A model generated the notes under the pieces. That model was not told where the DNA came from and searched no databases. It saw only the letters and a list, made by a program, of their open reading frames with translations. A stretch of 49,238 nucleotides of DNA from a virus, in IMG/VR virus record IMGVR_UViG_3300050821_002519, positions 1-49,238 of that record, one strand, 5' to 3'. Positions 1-49,238 of the stretch are shown here, in pieces. The translations under genes and the position numbers were made by a program. How positions within the stretch are numbered: position 1 is the first letter of the stretch; every line of letters starts with the position of its first letter.

Positions 1-90
1 CCGACCGTGCCGCCGACCATGCCGCCGACCATGCCGCCGACCGTGCCGCCGACCATGCCGCCGACCGTGCCGCCGACCATGCCGCCGACG
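1..90. repeat. 12-bp tandem repeat tract (left window end)
   Basis: Seven full copies of the 12-mer CCGACC[GT/AT]GCCG lie end to end, followed by a half copy. Read leftward they encode the tetrapeptides SAAW and SAAR in the gene ending the PL operon. The same unit resumes at the right end of the window (49168-49238), so the true copy number is unresolved. Confidence 0.95.
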
Positions 91-538
91 CATTGTCACG
101 GACAGCCTCAAGAGGCGCCCGGATGCCGTCCATTTGAGCTTGGGCGGTGATCTCGCTCAACCCGGCAAGCGTATCGGCATCCTTGGTTAGCCCAGCCAGC
201 CGCAGGAACGCCGGCAAATGCTCGCGGATATACCAGTCGATCGCCATCATCGACCGGCGCTCTTCGATGGCTGGCGTAGATGCGGTGTTGAGCGTCAACG
301 GGATCAGCGGCAGGATCATCGCGCGGTCGTCATTCGACAGTGCGTCGTTCCATGAGCGCATGAAAGCGCCAATGACCGGCGAGACGCACTTCGGCGTGTC
401 AGAGAACGGCTCGCGGGCGATGTAGGCAGCACCCTCCATGGCGCAAATACCGTTGTTGAAATCGCTATGCGCGCCGGTGGTTAGGCCCTTCGCCAGCACT
501 TCCTGCCAGCGGGTTTCGTCGATCTGGGCTGTCTGCAT
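1..538 (-). CDS. Repeat-containing early protein, N-terminal part (continues at the right window end)
   Basis: First gene of the leftward early operon, 43 nt downstream of the expected PL start. ATG at 538 follows GGAG about 7 nt upstream. The predicted protein begins MQTAQIDETRWQEVLAKG and is a mixed helical protein for about 150 residues. It then enters Ala-rich tetrapeptide repeats SAAW/SAAR encoded by the 12-bp repeats and stays open through base 1. The reading frame resumes in the repeats at 49238 and ends at 49082. I do not recognise a function. Ala/Trp/Arg repeats of this kind look like an extended helix, and repeat number probably varies by slippage. Confidence 0.8.
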   Translation of the reverse strand, partial: MQTAQIDETRWQEVLAKGLTTGAHSDFNNGICAMEGAAYIAREPFSDTPKCVSPVIGAFMRSWNDALSNDDRAMILPLIPLTLNTASTPAIEERRSMMAIDWYIREHLPAFLRLAGLTKDADTLAGLSEITAQAQMDGIRAPLEAVRDNASAAWSAARSAAWSAARSAAWSAAWSAARS

Positions 539-580
539 TGCGTGTCTCCGAAAGCGCCGGTTGGGCGGCTTGTGGGAGAC

Positions 581-609
581 CTTAAATCACATCCAAATGT
601 GTTCTACAA
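581..609 (-). promoter_or_regulatory. PL early promoter with embedded operator O1
   Basis: On the minus strand, TTGTAG (609-604) is followed after exactly 17 nt by TTTAAG (586-581). The spacer is itself an inverted repeat, CACAT-N4-ATGTG (588-601). PR on the other side of the repressor gene has the same design. A repressor bound at O1 would cover the space between -35 and -10. Predicted transcript start near 574, upstream of the gene at 538. Confidence 0.7.
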
Positions 610-618
610 GCAAATAAT

Positions 619-632
619 CACACCTTGGTGTG
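619..632. promoter_or_regulatory. Operator O2
   Basis: Perfect inverted repeat CACAC-CTTG-GTGTG, upstream of the PL -35 element and just downstream of the repressor stop codon. It matches the CACAY-N4-RTGTG pattern of O1 and O3, so it is probably a second, cooperative repressor site for PL. Confidence 0.65.
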
Positions 633-644
633 TTTTTCTCGTCG

Positions 645-1310
645 TCAGATGTGACGCGGCCGATAATCGCCGACCACCAAACCGCTGATTTCGATTCGCG
701 CCACATGGTCGCCGGGGCTGTCGAGATCGAGGGGGAGTTGGTGTTCCGGGTGATTCGATTTCGGCCAGAGCCAGCGCTTGCCATCGACCACGCGCAACTC
801 CTTGACCGTCGCCTCAATGGTGTCGTCCTGAGCATAGGCATAGACGATCACGTGATCGAGGTGACGCGGCGCGCGGGCGTCGAGAACGTCCACCCAAATA
901 ACGATAGAGCGCTCGGGATAGTCCAGGTTCATGGACGGTCCGCGCACCTCCAATGCCTTGGCGACTTTGCGGAAACGATCCTCGATCGGCACGTCAACGG
1001 CATACCAGCGGGATGGGTCCCACTCTATGGCCTCGCGAAAATTGCCCGCCTCGACGAAGCCGCAGACCCAAACCGAGGTAGGGCTTGCCGGCTCTGGCTG
1101 GTCGCCGCTCAGTCGCCAAATTGGCACCTCTGCCGTGCGGGCGAGTTTGCCATAGGTGCGAAGGTCCAGCGCGTCCGAATGCTCGTTGAGAAAATTGTAG
1201 AGCGAGTTCGCCGCAACGCCGGAATCCTTGGCCCATCGCGCCACCTTCAAGCCGCGCTCGTTGATAAATGCCCGCAGCAGATTGCGGCGCTCGTCGGGGG
1301 TACGTGCCAT
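645..1310 (-). CDS. LexA/S24-type phage repressor (CI-like)
   Basis: 221 residues. An N-terminal helix-turn-helix lies at about residues 8-65. The C-terminal half is an S24 (LexA-like) autoprotease: scissile dipeptide C83-G84 in WVCGFVEAGNF, nucleophile Ser126 in RGPSMN and general-base Lys170 in EATVKEL. By family knowledge, RecA filaments stimulate cleavage at the X-Gly bond and so induce the prophage. The gene is leftward between the two early promoters, flanked by four matching operators, as expected for the lysogeny repressor. ATG at 1310 begins MARTPDERRN; upstream in-frame ATGs at 1322 and 1340 are possible because no start has a good SD. The longer open frame to 1715 is not protein-like. 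Confidence 0.88.
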   Translation of the reverse strand: MARTPDERRNLLRAFINERGLKVARWAKDSGVAANSLYNFLNEHSDALDLRTYGKLARTAEVPIWRLSGDQPEPASPTSVWVCGFVEAGNFREAIEWDPSRWYAVDVPIEDRFRKVAKALEVRGPSMNLDYPERSIVIWVDVLDARAPRHLDHVIVYAYAQDDTIEATVKELRVVDGKRWLWPKSNHPEHQLPLDLDSPGDHVARIEISGLVVGDYRPRHI

Positions 1311-1335
1311 GCGCCGACGCATAACACCACAAAAA

Positions 1336-1355
1336 CCCATCCTCGTGTGATTATG
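1336..1355 (-). promoter_or_regulatory. Operator O4 (imperfect) and candidate repressor-gene promoter
   Basis: CCCAT-CCTC-GTGTG at 1336-1349 matches the operator pattern in nine of ten arm bases. On the minus strand a CATAAT -10-like element (1355-1350) lies next to it, with no recognisable -35. O3 lies just upstream. This is the arrangement expected of an activated maintenance promoter (PRM) for the repressor; the assignment is inferred. Confidence 0.45.
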
Positions 1356-1358
1356 ACC

Positions 1359-1387
1359 TTGTAAAACACATTCTGATGTGTTTACTA
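1359..1387 (+). promoter_or_regulatory. PR early promoter with embedded operator O3
   Basis: TTGTAA (1359-1364), 17-nt spacer, TTACTA (1382-1387). The spacer holds the best operator in the window: eight-base arms AAACACAT and ATGTGTTT (1364-1371 and 1376-1383) around TCTG. The -35, spacer length and operator position mirror PL. The predicted start is at 1394-1395, the A of the cro-like start codon. Confidence 0.75.
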
Positions 1388-1394
1388 CCCGGCC

Positions 1395-1619
1395 ATGATC
1401 ACGAGCACCATCGAGCGCATCCGAGCGCACCTCAGGCTGTCGGGTGTCACCAAGAAGGGCTTCGCCGAACAGGCCGGGCTTCACCCCAACACGCTGCAAG
1501 GGATCGAGGAGGCCGGGTGGAATCCATCCGCCTCCACATTGATCGCGCTGGAGGCTCAATTGCCACCTCCAGTCGATGACGATGCTGAGCATCCCGCGCC
1601 AGTGCGAGCTGCGGCATGA
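1395..1619 (+). CDS. Cro-like helix-turn-helix protein
   Basis: 74 residues, first gene rightward from PR, divergent from the repressor. A helix-turn-helix covers roughly residues 14-50 (GVTKKGFAEQAGLHPNTLQG). Position and size fit Cro, which binds the shared operators and turns down repressor synthesis. There is no SD before ATG 1395 and the predicted transcript starts at about this base, so the message may be leaderless. The stop overlaps the next start (ATGA at 1616). Confidence 0.75.
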   Translation: MITSTIERIRAHLRLSGVTKKGFAEQAGLHPNTLQGIEEAGWNPSASTLIALEAQLPPPVDDDAEHPAPVRAAA

Positions 1620-2203
1620 GCGGCCCAAAGCGGGTGATCCCGCTCCCCACGCCAGAGCGCGTCCGTGCGTTGATCCGTTACGACGGCACGGACTTTTATT
1701 GGCTTCCTCGCCCACGGTCCTATTTCTCTGATCTGGCGAGCTTTCGATCGTTCAACGCGCGGCACGCGGACAAGAAGGCCGCGATCAAGCAGCAGTTGAA
1801 TGGGTACAACGGGATTCGCATCGATCATGCGCTGATCCTCGTCCACCGCATGATTTGGGTGCTGTATTACGGCGAGTGGCCGAAGCACGAATTGGACCAC
1901 ATCGACGGCGACAAGGCGAACAACGCGATCAGCAATCTTCGTGACGTCACGAAGTCCGGCAACATGCGCAACCAGAACCTGCGGTGCGATAGCACGAGCG
2001 GCTTCCCCGGCGTCCACTTCTGCAAAGACAAAGCCAGCCGGCCTTGGGTCGCGCGCATCGGCGTCGGCGGTACGTGGAAGACCCTCGGCTATTTCTCGAC
2101 CAAGGAAGAGGCCATCGCTTGCCGTAAGCGGGAACAGGGCCGCTTTGGGTTTAGTGATCGTCACGGCCGCGCACCCCGCGAACAGCAAGCCGCCGCAGCA
2201 TGA
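1616..2203 (+). CDS. HNH endonuclease with AP2 domain
   Basis: 195 residues. An HNH motif is centred at about residues 90-115 (ELDHIDGDKANNAISNLR). An AP2-like DNA-binding domain follows at about 140-185 (SGFPGVHF, PWVARIGVGG, LGYFSTKEEA). This is the usual architecture of free-standing phage homing endonucleases, which cut DNA to spread their own gene. It overlaps both neighbours by ATGA junctions, so it is fully integrated into the early operon and may have been domesticated. Confidence 0.9.
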   Translation: MSGPKRVIPLPTPERVRALIRYDGTDFYWLPRPRSYFSDLASFRSFNARHADKKAAIKQQLNGYNGIRIDHALILVHRMIWVLYYGEWPKHELDHIDGDKANNAISNLRDVTKSGNMRNQNLRCDSTSGFPGVHFCKDKASRPWVARIGVGGTWKTLGYFSTKEEAIACRKREQGRFGFSDRHGRAPREQQAAAA

Positions 2204-2589
2204 CCAGCCCAGCACAAGCCGGGGGTGGGGCGGCGTTCTGCCCGCACTGTGGTTATGACCTCGGATGCGACGAAATAATCTCTGACGGCCAGTTTACATA
2301 CGATCCCCGTTTCGGCGTCGCTTTTGGTCGAGCGGCGCTGAGTATCACGCCAGCTTGTCATCATTTGATCGGCTCGCTCATGCGAGAGCGTGGTCGCTTG
2401 GTTACTCGGCAAGTGCTGGCCGATCGCCTCGGCTACGAGGGTGACGACCCAAGCAATCTCATCGCAGTTCTGATGGCGCGCATCCGCAATCATTTCCGGG
2501 CGCTCAAGCTAGAGTGCCCGATCGAGAATATCTGGTCGCAAGGGCTTCGCTGGATTCCGCAATCTGCACCGGAATTGGAGGCAGCATGA
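2200..2589 (+). CDS. Zinc-ribbon plus winged-helix DNA-binding protein
   Basis: 129 residues. The N-terminus has a half zinc ribbon CPHCGYDLGC (about residues 14-23). Residues 45-120 look like the OmpR/PhoB C-terminal winged helix: an LT-like helix 1 region (ITPACHHLIGSLM), the RGRLVTRQVLADRLGY recognition part and a final hairpin ending in GLRWIP. No receiver domain is present. Probably an early transcription regulator; target unknown. Coupled by ATGA to the genes on both sides. Confidence 0.7.
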   Translation: MTSPAQAGGGAAFCPHCGYDLGCDEIISDGQFTYDPRFGVAFGRAALSITPACHHLIGSLMRERGRLVTRQVLADRLGYEGDDPSNLIAVLMARIRNHFRALKLECPIENIWSQGLRWIPQSAPELEAA

Positions 2590-2738
2590 TCCGCGACCTC
2601 GCCCTCTGGCTCACCCTCAGCCTCACCACCCTCGCCCTCTTCGCCACCCTCAACACGCGCCGCGAACAGCGAAAGCAGCGGTCTCGCGATGTCGGCGATC
2701 GGGCGGGGTTGGCGGGTTCTCATGGCGGGAGGCAATAA
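2586..2738 (+). CDS. Small single-span membrane protein
   Basis: 50 residues starting MIRDLALWLTLSLTTLALFA at an ATGA overlap with the previous stop. One hydrophobic segment (about residues 4-21) is followed by a basic, Arg-rich tail, predicting an N-out/C-in anchor. Function unknown. Confidence 0.6.
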   Translation: MIRDLALWLTLSLTTLALFATLNTRREQRKQRSRDVGDRAGLAGSHGGRQ

Positions 2739-2740
2739 CG

Positions 2741-3217
2741 ATGCCAGGATTGAGCGTCTTACGTGTGAATGCCGCCGAGGAACAAGCGTCGTATCGGAAC
2801 GCCGTCGCCGAGATACTGCGCCGTATCCAGTCCGACCACGAGGTGACGCTGCTCGACATTGCAGAGCGCATCGACGTGTCGCTGGCGACGATCAGCAACG
2901 CGGCTAACAAGAAATCCGACCTCAACTCGATCTATCTCGGGCGGCTCGGCAAGCATTTCGGTGCATCGACGCTTGACCCATATCTGCGCACGATTGGCGT
3001 TCGCGGCGTCCCGCTCGATCCGCCGAACGTCAAGGACGTGCTGCCGTTCATCCAACGCGCCGCCCTGCGCATTGCAGAAGCACGCGATCCCGCATCGCCT
3101 TGCGGTCCGGTCGAGACGCTGAAGGAACAGGCGGATTACCTGCCCGACCTTCGCGCTCTGCTCGCCGAAGTCGGGTCGCTGATCTGCCGGATCGAAGCTC
3201 GGAGGGATGCGGCATGA
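2741..3217 (+). CDS. Helix-turn-helix regulator
   Basis: 158 residues. Residues 24-55 form a helix-turn-helix (VTLLDIAERIDVSLATISNA) inside a longer helical region, followed by a helical C-terminal half with GVRGVPLDPPNVKDV. An early phage regulator, possibly CII-like or replication-associated by position, but I cannot assign a family. Confidence 0.65.
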   Translation: MPGLSVLRVNAAEEQASYRNAVAEILRRIQSDHEVTLLDIAERIDVSLATISNAANKKSDLNSIYLGRLGKHFGASTLDPYLRTIGVRGVPLDPPNVKDVLPFIQRAALRIAEARDPASPCGPVETLKEQADYLPDLRALLAEVGSLICRIEARRDAA

Positions 3218-3417
3218 CCTATCAGACGGTCCCCATCGCCACCCGCATCGCCCGTGCCCGCAAATGGCACCGCGACAACAAACCGTTCTTCGACGCGCTG
3301 TACGGGCCGGAAACGTCACCGCATCAGATCGGCGCCTTGCCTCGTGCAACCGAGCCTCGTCGCTGGCGTGAGGAGAACAAGGCGCGCTTCGATGCGCTCT
3401 ATGGCGCAGCGGCATAA
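3214..3417 (+). CDS. Small protein with a duplicated motif
   Basis: 67 residues, start at an ATGA overlap. It contains the same 15-residue motif twice: KWHRDNKPFFDALYG near residue 17 and RWREENKARFDALYG near 50. The stop overlaps the next start (TAATG). Function unknown; a two-fold binding surface is a guess. Confidence 0.6.
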   Translation: MTYQTVPIATRIARARKWHRDNKPFFDALYGPETSPHQIGALPRATEPRRWREENKARFDALYGAAA

Positions 3418-3794
3418 TGTCGGTCGGGGGCATCCTCACCTTCACCGCCGGCATAGCGCTCGGTGCATCCGCGTTCGTGCCGCTTGCCGGGTGGGCGCTG
3501 ACGGGCTGGCGGCGGGAGTTGCGTGCGCACAGGCTCACCGTCGACCAACTCGATGACCAAGCCGACCAAACGACGCTGGCGACCGACGCGCTGCTGATGG
3601 CGCGACAGGTCGCTGCCAAGGACGCCGCGCTCGCCGCCTCGCTTAACCGCGGGCTGCTGTTTCGGATCACTGAACTCAGCCGCCAGGTGAACGAACTGAT
3701 GCCCCTCGCCGACAAGGGCCGTCGTCGCGAGGCGCAGTTGTTGAAGCATGATCGGAAACGGGGGCGGAAAGCCGCCCCAGGCGAGGCCGCATAA
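3417..3794 (+). CDS. Membrane-anchored helical protein
   Basis: 125 residues. A hydrophobic N-terminus (residues about 3-30, GGILTFTAGIALGASAFVPL) is followed by a long polar helix with coiled-coil character and a basic C-terminus (KHDRKRGRK). Likely inner-membrane anchored with a cytoplasmic coiled coil. Function unknown. Confidence 0.6.
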   Translation: MSVGGILTFTAGIALGASAFVPLAGWALTGWRRELRAHRLTVDQLDDQADQTTLATDALLMARQVAAKDAALAASLNRGLLFRITELSRQVNELMPLADKGRRREAQLLKHDRKRGRKAAPGEAA

Positions 3795-3973
3795 TGGCCG
3801 CCGCCGTGTCTGTGCCGCGCGCTATCGGTGCGCGCGAGCAATCGCGGATTCTCACGGCCCTGCGCTGCACGACCATGCGCGTGTCGGAGATCGCTGCGGC
3901 GACAAAGCGTATGCCGCGCACGATCGAACGGATCGCCCAGGCGAACCATATTCCTTTGAAGGGACGGATGTGA
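3794..3973 (+). CDS. Small helix-turn-helix protein
   Basis: 59 residues, filling the gap between two TAATG/TGATG-type junctions. The centre reads MRVSEIAAATKRMPRTIERI, a plausible helix-turn-helix. Both coupled junctions and the protein-like composition argue that it is real. Function unknown. Confidence 0.6.
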   Translation: MAAAVSVPRAIGAREQSRILTALRCTTMRVSEIAAATKRMPRTIERIAQANHIPLKGRM

Positions 3974-4329
3974 TGGGCAGCAAGTATTCCGCCATCCGCA
4001 CCGTCTGCGCCGCCGGGCATCGCCACGATAGCAAGATGGAAGCCGCGCGGTGCGACGATCTGACCGCGCTTGAAGCGGCCGGCCATATCACGCGCCTGGA
4101 GCAGCAGCCGGAGTTTCGCGTCGAGATCAACGGCAAGTTGATGTGCCGCTACGTCGCTGACTTCGCCTGGTTCACCTCCGATTGCCGCGTTGTGGAGGAC
4201 GTAAAGGGCGTCGTCACACCAATGTTCCGCCTCAAGCAAAAACTGGTCGAGGCGTCGCACCCCGGCGTCGTCATCACCGTATTCCCGCCGATCAAGCGGA
4301 AGAAGCGCAAAGCGAGAAAAGCGGCATGA
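3973..4329 (+). CDS. DUF1064 family nuclease-like protein
   Basis: 118 residues from ATG 3973 (overlapping the previous TGA). The core YVADFAWFTSDCRVVEDVKG followed by FRLKQKLVEA is the DUF1064 signature; this phage family has a PD-(D/E)XK-like nuclease fold, with D..E-x-K seen here as ADF and EDVKG. A role in early DNA metabolism or recombination is inferred. The longer frame upstream to 3748 is a shadow. Confidence 0.75.
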   Translation: MGSKYSAIRTVCAAGHRHDSKMEAARCDDLTALEAAGHITRLEQQPEFRVEINGKLMCRYVADFAWFTSDCRVVEDVKGVVTPMFRLKQKLVEASHPGVVITVFPPIKRKKRKARKAA

Positions 4330-5084
4330 ACGCGTTCCAACGCCACGGCATCGACCATTTGTCGGCGTCGAGCCTCAACCTGTTCGTCGCGCAGCCGGCG
4401 ATGTGGGCGGCCGCCTATTTGATGAAACGTCGCACCCCGGTTGGACCGGCCGCACACCGCGGTACGGCGATCGAGTGCGGCGTCGAGGCTGGTTTGTTCG
4501 ATCCGGGCATGTCGGTCGCGGAATGCCAGAAACTCGCGCTGGCCAAGTTCCATTCGCTGACCCGTCTGAGCGCCGACACGCGCATCGAGAAAGAGCGCGA
4601 GACGATCGCGCCGTCGGTCGAGGTCGGGCTTGCCGAACTCCGCCAATACGGCTTGCCCGAAAAGCCCGAGGACGGCCGTCAGCACAAAATCGAAGTGCAG
4701 CTGGAAGGCGTGCCCGTCCCTATCATCGGCTATCTCGACCTGCTGTTCCCGCAGCACGGCATGATCGTCGACCTGAAAACAACGGCGCGCATTCCGTCCG
4801 AGATGAGCGAAGCGCACTGCCGCCAGGGCGCGATCTACGCAGCTGCTCGCGACAACCACGAAGTCCGCTTCGCGTTCGTCTCAGCGAAGAAAATCGCCGT
4901 TTATGTGCTGGCCGACCAGGCGCGACACATCGCGCAAGTCATCCGCACCGCGCGCGCCGTCGAAAACCTCCTTTCCCTGTCCGATGACGGCGAGCTGCTG
5001 ACCCGCTGCTTCGCGCCGGACCTGTCGAGTTTCTACTGGGGCGACGCACCCGCGCGCACCATCGCAACCGAGATCTGGGGGTGA
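4326..5084 (+). CDS. PD-(D/E)XK (RecB/Cas4-like) exonuclease
   Basis: 252 residues from an ATGA junction. The motifs are HRGTAIE near residue 42, GYLDLLF near 138 and MIVDLKTTAR near 150, which together form the PD-(D/E)XK active site of the PDDEXK_1 family, followed by a QGAIYA-type helix. Such proteins serve as phage recombination exonucleases. The SSB-like gene and the primase-helicase lie just downstream, which fits a DNA replication and recombination module. Confidence 0.8.
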   Translation: MNAFQRHGIDHLSASSLNLFVAQPAMWAAAYLMKRRTPVGPAAHRGTAIECGVEAGLFDPGMSVAECQKLALAKFHSLTRLSADTRIEKERETIAPSVEVGLAELRQYGLPEKPEDGRQHKIEVQLEGVPVPIIGYLDLLFPQHGMIVDLKTTARIPSEMSEAHCRQGAIYAAARDNHEVRFAFVSAKKIAVYVLADQARHIAQVIRTARAVENLLSLSDDGELLTRCFAPDLSSFYWGDAPARTIATEIWG

Positions 5085-5512
5085 ACGTGGCAAAATCCCT
5101 CCAAGAGCGCTTTGACGCGATGGCCAGCCCGGAGCCGAACAGCGGCTGCTGGCTTTGGACGGGCGCCGTTATGGGTGTCGGCTACGGCAAGATTAAGATC
5201 GGCCCCAAGTTTGTCCCCGCAACGCATTTGTCTCTTGAACTGGACGGCAGGCCGCGTCCGGACCTGTCTAAATGGGCGCTGCATACCTGCGACAATCCGA
5301 CCTGCGTAAACCCCGCGCATCTCTGGTGGGGCACTCGCGCCGACAACATTTCAGATCAAATCCAGAAGGGTCGCCATTGGGCGACTGCGGCGGCCACGTG
5401 CAAGCATGGCCACCCTTGGACAGTAGATAATACTTACACGTCGCGTGGCCGCAGAAGCTGCAAGACTTGTCACAAGATTCGGCACTCCGCCGATAGCAGA
5501 GCGGCTGCGTAA
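5081..5512 (+). CDS. HNH endonuclease
   Basis: 143 residues from a GTG start in a GTGA junction. It has the phage HNH pattern GCWLWTGA, then ALHTCDNPTCVNPAHLWWGT, with a C-terminal zinc cluster (CKHGHPW and CKTCHK). It is a second free-standing HNH nuclease in the early operon, probably a homing-type element. Confidence 0.85.
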   Translation: MNVAKSLQERFDAMASPEPNSGCWLWTGAVMGVGYGKIKIGPKFVPATHLSLELDGRPRPDLSKWALHTCDNPTCVNPAHLWWGTRADNISDQIQKGRHWATAAATCKHGHPWTVDNTYTSRGRRSCKTCHKIRHSADSRAAA

Positions 5513-5539
5513 CCGCGAAACGTGAATGAGGAAATATTT

Positions 5540-6166
5540 ATGGGCTTCATGTCAAATCCAGCATCGGGCGGTGGTGAATTTACCGTCTACGTAAAATATA
5601 ACGCAAAGGCGGGGCGTTGGTATACCCGTGAAGATAAGCCGGAGGCGACCGAATACGAAGTCACCAACATGACGGCCGTGTTCGACATCCCGAACATCAA
5701 GACCGGCTGGTTCCTGTTCGCGGCCGGCGTTGCGCCCGCTAAGACGTTCGATCCTTCGCTTGCAGAGGCCGCGCCGAAGCCGGGCGATGGCTTCAAGCGC
5801 GGGTTCGAGTTGGAGGTGTTCAGCGACAAGAACCTGGGCGGTAAGCGCGAGTTCTCGTCAACGGCCGGTGCGGTGATCGAGAGCATGAACGCGCTCTACG
5901 ATGCCTACGTCGCCGCACCGGAAAGCAAGGCCGGCAAGCTGCCCGTCGTCAAGTGCGTGGGCGTCCTGCCTATCACCGGTAAGCACGGCACCAACTACCA
6001 GCCGCAGCTCGAGATCGTCGGCTGGGCGGATCGTCCTGCCGAACTTGGCGCAGCGCCATCTGCTGACGCTCCGGCTGCTCCCGCCGCCAAGGCAGCGCAG
6101 CACACGCCCCCGCCTGCTGCCAAGGCAATGGCGTCGGCCGGCGACGTAGATGATGTCGAGTTCTGA
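5540..6166 (+). CDS. SSB-like single-stranded DNA binding protein
   Basis: 208 residues. ATG 5540 is preferred because GAGGAA lies about 6 nt upstream. The N-terminal about 150 residues are beta-rich. The tail is Ala/Pro-rich, disordered, and ends with the acidic DVDDVEF, resembling the DDIPF tip of SSB proteins that recruits partner proteins. It sits between the exonuclease and the primase-helicase. I infer a phage SSB analogue; the fold is not certain. Confidence 0.65.
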   Translation: MGFMSNPASGGGEFTVYVKYNAKAGRWYTREDKPEATEYEVTNMTAVFDIPNIKTGWFLFAAGVAPAKTFDPSLAEAAPKPGDGFKRGFELEVFSDKNLGGKREFSSTAGAVIESMNALYDAYVAAPESKAGKLPVVKCVGVLPITGKHGTNYQPQLEIVGWADRPAELGAAPSADAPAAPAAKAAQHTPPPAAKAMASAGDVDDVEF

Positions 6167-6172
6167 TGAAGC

Positions 6173-6203
6173 GGGGATGGCCGCCTGAAAAACAACCATC
6201 CCC
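6173..6203. other. Hairpin between SSB-like and primase genes
   Basis: GGGGATGG (6173-6180) and CCATCCCC (6196-6203) form a perfect 8-bp stem with a 15-nt loop. No T-tract follows, so it is not a standard terminator. It could modulate transcript stability or primase translation. Confidence 0.5.
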
Positions 6204-6239
6204 TGACACGCATGAACGTGGTGCGGCGGTCTTAATCCG

Positions 6240-8324
6240 ATGACGATCGCCGCACCAACTCAAACCGGATCATTTACCCGCATGGCAACCCGCCTGATCG
6301 AAACTGGTAATATCGACATCGAGGCCATCAAGGATCAGCATCCTTTGGCCGAGGTGGTCGAGCAGTATGTCCAGTTGCGACGCCGTGCCGGCAAGCTTGA
6401 GGGGCTGTGCCCATTCCACGACGAGCGGTCCCCGAGCTTCAAGATCTACGAGAAAGATCAGCGCTACCATTGCTTCGGCTGCGGTGCGCACGGCGACGTG
6501 TTCGACTTTCTGGAGCATATCGCGAAGCTCGATCTGCGCGCCGCCGCAGAGCATCTGACGGGCGGGACATATCCGACCTACACCCCTGACCGCATCGAGG
6601 AGCTACGCGCGAAACGCGCCGCCTTCGAAGCACAGGAAGTGGCCGCGCGCGCCAAGGTCGTCGAGGCGTGCCGAGCGCGCTGGGACGCCGCCGTCGATGC
6701 CGATATCCATCCCTATCTGATCGCCAAGGGCATCCAGGCGCACGGCGCTCGTATCGAGCCTGACGGTAGCCTGTTGACCCCTCTGGTGGGCCAGGACGGC
6801 CGCATTCAATGCGTCCAGTCGATCCGCGCCGATGGCGGCAAGCAATTCCCCTATCGCGGTAGCGTGACCGGTGGTTTCTACGTCATGGGCGGCAAGGTCG
6901 TGGCGGCAACCGAGCCGGTCATTCTGTGCGAGGGCTTCGCGACCGCTGCCAGCCTGCAAGAGGCGACCGGCCGCGTCGTGATCTGCACCTATAACGGCGC
7001 GAACATGCTGGCCGTCGCGGGCTTCTTCGCCAAGCGCTATCCGAACCGGGAATTTCTGGTCGCGGGTGATAACGATCATTCGAAGAAAGATAACCCCGGC
7101 CTCAGGCGCGCCAACGAAGCCGCTGCGATCCTGCGTTGCGCGGCGATCGTCCCGGCATGGCCACAAGGATCATCGGGAACCGACTTCAACGATATGGCCG
7201 CGTCCTATGGACTGGAGGCCGTGCGCGCGCTGGTAGCCGATGGCGTCGTGCCGAACGGCGCGGAAGTGCCGCAGCCCGACATATTCACCTTGCTCGATCT
7301 GGACGAGCTGGAGGCGTTGCCGCCCCCGACTTGGCTGATCAATGAGCTTATTGCCGATCACGGCCTTTCGATCGTCTACGGCGATCCGGGCGCTGGCAAG
7401 AGCTTTATCGTGCTGGACATGGCCATGCGTCTCGCTTTCGGCATGGACTGGCACGGCGTCGAGGCGCAGCGTTGCGGCGTCCTGTATATCGCTGGCGAAG
7501 GCTCGCGCGGGCTTGGCAAGCGGGTGAAGGGCTGGCGCCGCGAACATGCGCTGGAAGGTGTCGACGCGCCTTTCCTGCTGCTCCCTGTCGCCGTTCAGCT
7601 TCTCGATCCGCAAGAGCGCGAAAAGCTGTTCCGCACGATCGACGCGGCCATGGCTCGCGCTGGCTTCGCTGTCGGCCTTGTCGTGATCGACACTGTCTCG
7701 CGCGCCATCGCTGGCCAGGATGAAAACGGGCAGGAAGCTATGTCCCTGCTCGTGGGCGCATGTGGCGACATCCAGAACCGCACCGGTGGTGCCGTCATTG
7801 GCGTGCATCACTCAGGCAAAGACAGTTCACGTGGAATGCGCGGCAGCACGGTCCTGCTGGGCGGTTGCGACGCATCCTTGAAGATAACGAAGGACGAGAA
7901 CGGGCAAACGGTAACGATCGAAGTAGAAAAGCAGAAGGACGCCGAGGAAGCAGATCCATTCTATATGACGCTGAAAAAGGTCGAATGGTCAGTAGGACTG
8001 GGGAAAGAGGAAAGCACGCTTGTTCCTGAAAAATCGGGCAGGCCAATCAGCGAGCAGAAAACGATAAGCCGACGCCAGGCGGACGAGATATTCCGCCTTG
8101 TCGAGGCTGCGTGGGCAAATGGAAATCCGTGGTCAGCCTATCCCCAGAGCAAGCGCAAGGGCCGCTACCTGATCGATCATATCGTTCGGGAATACGGTGT
8201 CACCGCCCGCGTCGCTGAGGATCATGTGACGGGCTGGCAGAGCCGAGAATATATGAAATCGGAAAAATCCAGTCCTAACAAGGGGGCTGGGTTGCGCATT
8301 CTCCGGTATTTGGAGGCAGAATGA
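6240..8324 (+). CDS. Primase-helicase (CHC2 zinc finger, TOPRIM, RepA-like ATPase)
   Basis: 694 residues. The N-terminal CHC2 zinc finger uses Cys57, His60, Cys78 and Cys81 (LCPFHDERSPSF, YHCFGCGAHG). A TOPRIM-type primase region follows, with ILCEGFATA near 226 and AGDNDHSKKD near 275. The C-terminal half is a RepA/DnaB-like ATPase: Walker A YGDPGAGKS near 380 and Walker B LVVIDTVSR near 480. It would synthesise primers and unwind the phage replication fork. No good SD precedes ATG 6240; ATG 6282 is an alternative start. An iteron array lies directly downstream. Confidence 0.92.
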   Translation: MTIAAPTQTGSFTRMATRLIETGNIDIEAIKDQHPLAEVVEQYVQLRRRAGKLEGLCPFHDERSPSFKIYEKDQRYHCFGCGAHGDVFDFLEHIAKLDLRAAAEHLTGGTYPTYTPDRIEELRAKRAAFEAQEVAARAKVVEACRARWDAAVDADIHPYLIAKGIQAHGARIEPDGSLLTPLVGQDGRIQCVQSIRADGGKQFPYRGSVTGGFYVMGGKVVAATEPVILCEGFATAASLQEATGRVVICTYNGANMLAVAGFFAKRYPNREFLVAGDNDHSKKDNPGLRRANEAAAILRCAAIVPAWPQGSSGTDFNDMAASYGLEAVRALVADGVVPNGAEVPQPDIFTLLDLDELEALPPPTWLINELIADHGLSIVYGDPGAGKSFIVLDMAMRLAFGMDWHGVEAQRCGVLYIAGEGSRGLGKRVKGWRREHALEGVDAPFLLLPVAVQLLDPQEREKLFRTIDAAMARAGFAVGLVVIDTVSRAIAGQDENGQEAMSLLVGACGDIQNRTGGAVIGVHHSGKDSSRGMRGSTVLLGGCDASLKITKDENGQTVTIEVEKQKDAEEADPFYMTLKKVEWSVGLGKEESTLVPEKSGRPISEQKTISRRQADEIFRLVEAAWANGNPWSAYPQSKRKGRYLIDHIVREYGVTARVAEDHVTGWQSREYMKSEKSSPNKGAGLRILRYLEAE

Positions 8325-8599
8325 AAATTTATTTTCAGGCGGAAGCACGGCGGAAGCGTGTCGGAAGCAGGCGGAAGCAGGCGGAAGCAAAAATTTCGCT
8401 CAATGTAAGCACGGCGGAAGCAGGCGGAAGCAGGCGGAAGCACGGTTTTCCGTCGTTTGCTTACATTGTCCCGCATAAAATTTGCGGAAAGGGGAAAGGG
8501 GAGATACCCCTTAAGGGGTATCCCCCTTCCCCTCCCGCCAAATGCGCCGAACCCTCTGCGATGCGGGCAACCTTTTCCGTTTTGGAAATGGTTCGATGA
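8321..8599 (+). CDS. Small ORF spanning the iterons
   Basis: 92 residues, very basic at the N-terminus because the repeats encode AEARRKR/GSRRKQAEA. It begins at an ATGA overlap with the primase-helicase stop and ends in an ATGA overlap with the next gene at 8596, so it bridges the two exactly. That double coupling suggests it is translated, even if its peptide is constrained by the DNA repeats. It may serve mainly to carry ribosomes across the origin-like region. Confidence 0.5.
   Translation: MKIYFQAEARRKRVGSRRKQAEAKISLNVSTAEAGGSRRKHGFPSFAYIVPHKICGKGKGEIPLKGYPPSPPAKCAEPSAMRATFSVLEMVR
8340..8441 (+). repeat. Iteron-like direct repeats, putative replication origin
   Basis: CGGAAGC occurs eight times, at 8340, 8351, 8362, 8372, 8382, then 8415, 8425 and 8435. 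Spacing is 10-11 bp, about one helical turn, which places all copies on one DNA face. The extended unit is GGCGGAAGCA. The array follows the primase-helicase gene immediately. Lambda has its origin iterons inside a replication gene, so an origin is the best reading; the binding protein is unknown. Confidence 0.65.
8401..8468. repeat. 11-bp inverted repeat bracketing the second iteron cluster
   Basis: CAATGTAAGCA (8401-8411) and its exact reverse complement TGCTTACATTG (8458-8468) enclose the last three CGGAAGC iterons. AT-richer sequence follows to about 8485. Together they could fold into a large stem or form paired protein sites at the origin. Confidence 0.6.
8491..8532. repeat. Large palindrome near the putative origin
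   Basis: The core GATACCCCTTAAGGGGTATC (8503-8522) is a perfect 20-bp palindrome. It is flanked by GGGGAAAGGGG on the left and CCCCTTCCCC on the right, which extend pairing with a small bulge. There is no following T-run. Candidate cruciform, origin element or transcript hairpin. Confidence 0.65.
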
Positions 8600-9147
8600 A
8601 AGGTTCCCCCGCCCTCAAGCACGAGGTAATCAGTCAAATCGATCTGATCGTTCGCGCCGTTGATGAGCGCGGGCGGGAGATGGACCAGCGCTGGGGCCTG
8701 GGGCGCCTGCCCATGCTGGTCCCGATCGATGTCGCCGAGCGCTTCCGCGTCCAGCAGCGTAAATTCTCGGGCGCGGTGTGGGAGTATAACGCGGACGATG
8801 TCCGCAAGCACGGTGACGCGATGCTGCGCGCCTATGCCAAGCTAGACGAGCTGGCGGTGTCAGGGGGCGCCAAGTCGGCCCCTCCCGAACAGTGGGAATT
8901 TGAGGTCGCGGGCGAACTGGTGATCCTCGTGCGCGATATTCGCGATACCGGGCGGGTCGACACGGGCGGGCGCAAGGCTCAAGTCTGGTCGCTCGATGAG
9001 ATCGCGAACGTGATCAAAATCCACCCGGTTCTCGCCGCAGCGAAGGATTTCTTCCCCGGTGCGACGGTCGAGAGCGTCCGACCTCCTGCGACAATGCTCA
9101 GCGATCTGAACGACAATCTCACTGGTTTGCCGGGATTCGCGGCGTGA
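8596..9147 (+). CDS. Phage protein of unknown function
   Basis: 183 residues from ATG 8596, which overlaps the preceding stop and has GGAAA about 9 nt upstream. It starts MKGSPALKHEVISQIDLIVR, is mostly helical in its first half and beta-rich later (ELVILVRDIRDTGR). I do not recognise the family. The position after the origin suggests a replication or early-to-late function. Confidence 0.65.
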   Translation: MKGSPALKHEVISQIDLIVRAVDERGREMDQRWGLGRLPMLVPIDVAERFRVQQRKFSGAVWEYNADDVRKHGDAMLRAYAKLDELAVSGGAKSAPPEQWEFEVAGELVILVRDIRDTGRVDTGGRKAQVWSLDEIANVIKIHPVLAAAKDFFPGATVESVRPPATMLSDLNDNLTGLPGFAA

Positions 9148-9205
9148 CGTTCGCCAGCATGACCTTACCCTCCCCCTCCCTCGCCTCGCTTGCTGGGGTG
9201 GGGTG

Positions 9206-9409
9206 ATGCGTAGTTCGCTGGCCCACCTCGCACCGATGGCCCGCGAGATTCAGCCGGATCAGGCATGGAACGCGGCGTCGCAGGCCTGGCACCGTGATGG
9301 GTTGATCCTGCTGAACCCGGACGAGATCGAGAAGCGGGTCGGTTGGGTCGCGGCACGGGATGCGCGGAACTTGGCTGAGTTGTGTTTTGGGAAGCGGAAG
9401 GCCGAGTGA
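9206..9409 (+). CDS. Small hypothetical protein
   Basis: 67 residues beginning MRSSLAHLAPMAREIQ; a G-rich purine stretch (9195-9203) serves as a poor, close SD. The sequence (IEKRVGWVAARDARNLAEL) is helical and compact. Function unknown. Confidence 0.5.
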   Translation: MRSSLAHLAPMAREIQPDQAWNAASQAWHRDGLILLNPDEIEKRVGWVAARDARNLAELCFGKRKAE

Positions 9410-9463
9410 CGAACGACCAATACCACCGTCTGCGGGGACGGCAAAACGAGAGCGAGCGAGGGC

Positions 9464-10423
9464 ATGACCGTGGTTGATGGAAATTGGGCTGGGGCCGAGG
9501 CGGCAAAAGCTCGTGAGGCAAAGCGTGTTGCTCGCATACTACGCCGGGACAAGCGCGAGGCATCGGACGAGGCGGAACGGCAGGAAGCGGCGCGTGAGGT
9601 TGCTGCCGGCAAGATTGCGGCGAGTGATCGGGCACGGCTAGGCCCAACACCCGAACATGCCGCCAAGGTTGATTTCGAGCCATATCAGGTCGAGGAGATC
9701 GAGGCCGCCGGCGCACGACGGATCAACACGGTTCGGCGTGCATCGGTCAACCGGGTGAAGCAGTTGTACGACCGCGGCGTCCTGACCGACGACACCTATC
9801 CGGCGTGCCTCTGGTATCAGCGTCAGCGCGAGGCTGCGTCAGTCGTGCTGTCGGCATCTGCATCAGCCTGGGGTGAGCGTGTCGCGGCCGAGGTCGCTTA
9901 CGGTTTTATCCCGACCATGCCGGCTGCGGTCGAGGCATGGAACCTGTGGTGGTTCGCCCGGCTTGGACTGGCTGACCCATCGAACCGCGCCGACATCCGC
10001 ATGCTAGAATTGTTCGAAGCCGTGGTTCTCGGCGAATGGACGATCGACCAGGCTGCGAAACACTTCGAGTGTCGACCGACGACGGCGACGTTGCGGCTGC
10101 GGGCGGTTGCTTGGCGGTTGCGGGAACGAATTTCGCATTTGCTGCCGGTTCGCGGGTTTGGTGCCGGCGCTGAAATGGCCGTAGAGGCGGTTGGCGAGGT
10201 AGAGCGGCCCGAGATACCGGAAACGCCGCAAATCGCGTCTGACGGGGCTGAGATCGAAGATTTGGGGCAATCGGACGGCATGATCTCGGTCGGCCAGATG
10301 CTCGACGTGATGGGTGCGCTATCGACGGTCGATCCCGCCTTCCTCAATGAGCGCGGGCTGATGCGGCCTTGGGCGGAGATTTCCGCGATCATTCGGGGGC
10401 GGTTTTTGGGAGGTGTGGCGTGA
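9464..10423 (+). CDS. Helix-turn-helix regulator (possible late regulator)
   Basis: 319 residues. The N-terminus is a charged helix. Residues about 95-190 are helical and loosely resemble the DUF6456 regulators of alphaproteobacteria. They contain a helix-turn-helix at about 190-215 (WTIDQAAKHFECRPTTATLRLRA, given here in part). The C-terminal 80 residues are acidic and linker-like. As one of the last early genes before the terminator and the late region, it is a candidate late-gene activator; this is positional inference. Confidence 0.55.
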   Translation: MTVVDGNWAGAEAAKAREAKRVARILRRDKREASDEAERQEAAREVAAGKIAASDRARLGPTPEHAAKVDFEPYQVEEIEAAGARRINTVRRASVNRVKQLYDRGVLTDDTYPACLWYQRQREAASVVLSASASAWGERVAAEVAYGFIPTMPAAVEAWNLWWFARLGLADPSNRADIRMLELFEAVVLGEWTIDQAAKHFECRPTTATLRLRAVAWRLRERISHLLPVRGFGAGAEMAVEAVGEVERPEIPETPQIASDGAEIEDLGQSDGMISVGQMLDVMGALSTVDPAFLNERGLMRPWAEISAIIRGRFLGGVA

Positions 10424-10656
10424 CCCTCGTTGAATCCAACCTCGGCCACAGCCAGTTCGCGTTCGACTGGTCGATCGGCGATACGGTGACGGTGGACGAA
10501 GACCCGACTCATTGCAGGCTGACGTCAATCAACATTCGCGACCGGGGTTGTTTGTTCGAGGTTTCGTGGATGACCGATGGGAATTCGAAAACCGCTTGGG
10601 TCGAGGGGTGGCGGATGCGGCCAGTTCGCGATGGTGTTGTGGGGTTTCGGACGTGA
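10420..10656 (+). CDS. Small beta-rich protein
   Basis: 78 residues from GTG 10420 in a GTGA junction. Alternating strands (DWSIGDTVTV, CLFEVSWMTD) resemble a small SH3/Tudor-like barrel. Function unknown. Confidence 0.55.
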   Translation: MTLVESNLGHSQFAFDWSIGDTVTVDEDPTHCRLTSINIRDRGCLFEVSWMTDGNSKTAWVEGWRMRPVRDGVVGFRT

Positions 10657-10772
10657 CGAACGGCAACCCGAGGAACCATCTCGCATTTGGTGCGTGCGGA
10701 AACGGCTTGACAATCGGGAAGCGACCGACCTATCCATTGTGCGTTGATGATAGATGCGCCCGGGCCAGTTGA
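10653..10772 (+). CDS. Short ORF before the early terminator
   Basis: 39 residues from GTG 10653 in a GTGA overlap. It contains ACGNG and YPLCVDDRCARAS, with three cysteines. The stop codon lies in the loop of the terminator hairpin. The coupling is the main support; function unknown. Confidence 0.4.
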   Translation: MTNGNPRNHLAFGACGNGLTIGKRPTYPLCVDDRCARAS

Positions 10773-10792
10773 CTGGTTTCCCGGGCTTTTTT
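10758..10792 (+). terminator. Rho-independent terminator of the early operon
   Basis: GCCCGGG (10758-10764) pairs with CCCGGGC (10780-10786). An inner CCAG/CTGG extension is possible, and TTTTTT follows. It separates the early operon from the packaging genes. Confidence 0.9.
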
Positions 10793-10960
10793 GTGCCATA
10801 CGAAACGGGCCGAATGAGTGCGTCAACACGACGCCAGGGAAGACGCCGCAAGAACTTCTCTTACGGATTTTCTTAGCCCCGTCGCGCCCACCCCGCGCCT
10901 CTCCAACCAGAATAGGAGGTGATCAGCGGCCCGGGCGACCAAGCCCCACAGGAGCAACCC
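10793..10960 (+). other. Gap before the terminase genes (late promoter or packaging site region)
   Basis: 168 bp without a convincing gene. It holds an AT-richer patch around 10855-10880 (CTTACGGATTTTCTTAG) and the SD of the small terminase gene. Late promoters and cos/pac sites commonly sit here in phages, but I find no clear sigma-70 promoter or cos-like repeat. Confidence 0.4.
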
Positions 10961-11704
10961 ATGCCCAAGCCGGCACCGCCGCGCGCGGGCTTTCGTCCGA
11001 TGACGCCGCGACAACAGCGCTATGTCGCCGAATATCTCAAAGACCTTTGCCAGACCAAGGCGGCGATTCGGGCAGGCTATAGCCGCGAGACCGCCGAGCA
11101 GATCGGGCATGCGTTGATGCGCAAGCCGGCTGTCGCCGCCGCAATTGCGAAGGCGATGGAGGCTCGCTCAACCCGAACACAGATCACCGCCGACATGGTG
11201 CTGGAACGCTGGTGGCAGATCGCCACCGCCGATCGCAACGAGATAGTCCAGTACCGACGTCTCAATTGCCGGTACTGCCACGGCGAGAATCACGCTTTCC
11301 AGTGGATCGACGTCGAAGAGTTCGACCGCGCGGTTGCGGACGCGGCAAAGGGCAAGGTGACGGCTCCCACCCTTGACGGCGGACTGGGTTTCGTACGCAC
11401 GGCCGAACCTCATGCTGATTGCCCGAAATGCAATGGCGAAGGCATCGGCCAGACGCACGCGCATGACACGCGCAACCTCACCGGCGCGGCTCGTCTGATC
11501 TATGACGGCGTCAAGGAAACGCGCGACGGCTTCGAGATCAAGACGCTCGATCCGGCCAAGGCGCTGGAGAACGTCGCTCGCCACCTCGGCATGTTCAACG
11601 ACAAGCTGCAACTGACGGGCAAAGATGGTGGGCCGCTCACCATGGCGCAGGTCACGGTCGACGAGGTGCTGAAGGCCCTGCCCCAGGTCGAAGATGAATG
11701 CTGA
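10961..11704 (+). CDS. Terminase small subunit
   Basis: 247 residues; AGGAG precedes ATG 10961. The N-terminal DNA-binding domain follows the Terminase_2 pattern (MTPRQQRYVAEYLKDL, AAIRAGYSRETA). The middle has two Cys pairs, CRYCHGENH near 105 and CPKCNGEG near 165, which look like a zinc finger insertion. It would recognise the phage packaging site and load the large subunit. The stop overlaps terL by 11 nt. Confidence 0.85.
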   Translation: MPKPAPPRAGFRPMTPRQQRYVAEYLKDLCQTKAAIRAGYSRETAEQIGHALMRKPAVAAAIAKAMEARSTRTQITADMVLERWWQIATADRNEIVQYRRLNCRYCHGENHAFQWIDVEEFDRAVADAAKGKVTAPTLDGGLGFVRTAEPHADCPKCNGEGIGQTHAHDTRNLTGAARLIYDGVKETRDGFEIKTLDPAKALENVARHLGMFNDKLQLTGKDGGPLTMAQVTVDEVLKALPQVEDEC

Positions 11705-13175
11705 GGAAGCAACCCTAGCCCTCGCACGGCGGGTGCAGGCAAGGCGCTCGCTCTACTGGTTCACGCGCTACGGCTTCCAGCAGCAGCGCGGTACGAAATG
11801 GCTGCGCAACTGGCATCACGACATGATTTGCCGCAAGCTACAGGACGTTTTCGACGGCAAGTGCAAGCGGCTCATCATCAACATCCCGCCCCGCTATTCG
11901 AAGACCGAAATCGCGGTCGTCAATTTCATGGCATGGGCGCTCGGTCGCTGTCCCGATGCCGAGTTCATCCACGCCAGCTATTCCGGACGCCTCGCTGCGA
12001 ACAACAGCTACCGATGCCGTGAGATCGTGGCATCGGAATGGTACGGCGATTTGTTCCCCGATGTTCGTCTCGCGCCGGATAGCCAGGCCAAGGACGATTG
12101 GCGGACTGATGCCGGCGGCGTGATCTACGCGACAGGCGCCGGCGGCTCGATCACCGGCTACGGCGCAGGCAAGAAGCGCGAGATCATCGAGGGTGCGTCA
12201 CCGGTATTTGGCGGCGCGATCATTATAGACGACATCCACAAGGCGGACGAAGCGACGTCCGACACGATGCGCGGCAACGTCATCGACTGGTTCAAGAACA
12301 CCCTCGAAAGCCGGGTCAACGCACCGAACACGCCGATCATTGTCATCATGCAGCGATTGCACGAGGATGATTTGGCTGGTTGGCTGCTCGGCGGCGGCAA
12401 TGGCGAGACGTGGGAGCATTTGTGCATCCCCGCGGTCAATGACCCACCTGTCCCGATCTGGCCCAGCGATGCGCCCGACGAGCTATGGCCGGAAACGCAC
12501 ACGCTCGAATCACTGCGCCGCATGGAGAAGTCCAAGCCATACGAGTTCGCCGGCCAGTACATGCAGCGCCCCGCCCCACTTGGCGGCGGCATCTTCAAGA
12601 CGGCGTGGTGGCAGTACTACCGTCCCGCAGCGATGCCAGCGCTGAAGCGAATCTGGCAGAGCTGGGACACGGCCTTCAAGACCAAGACGAGCAACGATTA
12701 TTCGGTCTGCACGTCGTGGGGCGAAGGAACGGACGGGAATATATATCTGCTCGACGTCTGGAAAGAGAAGGTCGAGTTCCCCGAACTCAAACGCATGGTC
12801 GCGTCGAAAGCCGCCCAGCAATGGGGAGGGAAAAGCGTCACAGCGGTGCTTGTCGAGGACAAGGCTTCAGGGCAGTCTTTGATCCAGGAGCTACAGCGCG
12901 ATACCAGCCTCGCGATCATCGCGGTGAAAGTCGAGACCGACAAGATTTCGCGGGCCTTCGCTGTCACGCCACTCATCGAAGGAAAGCGCGTCTATCTCCC
13001 TGAGGGCGCGGCGTGGGTTGCGGATTACATCTCATCATTGGGCGCCTTCCCGAACGCGGCCCACGACGATGATGTCGACTCAACCACCCAAGGCCTCAGT
13101 TATTACGCCAACGGGTCCGGCGCCCAAGCATGGGTCGACCACTTCGCCGCACAAGCCGCTGCCGCCGCCGCGTAA
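11694..13175 (+). CDS. Terminase large subunit
   Basis: 493 residues. The ATPase domain has a Walker A-like segment NIPPRYSKTE (residues 63-72) and Walker B AIIIDD (175-180). The C-terminal RNase H-like nuclease has acidic sites in SWDTAFK, VLVEDKASG and the HDDDVD near the end. It drives DNA into the prohead and cuts concatemers. The start lies inside the small-subunit gene. Confidence 0.95.
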   Translation: MNAEEATLALARRVQARRSLYWFTRYGFQQQRGTKWLRNWHHDMICRKLQDVFDGKCKRLIINIPPRYSKTEIAVVNFMAWALGRCPDAEFIHASYSGRLAANNSYRCREIVASEWYGDLFPDVRLAPDSQAKDDWRTDAGGVIYATGAGGSITGYGAGKKREIIEGASPVFGGAIIIDDIHKADEATSDTMRGNVIDWFKNTLESRVNAPNTPIIVIMQRLHEDDLAGWLLGGGNGETWEHLCIPAVNDPPVPIWPSDAPDELWPETHTLESLRRMEKSKPYEFAGQYMQRPAPLGGGIFKTAWWQYYRPAAMPALKRIWQSWDTAFKTKTSNDYSVCTSWGEGTDGNIYLLDVWKEKVEFPELKRMVASKAAQQWGGKSVTAVLVEDKASGQSLIQELQRDTSLAIIAVKVETDKISRAFAVTPLIEGKRVYLPEGAAWVADYISSLGAFPNAAHDDDVDSTTQGLSYYANGSGAQAWVDHFAAQAAAAAA

Positions 13176-13196
13176 CCCAATCGACAGGAACCCCGG

Positions 13197-16100
13197 ATGG
13201 CAGACCCGAACGGCATAGTGGCGCGCACGGTCGCCGCGCTGCGCTATGCCTGGACGGGCAACATGGATTGGTTCGGCCCGCTCGATCCCTTGCCTGATCA
13301 GGCACCCCCTGAGGTCAAGGGTCGCGCCTGGGACTACCCGGTCGGCTCGAACCTCAATTACGTACCGCGCAAAGCGGAGCCTATCAGCTTCCACAAGCTG
13401 AAGAACCTCGCCAACAACTGCGGCCCATTGAAGCTTGTCATGGGCCGCCAGCGCGATCTCGTGAAGGCGCTGGAATGGTCGATCAAGCCCAAGGCAAAGC
13501 AGGCCAAGGGCGCCGCGATCGATCCGCAGATCGCGGCCATCACGGCGATCCTCGAATATCCCGATCGCGAACATGATTGGTCACAGTGGATCAACGGGTT
13601 CCTCGACCAGCTATTCGTGATCGACGCGCTGACGATCTACCCGCGCAAGACGCGCGGCGGCGATCTCTACGCGCTCGAACTGATCGACGGCGCGACCATC
13701 ACGCCGCTCATCGATTCAAGCGGTCGCCGGCCGGTGGCGCCGGACGAAGCCTATCAGCAGATCCTCAAGGGGCTGCCGGCGGTTCATTATTCGACCGACG
13801 AGATCATCTATTACCCGGAGAATTACCGGGTCGATCGCATCTACGGCTACAGCCGCGTCGAGATGCTGGTCGACGAGGTCGAGACCATGATCGCGCGCCT
13901 GAAGAGCCAGAAAGGGTTCTTCGAGCGCGGCAACATCGGCAAGGGCTTCTTTGAGGCACCACCGACCTACAACCCGGACCAGACCAAGGCGCTTGAGACG
14001 CATTGGAACGCGCTCATGTCGTCGGACGGCGGGCGCCGTCTGGCCGATCAGAACCAAGTACCCTGGGTGCCCAGCGGAACGAAGTTCAACGAGACGAAGA
14101 TCGACATCTTCGAGCCAGCCTTCGACGAATGGCTGATCCGCCTGATCTGCTTCCTGTTCGACGTCGCGCCGACCCCGTTCCTCAAGCAGGCCGGACTCGG
14201 TCACGGCAGTGCCACCACCGACAAGGAGGCATCGGAAGAAGGCGGCATCGCGCAGCTGAAGCAGTTGATTCGTCGGCTGATGAACCGCATCCTCGCAGTC
14301 CATTTCCAGCGCCCCGATCTCGAATTTGCGTGGCAGGAAGACAACGAACCTGACCCGAAGACTGCTGCGGATATCGCCAACACCCGCCTTCGCAACGGCT
14401 CGCTGACGATCAATCGCTACCTCGATCGCATGGGTGAAGACCGGATCGAGGGCGGCGACGATGCGCTGATCTACACCGCGACCGGCGCTGTGAAGCTGGC
14501 CGATGTCATCGACCCGCCACCTCCGCCTCCACCGTCCGTGCAATTGGTGCCGGGGCAGGATGCCGACGCGATCGACGACAAGACGCCTGCCAATGACGAC
14601 GGGCCGCCAGGAAAACTCGCCAAGGAAGCCGGTGGCGACGACCAGGCTAAATTCACCAACCTTATCGCCTCGTATCTGTCGAAGCGCGGGGCCATCATCG
14701 CCAAGCAGATCGCCGACGCACTGGGCATCGCGACACCGGACGCAGCTGCCATCGCGAATGCGCTCGATGGCGTCGATTGGGATTGGTCGGACCTCGCCGA
14801 CTCCGCCGAGACGATCCTTTCCGGCATCGCTGTCTCAGCCGGCACCGAAGCGGTCTCAAAGCTCGGACTTTTCGATAAGGACACGCTGGCCAAGGTCAGC
14901 GAGCGCGCGACAGCCTATGCCGCCGACCGCGCCGCCGAACTGGTCGGCATGAAGGTTGTCGATGGCGAACTCGTCGATAATCCTGATGCGGCCTGGTCGA
15001 TTTCATCGGCGACCCGCGACATGCTGCGCGGCACGATCACCAATGCGGTGGAGGCCGGCGCATCGAACGACACGCTGGCGAAGGACATCGCGGACTCTGC
15101 GGCTTTCTCCCGCGAGCGGGCAATGACGATCGCGCGCACCGAGACCGCCAAGGCCGACGTGCAGGGTTCGCGCGCGGGCTGGAAGGTAAGCGGCCTCGTC
15201 GCCGGCCGCCAATGGCTCGCGGGCGATGGCTGCTGCGACGAGTGCCAAGCGCTCGACGGCGAGATTGTCGGCATCGACGAGGAATTCCCCGACGGCGATG
15301 CCCCGCTTCACCCGAACTGTCTACCTGGGGACAGCCTTGTAGCGGCCTGTGGCGACATCTCGGGCGTTAGTCAGCGCTGGTATGATGGTGATCTCGTCGT
15401 CATCAATACTGCCGCTGGCCATCATCTCTCCTGCACCCCGAACCACCCGGTACTCACGTCGAGCGGATGGGTCGCGGCTCGCCACCTCGATCTTGGTGGC
15501 GACGTAATCAGCTGTCGCCTCGGTGATGGGATAACCATCGATGGCGGCGACCACGAGAATATGCCAGCCCGCATCGAGGATGTAGCGGAAGCGTTCCGCC
15601 GTTCGGAGCAGGTGGCGGCCGTGCCAGTGCCAGTGTCCGCCGAAGACTTCCACGGCGACGGGAAAAGCTCCGAGGTCGCAATTATATGGACCGATCGCGC
15701 ATTGCGGCACGACGCCAATGCCACGATCTGCAAGCATTGCGGCAAGGACCTTCTCGTTGTCCGAGACGTGGAGTTTGCGGCTCATCACAGTTCTGGCGCG
15801 CCGAACCTTCTCGTCGATCGAGTGCGTGCGCCCGGTCGCGGCGGCGTGGGCAGCCTCGACCTGGGCGCGGCGACGTTCGGGGCTCATGCTTTCCCAGGCG
15901 AGGCGCCTGGCGTCGCTCATACTGCGCCGAGCGATGCCCCGCGCTGCCAGAATGCGCGAGATGACGCTGCGGGAGACCCCGAAGTCTTTGGCGATGCGTT
16001 GTTCAGCGCCCCCGGCGAGGTACGCAATGGCAATCGCTTGCTCGTCGACGGTGGTTCGGGGTCGGATAGCAACACCAGCCTTGGTAAGGGCGCTTCTTAC

Positions 16101-16484
16101 GACGCGGTTGCTGACCCCGAGTTTGCCGCAAATCCCCGCGACATCGTCGCCACCTTCGTAAAGGCGGACAGCCTCAGCCTTGATAGTCCCGGGAGTCTTG
16201 GGGCGTCCGAGATCGCCGCGCTCGCGCAGGGCGCGCGAGACAGCGCTCATGGAAAACCCGAACTCAGCGCCGACTTCAGCAAGGGTTTTCCCGGACCAGT
16301 ATTCGTTGACCATATTGTCAATGTAGCTCGCCATCAATTTTCTGGGCACGTCTATAACCTTGATACAGCAGGAGGTTATTACATAGCCGAGGGCATTGTA
16401 ACGCACAACTGCGAATGCACAGAGCTAGCCGTGCTTCCCGAAGACATGCCCGACGGCGCGGAGAGCGCCGAGACCGACGACTGA
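13197..16484 (+). CDS. Portal-MuF fusion protein interrupted by an intein
   Basis: 1095-residue precursor. Residues 1 to about 440 are an HK97-type portal (IYYPENYRVDRIYGYSRVEM, AGLGHGSATTDKEASEEGG). A Pro-rich linker near 440-450 leads to a helical region and a MuF head-morphogenesis domain (ARTETAKADVQGSRAGW, CCDECQALDGEIV, PLHPN). The MuF HPN-CxC motif is split: Cys708 starts an intein and Asn1071 ends it, with Cys1072 (CECTEL) as the +1 residue. Splicing would yield a 731-residue portal-MuF protein for the head vertex. Because the host motif is essential, inefficient splicing would cost the phage its head. Confidence 0.93.
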   Translation: MADPNGIVARTVAALRYAWTGNMDWFGPLDPLPDQAPPEVKGRAWDYPVGSNLNYVPRKAEPISFHKLKNLANNCGPLKLVMGRQRDLVKALEWSIKPKAKQAKGAAIDPQIAAITAILEYPDREHDWSQWINGFLDQLFVIDALTIYPRKTRGGDLYALELIDGATITPLIDSSGRRPVAPDEAYQQILKGLPAVHYSTDEIIYYPENYRVDRIYGYSRVEMLVDEVETMIARLKSQKGFFERGNIGKGFFEAPPTYNPDQTKALETHWNALMSSDGGRRLADQNQVPWVPSGTKFNETKIDIFEPAFDEWLIRLICFLFDVAPTPFLKQAGLGHGSATTDKEASEEGGIAQLKQLIRRLMNRILAVHFQRPDLEFAWQEDNEPDPKTAADIANTRLRNGSLTINRYLDRMGEDRIEGGDDALIYTATGAVKLADVIDPPPPPPPSVQLVPGQDADAIDDKTPANDDGPPGKLAKEAGGDDQAKFTNLIASYLSKRGAIIAKQIADALGIATPDAAAIANALDGVDWDWSDLADSAETILSGIAVSAGTEAVSKLGLFDKDTLAKVSERATAYAADRAAELVGMKVVDGELVDNPDAAWSISSATRDMLRGTITNAVEAGASNDTLAKDIADSAAFSRERAMTIARTETAKADVQGSRAGWKVSGLVAGRQWLAGDGCCDECQALDGEIVGIDEEFPDGDAPLHPNCLPGDSLVAACGDISGVSQRWYDGDLVVINTAAGHHLSCTPNHPVLTSSGWVAARHLDLGGDVISCRLGDGITIDGGDHENMPARIEDVAEAFRRSEQVAAVPVPVSAEDFHGDGKSSEVAIIWTDRALRHDANATICKHCGKDLLVVRDVEFAAHHSSGAPNLLVDRVRAPGRGGVGSLDLGAATFGAHAFPGEAPGVAHTAPSDAPRCQNARDDAAGDPEVFGDALFSAPGEVRNGNRLLVDGGSGSDSNTSLGKGASYDAVADPEFAANPRDIVATFVKADSLSLDSPGSLGASEIAALAQGARDSAHGKPELSADFSKGFPGPVFVDHIVNVARHQFSGHVYNLDTAGGYYIAEGIVTHNCECTELAVLPEDMPDGAESAETDD
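15318..16409 (+). mobile_element. Intein in the MuF domain
   Basis: 364 codons. Block A is CLPGDSLVAA with the nucleophile Cys1. Block B is SCTPNHPVLTSSGWV, with the TxxH motif at T40-H43. Blocks F and G are GHVYNLDTAGGYYIAEG and IVTHN, ending in the His-Asn pair before Cys+1. Splicing blocks account for roughly 90 N-terminal and 45 C-terminal residues. The 230 residues between them show no LAGLIDADG or HNH motif in this frame, are Gly/Ala/Asp-rich, and coincide with an opposite-strand endonuclease gene. Confidence 0.92.
15321..16334 (-). CDS. Homing endonuclease (HTH repeats plus EDxHD/Vsr-like domain), antisense inside the intein
   Basis: 337 residues from ATG 16334; the frame is open to 16406. 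GTG 16349 with AAGG upstream is an alternative start. Three helix-turn-helix units lie in the N-terminal half (LAEVGAEFGFSMSAVSRAL, VAGICGKLGVSNRVVRSAL, QRIAKDFGVSRSVISRIL). About residues 195-275 form a Vsr-like nuclease: NEKVLAAML, GPYNCDLG, VAVEVFGGHWHWH, LDAGWHILVV. The tail has EYRVVRGAGE, seen in related phage nucleases. This matches the EDxHD homing endonucleases described with split inteins. The stop codon is the complement of intein codon 2, so the frame fills the intein exactly. No convincing promoter was found. Confidence 0.85.
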   Translation of the reverse strand: MASYIDNMVNEYWSGKTLAEVGAEFGFSMSAVSRALRERGDLGRPKTPGTIKAEAVRLYEGGDDVAGICGKLGVSNRVVRSALTKAGVAIRPRTTVDEQAIAIAYLAGGAEQRIAKDFGVSRSVISRILAARGIARRSMSDARRLAWESMSPERRRAQVEAAHAAATGRTHSIDEKVRRARTVMSRKLHVSDNEKVLAAMLADRGIGVVPQCAIGPYNCDLGAFPVAVEVFGGHWHWHGRHLLRTAERFRYILDAGWHILVVAAIDGYPITEATADYVATKIEVASRDPSARREYRVVRGAGEMMASGSIDDDEITIIPALTNARDVATGRYKAVPR

Positions 16485-16501
16485 CCCCCAAGGAGACCCC
16501 G

Positions 16502-17992
16502 ATGTTCATTCCGCTGATGAAGGCCGACGCCGCGCAGCGCCGGGTTTATGGCTCGATCGACGAGACACTCGACCGCGCCGGCGAGATCCTCGATTACGCG
16601 ACCGCCAAGCCGGCCTTCGAAGCATGGTCGAAGCATTTCGTCGACGCGACTGGCGGCAAGTCGCTCGGCAACATTCGCGCACAGCACGACCTGAAAAAGG
16701 CGGCCGGCAAGCTCGTCGAGCTCGACTTCGACGACGATGCCAGGCGCATCAGTTTCTGCGCCGAGATCGTCGACGCGCAGGAATGGGAAAAGGTTGTCGC
16801 GGGCGTTTACACCGGCTTTTCGCCCGGCGGTTCCTACGCCAAGCGCTGGCCCGACGGGATGCACAAGCGCTACACCCCCAAGGTCGGTGAACTTTCGATC
16901 GTCGACATGCCCTGCATTCCGTCCGGCACCTTCACGATGGTGAAGGCGGACGGCGTCGAGGAAGAGATCGAGTTCGTTCTCGCCAAGGCCTACGAGCCGG
17001 GCAACGAAGCGACCAAGGCCCGCTCCGAAGAACTGGCCAAGGCGGCTGGCGGCGATGCACTCGCCAAGAACTTCGTCGTCCAGGCCCGCGCCGACCTCAT
17101 CGCCGAGAACGCGACCGAGGCGCTGGCGAAGATGGCGGAAGCCGTCGAGGCACCGGCAGAGCCGGAAGCGGCACCTGATCCTGCGGCCGCGCTTGCGGAC
17201 TCGCTCGCCAAGGCGGACATAGCGCTGGCCGTGCCAGTCGACCTCGACGCCAGCCCCTTCGCCGACCTCACCAAAGTTGCCTCAGCGCTGAAGTTGCTCT
17301 CTGCTGACCCGCTCACCAAGTCGCTGTGGTCCGCCGATTGGCTCAATCGCCTGCTCTGCGAATTTGCCGCGCTCCAGTCGGAGGTCACGTGGGACGCCAA
17401 ATATGGCGACCCCGGCAATGAGGCGGACATGTCGATCCCCGCCCAGGCCGCCAAGATCGTCAAGGCGATCGGCGATCTGCTCATCACCATGACGCAGGAA
17501 GGTGTCGCCGACATCCTCGCCGGCATCGAGGCGAACGGTGTCGAGATCGTCATCATCGACGGCGACGACATGGCGCTCGCCAACCAGATCGTCGATCTCG
17601 TGAAGGCCGACACCGCCCTCATGGAGAAGGCCGGCGCCCGCAACAGCAAGGCGGACGGCGAGAAGATCCAATCCATGCACGACAACTCGGTCGCGCTTGG
17701 CGCCACGTGCGACACGTCGGCGGAGAAGGCCGTGCATCTCGCCGCCGAGAACGAGCGCCTCGCCAAGGCCGTTGGTGATGCCACGCCGCGCATCGACGCG
17801 CTCGTTGCCCGTGTCGGCACGCTGACCGAGGAACTCACGCTCCTCAAGGCGCAGCCGATGCCGCCCAAGGGCGCGATCCTCGCTATCTCCAAAGAGGCCG
17901 ACAACGACCTCGAGAAGACCGCGATCGTCGAGGACGAGTCTCACCTACCCCTTGTCGAACAGGCCCGCCGCGCCGCGCAGCGCTACGCCTAA
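16502..17992 (+). CDS. XkdF-like prohead protease with C-terminal scaffold region
   Basis: 496 residues; AGGAGA precedes ATG 16502. Residues 1-145 follow the XkdF/S78-type head maturation protease pattern: RRVYGSIDE, GNIRAQHD, VYTGFSPGGSY, ELSIVDMPCIPSGTF. The remaining 350 residues are Ala/Glu-rich with coiled-coil stretches near the end (AENERLAKAVGDATPRIDAL), as expected of a scaffold fused to the protease. It probably shapes the prohead and then cleaves scaffold and capsid. It sits directly before the major capsid gene. Confidence 0.75.
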   Translation: MFIPLMKADAAQRRVYGSIDETLDRAGEILDYATAKPAFEAWSKHFVDATGGKSLGNIRAQHDLKKAAGKLVELDFDDDARRISFCAEIVDAQEWEKVVAGVYTGFSPGGSYAKRWPDGMHKRYTPKVGELSIVDMPCIPSGTFTMVKADGVEEEIEFVLAKAYEPGNEATKARSEELAKAAGGDALAKNFVVQARADLIAENATEALAKMAEAVEAPAEPEAAPDPAAALADSLAKADIALAVPVDLDASPFADLTKVASALKLLSADPLTKSLWSADWLNRLLCEFAALQSEVTWDAKYGDPGNEADMSIPAQAAKIVKAIGDLLITMTQEGVADILAGIEANGVEIVIIDGDDMALANQIVDLVKADTALMEKAGARNSKADGEKIQSMHDNSVALGATCDTSAEKAVHLAAENERLAKAVGDATPRIDALVARVGTLTEELTLLKAQPMPPKGAILAISKEADNDLEKTAIVEDESHLPLVEQARRAAQRYA

Positions 17993-18059
17993 CCCGATCC
18001 CGGTTCGCCGGTAACCGCCTCTCGCCGCTGCTTAGGCAACAGCAACGCTCCCGCTCCAC

Positions 18060-18084
18060 AGCCGCCCACCGAGGCGGCTTTTTT
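18060..18084 (+). terminator. Terminator between protease and capsid genes
   Basis: AGCCGCC (18060-18066) pairs with GGCGGCT (18073-18079) around CACCGA, followed by a T-run to 18084. It lies just before the major capsid SD, so it probably acts as an attenuator or transcript end stabiliser that sets capsid dosage. Confidence 0.85.
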
Positions 18085-18098
18085 ATTGGAGAGACACC

Positions 18099-19730
18099 AT
18101 GAACATGATCGTTTCGAGCGCCGCGTTCGAACTCGCCAAGCTGGCGAACGGCGGCGACGACTATGCCTCGTTCGGCAAGGCCCTCAACGGCCAGCCCATG
18201 ATCGCGATGTCGCCCGAAAAGGCGCAAATCACCATCGATCTCGCCAAGGCGGCAATCAAGCAGCCCGACGCCGACCTCGCCAAGAGCATGGACGCGCTCA
18301 ACAAGAGCGTTACCATTGCTACTGGCGCGAGCTATTACGATCTGCGCGCGCCGTCGCTGCTCTTCTCCCCGACCATCACGCCGCTGCGCAACAGCCTCAA
18401 GCGCACCAAGCGCCCGCACCCCGGCGCTATGGCGCACTGGAAGTCGATCAACGGCCTCACCAATTCACCGAACCTGATGGGCTGGGTTCCGGAAGGGCGC
18501 CGCGCCGCGTCGATCACCTACACGATGGCGGATTCGAGCCAGGCCTATGCGACGTTCGGCACCGAGGACGATCTGACCGACGAGGCGAAGTTCGCCGCCG
18601 ATGGCTTCGAGGACGAAGAGGCCTTGGTCCAGATGCGCTCGCTCTACAAGACGATGCAGATCGAGGAGTGCGGCCTGCTGCACGGCAACAACTCGGTCGC
18701 GCTCGGCACGCCGACCACGCCGACCGTTTCCTCGACCGGCACGAACTCAACCCTCCCCACCGCTACCTATTCGGTGATCGTCGTCGCGCTCTCGGCGCTC
18801 GGCTATTTGCAGTCGAACCTCACCAATGGCGTGCCGCAGGCTGTCTCGGTCACGTCGAACGACGGCCAGGGCGCCTACACGGTCAACGGCGGCGGCTCGA
18901 TGAAGTCGGCAGCCGCTTCGCAGGCGGTGACGCTCGGCGCCCCGCTGATCTGCACCGTGCCGGTCGTCAACGGCGCGATGGCCTATGCCTGGTATGTCGG
19001 CGTCTCCGGCAGCGAGAAGCTCGAAGCGATCACCACGATCAACTCGGTGTCGTTCTCGGCGCCGCTCGCGGGCACCCACCAGGCCGCTACCGCCATCACC
19101 GCCGACTGCTCGACCAATTCCACCGCGTTCGACGGCCTGGTCACCCAAGCCTATAAGAACAACACCGTCTCCTACATCAAGACGATGGCGAACGGGACCG
19201 CCGGTGCCGGCACGCAGTTGACCGCGGTTGGCAACGGCGAGGTGCAGGAAATCCGCGATATGCTTCGCGCGATGTGGGACCAGAATCGGGTCAGCATCAC
19301 CAAACTCTATGTCGCGGCGCAGGAACTGACCTCACTCACCAGGCTGGTGCTCACCTCCGGCTCGTCGCCGCTGCTGCGCATCAACTCGAGCACGGGCGAC
19401 ACCCCTTCGTCGGTCAAGGTCACCGCTGGCTCGGTCGTCGGCTGGTACTTCAACCCGTACACGGCGGATGGCGGTCGGTTCATCCCGATCATCATCCACC
19501 CGAACATGGTCCCGGGCACGATCTTCGGTTACGCCGAGACGCTGCCCGCGAGCTACATGTCGAACGAGTGTCCGACGGTGGCCGAGGTGCTGATCCGTCA
19601 GGATTACTACGTCGAGAAGTGGGTGCGGACCTCGCGCGCGCAGAAGTACGGCACCTATGCGCAGGAAGCGGTCGCTTGCTATGCGCCGTTCTGCCTCGCG
19701 ATCATCACCAACATCGCCCCCACCTTCTAA
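18099..19730 (+). CDS. Major capsid protein
   Basis: 543 residues; GGAGAG precedes ATG 18099. Context (after protease, before connectors), size and the isolated high-expression layout with terminators on both sides identify it. The central part (about residues 205-340) is Thr/Ser/Gly-rich and beta-like (YSVIVVALSALGYLQ, AYAWYVGVSGSEKLEAI), consistent with an Ig-like or I-domain insertion in an HK97 fold. The C-terminal region (EVQEIRDMLRAMWDQNRVS) is helical. The HK97 fold is inferred. Confidence 0.82.
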   Translation: MNMIVSSAAFELAKLANGGDDYASFGKALNGQPMIAMSPEKAQITIDLAKAAIKQPDADLAKSMDALNKSVTIATGASYYDLRAPSLLFSPTITPLRNSLKRTKRPHPGAMAHWKSINGLTNSPNLMGWVPEGRRAASITYTMADSSQAYATFGTEDDLTDEAKFAADGFEDEEALVQMRSLYKTMQIEECGLLHGNNSVALGTPTTPTVSSTGTNSTLPTATYSVIVVALSALGYLQSNLTNGVPQAVSVTSNDGQGAYTVNGGGSMKSAAASQAVTLGAPLICTVPVVNGAMAYAWYVGVSGSEKLEAITTINSVSFSAPLAGTHQAATAITADCSTNSTAFDGLVTQAYKNNTVSYIKTMANGTAGAGTQLTAVGNGEVQEIRDMLRAMWDQNRVSITKLYVAAQELTSLTRLVLTSGSSPLLRINSSTGDTPSSVKVTAGSVVGWYFNPYTADGGRFIPIIIHPNMVPGTIFGYAETLPASYMSNECPTVAEVLIRQDYYVEKWVRTSRAQKYGTYAQEAVACYAPFCLAIITNIAPTF

Positions 19731-19770
19731 CTTCTCCCCGGGCCGCTTGTCGTCACGCAGCGGCCCCACT

Positions 19771-19802
19771 CCCTCGCCGGGTTCGCTCGGCGGGGGCTTT
19801 TT
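19771..19802 (+). terminator. Terminator after the major capsid gene
   Basis: CCCTCGCCG (19771-19779) pairs with CGGCGGGGG (19788-19796), with one T-G wobble, followed by CTTTTT. Closely follows the capsid stop. Confidence 0.85.
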
Positions 19803-19825
19803 CCATTTCCGACGGAGACGTCACC

Positions 19826-20182
19826 ATGATCGACGAAGCAGACGCCGTTGGCGCACCGACCTTCCCGACCGAGGCTGCTGACGATGCGCAGGCCGACCAG
19901 ATCGAGCAGCAGGCCGAATCCGACGATGAGGACGCAGGGGAAGAGCCCGGTTCGCCGACCTTTCCGGCGGTTCCTGGCGACGTCGCCGACGCTGGCGCCG
20001 ATGCGTTAGAATCCGAAGCCGCCGAGCCGGAAGCGCTCCCGACGTTCATCCTCATGCGGCACCCGGATGGCGGCGTCACCGACAGCGCGACGATCGACAA
20101 AGCGTCGGGCCACTACGCCGTCCCGCTTGCCGACATCGAGACCATGCTCTCGCACGGCTTCGTACCCGCGACCGATGACTAA
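19826..20182 (+). CDS. Acidic head-associated protein
   Basis: 118 residues from ATG 19826 (GGAGACG upstream). The first 70 residues are very acidic and low-complexity (Asp, Glu, Ala). The last 45 form a small domain (FILMRHPDGGVTDSATIDKA, ADIETMLSHGF). The same kind of small domain recurs in the gene at 20580, suggesting related head-decoration or connector roles. Function unproven. Confidence 0.65.
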   Translation: MIDEADAVGAPTFPTEAADDAQADQIEQQAESDDEDAGEEPGSPTFPAVPGDVADAGADALESEAAEPEALPTFILMRHPDGGVTDSATIDKASGHYAVPLADIETMLSHGFVPATDD

Positions 20183-20522
20183 TTTCCTCCACCGGCTCGG
20201 CGACGGCCTCAACCTTCTCCGCGCCCGCCTCCGTCTCGCTTGGGGTGACCTGACCGGGCGGAATTTGCTCACCACTCTCGAAAGGACCGAACTGATGTCG
20301 ATTTACGCAGAACTCGGCGCGATCACCGCGCGCCTGACCGCCGCTGAAGCCAAGCTGGCACTCGCTACCCAGGCGTCGGCCGATGCCAAGGCCGCAACGG
20401 ATGCCGTCAACGCGCTGGCCCCCCGCGTCGCCACGCTGGAAGGCAATGTCGGCACGCCGAGCGATGAAACCGGCTCGCAGGACCAGTCGCAGTCCGACCA
20501 GTCGGGCACCTCTGCTCAGTAA
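20175..20522 (+). CDS. Small coiled-coil protein
   Basis: 115 residues from ATG 20175, overlapping the previous gene. An alternative start at ATG 20295 has GAAAGGA upstream and gives a 75-residue form. The core (LGAITARLTAAEAKLALATQ) is a coiled coil; the C-terminus is Gln/Ser-rich. Function unknown. Confidence 0.55.
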   Translation: MTNFLHRLGDGLNLLRARLRLAWGDLTGRNLLTTLERTELMSIYAELGAITARLTAAEAKLALATQASADAKAATDAVNALAPRVATLEGNVGTPSDETGSQDQSQSDQSGTSAQ

Positions 20523-20533
20523 TCGTCGCGCCA

Positions 20534-20559
20534 GCCCGTCTGCCTTGCGGTGGACGGGC
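20534..20559 (+). terminator. Weak terminator-like hairpin
   Basis: GCCCGTC (20534-20540) pairs with GACGGGC (20553-20559). Only a short GGCTTT follows, so termination would be partial. It precedes the SD of the next gene. Confidence 0.45.
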
Positions 20560-20579
20560 GGCTTTCGGAGGAACTCGCC

Positions 20580-20795
20580 ATGCGCTTCACAGCCCCGGCC
20601 CACACCACTGGTGTCGATCTCTCGATCGGCCACATCTGCGTCACCGACGGCGTAATCGAAGTCCCGGACGATGTTCCCGCTACCGACTTGAGCGGTCTCG
20701 CAGCCAATGGCTTCACCCCTGCGGAAGCATCGCCCAAGACCGCCAAGCCGGCGGTCGCGGTGCCTGATCAATCGCCGGGTGCCGAGACCGCATAA
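20580..20795 (+). CDS. Small head protein
   Basis: 71 residues; GGAGGAA precedes ATG 20580. A beta-rich domain (GVDLSIGHICVTDGVIEVPD) then DLSGLAANGFTPAE, echoing the end of the acidic protein at 19826. A disordered tail follows. The stop overlaps the next start (TAATG). Function unknown. Confidence 0.6.
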   Translation: MRFTAPAHTTGVDLSIGHICVTDGVIEVPDDVPATDLSGLAANGFTPAEASPKTAKPAVAVPDQSPGAETA

Positions 20796-21346
20796 TGACG
20801 GAACTGACCACGCTCGATGCCGTCAAGGCGTATATGGGCGTGACCAGCACCGCCGATGACGCTCTGCTCGGCAGCCTGATCACGGCTGTCTCGCAATATG
20901 TGCGGACCTATACGAACCGCGATTTCACCGTCACCGATTACACGCAATTGTTCGACGGTCAGAACAACACCCGCCAGATGTTGCCGCAATATCCGGTGCA
21001 GTCGGTGGCCTCGGTCCAGATCGGCACGCAGGCGGTGGCCGCTAGCCCAGGTCTTGGCCAATCCGGCTTCCGCTTCGACACCAATTCCATCGTCCTGGCG
21101 GGGTATCGGTTCTGCCACGGTGAGGCGAACGTGCAGATCACGTGGACCGCCGGCTATCCGGTCATCCCCGCCGACCTCGCGCAAGCTGTCAACGAACTGG
21201 TCGGCCTGCGCTACAAGCTGCGCGGCGACAACATGGGCTGGGTCTCGAAGACGCTGGCCGGCGAAGTCGTGACGCTGGTCCAGAAGGACATGCCGGACTC
21301 GGTCCGCACGATCCTCAACAATTACCGCGCCGTGGTGCCGCTGTGA
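20795..21346 (+). CDS. Head-tail connector (gp6-like)
   Basis: 183 residues. The N-terminus (LTTLDAVKAYMGVTSTADD, LLGSLITAVSQYV) matches the Phage_connect_1/gp6 pattern of a helical adaptor that binds the portal ring. It ends in a helix after a beta segment (ITWTAGYPVIPADLAQAV). Coupled to the next gene by GTGA. Confidence 0.8.
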   Translation: MTELTTLDAVKAYMGVTSTADDALLGSLITAVSQYVRTYTNRDFTVTDYTQLFDGQNNTRQMLPQYPVQSVASVQIGTQAVAASPGLGQSGFRFDTNSIVLAGYRFCHGEANVQITWTAGYPVIPADLAQAVNELVGLRYKLRGDNMGWVSKTLAGEVVTLVQKDMPDSVRTILNNYRAVVPL

Positions 21347-21807
21347 TCCGCGCCTATGTCGCCAACGCGAGCGAGGTGGGCGTCAAGCTCGATGCGCTGA
21401 ACGATCGCACCCGCAAGGAATTGTCGGTCGGCATCGGACGCCTCGCGCTGCGCTTGAGCAACATGGTCAAGCAGGACAAGCTTTCCGGCCAAGTTCTGGG
21501 CAAGCGGACCGGGCGACTACGCAACTCGATTCACGACGCCGTCGCCGAGGAGGGCGACAAGGTCGTTGGCATCGTCTCTACCAACGTCATCTACGGCATC
21601 GGCTGGGAACTCGGCTGGCCAGATGGCGGCCCGGGCAAGCCTTCGCTGAAGGACGCCAAGAGCAAGTTCAGCCTCGCTGGCTCCGACACCTTCAAGAACG
21701 GCACGCCGAAGAAGCGGTCGTTCCTCGGGACCGCGCTGAAGGATCTCGAATCGTCGGGGTTGATCCGCTCCGAACTCGACGCCGCTGTTGCGAGGGCCGT
21801 CGCGTGA
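21343..21807 (+). CDS. HK97 gp10-like neck/tail protein
   Basis: 154 residues from GTG 21343. It has the gp10 signature TGRLRNSIHDAV, followed by IVSTNVIYGIGWELG and a basic loop with KKRSFLGTAL. Such proteins act at head-tail joining. Both junctions are GTGA overlaps. Confidence 0.8.
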   Translation: MIRAYVANASEVGVKLDALNDRTRKELSVGIGRLALRLSNMVKQDKLSGQVLGKRTGRLRNSIHDAVAEEGDKVVGIVSTNVIYGIGWELGWPDGGPGKPSLKDAKSKFSLAGSDTFKNGTPKKRSFLGTALKDLESSGLIRSELDAAVARAVA

Positions 21808-22232
21808 GCATTGCGCGTGAGCCGATCTTCGGCGGCCTCTTCGCGCTAGTATCAGCCGTGCCAGGTCTCGTCACCACGAGCCGGACACTGAAGCACTGGA
21901 ATGATGTCGGCTCATCCGAACGCCCCGCGCTGTTTCAGGCGCAAGGCCGGCAGGCGATCGAGCAGACGCAGGCGAACGGGCTGCCGTCGAAATGGAAGCT
22001 TGGCGCCAAGCTCTACCTCTATTGCTCGACCGACGGGCCGCTGTCGCCGGGCGAGGTCATGAATCCGATCATGGACGGCCTCACGTCGCTCTTTGAGCCG
22101 AACGGAATCGGCTATCCGCAAACGCTCGGCGGCCTCGTCCAGTGGGCGCGCATCACCGACGTCGACACCTCGGAAGGCACTTTGGGCGACATTGAAGTGG
22201 CGATCCTGACCGTCTCGATTCTCGCCGTCTGA
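21804..22232 (+). CDS. Tail terminator-like minor tail protein
   Basis: 142 residues from GTG 21804. Position between the gp10-like gene and the major tail gene, size, and the pattern IFGGLFALVSAVPGL, KLYLYCSTDGP, AILTVSIL fit a tail terminator (gpU-like) that caps the tail tube. Identification is largely from context. Confidence 0.65.
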   Translation: MSIAREPIFGGLFALVSAVPGLVTTSRTLKHWNDVGSSERPALFQAQGRQAIEQTQANGLPSKWKLGAKLYLYCSTDGPLSPGEVMNPIMDGLTSLFEPNGIGYPQTLGGLVQWARITDVDTSEGTLGDIEVAILTVSILAV

Positions 22233-22277
22233 TTTACCGGCGCCTCGCGCGCCACCCCTTCAACCCAACCTCCCACA

Positions 22278-22298
22278 GCCCGCTTTGCCGGGCCTTTT
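22278..22298 (+). terminator. Terminator before the major tail gene
   Basis: GCCCG (22278-22282) pairs with CGGGC (22289-22293) around CTTTGC, followed by CTTTT. Short stem, so likely partial; it may separate connector from tail-tube transcription. Confidence 0.6.
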
Positions 22299-22316
22299 CC
22301 GCATGGAGAATGACCA

Positions 22317-23078
22317 ATGGCACAGTATAATTTCGGAAGCGGGGCCGTTTGGTCGACGCCGTTGACCGATGCGTTCGGCGCGGTGATCGCCAACCCAACC
22401 CCGCTGCTGATCGGCGTCTTGCAGGATGCCTCGATCGACATCTCGTCCGACACCAAGATGCTCTACGGCCAGAACCAATATCCGGTCGCCGTGGGTCGCG
22501 GCAAAGGCAAGGTCTCGGGCAAGATGAAGTTCGGCCAGATCAACGGCGCGATCTTCAACTCGGTATTCTTCGGCCAGACGATGACGTCGAGCCTTATCGC
22601 CTCAGTCGCCGACGTCACTGGTGCCGTCATCCCGGCAACCCCATTCACGATTACGCCGACCGTGCCTGGTGCCGGCACATGGCAGCGCGACCTCGGTGTC
22701 CGTGATGCCAATGGCAACCCGATGACCCTCGTCGCCTCTGGCCCCACCACGGGCCAGTACACCGTCACCGCCGGCGCCTATCTGTTCGCGGCCGCCGACA
22801 CGGGCAAACTGGTCTTCATTTCGTATAAATATACCGGGACCTCGACCACGGCGAAAACCTCGCTGGTCAAGAATATCGCGATGGGTTCGGCGCCGACGTT
22901 CAAGTGCGATTTCTTCAACCAACTGGGCGGCAACGGCCTCGACCTGACGCTCTATTCCTGCGTCGCCAACAAGCTGTCGTTCGCTACCAAGCAGGACGAC
23001 TTCCTGATCCCGGAGATCGATTTCGACGCCTTCGCTGATGCGGCGGGCAACGTCGTGGGCTGGGGCACGGCGCAGTAA
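22317..23078 (+). CDS. Major tail (tube) protein
   Basis: 253 residues; GGAGAATGACC precedes ATG 22317. A beta-rich protein (ASIDISSDTKMLYGQNQYPV, GKGKVSGKMKFGQINGAIF) located before the overlapping tail chaperone genes and tape measure. This is the standard place and size for the tube subunit. Confidence 0.85.
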   Translation: MAQYNFGSGAVWSTPLTDAFGAVIANPTPLLIGVLQDASIDISSDTKMLYGQNQYPVAVGRGKGKVSGKMKFGQINGAIFNSVFFGQTMTSSLIASVADVTGAVIPATPFTITPTVPGAGTWQRDLGVRDANGNPMTLVASGPTTGQYTVTAGAYLFAAADTGKLVFISYKYTGTSTTAKTSLVKNIAMGSAPTFKCDFFNQLGGNGLDLTLYSCVANKLSFATKQDDFLIPEIDFDAFADAAGNVVGWGTAQ

Positions 23079-23458
23079 TGGCGAAAGTCACCATCCTGGG
23101 GCGCGAGATCGAGGTCGCGCCCTACATGATCGAGGACATGGAGCTTGCCGCTCCGTTCATCGACACGATCAACGAAACGTCGGGCGCGATGACCGGCATG
23201 ACGGGACTGACCAAGGTTGCCGGCGACCTGTGCGCCGTGCTCTCGATCGGGCTGCTTAAGGTCGATCCCACCCTGACGCCCGACTTCCTCAAGTCCCACC
23301 TCGGCCTCGGCGATCTCGTCGTCATGCGCGACGGCTTCACCGCGGTCATGAAAGTGTCGGGAATGCAACAGTCGGGGGAAGCGACGGCTCCCGTCTCCGC
23401 GCTCCAGGAAGCAGCGGGAGCCTCCGAGACGCCCTCCGGGAAATCGTCCACGACCTGA
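23078..23458 (+). CDS. Tail assembly chaperone, short form (gpG-like)
   Basis: 126 residues, start overlapping the tube protein stop. The body (VTILGREIEVAPYMIEDMEL, PDFLKSHLGLGDLVVM) is the conserved N-terminal part of chaperones that coat the tape measure protein. The C-terminal 25 residues are low-complexity. A second open frame in -1 begins within it and continues to the tape measure, as in lambda G/GT. Confidence 0.8.
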   Translation: MAKVTILGREIEVAPYMIEDMELAAPFIDTINETSGAMTGMTGLTKVAGDLCAVLSIGLLKVDPTLTPDFLKSHLGLGDLVVMRDGFTAVMKVSGMQQSGEATAPVSALQEAAGASETPSGKSSTT

Positions 23459-23763
23459 TCTGGGCGGGGGTCGAGGGCGGCTCGAAACGAGCCATCCGGG
23501 AAGAATGGACGCTGGTCGACGTGGGGGCACAGCACGCGGCGTGGAAGCGCAACGGGCCACCAGCACCGGCATCGTTGGTACTGATAGCCCGCGCGCACGG
23601 TGCCAAGTTCAAGGCCGAGACGCCGCTACCCGACGCCACGCCGCTGCCTGACACCACCGACCTGTCCGATGCGCTCGGCGACCTCGCTGAGGTCGGCCCC
23701 GGACAGGACACCCGCGCCGCATCACTCGCGATCATCGAAAGGCTGAAGGCAGGCAATGGCTGA
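23374..23763 (+). CDS. Tail chaperone extension (T-like, probably made by -1 frameshift)
   Basis: The -1 frame is open from 23278 to 23763 with no credible start of its own. It encodes SLRDALREIVHDLIWAGVEG and EEWTLVDVGAQHAAWKRNG, which look conserved and protein-like. A run of five G (23374-23378, codons TCG GGG GAA) is the best slip site, because Gly-tRNA can re-pair at -1. The second codon re-pairs poorly, so the exact site is uncertain. The product would be a G-T fusion. Confidence 0.6.
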   Translation, partial: GGSDGSRLRAPGSSGSLRDALREIVHDLIWAGVEGGSKRAIREEWTLVDVGAQHAAWKRNGPPAPASLVLIARAHGAKFKAETPLPDATPLPDTTDLSDALGDLAEVGPGQDTRAASLAIIERLKAGNG

Positions 23764-26713
23764 CGACAACCAGGTAGACGTCCGGATCGTCGGCGATGCC
23801 AGCGGAGTCGCGCCTGCCGTTGAGACGACGAAGGACGAGATCAGCGGGCTGACTGCCGCCGTCCAGCAAATGTCATCACAATTCGCCGAACTTGCGGCCG
23901 CGATCACCGGCTCGATGCAGAGCGGTGCGGCCTCGACGGCTGAGATGGCCGGCGAGATGAAGGAGCTGATCGCCGAGACCGAGAAGGAGTCGATCAGCCT
24001 CAAGGAACTGGCGGTTTCGGCACGCGAGGGTCTCGAATCGTTCGCCGAGATGCGCGAGTCGATCATGGGCATCGGCGAACTCCTCATGGCGGTGTTCGCC
24101 GTCGAGGAGATTGCGCGCTTTGCCGAGAGCATCGGCGATGCGGCCGAAAAGACGTTCCACCTGTCGCAACAGCTTGGCCTTTCGATGGGGCAGGTGCAGG
24201 GTCTAGCGGCAGCAGCGGCGGCCACGGGCGTGCCGATGGATGCCCTGACGCGCGGTCTCGGCCAGCTCGATCTTCACCTCGAAAAGAACCCGAAGCTCTT
24301 CGCCGACCTCGGCATCCAGATCCCGAAGAATGCCGACCAGATGACGGTGCTGAACGCCGTCATGGAACACTTCAACGGCATGGCCGACGGTCCGAACAAG
24401 ACCGCCGAGGCGATGGCGCTGATGGGTCGCGCGGGCAAGGAACTGATTCCGTTCCTCAACGAAGGTTCGACCGGCCTTGCTGACCTGATCGAAAAGGCGA
24501 AAGAATACGGCGCCGTCAACACAGACGCGGCGGCCAAGGGCGTCGTGCTGGCCGAGTCCCTCAATGAGGGCAAGTTGGCGATGGACGGCCTGAAGCTGAC
24601 GCTGTCCGATGCGTTCGCGCCGCTGCTGACTGAATTGGTCGACGGGTTCAATAATCTCGTCAAATCGATGACCGAGTCGTACAATACTGGCGGCGCGGTG
24701 AAGGTCGTTTTCGAAGGCATCGTCGAGATGTTCCAGGGACTCGGTGAGATCGTCGCTGCGGTTGCCGACGGGTTCTCGGTCATGTTCAGCGGCACCGGGT
24801 CGGGCGCGATCGATTGGGCTGGCGTCATCAAGGCGGTGATCGACGCCGTTGTCATTGCCATCAAGGTGGTCATCGCGATCATCGTGACATTGGTCGAGGC
24901 GGTGAAGATCGCGTTCGACGCAATGGTCGGGCAGGCGCTCGATTGGTACGGCCAGATGGCCACGTCGTTCGAGCAAGTCGGCGAAGTGATCGACATCATC
25001 AAGATCGAGTTCCAGACGCTCGGCACAGTCGTGATGGACGCGCTCACGCTCCAGTGGGGTTCAATCGCGGCCGACTGGGACGCCGGCATGGCGCAGATCG
25101 ACAACGTCGTGAAAACGCGCGGCAAGCAGATCGCCGACGATGCCAAGACCTATGCACAGCAGGCGCAGAGCTGGTTTTCGAGCGCGGATGCCGAGGGCAA
25201 CAAGCTGGCGCAATATTGGGCGCATGCCGGAGATCAGCAAAAGCCTGCGTCGACTGGGATCGCGCTGCCGAAGACCGGGAATGATGCTGGCGGCGATCTT
25301 TCGTCGGCGGGAAAGAAGGGTAAGCACCAAAAGGAGAAGGACGACCTCGTCCAGCACCTTCAGGAGGAGCTTACCGCCAAGAAATTGGCGTGGGCGATGG
25401 AGCAGGACGCGCAGGGCACCGCAGAGGCCTATTCTCTCCAGTCCGAGGCGGATTATTGGAAGGCGATCCTTGATCGCACCGATTTGAGCGCGAAGGACCG
25501 TGCCGCCGTCGAGACGAAATATCTCGCCGCGCATAGCCAGATCGTTCGCGAAAGGTGGGCGATCGAGGAAGACGGCTATAAGCGTGACCTCGCCGAGGCG
25601 GACAAGAACGAGGCTGCGAAACTCGTTATTGCGCAACAGCACCTCGTAGCCGTTGGCGCCATGTTCGGGGCTGAATCCAAGGAATATGCCGCCGCGCAGG
25701 CGGAGATCGTCAAGATCAAGCAGCAGGCGGCGCAACAGCTCGCGCAGCTTGAGAAAATTCGCGCGGATGCGTCCAACAAGGCCGATCTCGATGAGATCAC
25801 GACGGCGGAAAACCTCGCCAAGCAGCGGGTCGCACTCGGGCTGGAAACCAACGCTCAGTTGCTCGCCCAGGAGCAGCAGTTCGAGAACCAGCGGTACGCG
25901 ATCCAACTTTCCGCTGCCCAGCGTGACCTCTCCAAAGTCGAGCCTTCCAAGGACCCGGTAAAATACGCGCAGCTACTCGCGCAAATCGAAGCGCTTGAGC
26001 GCGCCCACCAGACGAAACTGACGCAGATCGATCAGCAAGCGATGCTTCAGCGGACACAGTTGGAGCGAACGGCGATCAATTCGACCGCCCAACTATGGTC
26101 GCAGAATATCGCGAAGATGATCACGCTCCAGCAAGGGTTCGGGGCGACGATCAAGTCGCTCTATGATGGCATGGTCAATGTGATCTCGACGGCGCTCGCC
26201 AGCATCATCGAGAAGTGGATCGAGCAGCAACTTGCCGCGTTCCTCTTGAAGCGGACGGCCCAAACGGCTGACGGCATAGCCAGCGTCACCTCTAACGCGG
26301 GCATTGCCGGCGCGGCGGCCTTCGCCTCGACTGCGGCTATTCCGATTATCGGGCCAGAACTTGCGCCAGCAGCAGCCGCTGCGGCCGTCGCAGGTGCCAT
26401 GTCATTTGCCCCGATGGCGTCGGCCGCCGGCGGCTTCTGGCAGGTGCCAGGCGACCAGATCGCGGCGATCCACACCGACGAAATGGTCCTCCCGGCATGG
26501 GCCGCCAATCCCCTGCGATCGCTCATCTCAGGAGGCGCTGCGAACAATAACCAGCCTGCTGCGGCGAATGGCGGCCCCTCGTACCATTACCACGATCACA
26601 CCGAGCGCGGCGTCTCGGCGCAGGGGATCATCGATAACCACGTCGCAGTCGGTAAGGCTTTCAAGCTGGCGCATCGCAAGGGCCTGTTCGCTGGGACGCC
26701 GCTGGCGGGCTGA
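23756..26713 (+). CDS. Tape measure protein
   Basis: 985 residues. Long helical and coiled-coil stretches, two hydrophobic regions (about 355-390, VVIAIKVVIAIIVTLVEAV; about 845-885, Ala-rich) and a Met/Gly-rich centre. It sets tail length and threads through the tube during DNA ejection. It overlaps the chaperone extension and is the longest tail gene after the tail tip and fibre. Confidence 0.92.
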   Translation: MADDNQVDVRIVGDASGVAPAVETTKDEISGLTAAVQQMSSQFAELAAAITGSMQSGAASTAEMAGEMKELIAETEKESISLKELAVSAREGLESFAEMRESIMGIGELLMAVFAVEEIARFAESIGDAAEKTFHLSQQLGLSMGQVQGLAAAAAATGVPMDALTRGLGQLDLHLEKNPKLFADLGIQIPKNADQMTVLNAVMEHFNGMADGPNKTAEAMALMGRAGKELIPFLNEGSTGLADLIEKAKEYGAVNTDAAAKGVVLAESLNEGKLAMDGLKLTLSDAFAPLLTELVDGFNNLVKSMTESYNTGGAVKVVFEGIVEMFQGLGEIVAAVADGFSVMFSGTGSGAIDWAGVIKAVIDAVVIAIKVVIAIIVTLVEAVKIAFDAMVGQALDWYGQMATSFEQVGEVIDIIKIEFQTLGTVVMDALTLQWGSIAADWDAGMAQIDNVVKTRGKQIADDAKTYAQQAQSWFSSADAEGNKLAQYWAHAGDQQKPASTGIALPKTGNDAGGDLSSAGKKGKHQKEKDDLVQHLQEELTAKKLAWAMEQDAQGTAEAYSLQSEADYWKAILDRTDLSAKDRAAVETKYLAAHSQIVRERWAIEEDGYKRDLAEADKNEAAKLVIAQQHLVAVGAMFGAESKEYAAAQAEIVKIKQQAAQQLAQLEKIRADASNKADLDEITTAENLAKQRVALGLETNAQLLAQEQQFENQRYAIQLSAAQRDLSKVEPSKDPVKYAQLLAQIEALERAHQTKLTQIDQQAMLQRTQLERTAINSTAQLWSQNIAKMITLQQGFGATIKSLYDGMVNVISTALASIIEKWIEQQLAAFLLKRTAQTADGIASVTSNAGIAGAAAFASTAAIPIIGPELAPAAAAAAVAGAMSFAPMASAAGGFWQVPGDQIAAIHTDEMVLPAWAANPLRSLISGGAANNNQPAAANGGPSYHYHDHTERGVSAQGIIDNHVAVGKAFKLAHRKGLFAGTPLAG

Positions 26714-26727
26714 TGCTTGCTGGGCGG

Positions 26728-26756
26728 TTGACAGCGCGCCGCGTGCTGTGCGTATT
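26728..26756 (+). promoter_or_regulatory. Sigma-70 type promoter of the moron-like gene
   Basis: Consensus -35 TTGACA (26728-26733), 17-nt spacer, weak -10 CGTATT (26751-26756). Downstream, CCCCG (26757-26761) can pair with CGGGG (26770-26774), which covers part of the SD GGGGAGG (26771-26777) and might limit translation. Confidence 0.5.
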
Positions 26757-26782
26757 CCCCGGCGCTCGTCGGGGAGGCCTTT

Positions 26783-27520
26783 ATGCGTCGCGCGGTTGCC
26801 TTGTTGCCGTTTCTGGTTCTCTCGACCGCAGCGTCCAGGCAGCAGGCCCCGATTGATCCCGGCCCAGCGCCGACGTGGCAGGACGGCGTCTCGCTGACCG
26901 AGGCGTCATTGAAGGCCACGTTGATCGATCCAGATTCGGCGCACATCGAATGGCCGTACGATTTTACAGGCGGCACGTTGAAGGCGATGTTCGGGAAGAC
27001 GCGTCCCGGATGGTTCACCTGCGGCCGGGTCAACGCGAAGAACCGGATGGGGGGCTATACGGGACGCTCATGGTTTCTTGTCGAAATCTACCAGGGCGCC
27101 GTGACGCAACTCGACATTGGCAACGGCGACCAGATCGATGTTGCATCAGTCGAATGCGAACAACTGCTGAAAAAGGGCATGCTACGCCCCGCCCCGACGA
27201 GCGCGGGGGTCTCGACTTCGGCGGCAGCGCCATCGCCTTCTCAATATGCAGCAGCGGCTAGCGCCAACGCGCAGGTCGCCATGGCGCGTGGTGGACTCGG
27301 TATCTCGTTCGCCCCGTCTCCGGTCGGCGCCACCCTCATGGCCGTCGCGCCGGGTTCGCCAGCGGAGAAAGCCGGACTCAAGCCGGGTGAGACGATCGAC
27401 GCGTTAAACGGCATTTCCCTTAAAGGAATGTCAGCCTCGACGATGATCGAGGTGCTGCACAATGCGCCGGCGAGCGTGACGGTTTCGGTCGTCGGTGTCG
27501 GCGAGGTGAAGGTGCGCTGA
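26783..27520 (+). CDS. Exported PDZ-domain protein (moron candidate)
   Basis: 245 residues. The N-terminus (MRRAVALLPFLVLSTAAS) is a signal peptide with cleavage expected near residue 17-20 and no lipobox. Residues about 38-125 form a domain with LIDPDSAHIEWP, FTCGRVNAKNRMGGYTG and VECEQLL, a pattern I recognise from small secreted bacterial proteins. After a Ser/Ala linker a PDZ domain occupies about 165-245 (GLGISFAP, VAPGSPAEKAGLKPGETIDA). It should act in the periplasm. It is unlike its tail-gene neighbours and has its own promoter, so a lysogenic conversion role is plausible but unproven. Confidence 0.78.
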   Translation: MRRAVALLPFLVLSTAASRQQAPIDPGPAPTWQDGVSLTEASLKATLIDPDSAHIEWPYDFTGGTLKAMFGKTRPGWFTCGRVNAKNRMGGYTGRSWFLVEIYQGAVTQLDIGNGDQIDVASVECEQLLKKGMLRPAPTSAGVSTSAAAPSPSQYAAAASANAQVAMARGGLGISFAPSPVGATLMAVAPGSPAEKAGLKPGETIDALNGISLKGMSASTMIEVLHNAPASVTVSVVGVGEVKVR

Positions 27521-27526
27521 GAATAG

Positions 27527-27910
27527 TCAATCGGTGCGCGCGGGACCTGTCAGCGGAAGATTGATCCGCCGCGCGTGAGACCCATCTTCAATATCCTGCA
27601 CCGCCAAGAAGGTGCATCCGCAGCAAGGTGACAGCTCACATCCGGCGATCGGAAGTGTCGGCGGATTACCAATCGGAAAGACGAAGCCAGCCAGCGCGTC
27701 GGCGACGGGGCAGTCGCCGGCAAGAATTTCGACACCACTGACCAATCCACTCTCGCGCCAGCCTCGAAGCGACCGGTCGATATCCTCCCGCGCGCCCGGC
27801 GGCAGCTTGCCACGAAATTCAGGACCGAGTCGCATCGCCGGATCGTCAGCCGGCTGAGCAGCAGAGTCCAGCACCCACACGGCGGTCCCATCCGGGGCCG
27901 CCTTTTTCAT
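27527..27910 (-). CDS. Leftward Cys-rich hypothetical protein in the moron island
   Basis: 127 residues, opposite to all neighbours and convergent with the PDZ gene. It begins MKKAAPDGTAVWVLDSAAQP and carries IAGCELSPCCGCTFLAV with four cysteines. Composition and third-position GC are protein-like, whereas the complementary frame is not. The start codon lies in the rightward terminator, and no good SD or promoter is seen. Function unknown. Confidence 0.6.
   Translation of the reverse strand: MKKAAPDGTAVWVLDSAAQPADDPAMRLGPEFRGKLPPGAREDIDRSLRGWRESGLVSGVEILAGDCPVADALAGFVFPIGNPPTLPIAGCELSPCCGCTFLAVQDIEDGSHARRINLPLTGPARTD
27881..27907 (+). terminator. Terminator closing the moron island
   Basis: GGCGGTCCC (27881-27889) pairs with GGGGCCGCC (27894-27902), with one T-G wobble, and TTTTT follows. 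It would stop rightward transcription after the PDZ gene, just before the SD of the next tail gene. Confidence 0.8.
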
Positions 27911-27934
27911 ATCCGCAAAAGGGAGACCCGTTGA

Positions 27935-28591
27935 GTGCCGTCTCCCTATCTCCCCTCGCGCTGGCTCATCACGTCCGGCGGCTTCGACGATCCGGACGTT
28001 TTCCCGCTGCTCATCGGCCAGACCTTCGTCACCTCGAAGCAACCGACATGGTCGACCGCGATCTCGACATCGGCCAGCGGCGGTGAACGCAGGCGCCGGC
28101 AGTGGAGCTATCCGCGCTGGACGTTCAAGGTCGCCTATGAGGTGATCCAGGATGCAGCCGCAACGCCCGACCTCGAACGGCTCACCGCGTTCTTCATGCT
28201 CCATTCCGGGCGCTATCAGGAATTCTTCTACCTCGATCCGAGTGATCACACTGTCACGGCTCAGCAATTCGGGACCGGCGACGGGGTAACGACGACCTTC
28301 CGCCTGACGCGCTCAATGGCGTTCGGCGGCTTAACCTTTTCCGAGCCAATTGGCGGCGTCATCGGCGTGCCCACCGTGCTGATCAATGGCACGCCGTCGA
28401 CCCTTTTCACCATCGGCGCATACGGCGCCATCACCTTCACCACGGCACCGGCAACGGCAGCGGTCCTGACATGGAGCGGGCAGTTCATGTTCGCGTGCCG
28501 GTTCGACCAGGACAACATGGATCTGGCGCAGATGATGACCGGGCTGTGGTCGATGGACGGCCTGCAATTCATTTCGGTGAAGAGTCGATGA
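27935..28591 (+). CDS. DUF2460 tail protein (GTA gp12-like, distal tail)
   Basis: 218 residues from GTG 27935 with GGGAG upstream. The start YLPSRWLITSGGFDDPDVFP is less typical, but RRWQ-like RRQWSYPRWTFKVAYE, FFMLHSGRYQEFFYLDP and the final DLAQMMTGLWSMDGLQFI fit DUF2460. These proteins form the distal tail ring. First of four GTA-like tail-tip genes. Confidence 0.82.
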   Translation: MPSPYLPSRWLITSGGFDDPDVFPLLIGQTFVTSKQPTWSTAISTSASGGERRRRQWSYPRWTFKVAYEVIQDAAATPDLERLTAFFMLHSGRYQEFFYLDPSDHTVTAQQFGTGDGVTTTFRLTRSMAFGGLTFSEPIGGVIGVPTVLINGTPSTLFTIGAYGAITFTTAPATAAVLTWSGQFMFACRFDQDNMDLAQMMTGLWSMDGLQFISVKSR

Positions 28592-29448
28592 AGGCCGCAT
28601 CCGGACCGCTCCTCACGCTGCTCAACAGCGGCGCCTATTTCCAGATGTGCGACCTGTGGGAAATCACGCTCAACGGTGGTGGCGTGATCCGCTGGACCGA
28701 TGCCGATATCAACGTCTCATCCGGCGGCCATACCTATGTCGCCGGGCCACTGCTCGACCGCGGCACGACGACGGAGAAGGTCGGGCTGGAGGTCGCAACC
28801 CTCGACGTCACGATCACCGCCAACGCCGACGACCTCATCAACGGTACGCCGGTGATCCCGTTCATCGCCAAACGCGGGTTCGACGGCGCGAATGTCCGGC
28901 TGCTGCGCGCGTTCATGACTGACTGGGATCAACCCGTCGTCGGCACGGTGCTGCGCTTCGCCGGACGGATCACGTCGATCACCTCGATCGCCGGCAACCA
29001 GGCGGACGTCACCGTCTCGGCGTGGACCGTGCTGCTCAACGTCAACATGCCCGCGAACCTCTATCAGGTGGCCTGCCTGCACTCGGTCTATGACGCCGGC
29101 TGTGCGCTCGATCCGGCGACGTTCGCGGTATCGGGACACCTGACCGGCACGCCGACCGCCCTCGCTTTTTCGTCGTCGCTCTCGACCACGCTGAACGACT
29201 TCGCGCAAGGCCGCATCATATTCACCTCGGGGGTCAACGCCGGGGTCAGTGCGACCGTCAAATCGAACGACGGCGCCGGCGGCTTCGTGCTGATCCGCGC
29301 GCTGCCGGCAGTGCCATCCGCTGGCGATGCGTTCACCGCCTATCCCGGGTGCGACCTCACCATGTCGCGATGCCTGTCTCGGTTCAACAATCTGGGGCGG
29401 CTGAAGGCGACGCCGTTTACTCCGACGCCTGAGACGGTCTTCGGATGA
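28588..29448 (+). CDS. DUF2163 tail hub protein (GTA gp13-like)
   Basis: 286 residues from ATGA junction. Pattern LWEITLNGGGVIRWTDADI, LEVATLDVTITANADDLING and the C-terminal Cys-containing part (YPGCDLTMSRCLSRFNNLGR) match the DUF2163/BR0599 family. Acts as hub in the tail tip. Confidence 0.85.
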   Translation: MKAASGPLLTLLNSGAYFQMCDLWEITLNGGGVIRWTDADINVSSGGHTYVAGPLLDRGTTTEKVGLEVATLDVTITANADDLINGTPVIPFIAKRGFDGANVRLLRAFMTDWDQPVVGTVLRFAGRITSITSIAGNQADVTVSAWTVLLNVNMPANLYQVACLHSVYDAGCALDPATFAVSGHLTGTPTALAFSSSLSTTLNDFAQGRIIFTSGVNAGVSATVKSNDGAGGFVLIRALPAVPSAGDAFTAYPGCDLTMSRCLSRFNNLGRLKATPFTPTPETVFG

Positions 29449-29894
29449 CGCCGGCGCAAGAGGCCGCCAAGCGCACCGAGATCGTCGCCGAGGCGCTGTC
29501 GTGGGAGCGGACGCCGTATCATCCTCGTGCGCGCCTGAAGGGCATTGGCGTCGACTGCGCCATGCTTCCCGCGCTCGTATATTTCAACGCCGGCATGATC
29601 CCCGAGATCAGCCCCGACTACAGCCCGCAATGGATGCTCCACCACGACGAGGAGAAGTTCCTCGGCTGGGTCCGGCCCTATGCCCGCGAGATCGATCGCG
29701 ACGAGGTCGGACCCGGCGACTTCGCCATCTGGAAGTTCGGCCGCTGCTTCAGTCACGGCGCGATCGTCATCGACATGCCGGAGGTGATCCATGCGGTGAT
29801 CCGGGGCGGCGGTGTGGTGCGCGGCAATGCCGATCGCGACGAGGAATTGCGGTCGCGCGAGGTCAAGTTTTTCACACTGTTCGGGGAGGGTTGA
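29445..29894 (+). CDS. NlpC/P60 tail-tip peptidase (GTA gp14-like)
   Basis: 149 residues. Catalytic Cys38 (GIGVDCAML) and His104 (FSHGAIVI) of the NlpC/P60 fold. The protein probably trims peptidoglycan for DNA entry. ATGA-coupled to the gene before. Confidence 0.88.
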   Translation: MTPAQEAAKRTEIVAEALSWERTPYHPRARLKGIGVDCAMLPALVYFNAGMIPEISPDYSPQWMLHHDEEKFLGWVRPYAREIDRDEVGPGDFAIWKFGRCFSHGAIVIDMPEVIHAVIRGGGVVRGNADRDEELRSREVKFFTLFGEG

Positions 29895-32858
29895 GTGGGC
29901 GGCAAAACCACCTCCACCTCATCGCCCAAGCTCAACCAGATGTCGGTCCAGTCGTCGTCGCTGGGCCTGCCGATCACGCTCGGCTGGGGACGTGGGCGGG
30001 CAAAGTGCAACCTCGGTGATTATGTCGCCTTCAAAGCGACCGCACACACCACGACGACCAGCGCGGGCAAGGGCCTCGGTGGCGGGTCGAAGGACACGAC
30101 CTACACCTATACCGCGTCGATCATCATGCACATCTGCGAAGGCCCGATCCTCGGCATTCGCACCGTATACCGCGACACCTCGGTCTTCACCGACGGCGCT
30201 ACCACCGCGCTGGCGCAGGCTGGTCTTAGCGTTGCGCTCGGCTCGCCGACGCAATCGCCATGGTCGTACATGGTCTCGCAGTTTCCGACCCATGCGCTGG
30301 CCTATTCGGGCATCGCCTATGTGTACGCGCAGGACTATGCGCTCGGCGACAGCGCAACGCTGTCCAACCACAGCTTCGAGATTGATTTCGAGATCCAACT
30401 GGGCGGCGGCGTCCCAGATGCCGACCCCAAAGACATTCTCACCGATTTCCTGACCAGCGCGTCGCACGGCGTGCCCGGCTGGGGTGCTGGCCTCATCGGC
30501 GATCTCTCCGACTGGTCGCTCTATTGCCGCGCGAACAACCTGCTGCTGTCGCCGGTCCTGGAATCGCAGGCGGCCGCCAACACCATCATTACCGAATGGT
30601 GTCTCGCCACCAACTCGGCGCCGTTCTGGTCGGAGGGCGTGCTGAAGGTCCGCCCCTATGGCGATACTGCGGCGACCGGCAACGGCGTGACGTGGACGCC
30701 GAACCTGACCCCGATCTACGACCTCACCGAGGACGATTTCGAGGCGTCCGATACAGGCCCCGTGGTGCTCGACATCGTCGACCAGTCCGACGCCTACAAC
30801 ATCGTCCAGCTCGAATTCCTCGACCGTGCCAACCAGTACAATGTCGGCATCGCGACGGCCTCCGACCTCGCCAACATCTTCGAGTACGGCGCGCGCAAGC
30901 AGGATCCGACCACGGTCCATTCGATCGTGGATGCCGGGATCGCGCAGCACGCGGCGCAGCTTTATCTCCAGCGCGTCCTCTATGTCCGCGAGCAATATCT
31001 GTTCACGCTGCCGTGGAATTTCGTGCTGCTCGAGCCGTGCGATTATCTGTCGCTGACGACCACGACCGACGAGTTGCAACTGGACAATCTGCTGGTCCGC
31101 GTCGTCGAGATCGACGAGGACGAAAACGGGATGCTCGCCTTCACCTGCGAGGGCGTGCCGGGCGGTGCCGCATCGGCCGCGCTCTATGCCTCGCACTCGT
31201 CGGGCGGCCACCAAACGAACGCCGATGTCCCGCCTGGCCCGGTCTCGACGCCGGTCCTGATCAATGCCCCGACATCGCTCACCGGCGGCGATCCCGAGGT
31301 TTGGTGCGCCGTCGCCTCGTCCTCGACGACATGGGGCGGCTGCGAGGTCTGGATCAGCGTCGACAATGTCTCCTATGCGCGGGTCGGCGTCATCGAAGGT
31401 CCGGCGCGCTACGGTGTTCTGACGGCGGCGCTCGCCAACCATGCCGACCCCGATACGACCAACACGCTGTCGGTCGACCTGTCATCATCACTGGGCACGC
31501 TCGGCAGCGCGACGGCGACCGAGGCCAATGCCGGCGGCTCGCTGTGCCTCGTCGGCAACGAACTCATCACATATCAGACCGCGACCCTCACCGGCGCTAA
31601 CGCCTATAACCTGACGACGCTGCGCCGCGGTTTCGAAGCGACGATCCCGGCCTCGCACAGCGTCGGCGCCGAGTTCGTCCGCCTCGACGATGCGATCTTC
31701 AAGTTCAGCTATGCGAGCCTCAACGTCGGCTCGACGATCTATGTGAAATTTCCGTCGTTCAATATCTTCGACCGCGCGCCTGAAGATCTGTCGACGGTGA
31801 CGGCCTATACCGTGGCGCTCGCACCGGCGACCGCGCTGCCGGATTCCGTCACCGGTCTAGCGCTTGCCCATAGCTGGGACGGTTCAGCCCTGTCGGTGGT
31901 CTGCGACCCGTCGGCGCGCGCGATCTCGTACAAGTTCCGCTTCTACCTGCCCGATGAAACGACGCTCAAGCGCGAGATCGTCACCACGACGCCGGCCGCG
32001 ACTTACACCTCGACGCTGGCGGCGCAGGACGGTGCGGCGCGGGCCTATCACATCGAGGTGATCGCTTCGAACGATGCCGGCGATGCGGCCCCGTCGTCAT
32101 GGCTATCGGTCACCAACGCCGCGCCGGCGACGCTCAGCGGTGTTGCCACCTCCGGCACGACCGCGACCGATGGCGCCGTCACCTGCACCGCATCGTCCGA
32201 CCCTGACCTAGCCGGCTACGTCGTCTTCTATTCCGGCACATCTGGGTTCGACCCATCTACCAGCGGCGGCGTCGTCAGTTCCGGCATTCCGTCGGTCTCA
32301 ATCTTCGGGCTGGCAGCCGGCACCTATTACGCCCGCATCGCCGCCTATGACGGCTGGACCGGCGTTCCGTCGCTGCTCAATCTGTCGAGCGAGGTCAGCT
32401 TCACGATCTCGACGGGTGGTGGGGCGGCTCCATCTGGCGGTGGCACAGGTGGTGGCGGCTGGGGCGGCGCGTGCTGCACGCTCGAAACGCTGATCCAGAT
32501 GGCGAACGATGGGCGTACCGGGCCGGGGAGCTGGAAACGTGGCGGCGATGTCGTGCCCGGTGACTGGGTCTGGACGCAGCACGAGCGGACGCTGGCCTGG
32601 GGCGCTTATCAGGTGACGTTTGCGCAGACGCTGGAGCGCCCGATCTGGTCGCTGTCCGGCTATCCCGATGCGACCGCAGAGCATCCGTTCTGGATCACCG
32701 GCACCGGGTGGGTCTTGATGGGCGACATCGGCACGCCGGCCGGGACCGCAGCGATCCGCCACCTGACCGTCGACCGCGCCCATACCTACGTCGCCCGCCA
32801 TCCCGACGCGGACGTCGGCATCCTCTCGCACAACAAGCGCTCGACGCCTGACGGCTAA
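29895..32858 (+). CDS. Tail-tip host-specificity protein (gp15/J-like) with C-terminal Hint domain
   Basis: 987 residues from GTG 29895. The first about 450 residues follow the GTA gp15 / J-like pattern (PITLGWGRGRAKCN, CEGPILGIRTVYRD, WCLATNSAPFWSEG, TEDDFEASDTGPVV). Then come fibronectin-like beta domains, including LDDAIFKFSYA and YTSTLAAQDGAARAYHIEV, and a Gly-rich hinge. Residues 860-987 are an intein-like Hint domain. The main body would form the tail tip that contacts the host surface. Confidence 0.87.
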   Translation: MGGKTTSTSSPKLNQMSVQSSSLGLPITLGWGRGRAKCNLGDYVAFKATAHTTTTSAGKGLGGGSKDTTYTYTASIIMHICEGPILGIRTVYRDTSVFTDGATTALAQAGLSVALGSPTQSPWSYMVSQFPTHALAYSGIAYVYAQDYALGDSATLSNHSFEIDFEIQLGGGVPDADPKDILTDFLTSASHGVPGWGAGLIGDLSDWSLYCRANNLLLSPVLESQAAANTIITEWCLATNSAPFWSEGVLKVRPYGDTAATGNGVTWTPNLTPIYDLTEDDFEASDTGPVVLDIVDQSDAYNIVQLEFLDRANQYNVGIATASDLANIFEYGARKQDPTTVHSIVDAGIAQHAAQLYLQRVLYVREQYLFTLPWNFVLLEPCDYLSLTTTTDELQLDNLLVRVVEIDEDENGMLAFTCEGVPGGAASAALYASHSSGGHQTNADVPPGPVSTPVLINAPTSLTGGDPEVWCAVASSSTTWGGCEVWISVDNVSYARVGVIEGPARYGVLTAALANHADPDTTNTLSVDLSSSLGTLGSATATEANAGGSLCLVGNELITYQTATLTGANAYNLTTLRRGFEATIPASHSVGAEFVRLDDAIFKFSYASLNVGSTIYVKFPSFNIFDRAPEDLSTVTAYTVALAPATALPDSVTGLALAHSWDGSALSVVCDPSARAISYKFRFYLPDETTLKREIVTTTPAATYTSTLAAQDGAARAYHIEVIASNDAGDAAPSSWLSVTNAAPATLSGVATSGTTATDGAVTCTASSDPDLAGYVVFYSGTSGFDPSTSGGVVSSGIPSVSIFGLAAGTYYARIAAYDGWTGVPSLLNLSSEVSFTISTGGGAAPSGGGTGGGGWGGACCTLETLIQMANDGRTGPGSWKRGGDVVPGDWVWTQHERTLAWGAYQVTFAQTLERPIWSLSGYPDATAEHPFWITGTGWVLMGDIGTPAGTAAIRHLTVDRAHTYVARHPDADVGILSHNKRSTPDG
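32472..32858 (+). other. Hint/BIL-type autoprocessing domain at the protein C-terminus
   Basis: Residues 860-987 begin CCTLETLIQMANDGR (block A-like, tandem Cys), continue with VVPGDWVW, ATAEHPFWITGTGWVLM (block B-like His), VDRAHTYVA and end GILSHNKRSTPDG. His-Asn is present, but the next residue is Lys, not Cys/Ser/Thr, and only seven residues follow. Splicing is therefore unlikely; C-terminal or N-terminal cleavage, as in bacterial intein-like (BIL) domains, is expected. Similar domains are known in phage structural proteins. Confidence 0.78.
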
Positions 32859-32878
32859 CCCTCTTTCGAGGTCATCAC

Positions 32879-35815
32879 ATGCAGTTCATCGAGTTCATCG
32901 GCACGCGCCACGATAACGGCGCGGCGCTCCCGTTCGGCAAGGCGACGGTCGTGCTCAAGGGCACGGCCACGCTGGCAACGCTGTACAATGCCAGCGGCTC
33001 GCCGCTCGGCGTCAATCCCGTGTCCGGCGACGCCAATGGCGTGATAGGGTTCGCAGCGGCCAATGGCGCATATGACGTGACGCTATCATCGTCCGATGGC
33101 GGCTATGTCGGGCCGACGGTGCATGATCTGCAATTGTACGATCTGACGCAGCTGGATTCGCAGGTTACGGCGGCACAGGCGGCGGCGGGCCTGATCTCGG
33201 CAAACATCACGGCGATCAATGCGGTGGCGAGCAACGCGGCCAACATCAGCACGGTCGCCGGCATCTCGTCGAGCGTGACCACGGTTGCTGGCGATCATGC
33301 GAACATCGTCGCTGTGGCGGGCGATCTCGCCAACATCAACGCGGTCGCCACCAATTTGCCTGCGGTCAATGCGGTCGTCGCTGCGGCTGCCACCCTCGGC
33401 GTCTATCCGAACGCAGCCGGAGTCGGCGGCAACATCCCTCAAGGCGCGCTGTCGATCACGGTTTCCGGTGGGACCGGCGGCACGAACGCCACGGGCAAGG
33501 TCGCGACCTACAGCGGCGGCACGCTGACCAATAACCCCGTCATCACCTATGATGTGGTCGGCGGCGTTGTGGTCAACGTCGTCATGAAATTCCCCGGCCT
33601 CTATATCGGCGCGGGGACCCCGACGATGCCGACCGTGGTGCTGCCTGGGATCGGGTCGGGCACTGGCACGATCTCGCTGACGGGTGGCCTGCTCTACGCT
33701 GTCGGCCAAACCTATTGGGCGGTGTCAGCCGATGGCCGCACGCTCGACAGCATCGTCAACACGGCTGGGGCGCCGGCGAGCAACAGTGCGAATGTGCCGT
33801 CGCTGTATCTCAAGGGCGGCGTCGATAGCGCGATTGCTACGGCTGGCATCGTGCTGCCGTCTCTACCGGCCCCAGCCGAGGTATTCGCCAGCTTTTCGCA
33901 GCAGCTATATTACGACCTCGGCGCGACCACGACGACTTTCGCGACATGGCTGAGCGGTCTGTCGGGCACGTTCACACGCTCAGGCCCGTGCACCTATATC
34001 AACGCCGCTGGCCTGCGCGTCGCCGGCACCACCGACACCCCGCGCTTCACCTATAGCCCCGTTACGCTCCAGCCGACTGGCCTGCGGTACGAGGCTGCGG
34101 CGACGCAGATGCTCACCAACACCGACAATCTGGCGCATGCAAATTGGGCTTTCGCATCAGCGGAGACGATCCGCACCGCCAGCGCGGTTACTGGTCCCGA
34201 CGGAACGACCAGCGCAGGCACCGCGATCGAAAGCACCAACAACAGCAATCACCGCCTCTGGTATGACATCACCGGCGTGACCACCACGACCGGCCACTTT
34301 TATGCCTTCCAGACTTGGGTGAAGGCGAATGGGCGCACAAAGTTCAATATGTTTCCGGACGCCGGCCTCGGCATGGGCGCTTCCGTGTTGGTCGACCTCA
34401 CAGCCGGTACAATCGGCGGCACTGGCTGGCATATCGAGGCACTACCAAGCGGTTGGTATCGGATCTGGACCACGGGCACCGCGACGGCGACTGGCACGAC
34501 CCACTGTAACTTCACATATGCGCTGATGGATGGGCTGGGCAATCTGGTCTACACCGGCGACGGCGTCTCAGGCATCGCGGTTGGTGGCATCCAGCTTGAA
34601 GAAGTCGCGACTGCGACGACCGGTCCTACCTCGTACATTCCGCGCACGACAGCGGCGGCGGTGCGTGGCGCTGACACGCTGACCATCACGCTGCCGGCTG
34701 GCGTGAGCAAGATGACCTACACGCTCGGAGACGGCTCCTTCGCGCCGGTCGCCTCGGTCAGCCCGGGCAGCTACGTCGTGCCAGTTCAGTCGCAGAACAC
34801 GATCCAGCAGATGATCTCGGTCGACCTCGCGGTGGTCGGTTCGCCGGTCACGTCCGTGGCTGGCAAGACTGGCGCCGTTACGCTCGCGCAGGCGGATGTT
34901 GGCGGCTTGACGACCACCAGTTCGCCGACCTTCGCTTCGCTTGTCACAACGGCTGACACGCAGACCCTCGGCCCCGCGATTTTCAAGAATGTTCTCGCCA
35001 CTGTCACGCTTCAGTGGACTCTCAATCGTGCCGCCCTCACGACCCGCGCAGTCGCTATTGGCAATGCAGCCGGCAATGCGGCGACGGGCAACTGGCAGAA
35101 TACCACCATCGTGGGCCACGATGCCGGCAAGGCTGCGGCCACTCTCGGCACTACTGTCCTCGTTGGCGACACGGCCGGCGGAAGTTGCACATCCATCTCG
35201 GGCGCCAACCTGATCGGCAACGAGGCGGGCAATAGCAGCAGTTCGATCTCTGGTTCGAACATCATCGGCAACGGGGTCAACCTAGGAAAGACAGCCGGCG
35301 GCGGTTCGGTCGCTACGGTGAATGCCGACATCGTTGGACAAATGGCGGCGCGGTTCAATTCCGTCACCAACAGCGTCATTATCGGGCAGGCCGCTGGCGG
35401 GGGCACCATCACAACGGCCGGCGTGATCGACAAAAGCGTGCTGATTGGATCGCAGACGGGCAGCAGTCTGGCGGGCGCGACATGCACGAGCAACGTGATG
35501 ATCGGCTACAACATCCAAGCGCCGACCGCGACGACCAGCAACTATCTGAACATCGCAAACGTCCTGCTTGGCAGCATGGCGGGGACCGTGCCAGTCTTCA
35601 CGCTCCAGAAGCCCGATGGGTCAGCCGCCGCACTGGCCGTGTCTCAGATCATGCCCGGCGCGGGCGCGGTCATCTGGACCAGCGGTGCGGGCTCGCCGGA
35701 AACGGTCGTCACGGCGCCGGTCGGGTCGCTGTTCACCCGCACTGATGGCGGTGCTGGCACCACGCTCTATGTCAAGGAAAGCGGGAGCGGGAATACCGGC
35801 TGGATCGGGAAGTGA
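32879..35815 (+). CDS. Tail fibre / receptor-binding protein
   Basis: 978 residues. The N-terminus (GTRHDNGAALPFGKATVVLK) resembles a tail-attachment domain. A repetitive beta region follows (NAVASNAANISTVAGISSSV, IVAVAGDLANINAVATNLPA). Near residues 400-570 a jelly-roll-like carbohydrate-binding part appears (NTDNLAHANWAF, FYAFQTWVKANG). The rest has repeated Gly/Asn beta rungs (GNEAGNSSSSISGSNIIGNG) typical of beta-helical fibres. No intramolecular chaperone is evident. Likely determines host binding. Confidence 0.82.
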   Translation: MQFIEFIGTRHDNGAALPFGKATVVLKGTATLATLYNASGSPLGVNPVSGDANGVIGFAAANGAYDVTLSSSDGGYVGPTVHDLQLYDLTQLDSQVTAAQAAAGLISANITAINAVASNAANISTVAGISSSVTTVAGDHANIVAVAGDLANINAVATNLPAVNAVVAAAATLGVYPNAAGVGGNIPQGALSITVSGGTGGTNATGKVATYSGGTLTNNPVITYDVVGGVVVNVVMKFPGLYIGAGTPTMPTVVLPGIGSGTGTISLTGGLLYAVGQTYWAVSADGRTLDSIVNTAGAPASNSANVPSLYLKGGVDSAIATAGIVLPSLPAPAEVFASFSQQLYYDLGATTTTFATWLSGLSGTFTRSGPCTYINAAGLRVAGTTDTPRFTYSPVTLQPTGLRYEAAATQMLTNTDNLAHANWAFASAETIRTASAVTGPDGTTSAGTAIESTNNSNHRLWYDITGVTTTTGHFYAFQTWVKANGRTKFNMFPDAGLGMGASVLVDLTAGTIGGTGWHIEALPSGWYRIWTTGTATATGTTHCNFTYALMDGLGNLVYTGDGVSGIAVGGIQLEEVATATTGPTSYIPRTTAAAVRGADTLTITLPAGVSKMTYTLGDGSFAPVASVSPGSYVVPVQSQNTIQQMISVDLAVVGSPVTSVAGKTGAVTLAQADVGGLTTTSSPTFASLVTTADTQTLGPAIFKNVLATVTLQWTLNRAALTTRAVAIGNAAGNAATGNWQNTTIVGHDAGKAAATLGTTVLVGDTAGGSCTSISGANLIGNEAGNSSSSISGSNIIGNGVNLGKTAGGGSVATVNADIVGQMAARFNSVTNSVIIGQAAGGGTITTAGVIDKSVLIGSQTGSSLAGATCTSNVMIGYNIQAPTATTSNYLNIANVLLGSMAGTVPVFTLQKPDGSAAALAVSQIMPGAGAVIWTSGAGSPETVVTAPVGSLFTRTDGGAGTTLYVKESGSGNTGWIGK

Positions 35816-35868
35816 CACTCGGCACAGCCTTCGCACTCGCACTTGCTCGCTGACCACCGGAGACCCCA

Positions 35869-36171
35869 ATGGCATCTCAACCACCGCCGGCGGGTTCGGC
35901 GCCGTCTGCCCGTGCGCTGTGGAAAGATTGGTGGCCGGCGATGTCGGTCGCTGCCGTGCTGTTCGGCGCGGTGCTGACAGGCGGCGGCTACATCGCGACC
36001 GTGAAGGATGATCACGCGCGCCTCGATGCACTCGAAGCACGCGAGGCCCAGCACGATCGCGACCGGATGACGGATCACGACGCGCTGAGTACGATCGATG
36101 TCCGAACGGCGCGGATCGAGGCGAAGATCGAGGTCCTGTTGCCAGTCGATCGCCGGGAGGCTCGCCCATGA
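35869..36171 (+). CDS. Small membrane protein with coiled coil
   Basis: 100 residues. A hydrophobic segment at about 25-44 (AMSVAAVLFGAVLTGGGYIA) follows a Pro-rich start; the rest is a charged helix (DHARLDALEAREAQHDRDRM). Located at the head of the lysis block, so a lysis accessory or antiholin-like role is possible. Confidence 0.6.
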   Translation: MASQPPPAGSAPSARALWKDWWPAMSVAAVLFGAVLTGGGYIATVKDDHARLDALEAREAQHDRDRMTDHDALSTIDVRTARIEAKIEVLLPVDRREARP

Positions 36172-36425
36172 ACGGGATCGATGGTGGCATCATCCTGATG
36201 CTCTTTGGTGCGTTCATGCTGTGTGTCGCTCCCGCCAGCCGCACGATCAGCGCGCGGAAAGCCGAAGCAAGCTTCGCGATCGACGCGCCGGTGGGGATCG
36301 TGTTCCCGCCGGCAACATTCGACGACCTGGTTGAGGCGATCGACGCCGCCCTTGAGAATGACGACCTGAACCGCGGCACCCGCGCCGTCTCCGAGATCTA
36401 CGACCACGCGCGCGACCGCGACTGA
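36168..36425 (+). CDS. Small membrane protein
   Basis: 85 residues, ATGA-coupled. One N-terminal hydrophobic span (GGIILMLFGAFMLCVAPAS), then a soluble part with FDDLVEAIDAALENDD. Function unknown; lysis-region context. Confidence 0.55.
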   Translation: MNGIDGGIILMLFGAFMLCVAPASRTISARKAEASFAIDAPVGIVFPPATFDDLVEAIDAALENDDLNRGTRAVSEIYDHARDRD

Positions 36426-36447
36426 CCAACAACGAAAGGACTGCCCG

Positions 36448-36729
36448 ATGGAAACGCTACGCAAGTGGCGCGATGCTCTGCGCGCGCGCCTGATCGACGA
36501 CTGGCAGAACGCCAGCCGTTACTGGTCGATCCGGTTCGCCGCGATCGGTGCCGCGCTCAAAGGGTTCGGCCTCGCCTTCCCGCAGATGGCAACCGATGCC
36601 TGGAACTCGATCCCGCAGGACTTGCGCTCGGGTCTGCCTGGCACGGTGCTGAAGGCCCTCCCATTCATCCTGTTCGCGCTGGTGATCTTCTCCCGCGTGA
36701 CGAAGCAAAAGGCGCCGGGCGACAACTAG
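36448..36729 (+). CDS. Holin candidate
   Basis: 93 residues, with GAAAGGA upstream. Two hydrophobic segments (about 27-48, IRFAAIGAALKGFGLAFP; about 70-88, VLKALPFILFALVIFSRVT) separated by a polar loop with WNSIPQDLRSGLPG. This matches small phage holin-like proteins (DUF7940 type). It would let the endolysin act by collapsing the membrane. The stop overlaps the opposite-strand stop of the next gene (shared CTAG). Confidence 0.75.
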   Translation: METLRKWRDALRARLIDDWQNASRYWSIRFAAIGAALKGFGLAFPQMATDAWNSIPQDLRSGLPGTVLKALPFILFALVIFSRVTKQKAPGDN

Positions 36730-37382
36730 CAGAATTGGCCATGCTCGTTCCGTTTGCGCGGGACGCGGCGCTGGCCAAGCGGCCAAGTCGATGCCTCATC
36801 CGGCGACCACCCGTTGTGGATCCGCCAAGCATATCGCAGCGGCGGAATCCCGTTGGCGCGTGCAGCAATTGGCCCCGGCGTGTTGTCAGAAGTGCGCCGA
36901 ACAAAGCGCCGATTGTTCGCTTGCGTCACATAGTTTGCCCACGTGCAATTTGCGGGCTCGTAATTGCCGTTCACGTCGACACGCTCGATCGTCAGGTCGT
37001 CGGCATATCCGTTGGCCAACGCCCAGTCGCGGAACGTCTCGTAGCGATTCCACGCTGCGCAGACCGAAATGCCGCGCCCACCATATCGAGGGTCGTTCTT
37101 GTCGGCGCATCGTCGGCGCATGTTCTGCCAGCAGGAATAAACCCGCGTCCCAACCTCTAGATGTCGTCGGTAGCGAGCGCCGGTCACCTCGTCGCGATGA
37201 CACCCACAGCTCACAGATTTTCCATGCCGAAGGTCGCCGCCGTTGACGACCCGCTCGACGCCACAAGCGCAGCGACAGCGCCAACGTGCGCCGCCGCCGG
37301 GAGAGTTTCCCGCCTGCTCCGCCGCCGTCCACCGGCCGAATTGCTGACCGGAAATGTCCTTCAATCGAGGGTTTTTAGCCAT
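36726..37382 (-). CDS. Homing-endonuclease-like gene inserted between holin and endolysin
   Basis: 218 residues from ATG 37382, leftward inside a rightward cassette. The N-terminus has a zinc cluster (WRCRCACGVERVV, SCGCHRDE). The core is the phage nuclease pattern RYGGRGISVCAAWNRYETF, LTIERVDVNGNYEPANCTW and QANNRR. The gene exactly fills the space between holin and endolysin: its stop shares CTAG with the holin stop, and its start shares CATG with the endolysin start. No SD is seen. A selfish nuclease insertion is the likeliest reading. Confidence 0.8.
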   Translation of the reverse strand: MAKNPRLKDISGQQFGRWTAAEQAGNSPGGGARWRCRCACGVERVVNGGDLRHGKSVSCGCHRDEVTGARYRRHLEVGTRVYSCWQNMRRRCADKNDPRYGGRGISVCAAWNRYETFRDWALANGYADDLTIERVDVNGNYEPANCTWANYVTQANNRRFVRRTSDNTPGPIAARANGIPPLRYAWRIHNGWSPDEASTWPLGQRRVPRKRNEHGQFC

Positions 37383-37914
37383 GCCAGACGATACCACGAC
37401 ATCGCCAAAAGCGACAGGAAATAAGGGAAAAATTGGCGGCAGTTTAGCTGCTGCCGCGCTCGCCGCGCTCGCCTTAGCTGTCGGCGCCCTTAAGCACGAT
37501 GAAGGAAAAAGGAACGTCAGTTATTTCGATATATCTCACGTCGCAACCGCCTGCTACGGCCACACCGGCACCGATGTGCTGGTCGGTCAGCGCAGGTCAG
37601 ATGCCCAGTGCGAGGCGCTGCTGACGCACGACGCGCAGGCCCACATGAACGGCGTTCTGAAATGCACGCCGGTGATCGCCGACAGTCCCGAACTGCTCGG
37701 CGCCGCGACCCGCATCACGTTCAACATCGGGGTCGCTGGTTATTGCCGCTCGACGATCGCGCGCCGGTTCAATGCCGGCGATTATCGAGGTGGCTGCGAT
37801 GCTTTCCTGATGTGGACCAAGGCCAACGTCGGCGGCCGGCTGGTCGTCGTAAAGGGCCTGGTCGATCGCCGTCAGCGAGAGCGGGCGATGTGCCTGACGG
37901 GGGTGCACTCATGA
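37381..37914 (+). CDS. SAR-type endolysin (GH24 lysozyme)
   Basis: 177 residues from ATG 37381 (ATG 37354 is an alternative). An Ala/Gly-rich, weakly hydrophobic N-terminal segment (about 19-37) is a signal-anchor-release helix. The catalytic triad is Glu41, Asp50 and Thr56, with the same spacing (9 and 15) as T4 lysozyme (Glu11, Asp20, Thr26); GYGHTG is seen as CYGHTG. It cleaves peptidoglycan after release into the periplasm. Confidence 0.9.
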   Translation: MPDDTTTSPKATGNKGKIGGSLAAAALAALALAVGALKHDEGKRNVSYFDISHVATACYGHTGTDVLVGQRRSDAQCEALLTHDAQAHMNGVLKCTPVIADSPELLGAATRITFNIGVAGYCRSTIARRFNAGDYRGGCDAFLMWTKANVGGRLVVVKGLVDRRQRERAMCLTGVHS

Positions 37915-38366
37915 TCCCCCTCACCCTACTCCGCCTAATCGGCGTCGCCGCGCCGTCATGGCTGACCAAGCCGATCGCCTATCTGATCGACGCGCTGCTC
38001 GTCGTCGGACTGCTCGCCGGCGTCTATTTCGCGATCCACCACTCCGGCGAGAAGTCAGGTGCGGCGAAGGTCGAGGCCAAGCAGGCCAAGGCCCACACCG
38101 CTGCCGTCACCGCAGCGCGCACCGATGAAAAAGCCGCCCAGGCCACGACTGACCAGATCGGCACCCGCGTCGCCAAGATGGACGATGCCACGACCGACTA
38201 TCTCCGCAACCAGCTCCAGGAGCTTCACAATGAAATCGATGCTGCCCATGCCGCGTCTGCCAGCGCTGCTGCCGTGCCTGTTGATACTGTCCGGGTGTCA
38301 GCATCTCTCGACGCGGGGATCGCTCGCGCGAACGGAGCAGCCGACGCTGCCGACGCTGCCCCTTAA
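37911..38366 (+). CDS. i-spanin (Rz-like)
   Basis: 151 residues from an ATGA junction. An N-terminal transmembrane segment (about 22-42, IAYLIDALLVVGLLAGVYFA) is followed by a long charged helix rich in Ala, Lys and Glu. That is the layout of the inner-membrane spanin. The o-spanin gene begins inside it in another frame. Confidence 0.8.
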   Translation: MIPLTLLRLIGVAAPSWLTKPIAYLIDALLVVGLLAGVYFAIHHSGEKSGAAKVEAKQAKAHTAAVTAARTDEKAAQATTDQIGTRVAKMDDATTDYLRNQLQELHNEIDAAHAASASAAAVPVDTVRVSASLDAGIARANGAADAADAAP

Positions 38367-38595
38367 TTTGACGGCACCGCAGCGCCTGGCACCGATCGGG
38401 CATCCTGAGACCGGCGTCATGGTCTCGGTCGACAAGGGCTGGCTCGACACCGTCGTCGCGCGCTTTGAGTCGGCCATCGCCGCGGTGAATGTGCTGAACG
38501 ACCATATGGGCCAGATCAAGACCGAGCGGCGCTGCACCAAGGCGCGGTTCGAGACCGGCAAGACGCCGAGCGATTGCCCAGCGCCGTCGCACTGA
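38230..38595 (+). CDS. o-spanin lipoprotein (Rz1-like), overlapping
   Basis: 121 residues; AGGAG precedes ATG 38230, and the first 137 nt overlap the i-spanin gene in a different frame. Signal peptide with lipobox LILSGC, lipidated Cys23, then a Pro-rich mature part (LPTLPLNLTAPQRL). It would join the i-spanin across the periplasm to fuse the membranes. The open frame upstream to 38059 is a shadow. The mature part is longer than in lambda Rz1. Confidence 0.85.
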   Translation: MKSMLPMPRLPALLPCLLILSGCQHLSTRGSLARTEQPTLPTLPLNLTAPQRLAPIGHPETGVMVSVDKGWLDTVVARFESAIAAVNVLNDHMGQIKTERRCTKARFETGKTPSDCPAPSH

Positions 38596-38635
38596 TGCCC
38601 TTACCCGCGATCCCTGACCGATTGGAGCTATCATC

Positions 38636-38911
38636 ATGACCGACAAATACGGTGCCTATGCGCCGCTCGTTGACGCGCCTGCCCGCCATGCCGTCGCGAT
38701 CACACCCGCCGACGGCTCGGCACTCGATACGGTCCCCAAAGCGATCTATGTCGGCGTGACCGGCGACATCACCATGGTTGGCGTCGATGCTGCGTCTGGC
38801 GCTGCCGGCGTCCTGTTCAAGAACTGCGTGGCCGGCTCGATCATCCCGTTCCGTCCGCGCGAGATCAAAGCGACCGGCACGACCGCCACGAACATCGTCG
38901 GGCTGCTCTGA
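38636..38911 (+). CDS. Small virion-associated protein candidate
   Basis: 91 residues; GGAG precedes ATG 38636. Beta-rich: AVAITPADGSALDTVPKAIY, YVGVTGDITMVGVDAASG, then IIPFRPREIKATGTTATNIV. This pattern occurs in phage structural proteins placed after lysis genes. Function not established. Confidence 0.6.
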   Translation: MTDKYGAYAPLVDAPARHAVAITPADGSALDTVPKAIYVGVTGDITMVGVDAASGAAGVLFKNCVAGSIIPFRPREIKATGTTATNIVGLL

Positions 38912-39054
38912 TGCTGAACCTGGGGATTGGCGTTGGGGCCTCCAACATCGCCGCCCTGATGGGTGGCGCGGGGGTGCCGCCTCCGCCAGTAACCGGACTT
39001 CAATTCAACTTTACGGCTAATAGCCAGTACATCCCGATAGTCTTTACCCGTTAG
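38911..39054 (+). CDS. Short virion-related ORF
   Basis: 47 residues from TGATG overlap. Gly-rich start (LNLGIGVGASNIAALMGGAG), PPPP hinge and a beta tail (FNFTANSQYIPIVFTR). Probably translated by coupling. Function unknown. Confidence 0.45.
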   Translation: MLNLGIGVGASNIAALMGGAGVPPPPVTGLQFNFTANSQYIPIVFTR

Positions 39055-39065
39055 GAAATAACGCC

Positions 39066-40166
39066 ATGACCACCATGACAGTTCTAGACTCTACCGGCGC
39101 AACGATCACCATTGAAAAGCCGCTACCTCCCGGCCAAGCCATGATGGCTGCCTCTTTGCCGGTCACCGTCGCCAGCGATCAAGGAGCGATCGCCTGCACG
39201 GTCTCCGGTGTGTCCACTGCGGCTTCCCAAGCTACGATGATCACGGCGCTGAACCTCCTCCATACCGATCTCGCTGCGGCACTGCCTGCCGGTGCCAATG
39301 TGATTGGTGGGGTGACGGTGGCAGACGGCTCGGATGTGACCACGGGGGCCAAGGCGGACGCTGCCTATGCGGGGTCAGGCGCCGCTTCGCTGGTGGCCAT
39401 TCTCAAGGGCATCTATGCGGGCATCGTAGCGGCCATTCCGGCTGGCACCAACCTGATCGGCAAGGTGGGGATCGATCAGACGACCCCTGGGACGACCAAT
39501 GCCGTAGTGGCTACTGGTAATGTGGCCTCGGGGGCTACCGACAGCGGTAATCCGGTGAAGGCCGGCGGCATCTATAATAGCACAGCGCCAACCCTCACTA
39601 CCGGCCAGCGGGGGGATATACAGCTCAGTAGCCGGGGCGTGCTGCTCGCCAATCTATCGAACGGCGCAGGAGGGACGCTGAACTTCGCAAACCTCGGCGC
39701 AGACGGATATAGCAATGGCAACGGCCTTCCCTTTTTCGGGGCGCAAGGGTTCTTCTTCAACGGCACTTCATGGGATCGGCAACGAGGGGATGTCAACGGA
39801 TCGGTCAATCAGCCTCACGCAATGTCCTCCAGTCGGTGGGCCTATGCGCCACCCAGTGGGGGTATCACCAACAGCACCACAGCGGTAACCATCATGAGCG
39901 CTGCTGGCGCAGGGGTGCGCAACTACCTGACTGGCATTCAGATGTTCGCAGGGACGCTGGGAGCCTCCACTGAGGTAGCCGTCCGGGATGGTGCTTCTGG
40001 CACGGTCCTCTGGCGGGGTTACCTTTCTACGGCAGGCGGCATCGTGGACATCACCTTCCCGGTCCCCCTCAAAGGCACCGCCAATACGCTCATGGAGTTG
40101 GTCACGCTAACGGCCACCATCACCGGCTCCGTCTATTTCAACGCCCAAGGCTTCCAGGGGACCTGA
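39066..40166 (+). CDS. Appendage / surface structural protein
   Basis: 366 residues. Thr/Ala/Gly-rich with repeated segments around LPAGANVIGGVTVADG and IPAGTNLIGKVGIDQT, then a globular beta domain ending FNAQGFQG. It looks like a minor fibre or decoration protein found in phages after the tail genes. No enzymatic motif seen. Confidence 0.65.
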   Translation: MTTMTVLDSTGATITIEKPLPPGQAMMAASLPVTVASDQGAIACTVSGVSTAASQATMITALNLLHTDLAAALPAGANVIGGVTVADGSDVTTGAKADAAYAGSGAASLVAILKGIYAGIVAAIPAGTNLIGKVGIDQTTPGTTNAVVATGNVASGATDSGNPVKAGGIYNSTAPTLTTGQRGDIQLSSRGVLLANLSNGAGGTLNFANLGADGYSNGNGLPFFGAQGFFFNGTSWDRQRGDVNGSVNQPHAMSSSRWAYAPPSGGITNSTTAVTIMSAAGAGVRNYLTGIQMFAGTLGASTEVAVRDGASGTVLWRGYLSTAGGIVDITFPVPLKGTANTLMELVTLTATITGSVYFNAQGFQGT

Positions 40167-40167
40167 T

Positions 40168-40335
40168 ATGCATACGATCTATAATCTTGTGCCCCAGGAC
40201 GATGGCTCTTTCGAGGAGGTGTTTGTGGAGGACTTTGAGGAGTTGCCTGCTCCTGCGGTCACCCTTGGAGGCCGCCTGCTTGCCCTCAAGAACGAGACTG
40301 GGATGGAGCATGTGGCCCAGCCTAAGGCACCCTAA
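40168..40335 (+). CDS. Short acidic protein after the appendage gene
   Basis: 55 residues. It reads NLVPQDDGSFEEVFVEDFEE then GGRLLALKNETG, acidic and compact. It is the last rightward gene; its end overlaps the convergent operon end at 40322. No terminator was recognised here. Confidence 0.55.
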   Translation: MHTIYNLVPQDDGSFEEVFVEDFEELPAPAVTLGGRLLALKNETGMEHVAQPKAP

Positions 40336-40477
40336 GCACCACCCGCGCCCTGTTAGACCAGTGATCAAGCGGACAGCCGTTCACATCGCCGCTTTCCTCA
40401 AACTCCCCCAACGCCTCCATGACGATCCGGCGCAGGGTGTCGGCTTCGGCTTTCCAGATGGCGGCGGGGTCGGTCAT
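40322..40477 (-). CDS. Last gene of the leftward operon, small hypothetical
   Basis: 51 residues from ATG 40477 in an ATGA overlap. Sequence starts MTDPAAIWKAEADTLRRIVM and contains NGCPLDHWSNRARVVL. Unknown function. Its 3' end crosses the end of the rightward operon. Confidence 0.55.
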   Translation of the reverse strand: MTDPAAIWKAEADTLRRIVMEALGEFEESGDVNGCPLDHWSNRARVVLRVP

Positions 40478-40662
40478 GCCGGCGGTCGAATACTATCGGG
40501 CAATTCGGAATAGTACAGCCCAGCAAGGTTAAAATAAGGGCTTGTGTCCGCGATCCGGCCGACGAAACCGTTGGTTCCATCATCGCGGCTAAATCGATAA
40601 ACCCGGTTGCGATCGAAGCCTTCCGAGTATCCGCCGCGCATTATGTCGAGTACAGCTTTCAT
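40474..40662 (-). CDS. Small hypothetical protein
   Basis: 62 residues. Basic/aromatic (MRGGYSEGFDRNRVYRFSRD). No family recognised; supported by its coupling in the leftward operon and a purine-rich region upstream (GGAGATAGGAGG). Confidence 0.5.
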   Translation of the reverse strand: MKAVLDIMRGGYSEGFDRNRVYRFSRDDGTNGFVGRIADTSPYFNLAGLYYSELPDSIRPPA

Positions 40663-40670
40663 CGTCCCTC

Positions 40671-40982
40671 CTATCTCCCAACGCTCGCCGGTTCGCTAGC
40701 GCGAATTGCGGCGACGAGATCACGCGCCTTTGCAAACCAATAGGTCTGCGCATCTGTGCGCCCTTCCATCGATCCGACCTGCCTCAGGATTTCCACAGCT
40801 TCACGGATGGGGGATTGATCGGCGCGGGGTGGCGTCCAACCAGCTGAGCGCATCATGGCTTCAATAGCGCCAGCAAATTGCCGCTCCCAGTCAGAAACAG
40901 GATAGTCAGTGCTCATGATCCACTGCCGAATGATCTCGACCGTCTCTGGCTGTGGCGCGCTAGGATCATCTCGCACGTTCAT
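40671..40982 (-). CDS. Hypothetical phage protein
   Basis: 103 residues from ATG 40982, which overlaps the previous stop (ATGA). Helical with VSDWERQFAGAIEAMMRSAG and a C-terminal AKARDLVAAIRASE. Function unknown. Confidence 0.55.
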   Translation of the reverse strand: MNVRDDPSAPQPETVEIIRQWIMSTDYPVSDWERQFAGAIEAMMRSAGWTPPRADQSPIREAVEILRQVGSMEGRTDAQTYWFAKARDLVAAIRASEPASVGR

Positions 40983-41185
40983 TCTCCCCAGTAGCTCATG
41001 TCGGCATCGGCGCACTCTTCTGGACCCATGTCCCGCTGCCATTTTGTTTCGAAATAGGTGGGCGCGACTTCGTACGCGTAATCGAGAATAAGCTCGCCAT
41101 CGTCGAAGTGATCGGCTCCAGCGGTATCGATCATGCGCGTGACGAACCGCTTACAGAACTGCTCGCGGGTCAACTCCTCACTCAC
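40979..41185 (-). CDS. Small acidic hypothetical protein
   Basis: 68 residues from GTG 41185 (GTGA overlap). MSEELTREQFCKRFVTRMID then DDGELILDYAYEVAPTYFET, ending in acidic residues. Similar short acidic proteins occur in phage accessory operons. Function unknown. Confidence 0.55.
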   Translation of the reverse strand: MSEELTREQFCKRFVTRMIDTAGADHFDDGELILDYAYEVAPTYFETKWQRDMGPEECADADMSYWGE

Positions 41186-41556
41186 GTCCCATGTCCTTCG
41201 CTGTTGGTAGCCCCCGCAGCATCCAAGGTGGCGAGGGCGGTGCGGGCGATGTCTGCCGACGACAATTCGGTCCACGTCGGGCGAGAGCAGGCGCACACGA
41301 CACAACCTTCGCACCAAACCCCGCACGTCTGACATTTTCCCTGCATGCGATCATCATCCGCAAGCCAAGATAACGCCGCCCGCATCACCTCCACTTGTCG
41401 TTCGGAAGCGGCGAGGTGGTCGAGGAGCGCGGGGATCGCGCGCAGATCGGCAGAAGCTTGGTCATAATCCTCGTAATAGATTCCCTCGACCAAGCGGTTT
41501 TGCATCTCGACCGCGCGCTCCCGCAGCTCCCGCGCTGTTTCGGTTATGTCGGTCAT
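41182..41556 (-). CDS. Phage protein with a Cys-rich knuckle
   Basis: 124 residues from ATG 41556 (ATGA). N-terminal helices (ELRERAVEMQNRLVEGIYYE), then a zinc-knuckle-like group CQTCGVWCEGCVVCAC near residues 88-103. Could bind zinc. Function unknown. Confidence 0.6.
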   Translation of the reverse strand: MTDITETARELRERAVEMQNRLVEGIYYEDYDQASADLRAIPALLDHLAASERQVEVMRAALSWLADDDRMQGKCQTCGVWCEGCVVCACSRPTWTELSSADIARTALATLDAAGATNSEGHGT

Positions 41557-41762
41557 GGGCGTTCGCCTTTCACGAGGCGTGCGACGCAATTCTCGACAGC
41601 TCGCGCATTGTTCGGATAGAGGCGCTCGCAGCGCTGGCCGAACATTCCGCCCGAAAAGCTCACACTGACGGCCAGCAGGACGGCGAGTGATATGCCCGTG
41701 ATCGCGCCCGCTAGTGCCACCCTGTGGAAGTCTCGATGATCATCGTGGTCAACCATTTCCAT
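41553..41762 (-). CDS. Small membrane protein
   Basis: 69 residues. Charged His/Asp N-terminus, one transmembrane segment (about 16-38, ALAGAITGISLAVLLAVSVS), and a small C-terminal domain with two Cys (QRCERLYPNNARAVENCVAR). Function unknown; overlaps both neighbours. Confidence 0.6.
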   Translation of the reverse strand: MEMVDHDDHRDFHRVALAGAITGISLAVLLAVSVSFSGGMFGQRCERLYPNNARAVENCVARLVKGERP

Positions 41763-41937
41763 CTTCCTTTGTCTTGGAGTGGGATAAGGTGCGGGCGCGG
41801 AGGGCGAGCGCCATTGTTGCCCAGTGACTCGCTGTTCCTGTAATGGTCGAATTGCCCGGGTGCCGGAACGCCATCACCATCGACCTATCTAACTGAGCGT
41901 CGACCATCGCGATCGTCTTGGCAAAGTCGTCCCCCAT
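41749..41937 (-). CDS. Small hypothetical protein
   Basis: 62 residues from ATG 41937 (TGATG); a GTG at 41940 would add one residue. It starts MGDDFAKTIAMVDAQLDRSM and ends basic. Function unknown. Confidence 0.5.
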   Translation of the reverse strand: MGDDFAKTIAMVDAQLDRSMVMAFRHPGNSTITGTASHWATMALALRARTLSHSKTKEDGNG

Positions 41938-42233
41938 CACTCTTCCTCCCCTGCTTCACGGGCTTTCAGGGCGGCGTGATAGTCACGTCCCTCAGTGTAG
42001 AGTTGATCGAGATGCGCGGTGCCATAAGGGGAAGGCCAATCTAGGCCCGCTTCTCCGACCAGAGCGCCCAAGCGGTAGGCAGACATCCGCCCCCAACGCT
42101 GTCGCACCTCTTGGCGAAATGGCTCAAAACGCTCTTCCCCCGCCGCTTCAAGTTTTGGGATGAGGTCGGTCACCTCTCTCGCTCTGTCCGGGGTCATGGC
42201 TGGATGATCCGACCCTCTCGTCTCGCTATTCAC
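41937..42233 (-). CDS. Hypothetical phage protein
   Basis: 98 residues. Helical, with VTDLIPKLEAAGEERFEPFR and a DWPSPYGTAHLDQLYTEG segment. No family recognised. ATGA-coupled to the gene upstream. Confidence 0.55.
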   Translation of the reverse strand: MNSETRGSDHPAMTPDRAREVTDLIPKLEAAGEERFEPFRQEVRQRWGRMSAYRLGALVGEAGLDWPSPYGTAHLDQLYTEGRDYHAALKAREAGEEE

Positions 42234-42559
42234 GCTGTCTGATCCTTTGATTGGGTGAGGGAGGCGGGGGCTAGGCGCTCAATCTCGGCGATGATCAGCG
42301 CTGCGGCGCGCACAAGGTTGGCGCGGCGATCCTTGGGCTTCCATTCCCAGCGATATGGCCAAACTTGTTGCGGCACCTGCAAATGGGTGATCCAGAACGG
42401 GCCATTGGCGCCCGTGCCAGCCAGCGCGTAGCACGCTGCGGCTCGCGGCAACGCCAGATCGTCACGGTGCTCGTCGTCATGCTCTGGCGTCCAACCGAGG
42501 ACGCTTTTCTGGCGCTCGCGCTCAAGGCCAACATCACGAAATGCGTCTTGCTCCATCAT
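42230..42559 (-). CDS. Conserved phage protein (WTPEHDDEH family)
   Basis: 109 residues. It has the pattern common in many phages: ERERQKSVLGWTPEHDDEH near the start, then AAACYAL, a Trp/Pro loop (VWPYRWEWKPKDRRANLVRA) and a final AALIIAEIERL. The family is widespread but its function is not known to me. Confidence 0.7.
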   Translation of the reverse strand: MMEQDAFRDVGLERERQKSVLGWTPEHDDEHRDDLALPRAAACYALAGTGANGPFWITHLQVPQQVWPYRWEWKPKDRRANLVRAAALIIAEIERLAPASLTQSKDQTA

Positions 42560-42560
42560 C

Positions 42561-42848
42561 CTATTCCTTACCTTCGGGTCGCTGTTCGGTGGTGGGGGTG
42601 CTGGCTACCCGATGGCATGCCTTGTTCGTGACGCACCATTTCGGCGCGTGGCAGTACAGCCCGATGCAGGTCAGTCGGGGCTTTTCGGTGATGTCAAATT
42701 TCGCGAGTATCTGATCAGCCTTGGCAAAGGCTCCGGCACGATCACGCGGCCCACGACCAAGCACCTCACGCAGGTGGGTATTGCCCACCGACGAAAACGC
42801 GCGCGGATCGACAATTGCTGCCAGCGCATCCCGAATTGCGTCGCTCAT
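42561..42848 (-). CDS. Hypothetical phage protein
   Basis: 95 residues; GGAGG precedes ATG 42848. It starts MSDAIRDALAAIVDPRAFSS, has a helix AGAFAKADQILAKFDI and a Cys/His group (CIGLYCHAPKWCVTNKACH) that may bind zinc. Function unknown. Confidence 0.55.
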   Translation of the reverse strand: MSDAIRDALAAIVDPRAFSSVGNTHLREVLGRGPRDRAGAFAKADQILAKFDITEKPRLTCIGLYCHAPKWCVTNKACHRVASTPTTEQRPEGKE

Positions 42849-43046
42849 CGCCGACCTCCAGCACACGTTAGACACTCTTCCATAGCTATTCGTCCTTGGG
42901 GGATGGCTGCTGGGCGGCGGTGTGGGGTGAGGGCTTGGTCATGCTTCTTGCCTCAGCATGCATCGCGTGGGACGACATGGAGAAGCCCGAGCACGAACGC
43001 TGGTTGACCGCAGTCGAAGCCGAGCTCTCCAAGCGTAAAGGGTGAG
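42849..43046. other. Gap with micro-ORFs
   Basis: About 200 bp between two leftward genes. A 12-codon leftward ORF (42883-42845, MEECLTCAGGRR) has a CxxC and overlaps the next start by TGATG. Another leftward frame ends at 42886. A rightward 34-codon ORF (42941-43045, MLLASACIAWDDMEKPEHER...) is protein-like but has no promoter. None can be claimed firmly. Confidence 0.35.
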
Positions 43047-43430
43047 TCATTGCGGTGGGGACTGTAGGGCTGCGTCGATCATGGTGGACCAGACAAGCTT
43101 GGACGCCCACAGTTCCTTGCACGCCGGCAGGGCTGGCGGCACAGCGCGGCGAGCTTCTTGCATCGCAGCATAGCACTGCGCCTCTGTCGGCTCGCGCATC
43201 GCCTCGATCGCGGCCTTCGCACGCACCCGCTTGCGCCGCTCGGTCATCATATCCAGCGCGTCGTGATAGCTTCCCAGTTCGAAGGTATCACCCGGCAGCT
43301 CGGAGAACTTCAGCGCGTAAGTGGAGACACCATCCACGAGGCGAACGAGATTGATGCTGTAGCCAAACTCGCCGTCGGCTCGCTCAATCGCCCGCGCCAC
43401 CCTCTCAACCATATCATCCACAACAGTCAT
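43047..43430 (-). CDS. Hypothetical phage protein
   Basis: 127 residues; AGGAAGG precedes ATG 43430. N-terminal helix (MVERVARAIERADGEFGYSI), a middle with LPGDTFELGSYHDALDMM, and a C-terminal helix EAMREPTEAQCYAAMQEA followed by WSTMIDAAL. The last part is a pattern common in phage accessory proteins. Function unknown. Confidence 0.6.
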   Translation of the reverse strand: MTVVDDMVERVARAIERADGEFGYSINLVRLVDGVSTYALKFSELPGDTFELGSYHDALDMMTERRKRVRAKAAIEAMREPTEAQCYAAMQEARRAVPPALPACKELWASKLVWSTMIDAALQSPPQ

Positions 43431-43470
43431 CCTTCCTTCGAGTAGGGGCGAACAGATCAGGTTGGGTCAT
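43414..43470 (-). CDS. Micro-ORF with clamp-binding-like motif
   Basis: 18 residues: [18 protein letters not shown]. It starts in an ATGA overlap with the upstream gene stop (43467) and runs into the next gene. QPDLF resembles the beta-clamp binding consensus QxDLF. It may be only a coupling leader peptide. Confidence 0.3.
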   Translation of the reverse strand: MTQPDLFAPTRRKDDCCG

Positions 43471-44150
43471 GCTGCGGCGCTTTGTGCGCGGGCAGTGCGT
43501 GCGATCGACAGCAACAGGTCACGGAAGGGCGCTGGCGTGGCATTGCGGATGCGGGTCTTGTGTTTGCCGCCGACCATTGCGACGACACCGATCCGCCTGG
43601 CCTTTTCGTAGCCGTAGCGGTCGATCATCCATTGCGGGATTCGTTGTTCGCCCCGGGACCAGTCCAGGTCAGGCAACTCTACGCCGTGCGCATAAAGCCA
43701 CGTCGGCTTGCGAGACGTATGGCCATAGTGTCCTTGCTCGACATAGCATGTCCATCCGTCGGCAAATGGCCAGTCCGCTGGAATCCAGCCCTCGCCGCGT
43801 TTTGGGCGCGACAGGCCGAATGCTTCCCATGCGTGACTATCGGCCGGATGCTCCAGGATACCGCCGTAGCAACGAACCGCAGCGAGCGCGCCGGCAAAAC
43901 AGCCCCCATCGTCGCCTAGTTTGTATTGGTGCGGCTTCCGGGTGCTGCCGTGCCAGAAGCGGCCCCACCTCTGGCAAGGCGGATGCGCGACGACAGGCCA
44001 TGGGCCATCGTACAGCCGGGCATCGCGTGCCTCATCCCACGGGTCGACACCGGGCAATCCGAAATAGCACCCGCCCGTTTCGACATAGAGAGCTGCTACC
44101 CCCACCTTGCTGGCGCCGGGGAGGATCATGCGGGGGTCGGCGGGGGTCAT
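43467..44150 (-). CDS. Dcm-like (C5 methyltransferase-related) phage protein
   Basis: 227 residues. [13 protein letters not shown] contains the PPC motif with the catalytic Cys of cytosine-5 methyltransferases. EHPADSHAW is in the place of the ENV motif, followed by [20 protein letters not shown]. The usual N-terminal FxGxGG SAM loop is absent or altered ([16 protein letters not shown]). It may be a divergent methyltransferase or a degenerate relative used against host restriction. ATGA-coupled both ways. Confidence 0.6.
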
Positions 44151-44542
44151 GCTGCGACCTCCCGAACCTTGATGCCGGCAGCCTTCGCGCGGCGGACCAT
44201 GTCAGCCGTGCCACGACCGCCCGGAAACGCGATGACGAGATCGGGCTTGCCTTCGTCGAGCATGCGCTGGTTGCGGATGGGTCCAGCCGCGCGACCATGT
44301 TCCGCCCAATCGGCTGGGAACACCTGTGACTTTACGCCCTCGAAATCCGCCCAATTGCTGGCGAAATGGTCCGCGCCAGATGCTCCGCCATGCAGGAGCA
44401 ACGTTGGCCCCGAATCCCTCAGTGTCCGGTAAAGTAGCATGCGTTCGCGACCGGCGCGCTCGCGCTCGGCGTTCAAGCGATCTGGCGGACAATCATCCGC
44501 TATCCGGCCGTACATGCGGCCGCCACAGACAAGGATTCTCAC
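44147..44542 (-). CDS. SLOG/DUF2493 family protein
   Basis: 131 residues from GTG 44542 (GTGA). Rossmann start [11 protein letters not shown], then [43 protein letters not shown]. This is the YspA/DUF2493 branch of SLOG proteins, which bind nucleotides or nucleotide-derived ligands. Role in the phage unknown. Confidence 0.8.
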
Positions 44543-45093
44543 TTCCCGGTCCCTCCCGTGAACGCAGGGGGGTGGGGTGCCTGGTCGTTCAGCCGCGCAA
44601 TTTCGGCGAGGATGTCGGGGTGGCGCGCGAACCATTCGCCGTGGAGGCGGTGCTCGGCGAATTGCACGTGATAAGCCGCCTCGCGCGCTTCGCCGCCTTC
44701 GCGAACCGCGAGAATGTCAACCACGATCGGCGAGCAGGCCTGAATATCTCTCAGCCGGCGCGCGGGATCGATGGAAAAGCCTATCTTGATCGCACCATCA
44801 TCCGCACCGATGAAATAGCACTTGCCGTGTGACTTTGATTTGGCCGCAAGTTCGTGCAGCCAAGCGATGTGCGCATCAAAATCGAATGGTGGCTCTGGCT
44901 CTTGCTCTAGCGGTGGTAAGCGTAGCGTCTCCCCGTTCGGGCCGATGATGAACCACAGTTTCCCTGTCGCTTTGTAGATCGGCCATAGCCCGGTATCAGG
45001 GTCGAGATTGCCCCATGCCCGAACATCGTGACGCGGTGCAATCTCGCGAGGGATGGACAGCAAATGGCCAGCAAGTTCGGGTTCGTATTTCAT
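44539..45093 (-). CDS. GIY-YIG-like (T5orf172) nuclease-family protein
   Basis: 184 residues, ATGA-coupled to the integrase stop. C-terminal about 85 residues: [54 protein letters not shown]. These match the T5orf172/MUG113 type GIY-YIG domain; the GIY part is degenerate (YFIG...IKIG). The N-terminal half is of unknown function. Possibly another selfish or DNA-processing nuclease. Confidence 0.7.
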
Positions 45094-46445
45094 TTGTCGC
45101 CGCTCCGTTCCGGTCGTTTCCGGCTTGAAGCGGCGGTTCTCCGGCCAGTCCGCGCATTCGTAATGCGGGGGTCACAGGTTCGAGTCCTGTAGGCGGCACC
45201 AGCGCTCCAAGCGCGGAAATCCTCGGCTTTTGCCGATGCCCTGTCAATCATAATCACCTTACCGTTGCCCGTTTTGGACAGCAAATGGACAGCAGACCAC
45301 TTGTAGGAAGCGTCGGCGATTCGCTGAAAAATGATGGACAGCGCATTGGTCGCGTCGATCATGTAGTCCGGATCATAGATCGCGTAGCGGCCGGACGGTC
45401 CTTCATAGACCCTGTGGCCAAGCAATAATTCGATGTCCTCCTTGGGCACCGTCAGCTTGAACTCGTTGCGGAGAATCGTCGCGATTGAATAACGGAACGT
45501 CTTTGCCTCTGCCTCTGCGGGCAGCCCAAGCGCGCGGCGAATCGTGCGCCAAGCGCGCTTGCGGGACTTGACCGGCTTCGCACCCTCCTTCGCCCACTGT
45601 TCAAGAAATGGCTTGATCTCCTGTATCGCCGGGACGATCGGGTCACGCTTCTGCGTCTGCGGCTTGTCGATCGGGTGCAGATCCACAAGACCCGTCGCAG
45701 GGTCATATTGTCGGCGCGGGTCGAACGCTGCGGCGGCCTCGGGACGCACTAGCGTGGCGACTTGCAACATGAGGTAACGGAACAGGTCGACGTTATAGAG
45801 CGAGGCGCCAATGATCGCACCCATCTGGTCGACGGTATAGCGGAGTGCCTTGGGTTTCGAGCGCTGACGCTTGTCGACCTTGGCGGTGCGCGGTGCGCTG
45901 ATGATGCGCCCATATTCGACCTGGTGGTTCATGCCGGCCGCGACGCGCGCCAGATCGGCGTGGACTGTTTCACCGCGCACGCCCTTGCTCTCGCCATGGT
46001 AGTCCTTGCCGAACCACGGGACGTTGTATGAATGCGGCCCCATGCGCCACGCGATGAAGCGCGCGAAGAGAGCACGGTCGGCTGTCGCCATCGTCACTTC
46101 CACGCCAGCCTCGTCCTGCATGAGGAATCCGATGAACAGGCGCAGGCTGCACGCGATGGAATCGGGGCGCTCGGCTTTCTTGCCATGCTCGTGCCAATAG
46201 ACGAACAGCGACGGCACCAGCTTGCACTCTTCGATCGGCTGCACCTGTGTGGCGCGCTTCTGATCGACGAACGAATGCAGCTTACCCTTCGCACCTTCTA
46301 ATTCCCGGCACTTAGTGCTGCTATATACGATCTGGCGGCTTCCGGGCCGATAGGTTGTGATCTGCCAGATGTCCGGTGACGCGCCGTCCCGCCGCTTGTC
46401 GAGCCAGTAGTCTCCGACAATGTAAGGGCTTGTTTCGCGGGGCAT
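45090..46445 (-). CDS. int: Tyrosine integrase
   Basis: 451 residues. Catalytic elements of the tyrosine recombinase fold: Arg234 (TLVRPEAAAAF), Arg326 (FRYSIATILRNE), His344 (LLGHRVY), and a Tyr at 354 or 357 (GRYAIYDPDYM). The last about 30 residues (AYRTRTCDPRITN...) are translated from the attP core on the opposite strand, downstream of the catalytic Tyr and probably not essential. It would integrate the phage into a host tRNA-Thr gene. Expressed from PL with the leftward operon; overlaps the upstream gene and couples to the next. Confidence 0.92.
   Translation of the reverse strand: MPRETSPYIVGDYWLDKRRDGASPDIWQITTYRPGSRQIVYSSTKCRELEGAKGKLHSFVDQKRATQVQPIEECKLVPSLFVYWHEHGKKAERPDSIACSLRLFIGFLMQDEAGVEVTMATADRALFARFIAWRMGPHSYNVPWFGKDYHGESKGVRGETVHADLARVAAGMNHQVEYGRIISAPRTAKVDKRQRSKPKALRYTVDQMGAIIGASLYNVDLFRYLMLQVATLVRPEAAAAFDPRRQYDPATGLVDLHPIDKPQTQKRDPIVPAIQEIKPFLEQWAKEGAKPVKSRKRAWRTIRRALGLPAEAEAKTFRYSIATILRNEFKLTVPKEDIELLLGHRVYEGPSGRYAIYDPDYMIDATNALSIIFQRIADASYKWSAVHLLSKTGNGKVIMIDRASAKAEDFRAWSAGAAYRTRTCDPRITNARTGRRTAASSRKRPERSGDK
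45153..45201 (+). other. attP: attP core, 3' part of a tRNA-Thr(CGT) gene
   Basis: The plus strand reads CGCATTCGTAATGCG (anticodon arm, loop TTCGTAA, anticodon CGT), then the T arm ACAGGTTCGAGTCCTGT (45174-45190), and AGGCGGCACCA (45191-45201) as acceptor 3' end with CCA. The 5' half of the tRNA is missing, as in an attP that restores the host tRNA after integration. Lies inside the 3' end of int. Confidence 0.85.
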
Positions 46446-46597
46446 CCGGCCTTCAACTTTCTCAGCTTGGCGGCATAGATGCCGTCGATCGCGTCTTCTT
46501 CGATCATCGCGTCCAGCTCGTCGAGTGTGACGTTGAACCCGGTACGATTCTTCATCGCGCGTTCGAGCTTGCGTGCCAGGGTCATGATGTCACCCAT
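46298..46597 (-). CDS. Small helical protein upstream of int (possible excisionase-like)
   Basis: 99 residues from ATG 46597 (G-rich SD). The first 50 residues are helical and protein-like (LARKLERAMKNRTGFNVTLD, IEEDAIDGIYAAKLRKLK). The last part runs in another frame over the start of int for about 148 nt and is Ser/Gly-rich. A regulator of integration is a positional guess only. Confidence 0.5.
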   Translation of the reverse strand: MGDIMTLARKLERAMKNRTGFNVTLDELDAMIEEDAIDGIYAAKLRKLKAGCPAKQALTLSETTGSTSGGTARHRTSGRSQPIGPEAARSYIAALSAGN

Positions 46598-46636
46598 GGA
46601 TGCCCCCTCCCCCGCCCGCGTTCATGGTCTGCGGGT

Positions 46637-46966
46637 TCATGGGCGCTCTTCCAGCTGTGTGACATCTGCCGCGACGCGCTGGCGATATTCGGCCATCGAC
46701 AGCTTTCCGGCTGGCAGGAAAGGGTTGTTCGCATCCATCAACGGCGCATTGGCCATGGCATGGAGATCGCGACCGCCTAGACCCTCGACCGGATCGACGA
46801 ACAGGAACTCGCCGGCACGATAGGAGCGCTCGTCATTGCCCCACACCGGGCGGGCGCGTGCCGTGCCGTTTGCCAATTCAGGACCGGCGAGCCAGACGCG
46901 ATTGCCCCGGCACAGGACGAGCGCGCCGAACGGGACTGCCTCCATTGCTGTGCCGCGCAACGTCAC
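46637..46966 (-). CDS. Hypothetical phage protein
   Basis: 109 residues from GTG 46966 (GTGA overlap), or 102 from ATG 46945. Beta-rich start (VPFGALVLCRGNRVWLAG) then VGGRDLHAM-like GLGGRDLHAMANAPLMDANN and a C-terminal helix. A 16-codon coupling ORF (46640-46590) bridges to the gene downstream. Function unknown. Confidence 0.55.
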   Translation of the reverse strand: MTLRGTAMEAVPFGALVLCRGNRVWLAGPELANGTARARPVWGNDERSYRAGEFLFVDPVEGLGGRDLHAMANAPLMDANNPFLPAGKLSMAEYRQRVAADVTQLEERP

Positions 46967-47121
46967 CGCAACAACCCCATAACCACCCGCTGCACAAACG
47001 ACCGGCGCGGCACAGCGATCATCCCCACAGGCGCCCGACTGTCGCCCTCGATGTGGACGCGGCGGTAGTCGCGCTTGCTGCGTGCAGCACGGATGGGCGC
47101 GTAGATGTCCGGGCCGGTCAT
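46963..47121 (-). CDS. Small basic hypothetical protein
   Basis: 52 residues from ATG 47121 in an ATGA overlap. It starts MTGPDIYAPIRAARSKRDYR and ends VPRRSFVQRVVMGLLR. Basic, possibly nucleic-acid binding. Function unknown. Confidence 0.55.
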   Translation of the reverse strand: MTGPDIYAPIRAARSKRDYRRVHIEGDSRAPVGMIAVPRRSFVQRVVMGLLR

Positions 47122-47435
47122 GCTGCCCGCTCCACCGCGACGATCTCAACCAGCGCACCATCGGTGAACTTGGCGTTGTATTCATGCCATTTGTAATCTG
47201 ATTCGCCTGGCCGTCCCTCGCTTCCGTAGAAGTTGAAGTAGCCGTGGAAATTCATATCGGTGGCAGTCTTGGTGTCGCGTTCCTGCCAATGGCGCGCATC
47301 ATAGACGAGCCTTCCATCAGCGCGGATCGTCACCATGTTCATGTAGGACTCAAAGTCCTTGGTCTGCATGCCCTTGCCTTCCCATCCATCGGGAAGCGGG
47401 AATTCGCTGTGCACATCGTCGAACATTCCCATCAT
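47118..47435 (-). CDS. Conserved phage protein (MFDDV...LPDG family)
   Basis: 105 residues from ATG 47435 (AGGA upstream; 47426 also possible). The pattern MFDDVHSEFPLPDGWEGKG, QTKDFESYMNMVTIRADGRL is one I recognise as conserved in phages of Gram-negatives. Function unknown. Confidence 0.65.
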   Translation of the reverse strand: MMGMFDDVHSEFPLPDGWEGKGMQTKDFESYMNMVTIRADGRLVYDARHWQERDTKTATDMNFHGYFNFYGSEGRPGESDYKWHEYNAKFTDGALVEIVAVERAA

Positions 47436-47446
47436 CAATCCTTTCC

Positions 47447-47476
47447 GCCCGGCCACCCCGTAAGGAGCGGCCGGGC
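47447..47476. other. Hairpin in the leftward operon
   Basis: GCCCGGCC (47447-47454) and GGCCGGGC (47469-47476) form a perfect 8-bp stem with a 14-nt loop, in one of the few gaps of the operon. No T-tract on either side; perhaps an mRNA stability or processing element. Confidence 0.5.
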
Positions 47477-47495
47477 TGTGCCCGTGGTGGGCGGG

Positions 47496-47681
47496 TTATG
47501 CCTGCTCCAATTTCGCAGGCCAAAGCTGGTTGCCGACGATATCCTTGATGCGCAGCGTCCCCGGGTTCAGGCGCGCATGCTCGGCAAGGTCGTCGTTCAG
47601 CGGCAAATCGATGCAATAGAATGTGTCCTCCCGGTGAAACACGCGGGGAGCCCATTCTGAGCGAGGTGGAAAGCCGATCAT
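47496..47681 (-). CDS. Hypothetical phage protein
   Basis: 61 residues from ATG 47681 (ATGA overlap with the small membrane ORF). MIGFPPRSEWAPRVFHREDT, FYCIDLPLNDDLAEHARLNP. Compact, function unknown. The longer frame up to 47810 is Pro-rich and not convincing. Confidence 0.5.
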   Translation of the reverse strand: MIGFPPRSEWAPRVFHREDTFYCIDLPLNDDLAEHARLNPGTLRIKDIVGNQLWPAKLEQA

Positions 47682-47773
47682 GGGAGATTCCAAGCAATAA
47701 AAGCCACCACCAGCGCCGGGGACATGACGAGGGTTATGGACCAGGGCGAGAGGTGGCGGAGGTGGCGGGTCAT
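47678..47773 (-). CDS. Very small membrane protein
   Basis: 31 residues: basic start MTRHLRHLSPWSITLV then a hydrophobic segment (VMSPALVVAFIAWNLP). Coupled by ATGA at both ends to its neighbours, which argues it is translated. Confidence 0.5.
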   Translation of the reverse strand: MTRHLRHLSPWSITLVMSPALVVAFIAWNLP

Positions 47774-47964
47774 CGGGCGATCCGATCACGGTAGACGGAG
47801 ATGCCGACATTGATGGTCATCCAGACAGCCGACAGCGCCACGATGAAGGACCAGAGGTCAGCGCCATATTCCCTGAAGCAATCGACGGACATTCCCGCCA
47901 TGGAGAGCGAGATCGCGACGATCAGCATCGCGCCGAAAACCGGCTCCCTTTGACGAGCGCCCAT
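47770..47964 (-). CDS. Small membrane protein
   Basis: 64 residues with two hydrophobic segments (about 10-25, FGAMLIVAISLSMAGM; about 37-54, LWSFIVALSAVWMTINVG). Coupled to both neighbours. Function unknown. Confidence 0.6.
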   Translation of the reverse strand: MGARQREPVFGAMLIVAISLSMAGMSVDCFREYGADLWSFIVALSAVWMTINVGISVYRDRIAR

Positions 47965-48140
47965 CAGCCAACCCTCCCAAACAACTGCCGCTCAGCCATC
48001 TCGCGCCGATCCTCGACGGACCAGTCGGACGGATATGCCTCCATCTTGATCGCGATCATGCGTTCGACCGCCGAGCCGAGAGACGCGGCAACATCGCCGG
48101 CCGTCATCGGGTAGGTCTCTTCCTGCGCGCCGCTCGCCAT
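47964..48140 (-). CDS. Small helical hypothetical protein
   Basis: 58 residues from ATG 48140 (TGATG). GDVAASLGSAVERMIAIKME, then DWSVEDRREMAERQLFG. Function unknown. Confidence 0.55.
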   Translation of the reverse strand: MASGAQEETYPMTAGDVAASLGSAVERMIAIKMEAYPSDWSVEDRREMAERQLFGRVG

Positions 48141-48466
48141 CAGGCTTCCCCTGCTTTGGCGGATGCGGCGCGGAGGGCGGCCACTACCTCGGCTTGGGTG
48201 CGGCCGGGGGCGTCGTTCCAAGCGGCGATGCTGTCGCCTTCGATGATCCTAAGCACGGCATTTTCGATCAAGTAGTCGTTTACCCCAGTGCCGACAGATG
48301 CATGCCAAATTGCTCCAAGCGCACACCAGCAGACCGCAGACGGATCGGCAGCGAATGTCATTTCTCCAGCACGGTCACGCGCGACATCGTCATTAGACCA
48401 AGCACCTTCCGGCTCGATCAGGTCAGCCGCTTTCGCGAGGACCTCGGATACGGTTAGGGCGGTCAC
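48140..48466 (-). CDS. DUF6197-like phage protein
   Basis: 108 residues. Helical start (VSEVLAKAADLIEPEGAWSN), then SAVCWCALGAIWHA and IAAWNDAPGRTQAEVVAALR, the DUF6197 pattern as I remember it. Common in phages of actinobacteria and alphaproteobacteria; function unknown. Confidence 0.65.
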   Translation of the reverse strand: MTALTVSEVLAKAADLIEPEGAWSNDDVARDRAGEMTFAADPSAVCWCALGAIWHASVGTGVNDYLIENAVLRIIEGDSIAAWNDAPGRTQAEVVAALRAASAKAGEA

Positions 48467-48735
48467 TTGCCGGTCGCCTTGGCTAGGGCTGCGTCGAGGT
48501 GAGCAAGGTTGGTTGCCCGGCCCTCGTCGGTCACACCCATCTGAACATAGACGGCGTTGATGGTGTCGCGCGCTTTCGTCAGCGCCGCGTACAGGTCGGG
48601 AGCCGCTGTGATCATTGTCTTGTGCGGGCTGTCACGATGCACGGAACAAACGAACTCGTCGCCCGCCATGATGTTGACCCACGCGGTGCCCAGTTGGCGA
48701 TATGCGACGCCATCTACTGACCAAGCCCAGCTCAC
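48463..48735 (-). CDS. Conserved phage protein (APDLYAAL motif)
   Basis: 90 residues. WAWSVDGVAYRQLGTAWVNI, then ITAAPDLYAALTKARDTINA. The APDLY(A/E)AL helix is recurrent in phage accessory proteins. Function unknown. Confidence 0.6.
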   Translation of the reverse strand: MSWAWSVDGVAYRQLGTAWVNIMAGDEFVCSVHRDSPHKTMITAAPDLYAALTKARDTINAVYVQMGVTDEGRATNLAHLDAALAKATGK

Positions 48736-49082
48736 TTCCCTTCTCCGCTGTGGGAGGTGGTGGAGCGGGCGGCGAGCACCATCGGATAAGCCGGCATAAA
48801 TCTAGGATCGCCCGGCCCGTTCAGCGCCGCAAAATGCGCCTTGCGAACAGCGGCCGGGCAATCCGCCTCGGCATAGACGCGAGCCAGCCGGTCCAGTTGC
48901 GACAGGTCAGGCTTGCGGCCCCATGACGCAGCGGCGCGGGTCAGGTCCGCCAGCGCCCGCTCGCGACCGATGCCGAGATAGTCGGGCCATGTCAGCGCGG
49001 GCGGAGTCTCCACAATCCGCAGATCGCGAGCGATGCTTGTGCGGATCAGGGCGGGGGCGGTTGGGGTGAAGGCGGTTGCCAT
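48732..49082 (-). CDS. Hypothetical phage protein
   Basis: 116 residues from ATG 49082, overlapping the previous stop (TGATG). Helical: WPDYLGIGRERALADLTRAA, LARVYAEADCPAAVRKAHFA. The open frame upstream through the repeats is in the wrong frame for the repeat protein. Function unknown. Confidence 0.6.
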   Translation of the reverse strand: MATAFTPTAPALIRTSIARDLRIVETPPALTWPDYLGIGRERALADLTRAAASWGRKPDLSQLDRLARVYAEADCPAAVRKAHFAALNGPGDPRFMPAYPMVLAARSTTSHSGEGK

Positions 49083-49238
49083 CACTCGCCGTCCGCCGAA
49101 AGAGCGCACATCCGCTCGACCAGCTTGTACGCCGATGCCTGGAGGGTGGTGCGGGTTTCCGAAAGAGCCGACCGTGCCGCCGACCATGCCGCCGACCATG
49201 CCGCCGACCATGCCGCCGACCGTGCCGCCGACTCTGCC
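49082..49238 (-). CDS. Repeat-containing early protein, C-terminal part
   Basis: Last 52 codons of the gene that begins at 538. It reads SAAR and SAAW repeats, one SAAE variant at the window edge, then SALSETRTTLQASAYKLVER and ends ...SADGE. To join base 49238 to base 1 in frame one base (or one plus multiples of twelve) is missing, which points to an assembly break within the repeat. Confidence 0.8.
   Translation of the reverse strand, partial: AESAARSAAWSAAWSAAWSAARSALSETRTTLQASAYKLVERMCALSADGE
49168..49238. repeat. 12-bp tandem repeat tract (right window end)
   Basis: Five full copies of CCGACC[GT/AT]GCCG and a variant CCGACTCTGCC at the edge. Same unit and same coding frame as the tract at 1-90. 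Confidence 0.95.

Follow-up and report, generated by a model that had tools for sequence, protein, structure and literature searches.

Known arrangements of homing endonuclease genes

Inteins are generally taught as carrying their endonuclease in frame, so that it is spliced from the same precursor. This holds for the PI-SceI and PhoVMA/TliVMA type, in which a Hint domain is inserted at a conserved position in an essential protein and the intein DNA contains the nuclease gene. A different arrangement, the 'fractured genes' of Dassa et al. 2009 (cited in PMC12350094), reportedly consists of split inteins with a free-standing Vsr-like endonuclease. Among group I introns, I-Bth0305I is an EDxHD homing endonuclease with a tethered DNA-binding region (PMC3943268); antisense homing endonuclease genes are known in the nuclear group I introns Dir.S956-2 and Dsq.L2066 (PMC9548176).

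The phage locus described here resembles each of these systems in part. With the in-frame type it shares the Hint domain, the conserved insertion site in an essential protein and the location of the nuclease gene inside the intein DNA; however, the nuclease is a separate protein from the other strand, and the in-frame middle is predicted to be disordered filler. Like the 'fractured genes', it associates a Vsr-like nuclease, as a separate gene, with a phage intein; whereas the host gene is split in two in that system, here the host gene and the intein share an uninterrupted frame, with an antisense nuclease gene overlapping the splicing motifs. The combination of a nuclease fold with a tethered DNA-binding region is shared with I-Bth0305I, which is intron-encoded, whereas the present nuclease lies antisense in an intein and bears a helix-turn-helix (HTH) array, with the full EDxHD motif unassigned. 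As in Dir.S956-2 and Dsq.L2066, the endonuclease gene is opposite the splicing element. Those are rRNA introns, whose opposite strand need not stay open, whereas the present case codes for protein on both strands, in register.

No antisense endonuclease nested in an intein was known to the preliminary description of this locus, and this held in the open-access literature searched, where antisense endonuclease genes were found only in group I introns and none in inteins; key subscription papers were not covered. The absence of a precedent there probably gives the locus a strong claim to being a new architecture. In phages and prophages of several bacterial phyla, most of the intein DNA codes on both strands in register, for a splicing protein on one and for a nuclease on the other. 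This would add a third route by which endonucleases invade inteins, besides fusion and splitting.

The intein in the portal-MuF gene

The window (the whole stretch of DNA analysed, 49,238 nucleotides of IMG/VR virus record IMGVR_UViG_3300050821_002519) contains a portal-MuF fusion gene that is host to the intein (Table 1). The plus-strand frame is open throughout. The portal domain comprises residues 111-408 of the product and the MuF domain residues 611-708, and the intein is inserted in MuF at HPN/CECTEL (the slash marks the insertion point). Splicing blocks had previously been proposed at both intein ends, which was confirmed: C1, TPNHP of block B, HVYNL of block F and HN/C+1 were all recovered, together with a PF14890 match. 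In the alignment of 71 inteins, C1, G24, N42-H43-P44 and N364 are invariant and H363 is nearly so; C+1 is present in the window intein. Profile search with PF14890 matched 71/71 inteins. Nearly all inteins of the relatives have the form C1...HN/C, are 267-377 aa long and occupy the same MuF site.

Table 1. Positions of the features at the portal-MuF intein locus, numbered along the window.
Feature	Position	Strand	Evidence or remark
Portal-MuF fusion gene (intein host gene)	13197..16484	+	1095 aa; PF04860 E 8e-13, PF04233 E 8e-12, phrog_2662 E 3e-73
Intein, 364 aa, C1...HN/C+1	15318..16409	+	PF14890 E 2e-5; TIGR01445/TIGR01443; conserved residues; structure model
Splicing block B TPNHPVLT	15435..15458	+	Complement is the nuclease terminal beta-hairpin YRVVRG
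Splicing block F HVYNL	16347..16361	+	Complement carries the antisense gene's ribosome-binding site and start codon
Splicing block G IVTHN	16395..16409	+	
Antisense homing endonuclease gene (homing predicted), 342 aa, GTG start, TAG stop	15321..16349	-	Start conserved across relatives; central antisense pN/pS 0.31; AlphaFold pLDDT 93
Shine-Dalgarno-like AAGGTT	16356..16361	-	6 nt upstream of GTG; a weak signal (-3.3 kcal/mol); many relatives have GGAGGTT
Three helix-turn-helix units, predicted DNA-binding array	15939..16331	-	Residues about 7-45, 53-92, 103-137; HTH_23 E 2e-9, HTH_28, Cbp1-like HTH; model helices
Vsr/I-Bth0305I-type nuclease domain	15411..15773	-	Residues 193-313; PF18741 in 46/72 members; VIA-align Z 11.7 (Vsr 1cw0), 10.9 (3r3p)
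Invariant nuclease residues	E199 15755-15753; D225 15677-15675; E234 15650-15648; R253 15593-15591	-	

In the AlphaFold model of the sense protein, the Hint parts have a pLDDT of ~96 and match PDB inteins, whereas most of the middle is below 50; the intein is the only recognisable fold. Most top matches of the fold search were inteins (E 0.003-0.06), and the few hedgehog or other matches ranked lower. The model predicts, and sequence comparison suggests, that the middle of the intein protein is disordered filler in which nothing but the absence of stop codons is maintained. Profile searches of the window intein and its relatives found no nuclease family in the sense frame, in agreement with the earlier claim that the intein has no endonuclease in its own frame. 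An in-frame-endonuclease intein was rejected because of this result and the low pLDDT (<50) of the middle. A split-intein fractured gene was also rejected, because the host gene is not broken into two ORFs and the sense frame is continuous in 112/113 loci.

The antisense gene and its signals

The minus-strand ORF from 16406 to 15321 (361 codons) is open and in exact codon register with the plus frame, so that every minus codon reverse-complements a plus codon. A minus-strand stop in this frame corresponds to a plus TTA, CTA or TCA, and vice versa; a registered antisense frame is therefore cheaply kept open in GC-rich DNA. The preliminary description had reported this ORF, with both strands open, and had placed its stop at the complement of intein codon 2. 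Both points held, the stop TAG being the complement of Leu2 (CTA), and the start was refined. Comparison with the relatives indicates that the start is probably GTG 16349-16347, opposite the His of HVYNL and behind AAGGTT; starts at 16406 or at ATG 16334 were rejected by the same comparison. The automatic start search chose an ATG at codon 32, which was overruled by homology.

The nuclease start is opposite the block F His (HVYNL or FHGxVYNL) in 80/92 loci, and one subclade starts nine codons further in. The Shine-Dalgarno sequence lies opposite the last two codons of VYNL(Q/E), and in 88/92 loci the anti-SD duplex reaches -3 kcal/mol or lower. The start His codon is CAT, which yields ATG, in 72 of 80 loci (33 expected); the intein Leu2 codon that provides the nuclease stop is TTA or CTA in 58 of 64 (8.6 expected). 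These comparisons show that the start and stop signals of the nuclease gene are embedded in the splicing motifs and selected. The promoter and terminator scan of 15200-16900 gave none, and no sigma-70-like promoter was found near the antisense gene of the window. Phages may use promoters other than sigma-70-like ones.

Predicted fold and catalytic residues of the antisense protein

The AlphaFold model of the antisense protein (mean pLDDT 93) consists of helical HTH units followed by an alpha/beta nuclease. Of 97 residues, 93 are covered by the match to I-Bth0305I (Z 10.9). Sequence by itself gives only weak nuclease matches: PF18741 is below its curated cut-off in the window, and 3r3p was matched with E 0.036. 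Five residues (E199, Y222, D225, E234 and R253) are invariant in 72 nuclease sequences, and H241 is nearly invariant, with no certain counterpart of the last D of the EDxHD motif. The terminal hairpin YRVVRG, opposite TPNHP of splicing block B, is part of the Vsr-like domain. Sequence and predicted fold together make it very likely that the product is a Vsr/EDxHD-like endonuclease with an HTH array, for which there are no cleavage data. The three HTH units and the EDxHD/Vsr-like nuclease of the preliminary description thus held by profile and fold, except that the last residues of the EDxHD motif remain unassigned. It had named a lack of nuclease homology as grounds for refutation; the profile and fold searches do show such homology.

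Selection on the two strands

Across the matched part of the nuclease gene, 112 of 113 loci (GC 42-71%) have no stop in the registered frame of the opposite strand, whereas the other two frames contain up to 37 stops. Local codon usage and the number of Leu and Ser residues in the nuclease predict 311 sense stops over 92 non-redundant loci; 0 were seen. The 92 loci were retained because they are open; only one was dropped for stops.

Differences at sense positions 1/2/3 were compared in 31 related pairs. The extein gave.350/.282/.555, and the two ends of the intein.239/.087/.267 (first 62 codons) and.239/.115/.345 (last 42 codons). The central part gave.411/.168/.248; here position 1, the wobble position of the antisense codon, exceeded position 3 in every pair, including the 18 pairs without a shared locus. 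Nei-Gojobori estimates from 14 pairs gave a central pN/pS of 0.31 for the antisense and 0.96 for the sense strand; the flanking extein showed the reverse (sense 0.40, antisense 1.16). The values were 0.36 (sense) and 0.65 (antisense) for Hint C, and 0.44 and 0.60 for Hint N. These ratios are simple and ignore the overlap, and some pairs share loci; the contrast is still large and mirror-imaged.

The comparison shows that protein constraint in the centre acts on the antisense strand only, where the sense strand is merely stop-free, that the C-terminal Hint part is mainly sense-constrained, and that the N-terminal Hint part is the sole part with protein constraint on both strands. The earlier proposal that the same 1 kb is constrained on both strands therefore held only in part. 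Sequence and fold show that the antisense frame is a real gene under purifying selection, nested in a functional-looking intein; its expression is inferred. As an instance of sense-antisense double coding in bacterial viruses, the locus is large, old and testable, and it combines sense-only, antisense-only and doubly constrained parts.

Distribution, mobility and decay

The antisense protein was found by tblastn in 117 phage records and lies opposite the MuF gene in those examined. The phages include those of Gordonia, the Jersey- and Kagunaviruses of Salmonella and E. coli, and phages of Vibrio, Aggregatibacter, Idiomarina, Pseudomonas and Cronobacter; a few Caulobacter matches cover the HTH part only. 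The records with the sense intein are largely the same ones. Further loci occur in Klebsiella, Edwardsiella and Pantoea phages and in a Chloroflexota plasmid. IMG/VR holds 374 relatives (80 fetched), and 11 were found in bacterial genomes (Planctomycetota, Chloroflexi, Acidobacteria, Firmicutes, actinobacteria and others). The antisense gene was not annotated in any of the 21 records first opened. Other insertion sites were also observed, in a dCMP deaminase (L023, L118) and at a second MuF site (L019).

The joined flanks of the Snoke intein match at least 128 uninterrupted phage MuF records, and those of the intein of Gordonia phage Vivi2 at least 64. Empty alleles at the exact site are thus common, as expected of homing. 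Between Salmonella phage LPSE1 and E. coli phage Snoke the intein identity is 95% and the extein identity 68%. This pair is illustrative, as pairs were picked by intein similarity, and some Gordonia pairs have flanks that are equally or more alike.

In L073/L115 MuF is intein-free and the nuclease gene is free-standing, antisense and just 3' of MuF. The nuclease ORF is kept, whereas the opposite strand has five stops and an apparent decayed Hint remnant. The preliminary description had held that it would be refuted by relatives that keep the intein although the antisense frame is broken. Such loci exist but are rare: the intein is open and the nuclease decayed in L156 and L197, and a frameshift in L179 breaks both. 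When loci are counted by their intein, the antisense nuclease is intact in 55 non-redundant ones and broken in these three. The rare loci with a broken nuclease and a kept intein fit a homing cycle, because the nuclease can decay while MuF still needs the intein.

Proposed mechanism and alternative explanations

The best explanation, which we consider very likely, is a mobile intein that has its homing endonuclease gene in antisense orientation; protein splicing, expression of the antisense gene as RNA and protein, and cleavage at the MuF site are inferred. The plus-strand mRNA would be translated into the portal-MuF precursor, in which the Hint parts at both intein ends would fold, excise the intein and join HPN to CECTEL. 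The minus strand would be transcribed separately and translated from the ribosome-binding site and start opposite block F, yielding the Vsr-type nuclease with its HTH units. This nuclease would bind and cut intein-less MuF genes across the insertion site, and repair of the break would copy the intein and the nuclease gene together. Homing of the intein is likewise inferred, without cleavage or inheritance data. Speculatively, the antisense position may let the nuclease be made early, apart from the late structural gene; the timing of nuclease expression becomes directly testable in cultured phages.

The antisense frame might instead be a non-coding by-product of codon bias in a GC-rich genome. 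The window alone gives this some support: with its own TTA/CTA/TCA usage the probability of 343 open codons is ~0.02, and a 507-aa antisense ORF exists elsewhere in it. Since a registered frame stays open so cheaply, the window alone is not proof of an antisense gene, but the comparative data exclude chance. The frame is open even at GC 42%, the same codons are constrained on the antisense and not on the sense strand (pN/pS 0.31 versus 0.96), the confident antisense fold matches Vsr, the start and stop codons are selected, and in the free-standing copy stops have arisen opposite an ORF that is itself retained. This explanation is all but excluded. Conversely, only the antisense gene might matter, with the intein dead and MuF unspliced. 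The lack of protein constraint on the sense strand of the centre (pN/pS 0.96) would agree with this; however, all 71 inteins keep C1, N42-H43-P44 and N364 and nearly all keep H363, the Hint C part is sense-constrained (pN/pS 0.36), no sense stops were seen against 311 expected, and the MuF flanks are in frame and, when spliced, match intein-less MuF alleles. A dead intein is therefore very unlikely.

It is also conceivable that the antisense protein is made but is mainly a DNA-binding regulator of late genes, or a MuF-cutting nuclease that excludes rival phages, and not a driver of homing. The three HTH units and the free-standing copy beside an uninterrupted MuF speak for this, and some phage endonucleases do exclude rival phages. 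Against a pure regulator, the nuclease residues E199, D225, E234 and R253 are invariant; against both versions, presence or absence at the exact site and the fact that some inteins are more alike than their flanks point to mobility. This alternative is considered unlikely, although exclusion and homing can both be true.

A putative second antisense nuclease in Gordonia phages

A bolder reading of the mobile antisense-nuclease intein is that it represents a general class of two-faced mobile inteins, in which the strand facing that of the splicing protein encodes the homing nuclease in perfect codon register, its ribosome-binding site, start and stop being carved from splicing motifs, and which arose at least twice (Vsr-type and LAGLIDADG-like) because nuclease timing is thereby freed from the late structural host gene. 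We lean towards this reading as a whole, by a narrow margin. In the Gordonia phages Nordenberg, Lennon and Barsten, the same MuF site is occupied by another intein, which has a different antisense ORF. This ORF has a LAGLIDADG-like motif, and phmmer matched it to I-MsoI (E 4e-4), largely over a short stretch; it also matches PHROG_5046 (named HNH) with E 2e-15. The LAGLIDADG-like protein has no Pfam match and no IMG/VR relative. Its family assignment is possible but tentative, and rests on PHROG_5046, the partly short I-MsoI match and the selection pattern. In the single comparison behind that pattern, Nordenberg and Barsten show 45/5/10 central differences by sense position, with a pN/pS of 0.11 on the antisense and 1.63 on the sense strand.

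Antisense nuclease gene in a different MuF intein

The MuF genes of the Gordonia phages Nordenberg, Lennon and Barsten (L119, L120 and L121) hold a different intein at the same site. The antisense strand of this intein carries a LAGLIDADG-like endonuclease gene, which is unrelated to the Vsr-type gene; in the central part, pN/pS was 0.11 for the antisense strand versus 1.63 for the sense strand.

Sense-strand motif and other features

The FHGDG motif is nearly invariant in the sense frame of the intein. The structure model of the intein protein is confident at about residues 81-100, immediately ahead of this motif, and therefore a sense-strand role of FHGDG remains possible and could not be excluded. 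The 507-aa ORF elsewhere in the window was presumed to be a by-product of GC bias, which seems likely.

Positions of the features in the window and in a related locus
Feature	Position	Strand	Remark
Portal and MuF in one fused ORF	window 13197-16484		
Intein sense motif FHGDG	window 15648-15662	plus	complement encodes nuclease VAVE
507-aa antisense ORF	window 29919-31442	minus	opposite long plus ORF 29895-32858
Nuclease gene copy outside intein	L073:3968-4822	antisense	L073/L115 (IMGVR_UViG_3300012005_000094)

Other copies and insertion sites

In L073/L115, the MuF gene lacks an intein and the nuclease gene copy lies directly 3' of it; the strand opposite this free-standing gene appears to carry a decayed remnant of the Hint (protein-splicing) fold. 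In two other relatives (L156 and L197), the antisense nuclease has decayed through stops while the intein is still open, and the His codon that would give the nuclease start is absent from both.

The same kind of intein is also held at a second MuF site (DSRTSTT|C...N|CRARDG) in Escherichia phage vB-Eco-KMB36 (L019), and, with its antisense nuclease, in the dCMP deaminase gene of Virus Rctr197k (L023) and L118. The Rctr197k record labels this intein-bearing deaminase gene as a head morphogenesis protein.

Follow-up and report, generated by a model that had tools for sequence, protein, structure and literature searches.

The tail-tip protein of the phage studied here, which is of the siphophage type, ends in a complete Hint domain, probably an A-type bacterial intein-like (BIL) domain. 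The domain is a C-terminal cassette open to exchange, and its self-processing would consist mainly of cleavage at its two ends. The window, i.e., the whole stretch of DNA analysed, is 49,238 nucleotides long and comes from IMG/VR virus record IMGVR_UViG_3300050821_002519. A first-pass annotation had proposed a Hint/BIL-type domain near the end of this protein, with a Cys at its start and a terminal His-Asn followed by Lys and six more residues. The alignment, the structural model and structure comparison bear this out, giving a complete Hint at residues 860–980 of 987, and the open reading frame 29895–32858 reads as described. The codons of Cys861, His979, Asn980 and Lys981 start at positions 32475, 32829, 32832 and 32835, respectively; RSTPDG and the stop codon follow. 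As also annotated, the Hint is the last domain of the protein, with only KRSTPDG beyond Asn980. The features are listed in Table 1.

Table 1. Features of the tail-tip gene and its C-terminal Hint domain (positions in the window).
Feature	Position	Strand	Basis
Tail-tip (megatron/J-like) protein gene, 987 aa	29895..32858	+	Pfam and PHROG matches
Gly-rich linker STGGGAAPSGGGTGGGGWGGA, end of the N-extein	32409..32471	+	Common to Hint-less orthologs, which stop 4–9 residues past the linker
Hint domain, probably A-type BIL, residues 860–980 (121 aa)	32472..32834	+	Family alignment, AlphaFold model, Foldseek/VIA, hhalign
Cys860, predicted N-terminal nucleophile, Hint position 1 (Cys861 next)	32472..32474	+	Invariant in alignment
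His930, block B His (TAEH)	32682..32684	+	Invariant in alignment
His979-Asn980, block G, predicted Asn cyclization site	32829..32834	+	Invariant in alignment
Short C-extein KRSTPDG, 7 aa, Lys at +1	32835..32855	+	Relatives: 6–11 aa, Lys at +1/+2

The tail-tip protein matches the Pfam families Phage-tail_3 (PF13550, E 5e-25) and Rcc01698_C (PF23666, E 5.9e-18), the PHROGs tail protein family phrog_1101 (E 1.7e-102) and, more weakly, central tail fiber J (phrog_31, E 1.4e-5). Upstream of its gene lies one that weakly matches NlpC/P60, and downstream a fibre-like one, the arrangement expected of a tail-tip module. The tail gene cluster also encodes a PDZ-domain protein (26783–27520; PDZ_6, E 4e-9), flanked by tape measure and DUF2460 genes, which looks unusual for a phage.

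Searches of the C-terminal 128 residues as a single sequence against Pfam, PHROGs and the PDB did not name the Hint; it was detected only via the alignment, the structural model and the profile. The nearest NCBIfam model, intein_Cterm, scored below the cut-off for the window copy and reached E ≤ 1 in 11 of the 16 members. The 16-row family profile, which includes the window copy among its rows, matches one place in the window with E 2.5e-53 (next best 0.42), a match far beyond chance; the relatives were found independently by tblastn, at 37–54% identity. They comprise 14 loci and four new ones in IMG/VR phage records, along with one GenBank phage record; nearly all members come from IMG/VR phage contigs. 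A search of 398 Pseudomonadota genomes gave no match to the family, but it had no positive control and is uninformative by itself.

In every relative, the Hint makes up the C-terminal end of the reading frame. Blocks A, B, F and G of the Hint superfamily are present, and all 16 aligned members have Cys1, the block-B His and the C-terminal His-Asn without exception. The alignment also shows the motifs WVWTQHE, TxxH, TVxxAHTYV and LSHN. Cys861 is ruled out as Hint position 1, since the ungapped alignment with the relatives places Cys860 there. The Hints are mostly just 30–65% identical between lineages. With dN/dS values of 0.12–0.30 in close pairs, the Hint is under purifying selection among close relatives. 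A divergent, longer Hint (128 aa) is found at locus L057 (2800–6645) on a 1,282-aa tail-tip protein, with a Gly-rich linker and a short MKPRDA tail; this tail-tip gene is followed by a baseplate-hub-like gene in place of the fibre gene.

The AlphaFold2 model of the Hint has a mean pLDDT of 93 and a pTM of 0.86. The best Foldseek match is Tetrahymena BIL2 (6y75, E 2e-6), and C. thermocellum BIL (2lwy) and the Ssp DnaB intein (1mi8) are also among the top matches. The VIA Z-scores are 15.0 for 6y75, 14.2 for 2lwy, 14.8 for 1mi8 and 12.9 for Hedgehog (1at0), the highest being 15.2; the top Foldseek and VIA matches are all Hint domains (BILs, DnaB and other inteins). According to the model, the domain has a Hint fold and belongs to the Hint (Hedgehog/intein) superfamily, and structure comparison of the model groups it with BIL domains and mini-inteins (Z 14–15).

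The peptide after the Asn is short: every relative has six to eleven residues there, and Lys occupies +1 or +2 in each of them. The 14 C-exteins are KRSTPDG, KSVEGLDPDP, IKQFNPNEAEP, YKVQPTL, AKMTEPGV, KRATQEEA, KLAQQDDR, KRADAEAV, IKELEPVE, KEVDPPVGPPV, KRKEPI, IKPIEAP, IKQQEQLQ and MKPRDA. The +1 residue is K, I, Y, A or M and in no case C, S or T. Lys keeps its place at +1/+2 despite a Lys content of 2.3% in these proteins, although the rows are related and do not represent 14 independent events. In the cellular PT-HINT controls, the +1 residue is A, C, D or E, and none has Lys at +1/+2.

A-type BILs retain His-Asn (PMC7765530). The phage domain has the C-terminal His-Asn and lacks a nucleophile at +1; since no member has C, S or T there, this is the arrangement of an A-type BIL and not of a class 1 intein. 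An ordinary class 1 intein is ruled out by Lys981 at +1 and by the same lack throughout the family, and a toxin-delivery PT-HINT by the mere 6–11 residues after the Asn in all members. Like A-type BILs such as that of C. thermocellum, the domain combines the Hint fold, Cys1, the block-B His and His-Asn, has no C/S/T at +1 and occurs in variable host proteins. What sets it apart is its position at the C-terminal end of tail-tip proteins in phages, mostly preceded by a Gly-rich linker, together with the mere 6–11 residues that come after the Asn and the invariable Lys at +1/+2.

Other Hint systems share part of this architecture. The resemblance to PT-HINT (PF07591) of polymorphic toxins is high at the level of profiles (hhalign of the family against a small PT-HINT profile, probability 97.9%, E 3e-13), though a search of 13 members against PF07591 gave no match at E ≤ 1; both have the TAEHPFW and HTY...HN motifs and precede a terminal piece. 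PT-HINT examples, however, mostly have longer C-terminal regions with A, C, D or E at +1, whereas the phage Hint is 12–18 residues shorter and has a short peptide with Lys at +1/+2. In Moraxella (L015, L017), several PT-HINT ends occur per locus, each with a different C-terminal sequence, like a store of alternative tips. Mini-inteins (Ssp and Npu DnaB) resemble the phage Hint in fold (Z 14–15), catalytic residues and presence or absence at a fixed site, but the phage Hint lacks the +1 nucleophile, has a C-extein of 6–11 residues and is inserted near a variable end of the host protein. Tetrahymena BUBL1 BIL2 (6y75, 6tmm) is likewise a BIL with Cys1 and a terminal Asn (entry title C1A-N143A); it belongs to a eukaryotic BUBL locus with another protein context. 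The Hedgehog Hint shares the fold, the C-terminal placement and a thioester ending the N-terminal partner, the last predicted for the phage domain. Hedgehog, however, uses the first acyl shift only and has a sterol-recognition region; no such region follows the phage Hint, which has just seven residues beyond Asn980 and keeps the His-Asn and the tail. The S74 intramolecular autopeptidase domains of tail fibres and spikes (PMC7824862) are also self-detaching terminal domains, as predicted for the phage Hint, but are set apart, according to their description in that paper, by Ser/Lys catalysis and another fold. The open-access literature searched gave no account of intein-like domains that recurrently cap the tail-tip proteins of phages; the Hint of phiCbK is a terminase intein.

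The Hint occupies several unrelated tail proteins and is present or absent among orthologs at a variable C-terminus, as in A-type BILs. Hint-bearing tail proteins fall into phrog_1101, phrog_5616 and phrog_376. The Hints of L030 and L006 are 64% identical, while the cores of these proteins have no BLAST match; conversely, L012 and L025 have cores that are 66% identical and Hints that are 37% identical. In the Hint tree, L012 joins the L013/L014/L077 tail family with support 100/99, and the cores of that family share just about 100 residues with L012. A tree constrained to keep L012 and L025 together was rejected (AU p 8e-8), which makes this pair decisive for Hint exchange. For the window and L030 (Hints 46%, cores 72% identical), the AU p of 0.078 makes exchange within the window's own lineage suggestive only. 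This disagreement between Hint and core relationships indicates that unrelated tail proteins have exchanged the cassette. At L028 (5371–6396), the same Hint cassette follows a Pro-rich and Gly-rich linker on a different tail protein (phrog_376) with an FCCH-like domain.

The conserved residues suggest the following course of processing. After folding, Cys860 would attack the Ala859–Cys860 peptide bond, with His930 helping, and this N–S acyl shift would yield a thioester joining the tail protein and the Hint. Asn980, assisted by His979, would then cyclize, with a cut before Lys981. As the +1 residue is not Cys, Ser or Thr, normal trans-esterification would be missing, and cleavage at both ends would be the main outcome: the Hint and the heptapeptide would leave, and the tail tip would end in the Gly-rich linker. 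BILs lacking the +1 nucleophile are reported to give mostly cleaved products (PMC7664689), which makes cleavage likelier than splicing. Hedgehog-type N-cleavage needs only the initial acyl shift (PMC7664689). That every member has kept His-Asn, and that a peptide bond follows it without exception, is therefore an argument for a reaction on the C-terminal side as well; together with the full Hint active site, this conserved bond speaks for chemistry at both ends. That these reactions take place, in this order, during assembly or on contact with the host, and that the processed end is the functional one, is inferred. Against double cleavage speaks the lack of resemblance between the tails after the Hint and those of Hint-less orthologs: the C-extein could therefore be part of the Hint cassette and not a displaced host C-terminus, and the Hint may be a fixed structural tip.

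Natural orthologs without the Hint exist. In the window's tail family, five of them (L036, L037, L038, L044 and L063) have cores that are 64–66% identical and the same downstream fibre gene family. They share the linker STGGGSTPSGGG...GYSG (GGGYSG/GYEG-like), and the protein stops 4–9 residues later. In a second tail family, Hint-less L073, which ends in GGGGGVPGG-YYQYEYYQ, is an independent Hint-minus counterpart to the Hint-bearing L026, L006 and L002; L026 reads GGGGGGYPGGP-[Hint]-IKELEPVE. The Hint is thus placed between the Gly-rich linker, common to both forms, and a short peptide at the terminus; its removal gives roughly the Hint-less end. The terminal peptides themselves are dissimilar, being K/P/E-rich after the Hint and aromatic or charged in Hint-less proteins (e.g., YYQYEYYQ, RELSF); they may thus be alternative ends and not one displaced C-terminus. 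The core tree is compatible with both gain and loss of the Hint. Three further tail-tip orthologs (L041, L058 and L071) end in long glycine-rich stretches and have no linker-Hint, which points to the tail-tip C-terminus as generally a swapping place.

This placement bears on nucleophile-free splicing, in which the freed amino group would attack the thioester, the Hint would be excised and the linker joined as ...WGGA-KRSTPDG, a product resembling the Hint-less orthologs. The earlier argument that splicing is impossible for want of a C-extein fails: the protein has a C-extein of seven residues, conserved across the family as 6–11 residues that include Lys at +1/+2, and a BIL domain has been recorded to ligate in the absence of nucleophilic side chains (Aranko et al., as cited in PMC7664689). 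The insertion of the Hint 6–11 residues from the end in every relative, the 4–9 residue peptide past the linker in Hint-less orthologs, this ligation precedent and the Lys residues, which would put amines beside the thioester, are all consistent with splicing. It is nevertheless unlikely, given the predominance of cleavage in BILs (PMC7664689) and the difference in terminal peptides between Hint-plus and Hint-minus orthologs. Less probable still is a Hint that remains attached as a tip for structure or binding, with catalytic residues that are relics or are retained for folding. Such a tip would be terminal, as are many receptor-binding tips, and the short tails after the Hint are unlike those of Hint-less orthologs; however, no member has lost Cys1, the block-B His, His-Asn or the short tail, although the Hints of different lineages are mostly just 30–65% identical.

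Acyl transfer by analogy with Hedgehog, where a host envelope amine or hydroxyl, a tail fibre or the C-extein Lys would attack the tail-tip thioester and form a covalent link with a partner, is improbable: Hint chemistry makes a thioester, here ending a flexible linker, and the fold is common to both systems, but a partner or recognition region is not evident, Hedgehog-type chemistry can do without the conserved His-Asn and tail, and Hint-less orthologs retain the same fibre gene family. The C-terminal domain of the related RcGTA megatron is a fibre-binding domain (PMC7296036). This is a point in favour of acyl transfer, and it also makes fibre attachment or tip exposure reasonable places to look for the role of the Hint. 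Equally doubtful is the combined proposal of a mobile BIL cassette traded between unrelated tail-tip proteins whose thioester C-terminus links the tip covalently to the fibre or host envelope with the involvement of the constant Lys.

The first-pass annotation also counted two Hint domains in this phage. A second, unrelated Hint is indeed present, but it is not a second BIL. It is a 364-residue intein-like insertion (residues 708–1071; 15318–16409) in the MuF domain of a portal-MuF fusion (13197–16484), and is most likely the other Hint meant, for which no coordinates had been given. It has Cys1, His-Asn and a +1 Cys, with the junctions HPN|C...THN|CECTEL, and matches Pfam Intein_splicing below the cut-off (E 3.4e-4). 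By its sequence, it looks like a class 1 type intein, and its central region is possibly a decayed endonuclease. As the insertion fits an ordinary intein, the two Hints are of different kinds.

Double cleavage of the tail-tip protein is the preferred reading. That related phages exchange the Hint among unrelated tail-tip proteins, or do without it, suggests a role in trimming or chemically activating the host-facing part of the phage. If the Hint cuts or acylates, a self-contained domain that is mobile among unrelated tail proteins would mature tail tips or arm them chemically, and the natural Hint-plus and Hint-minus pairs provide a direct test. If this is true, these phages would carry a compact set of BILs with very short C-exteins.
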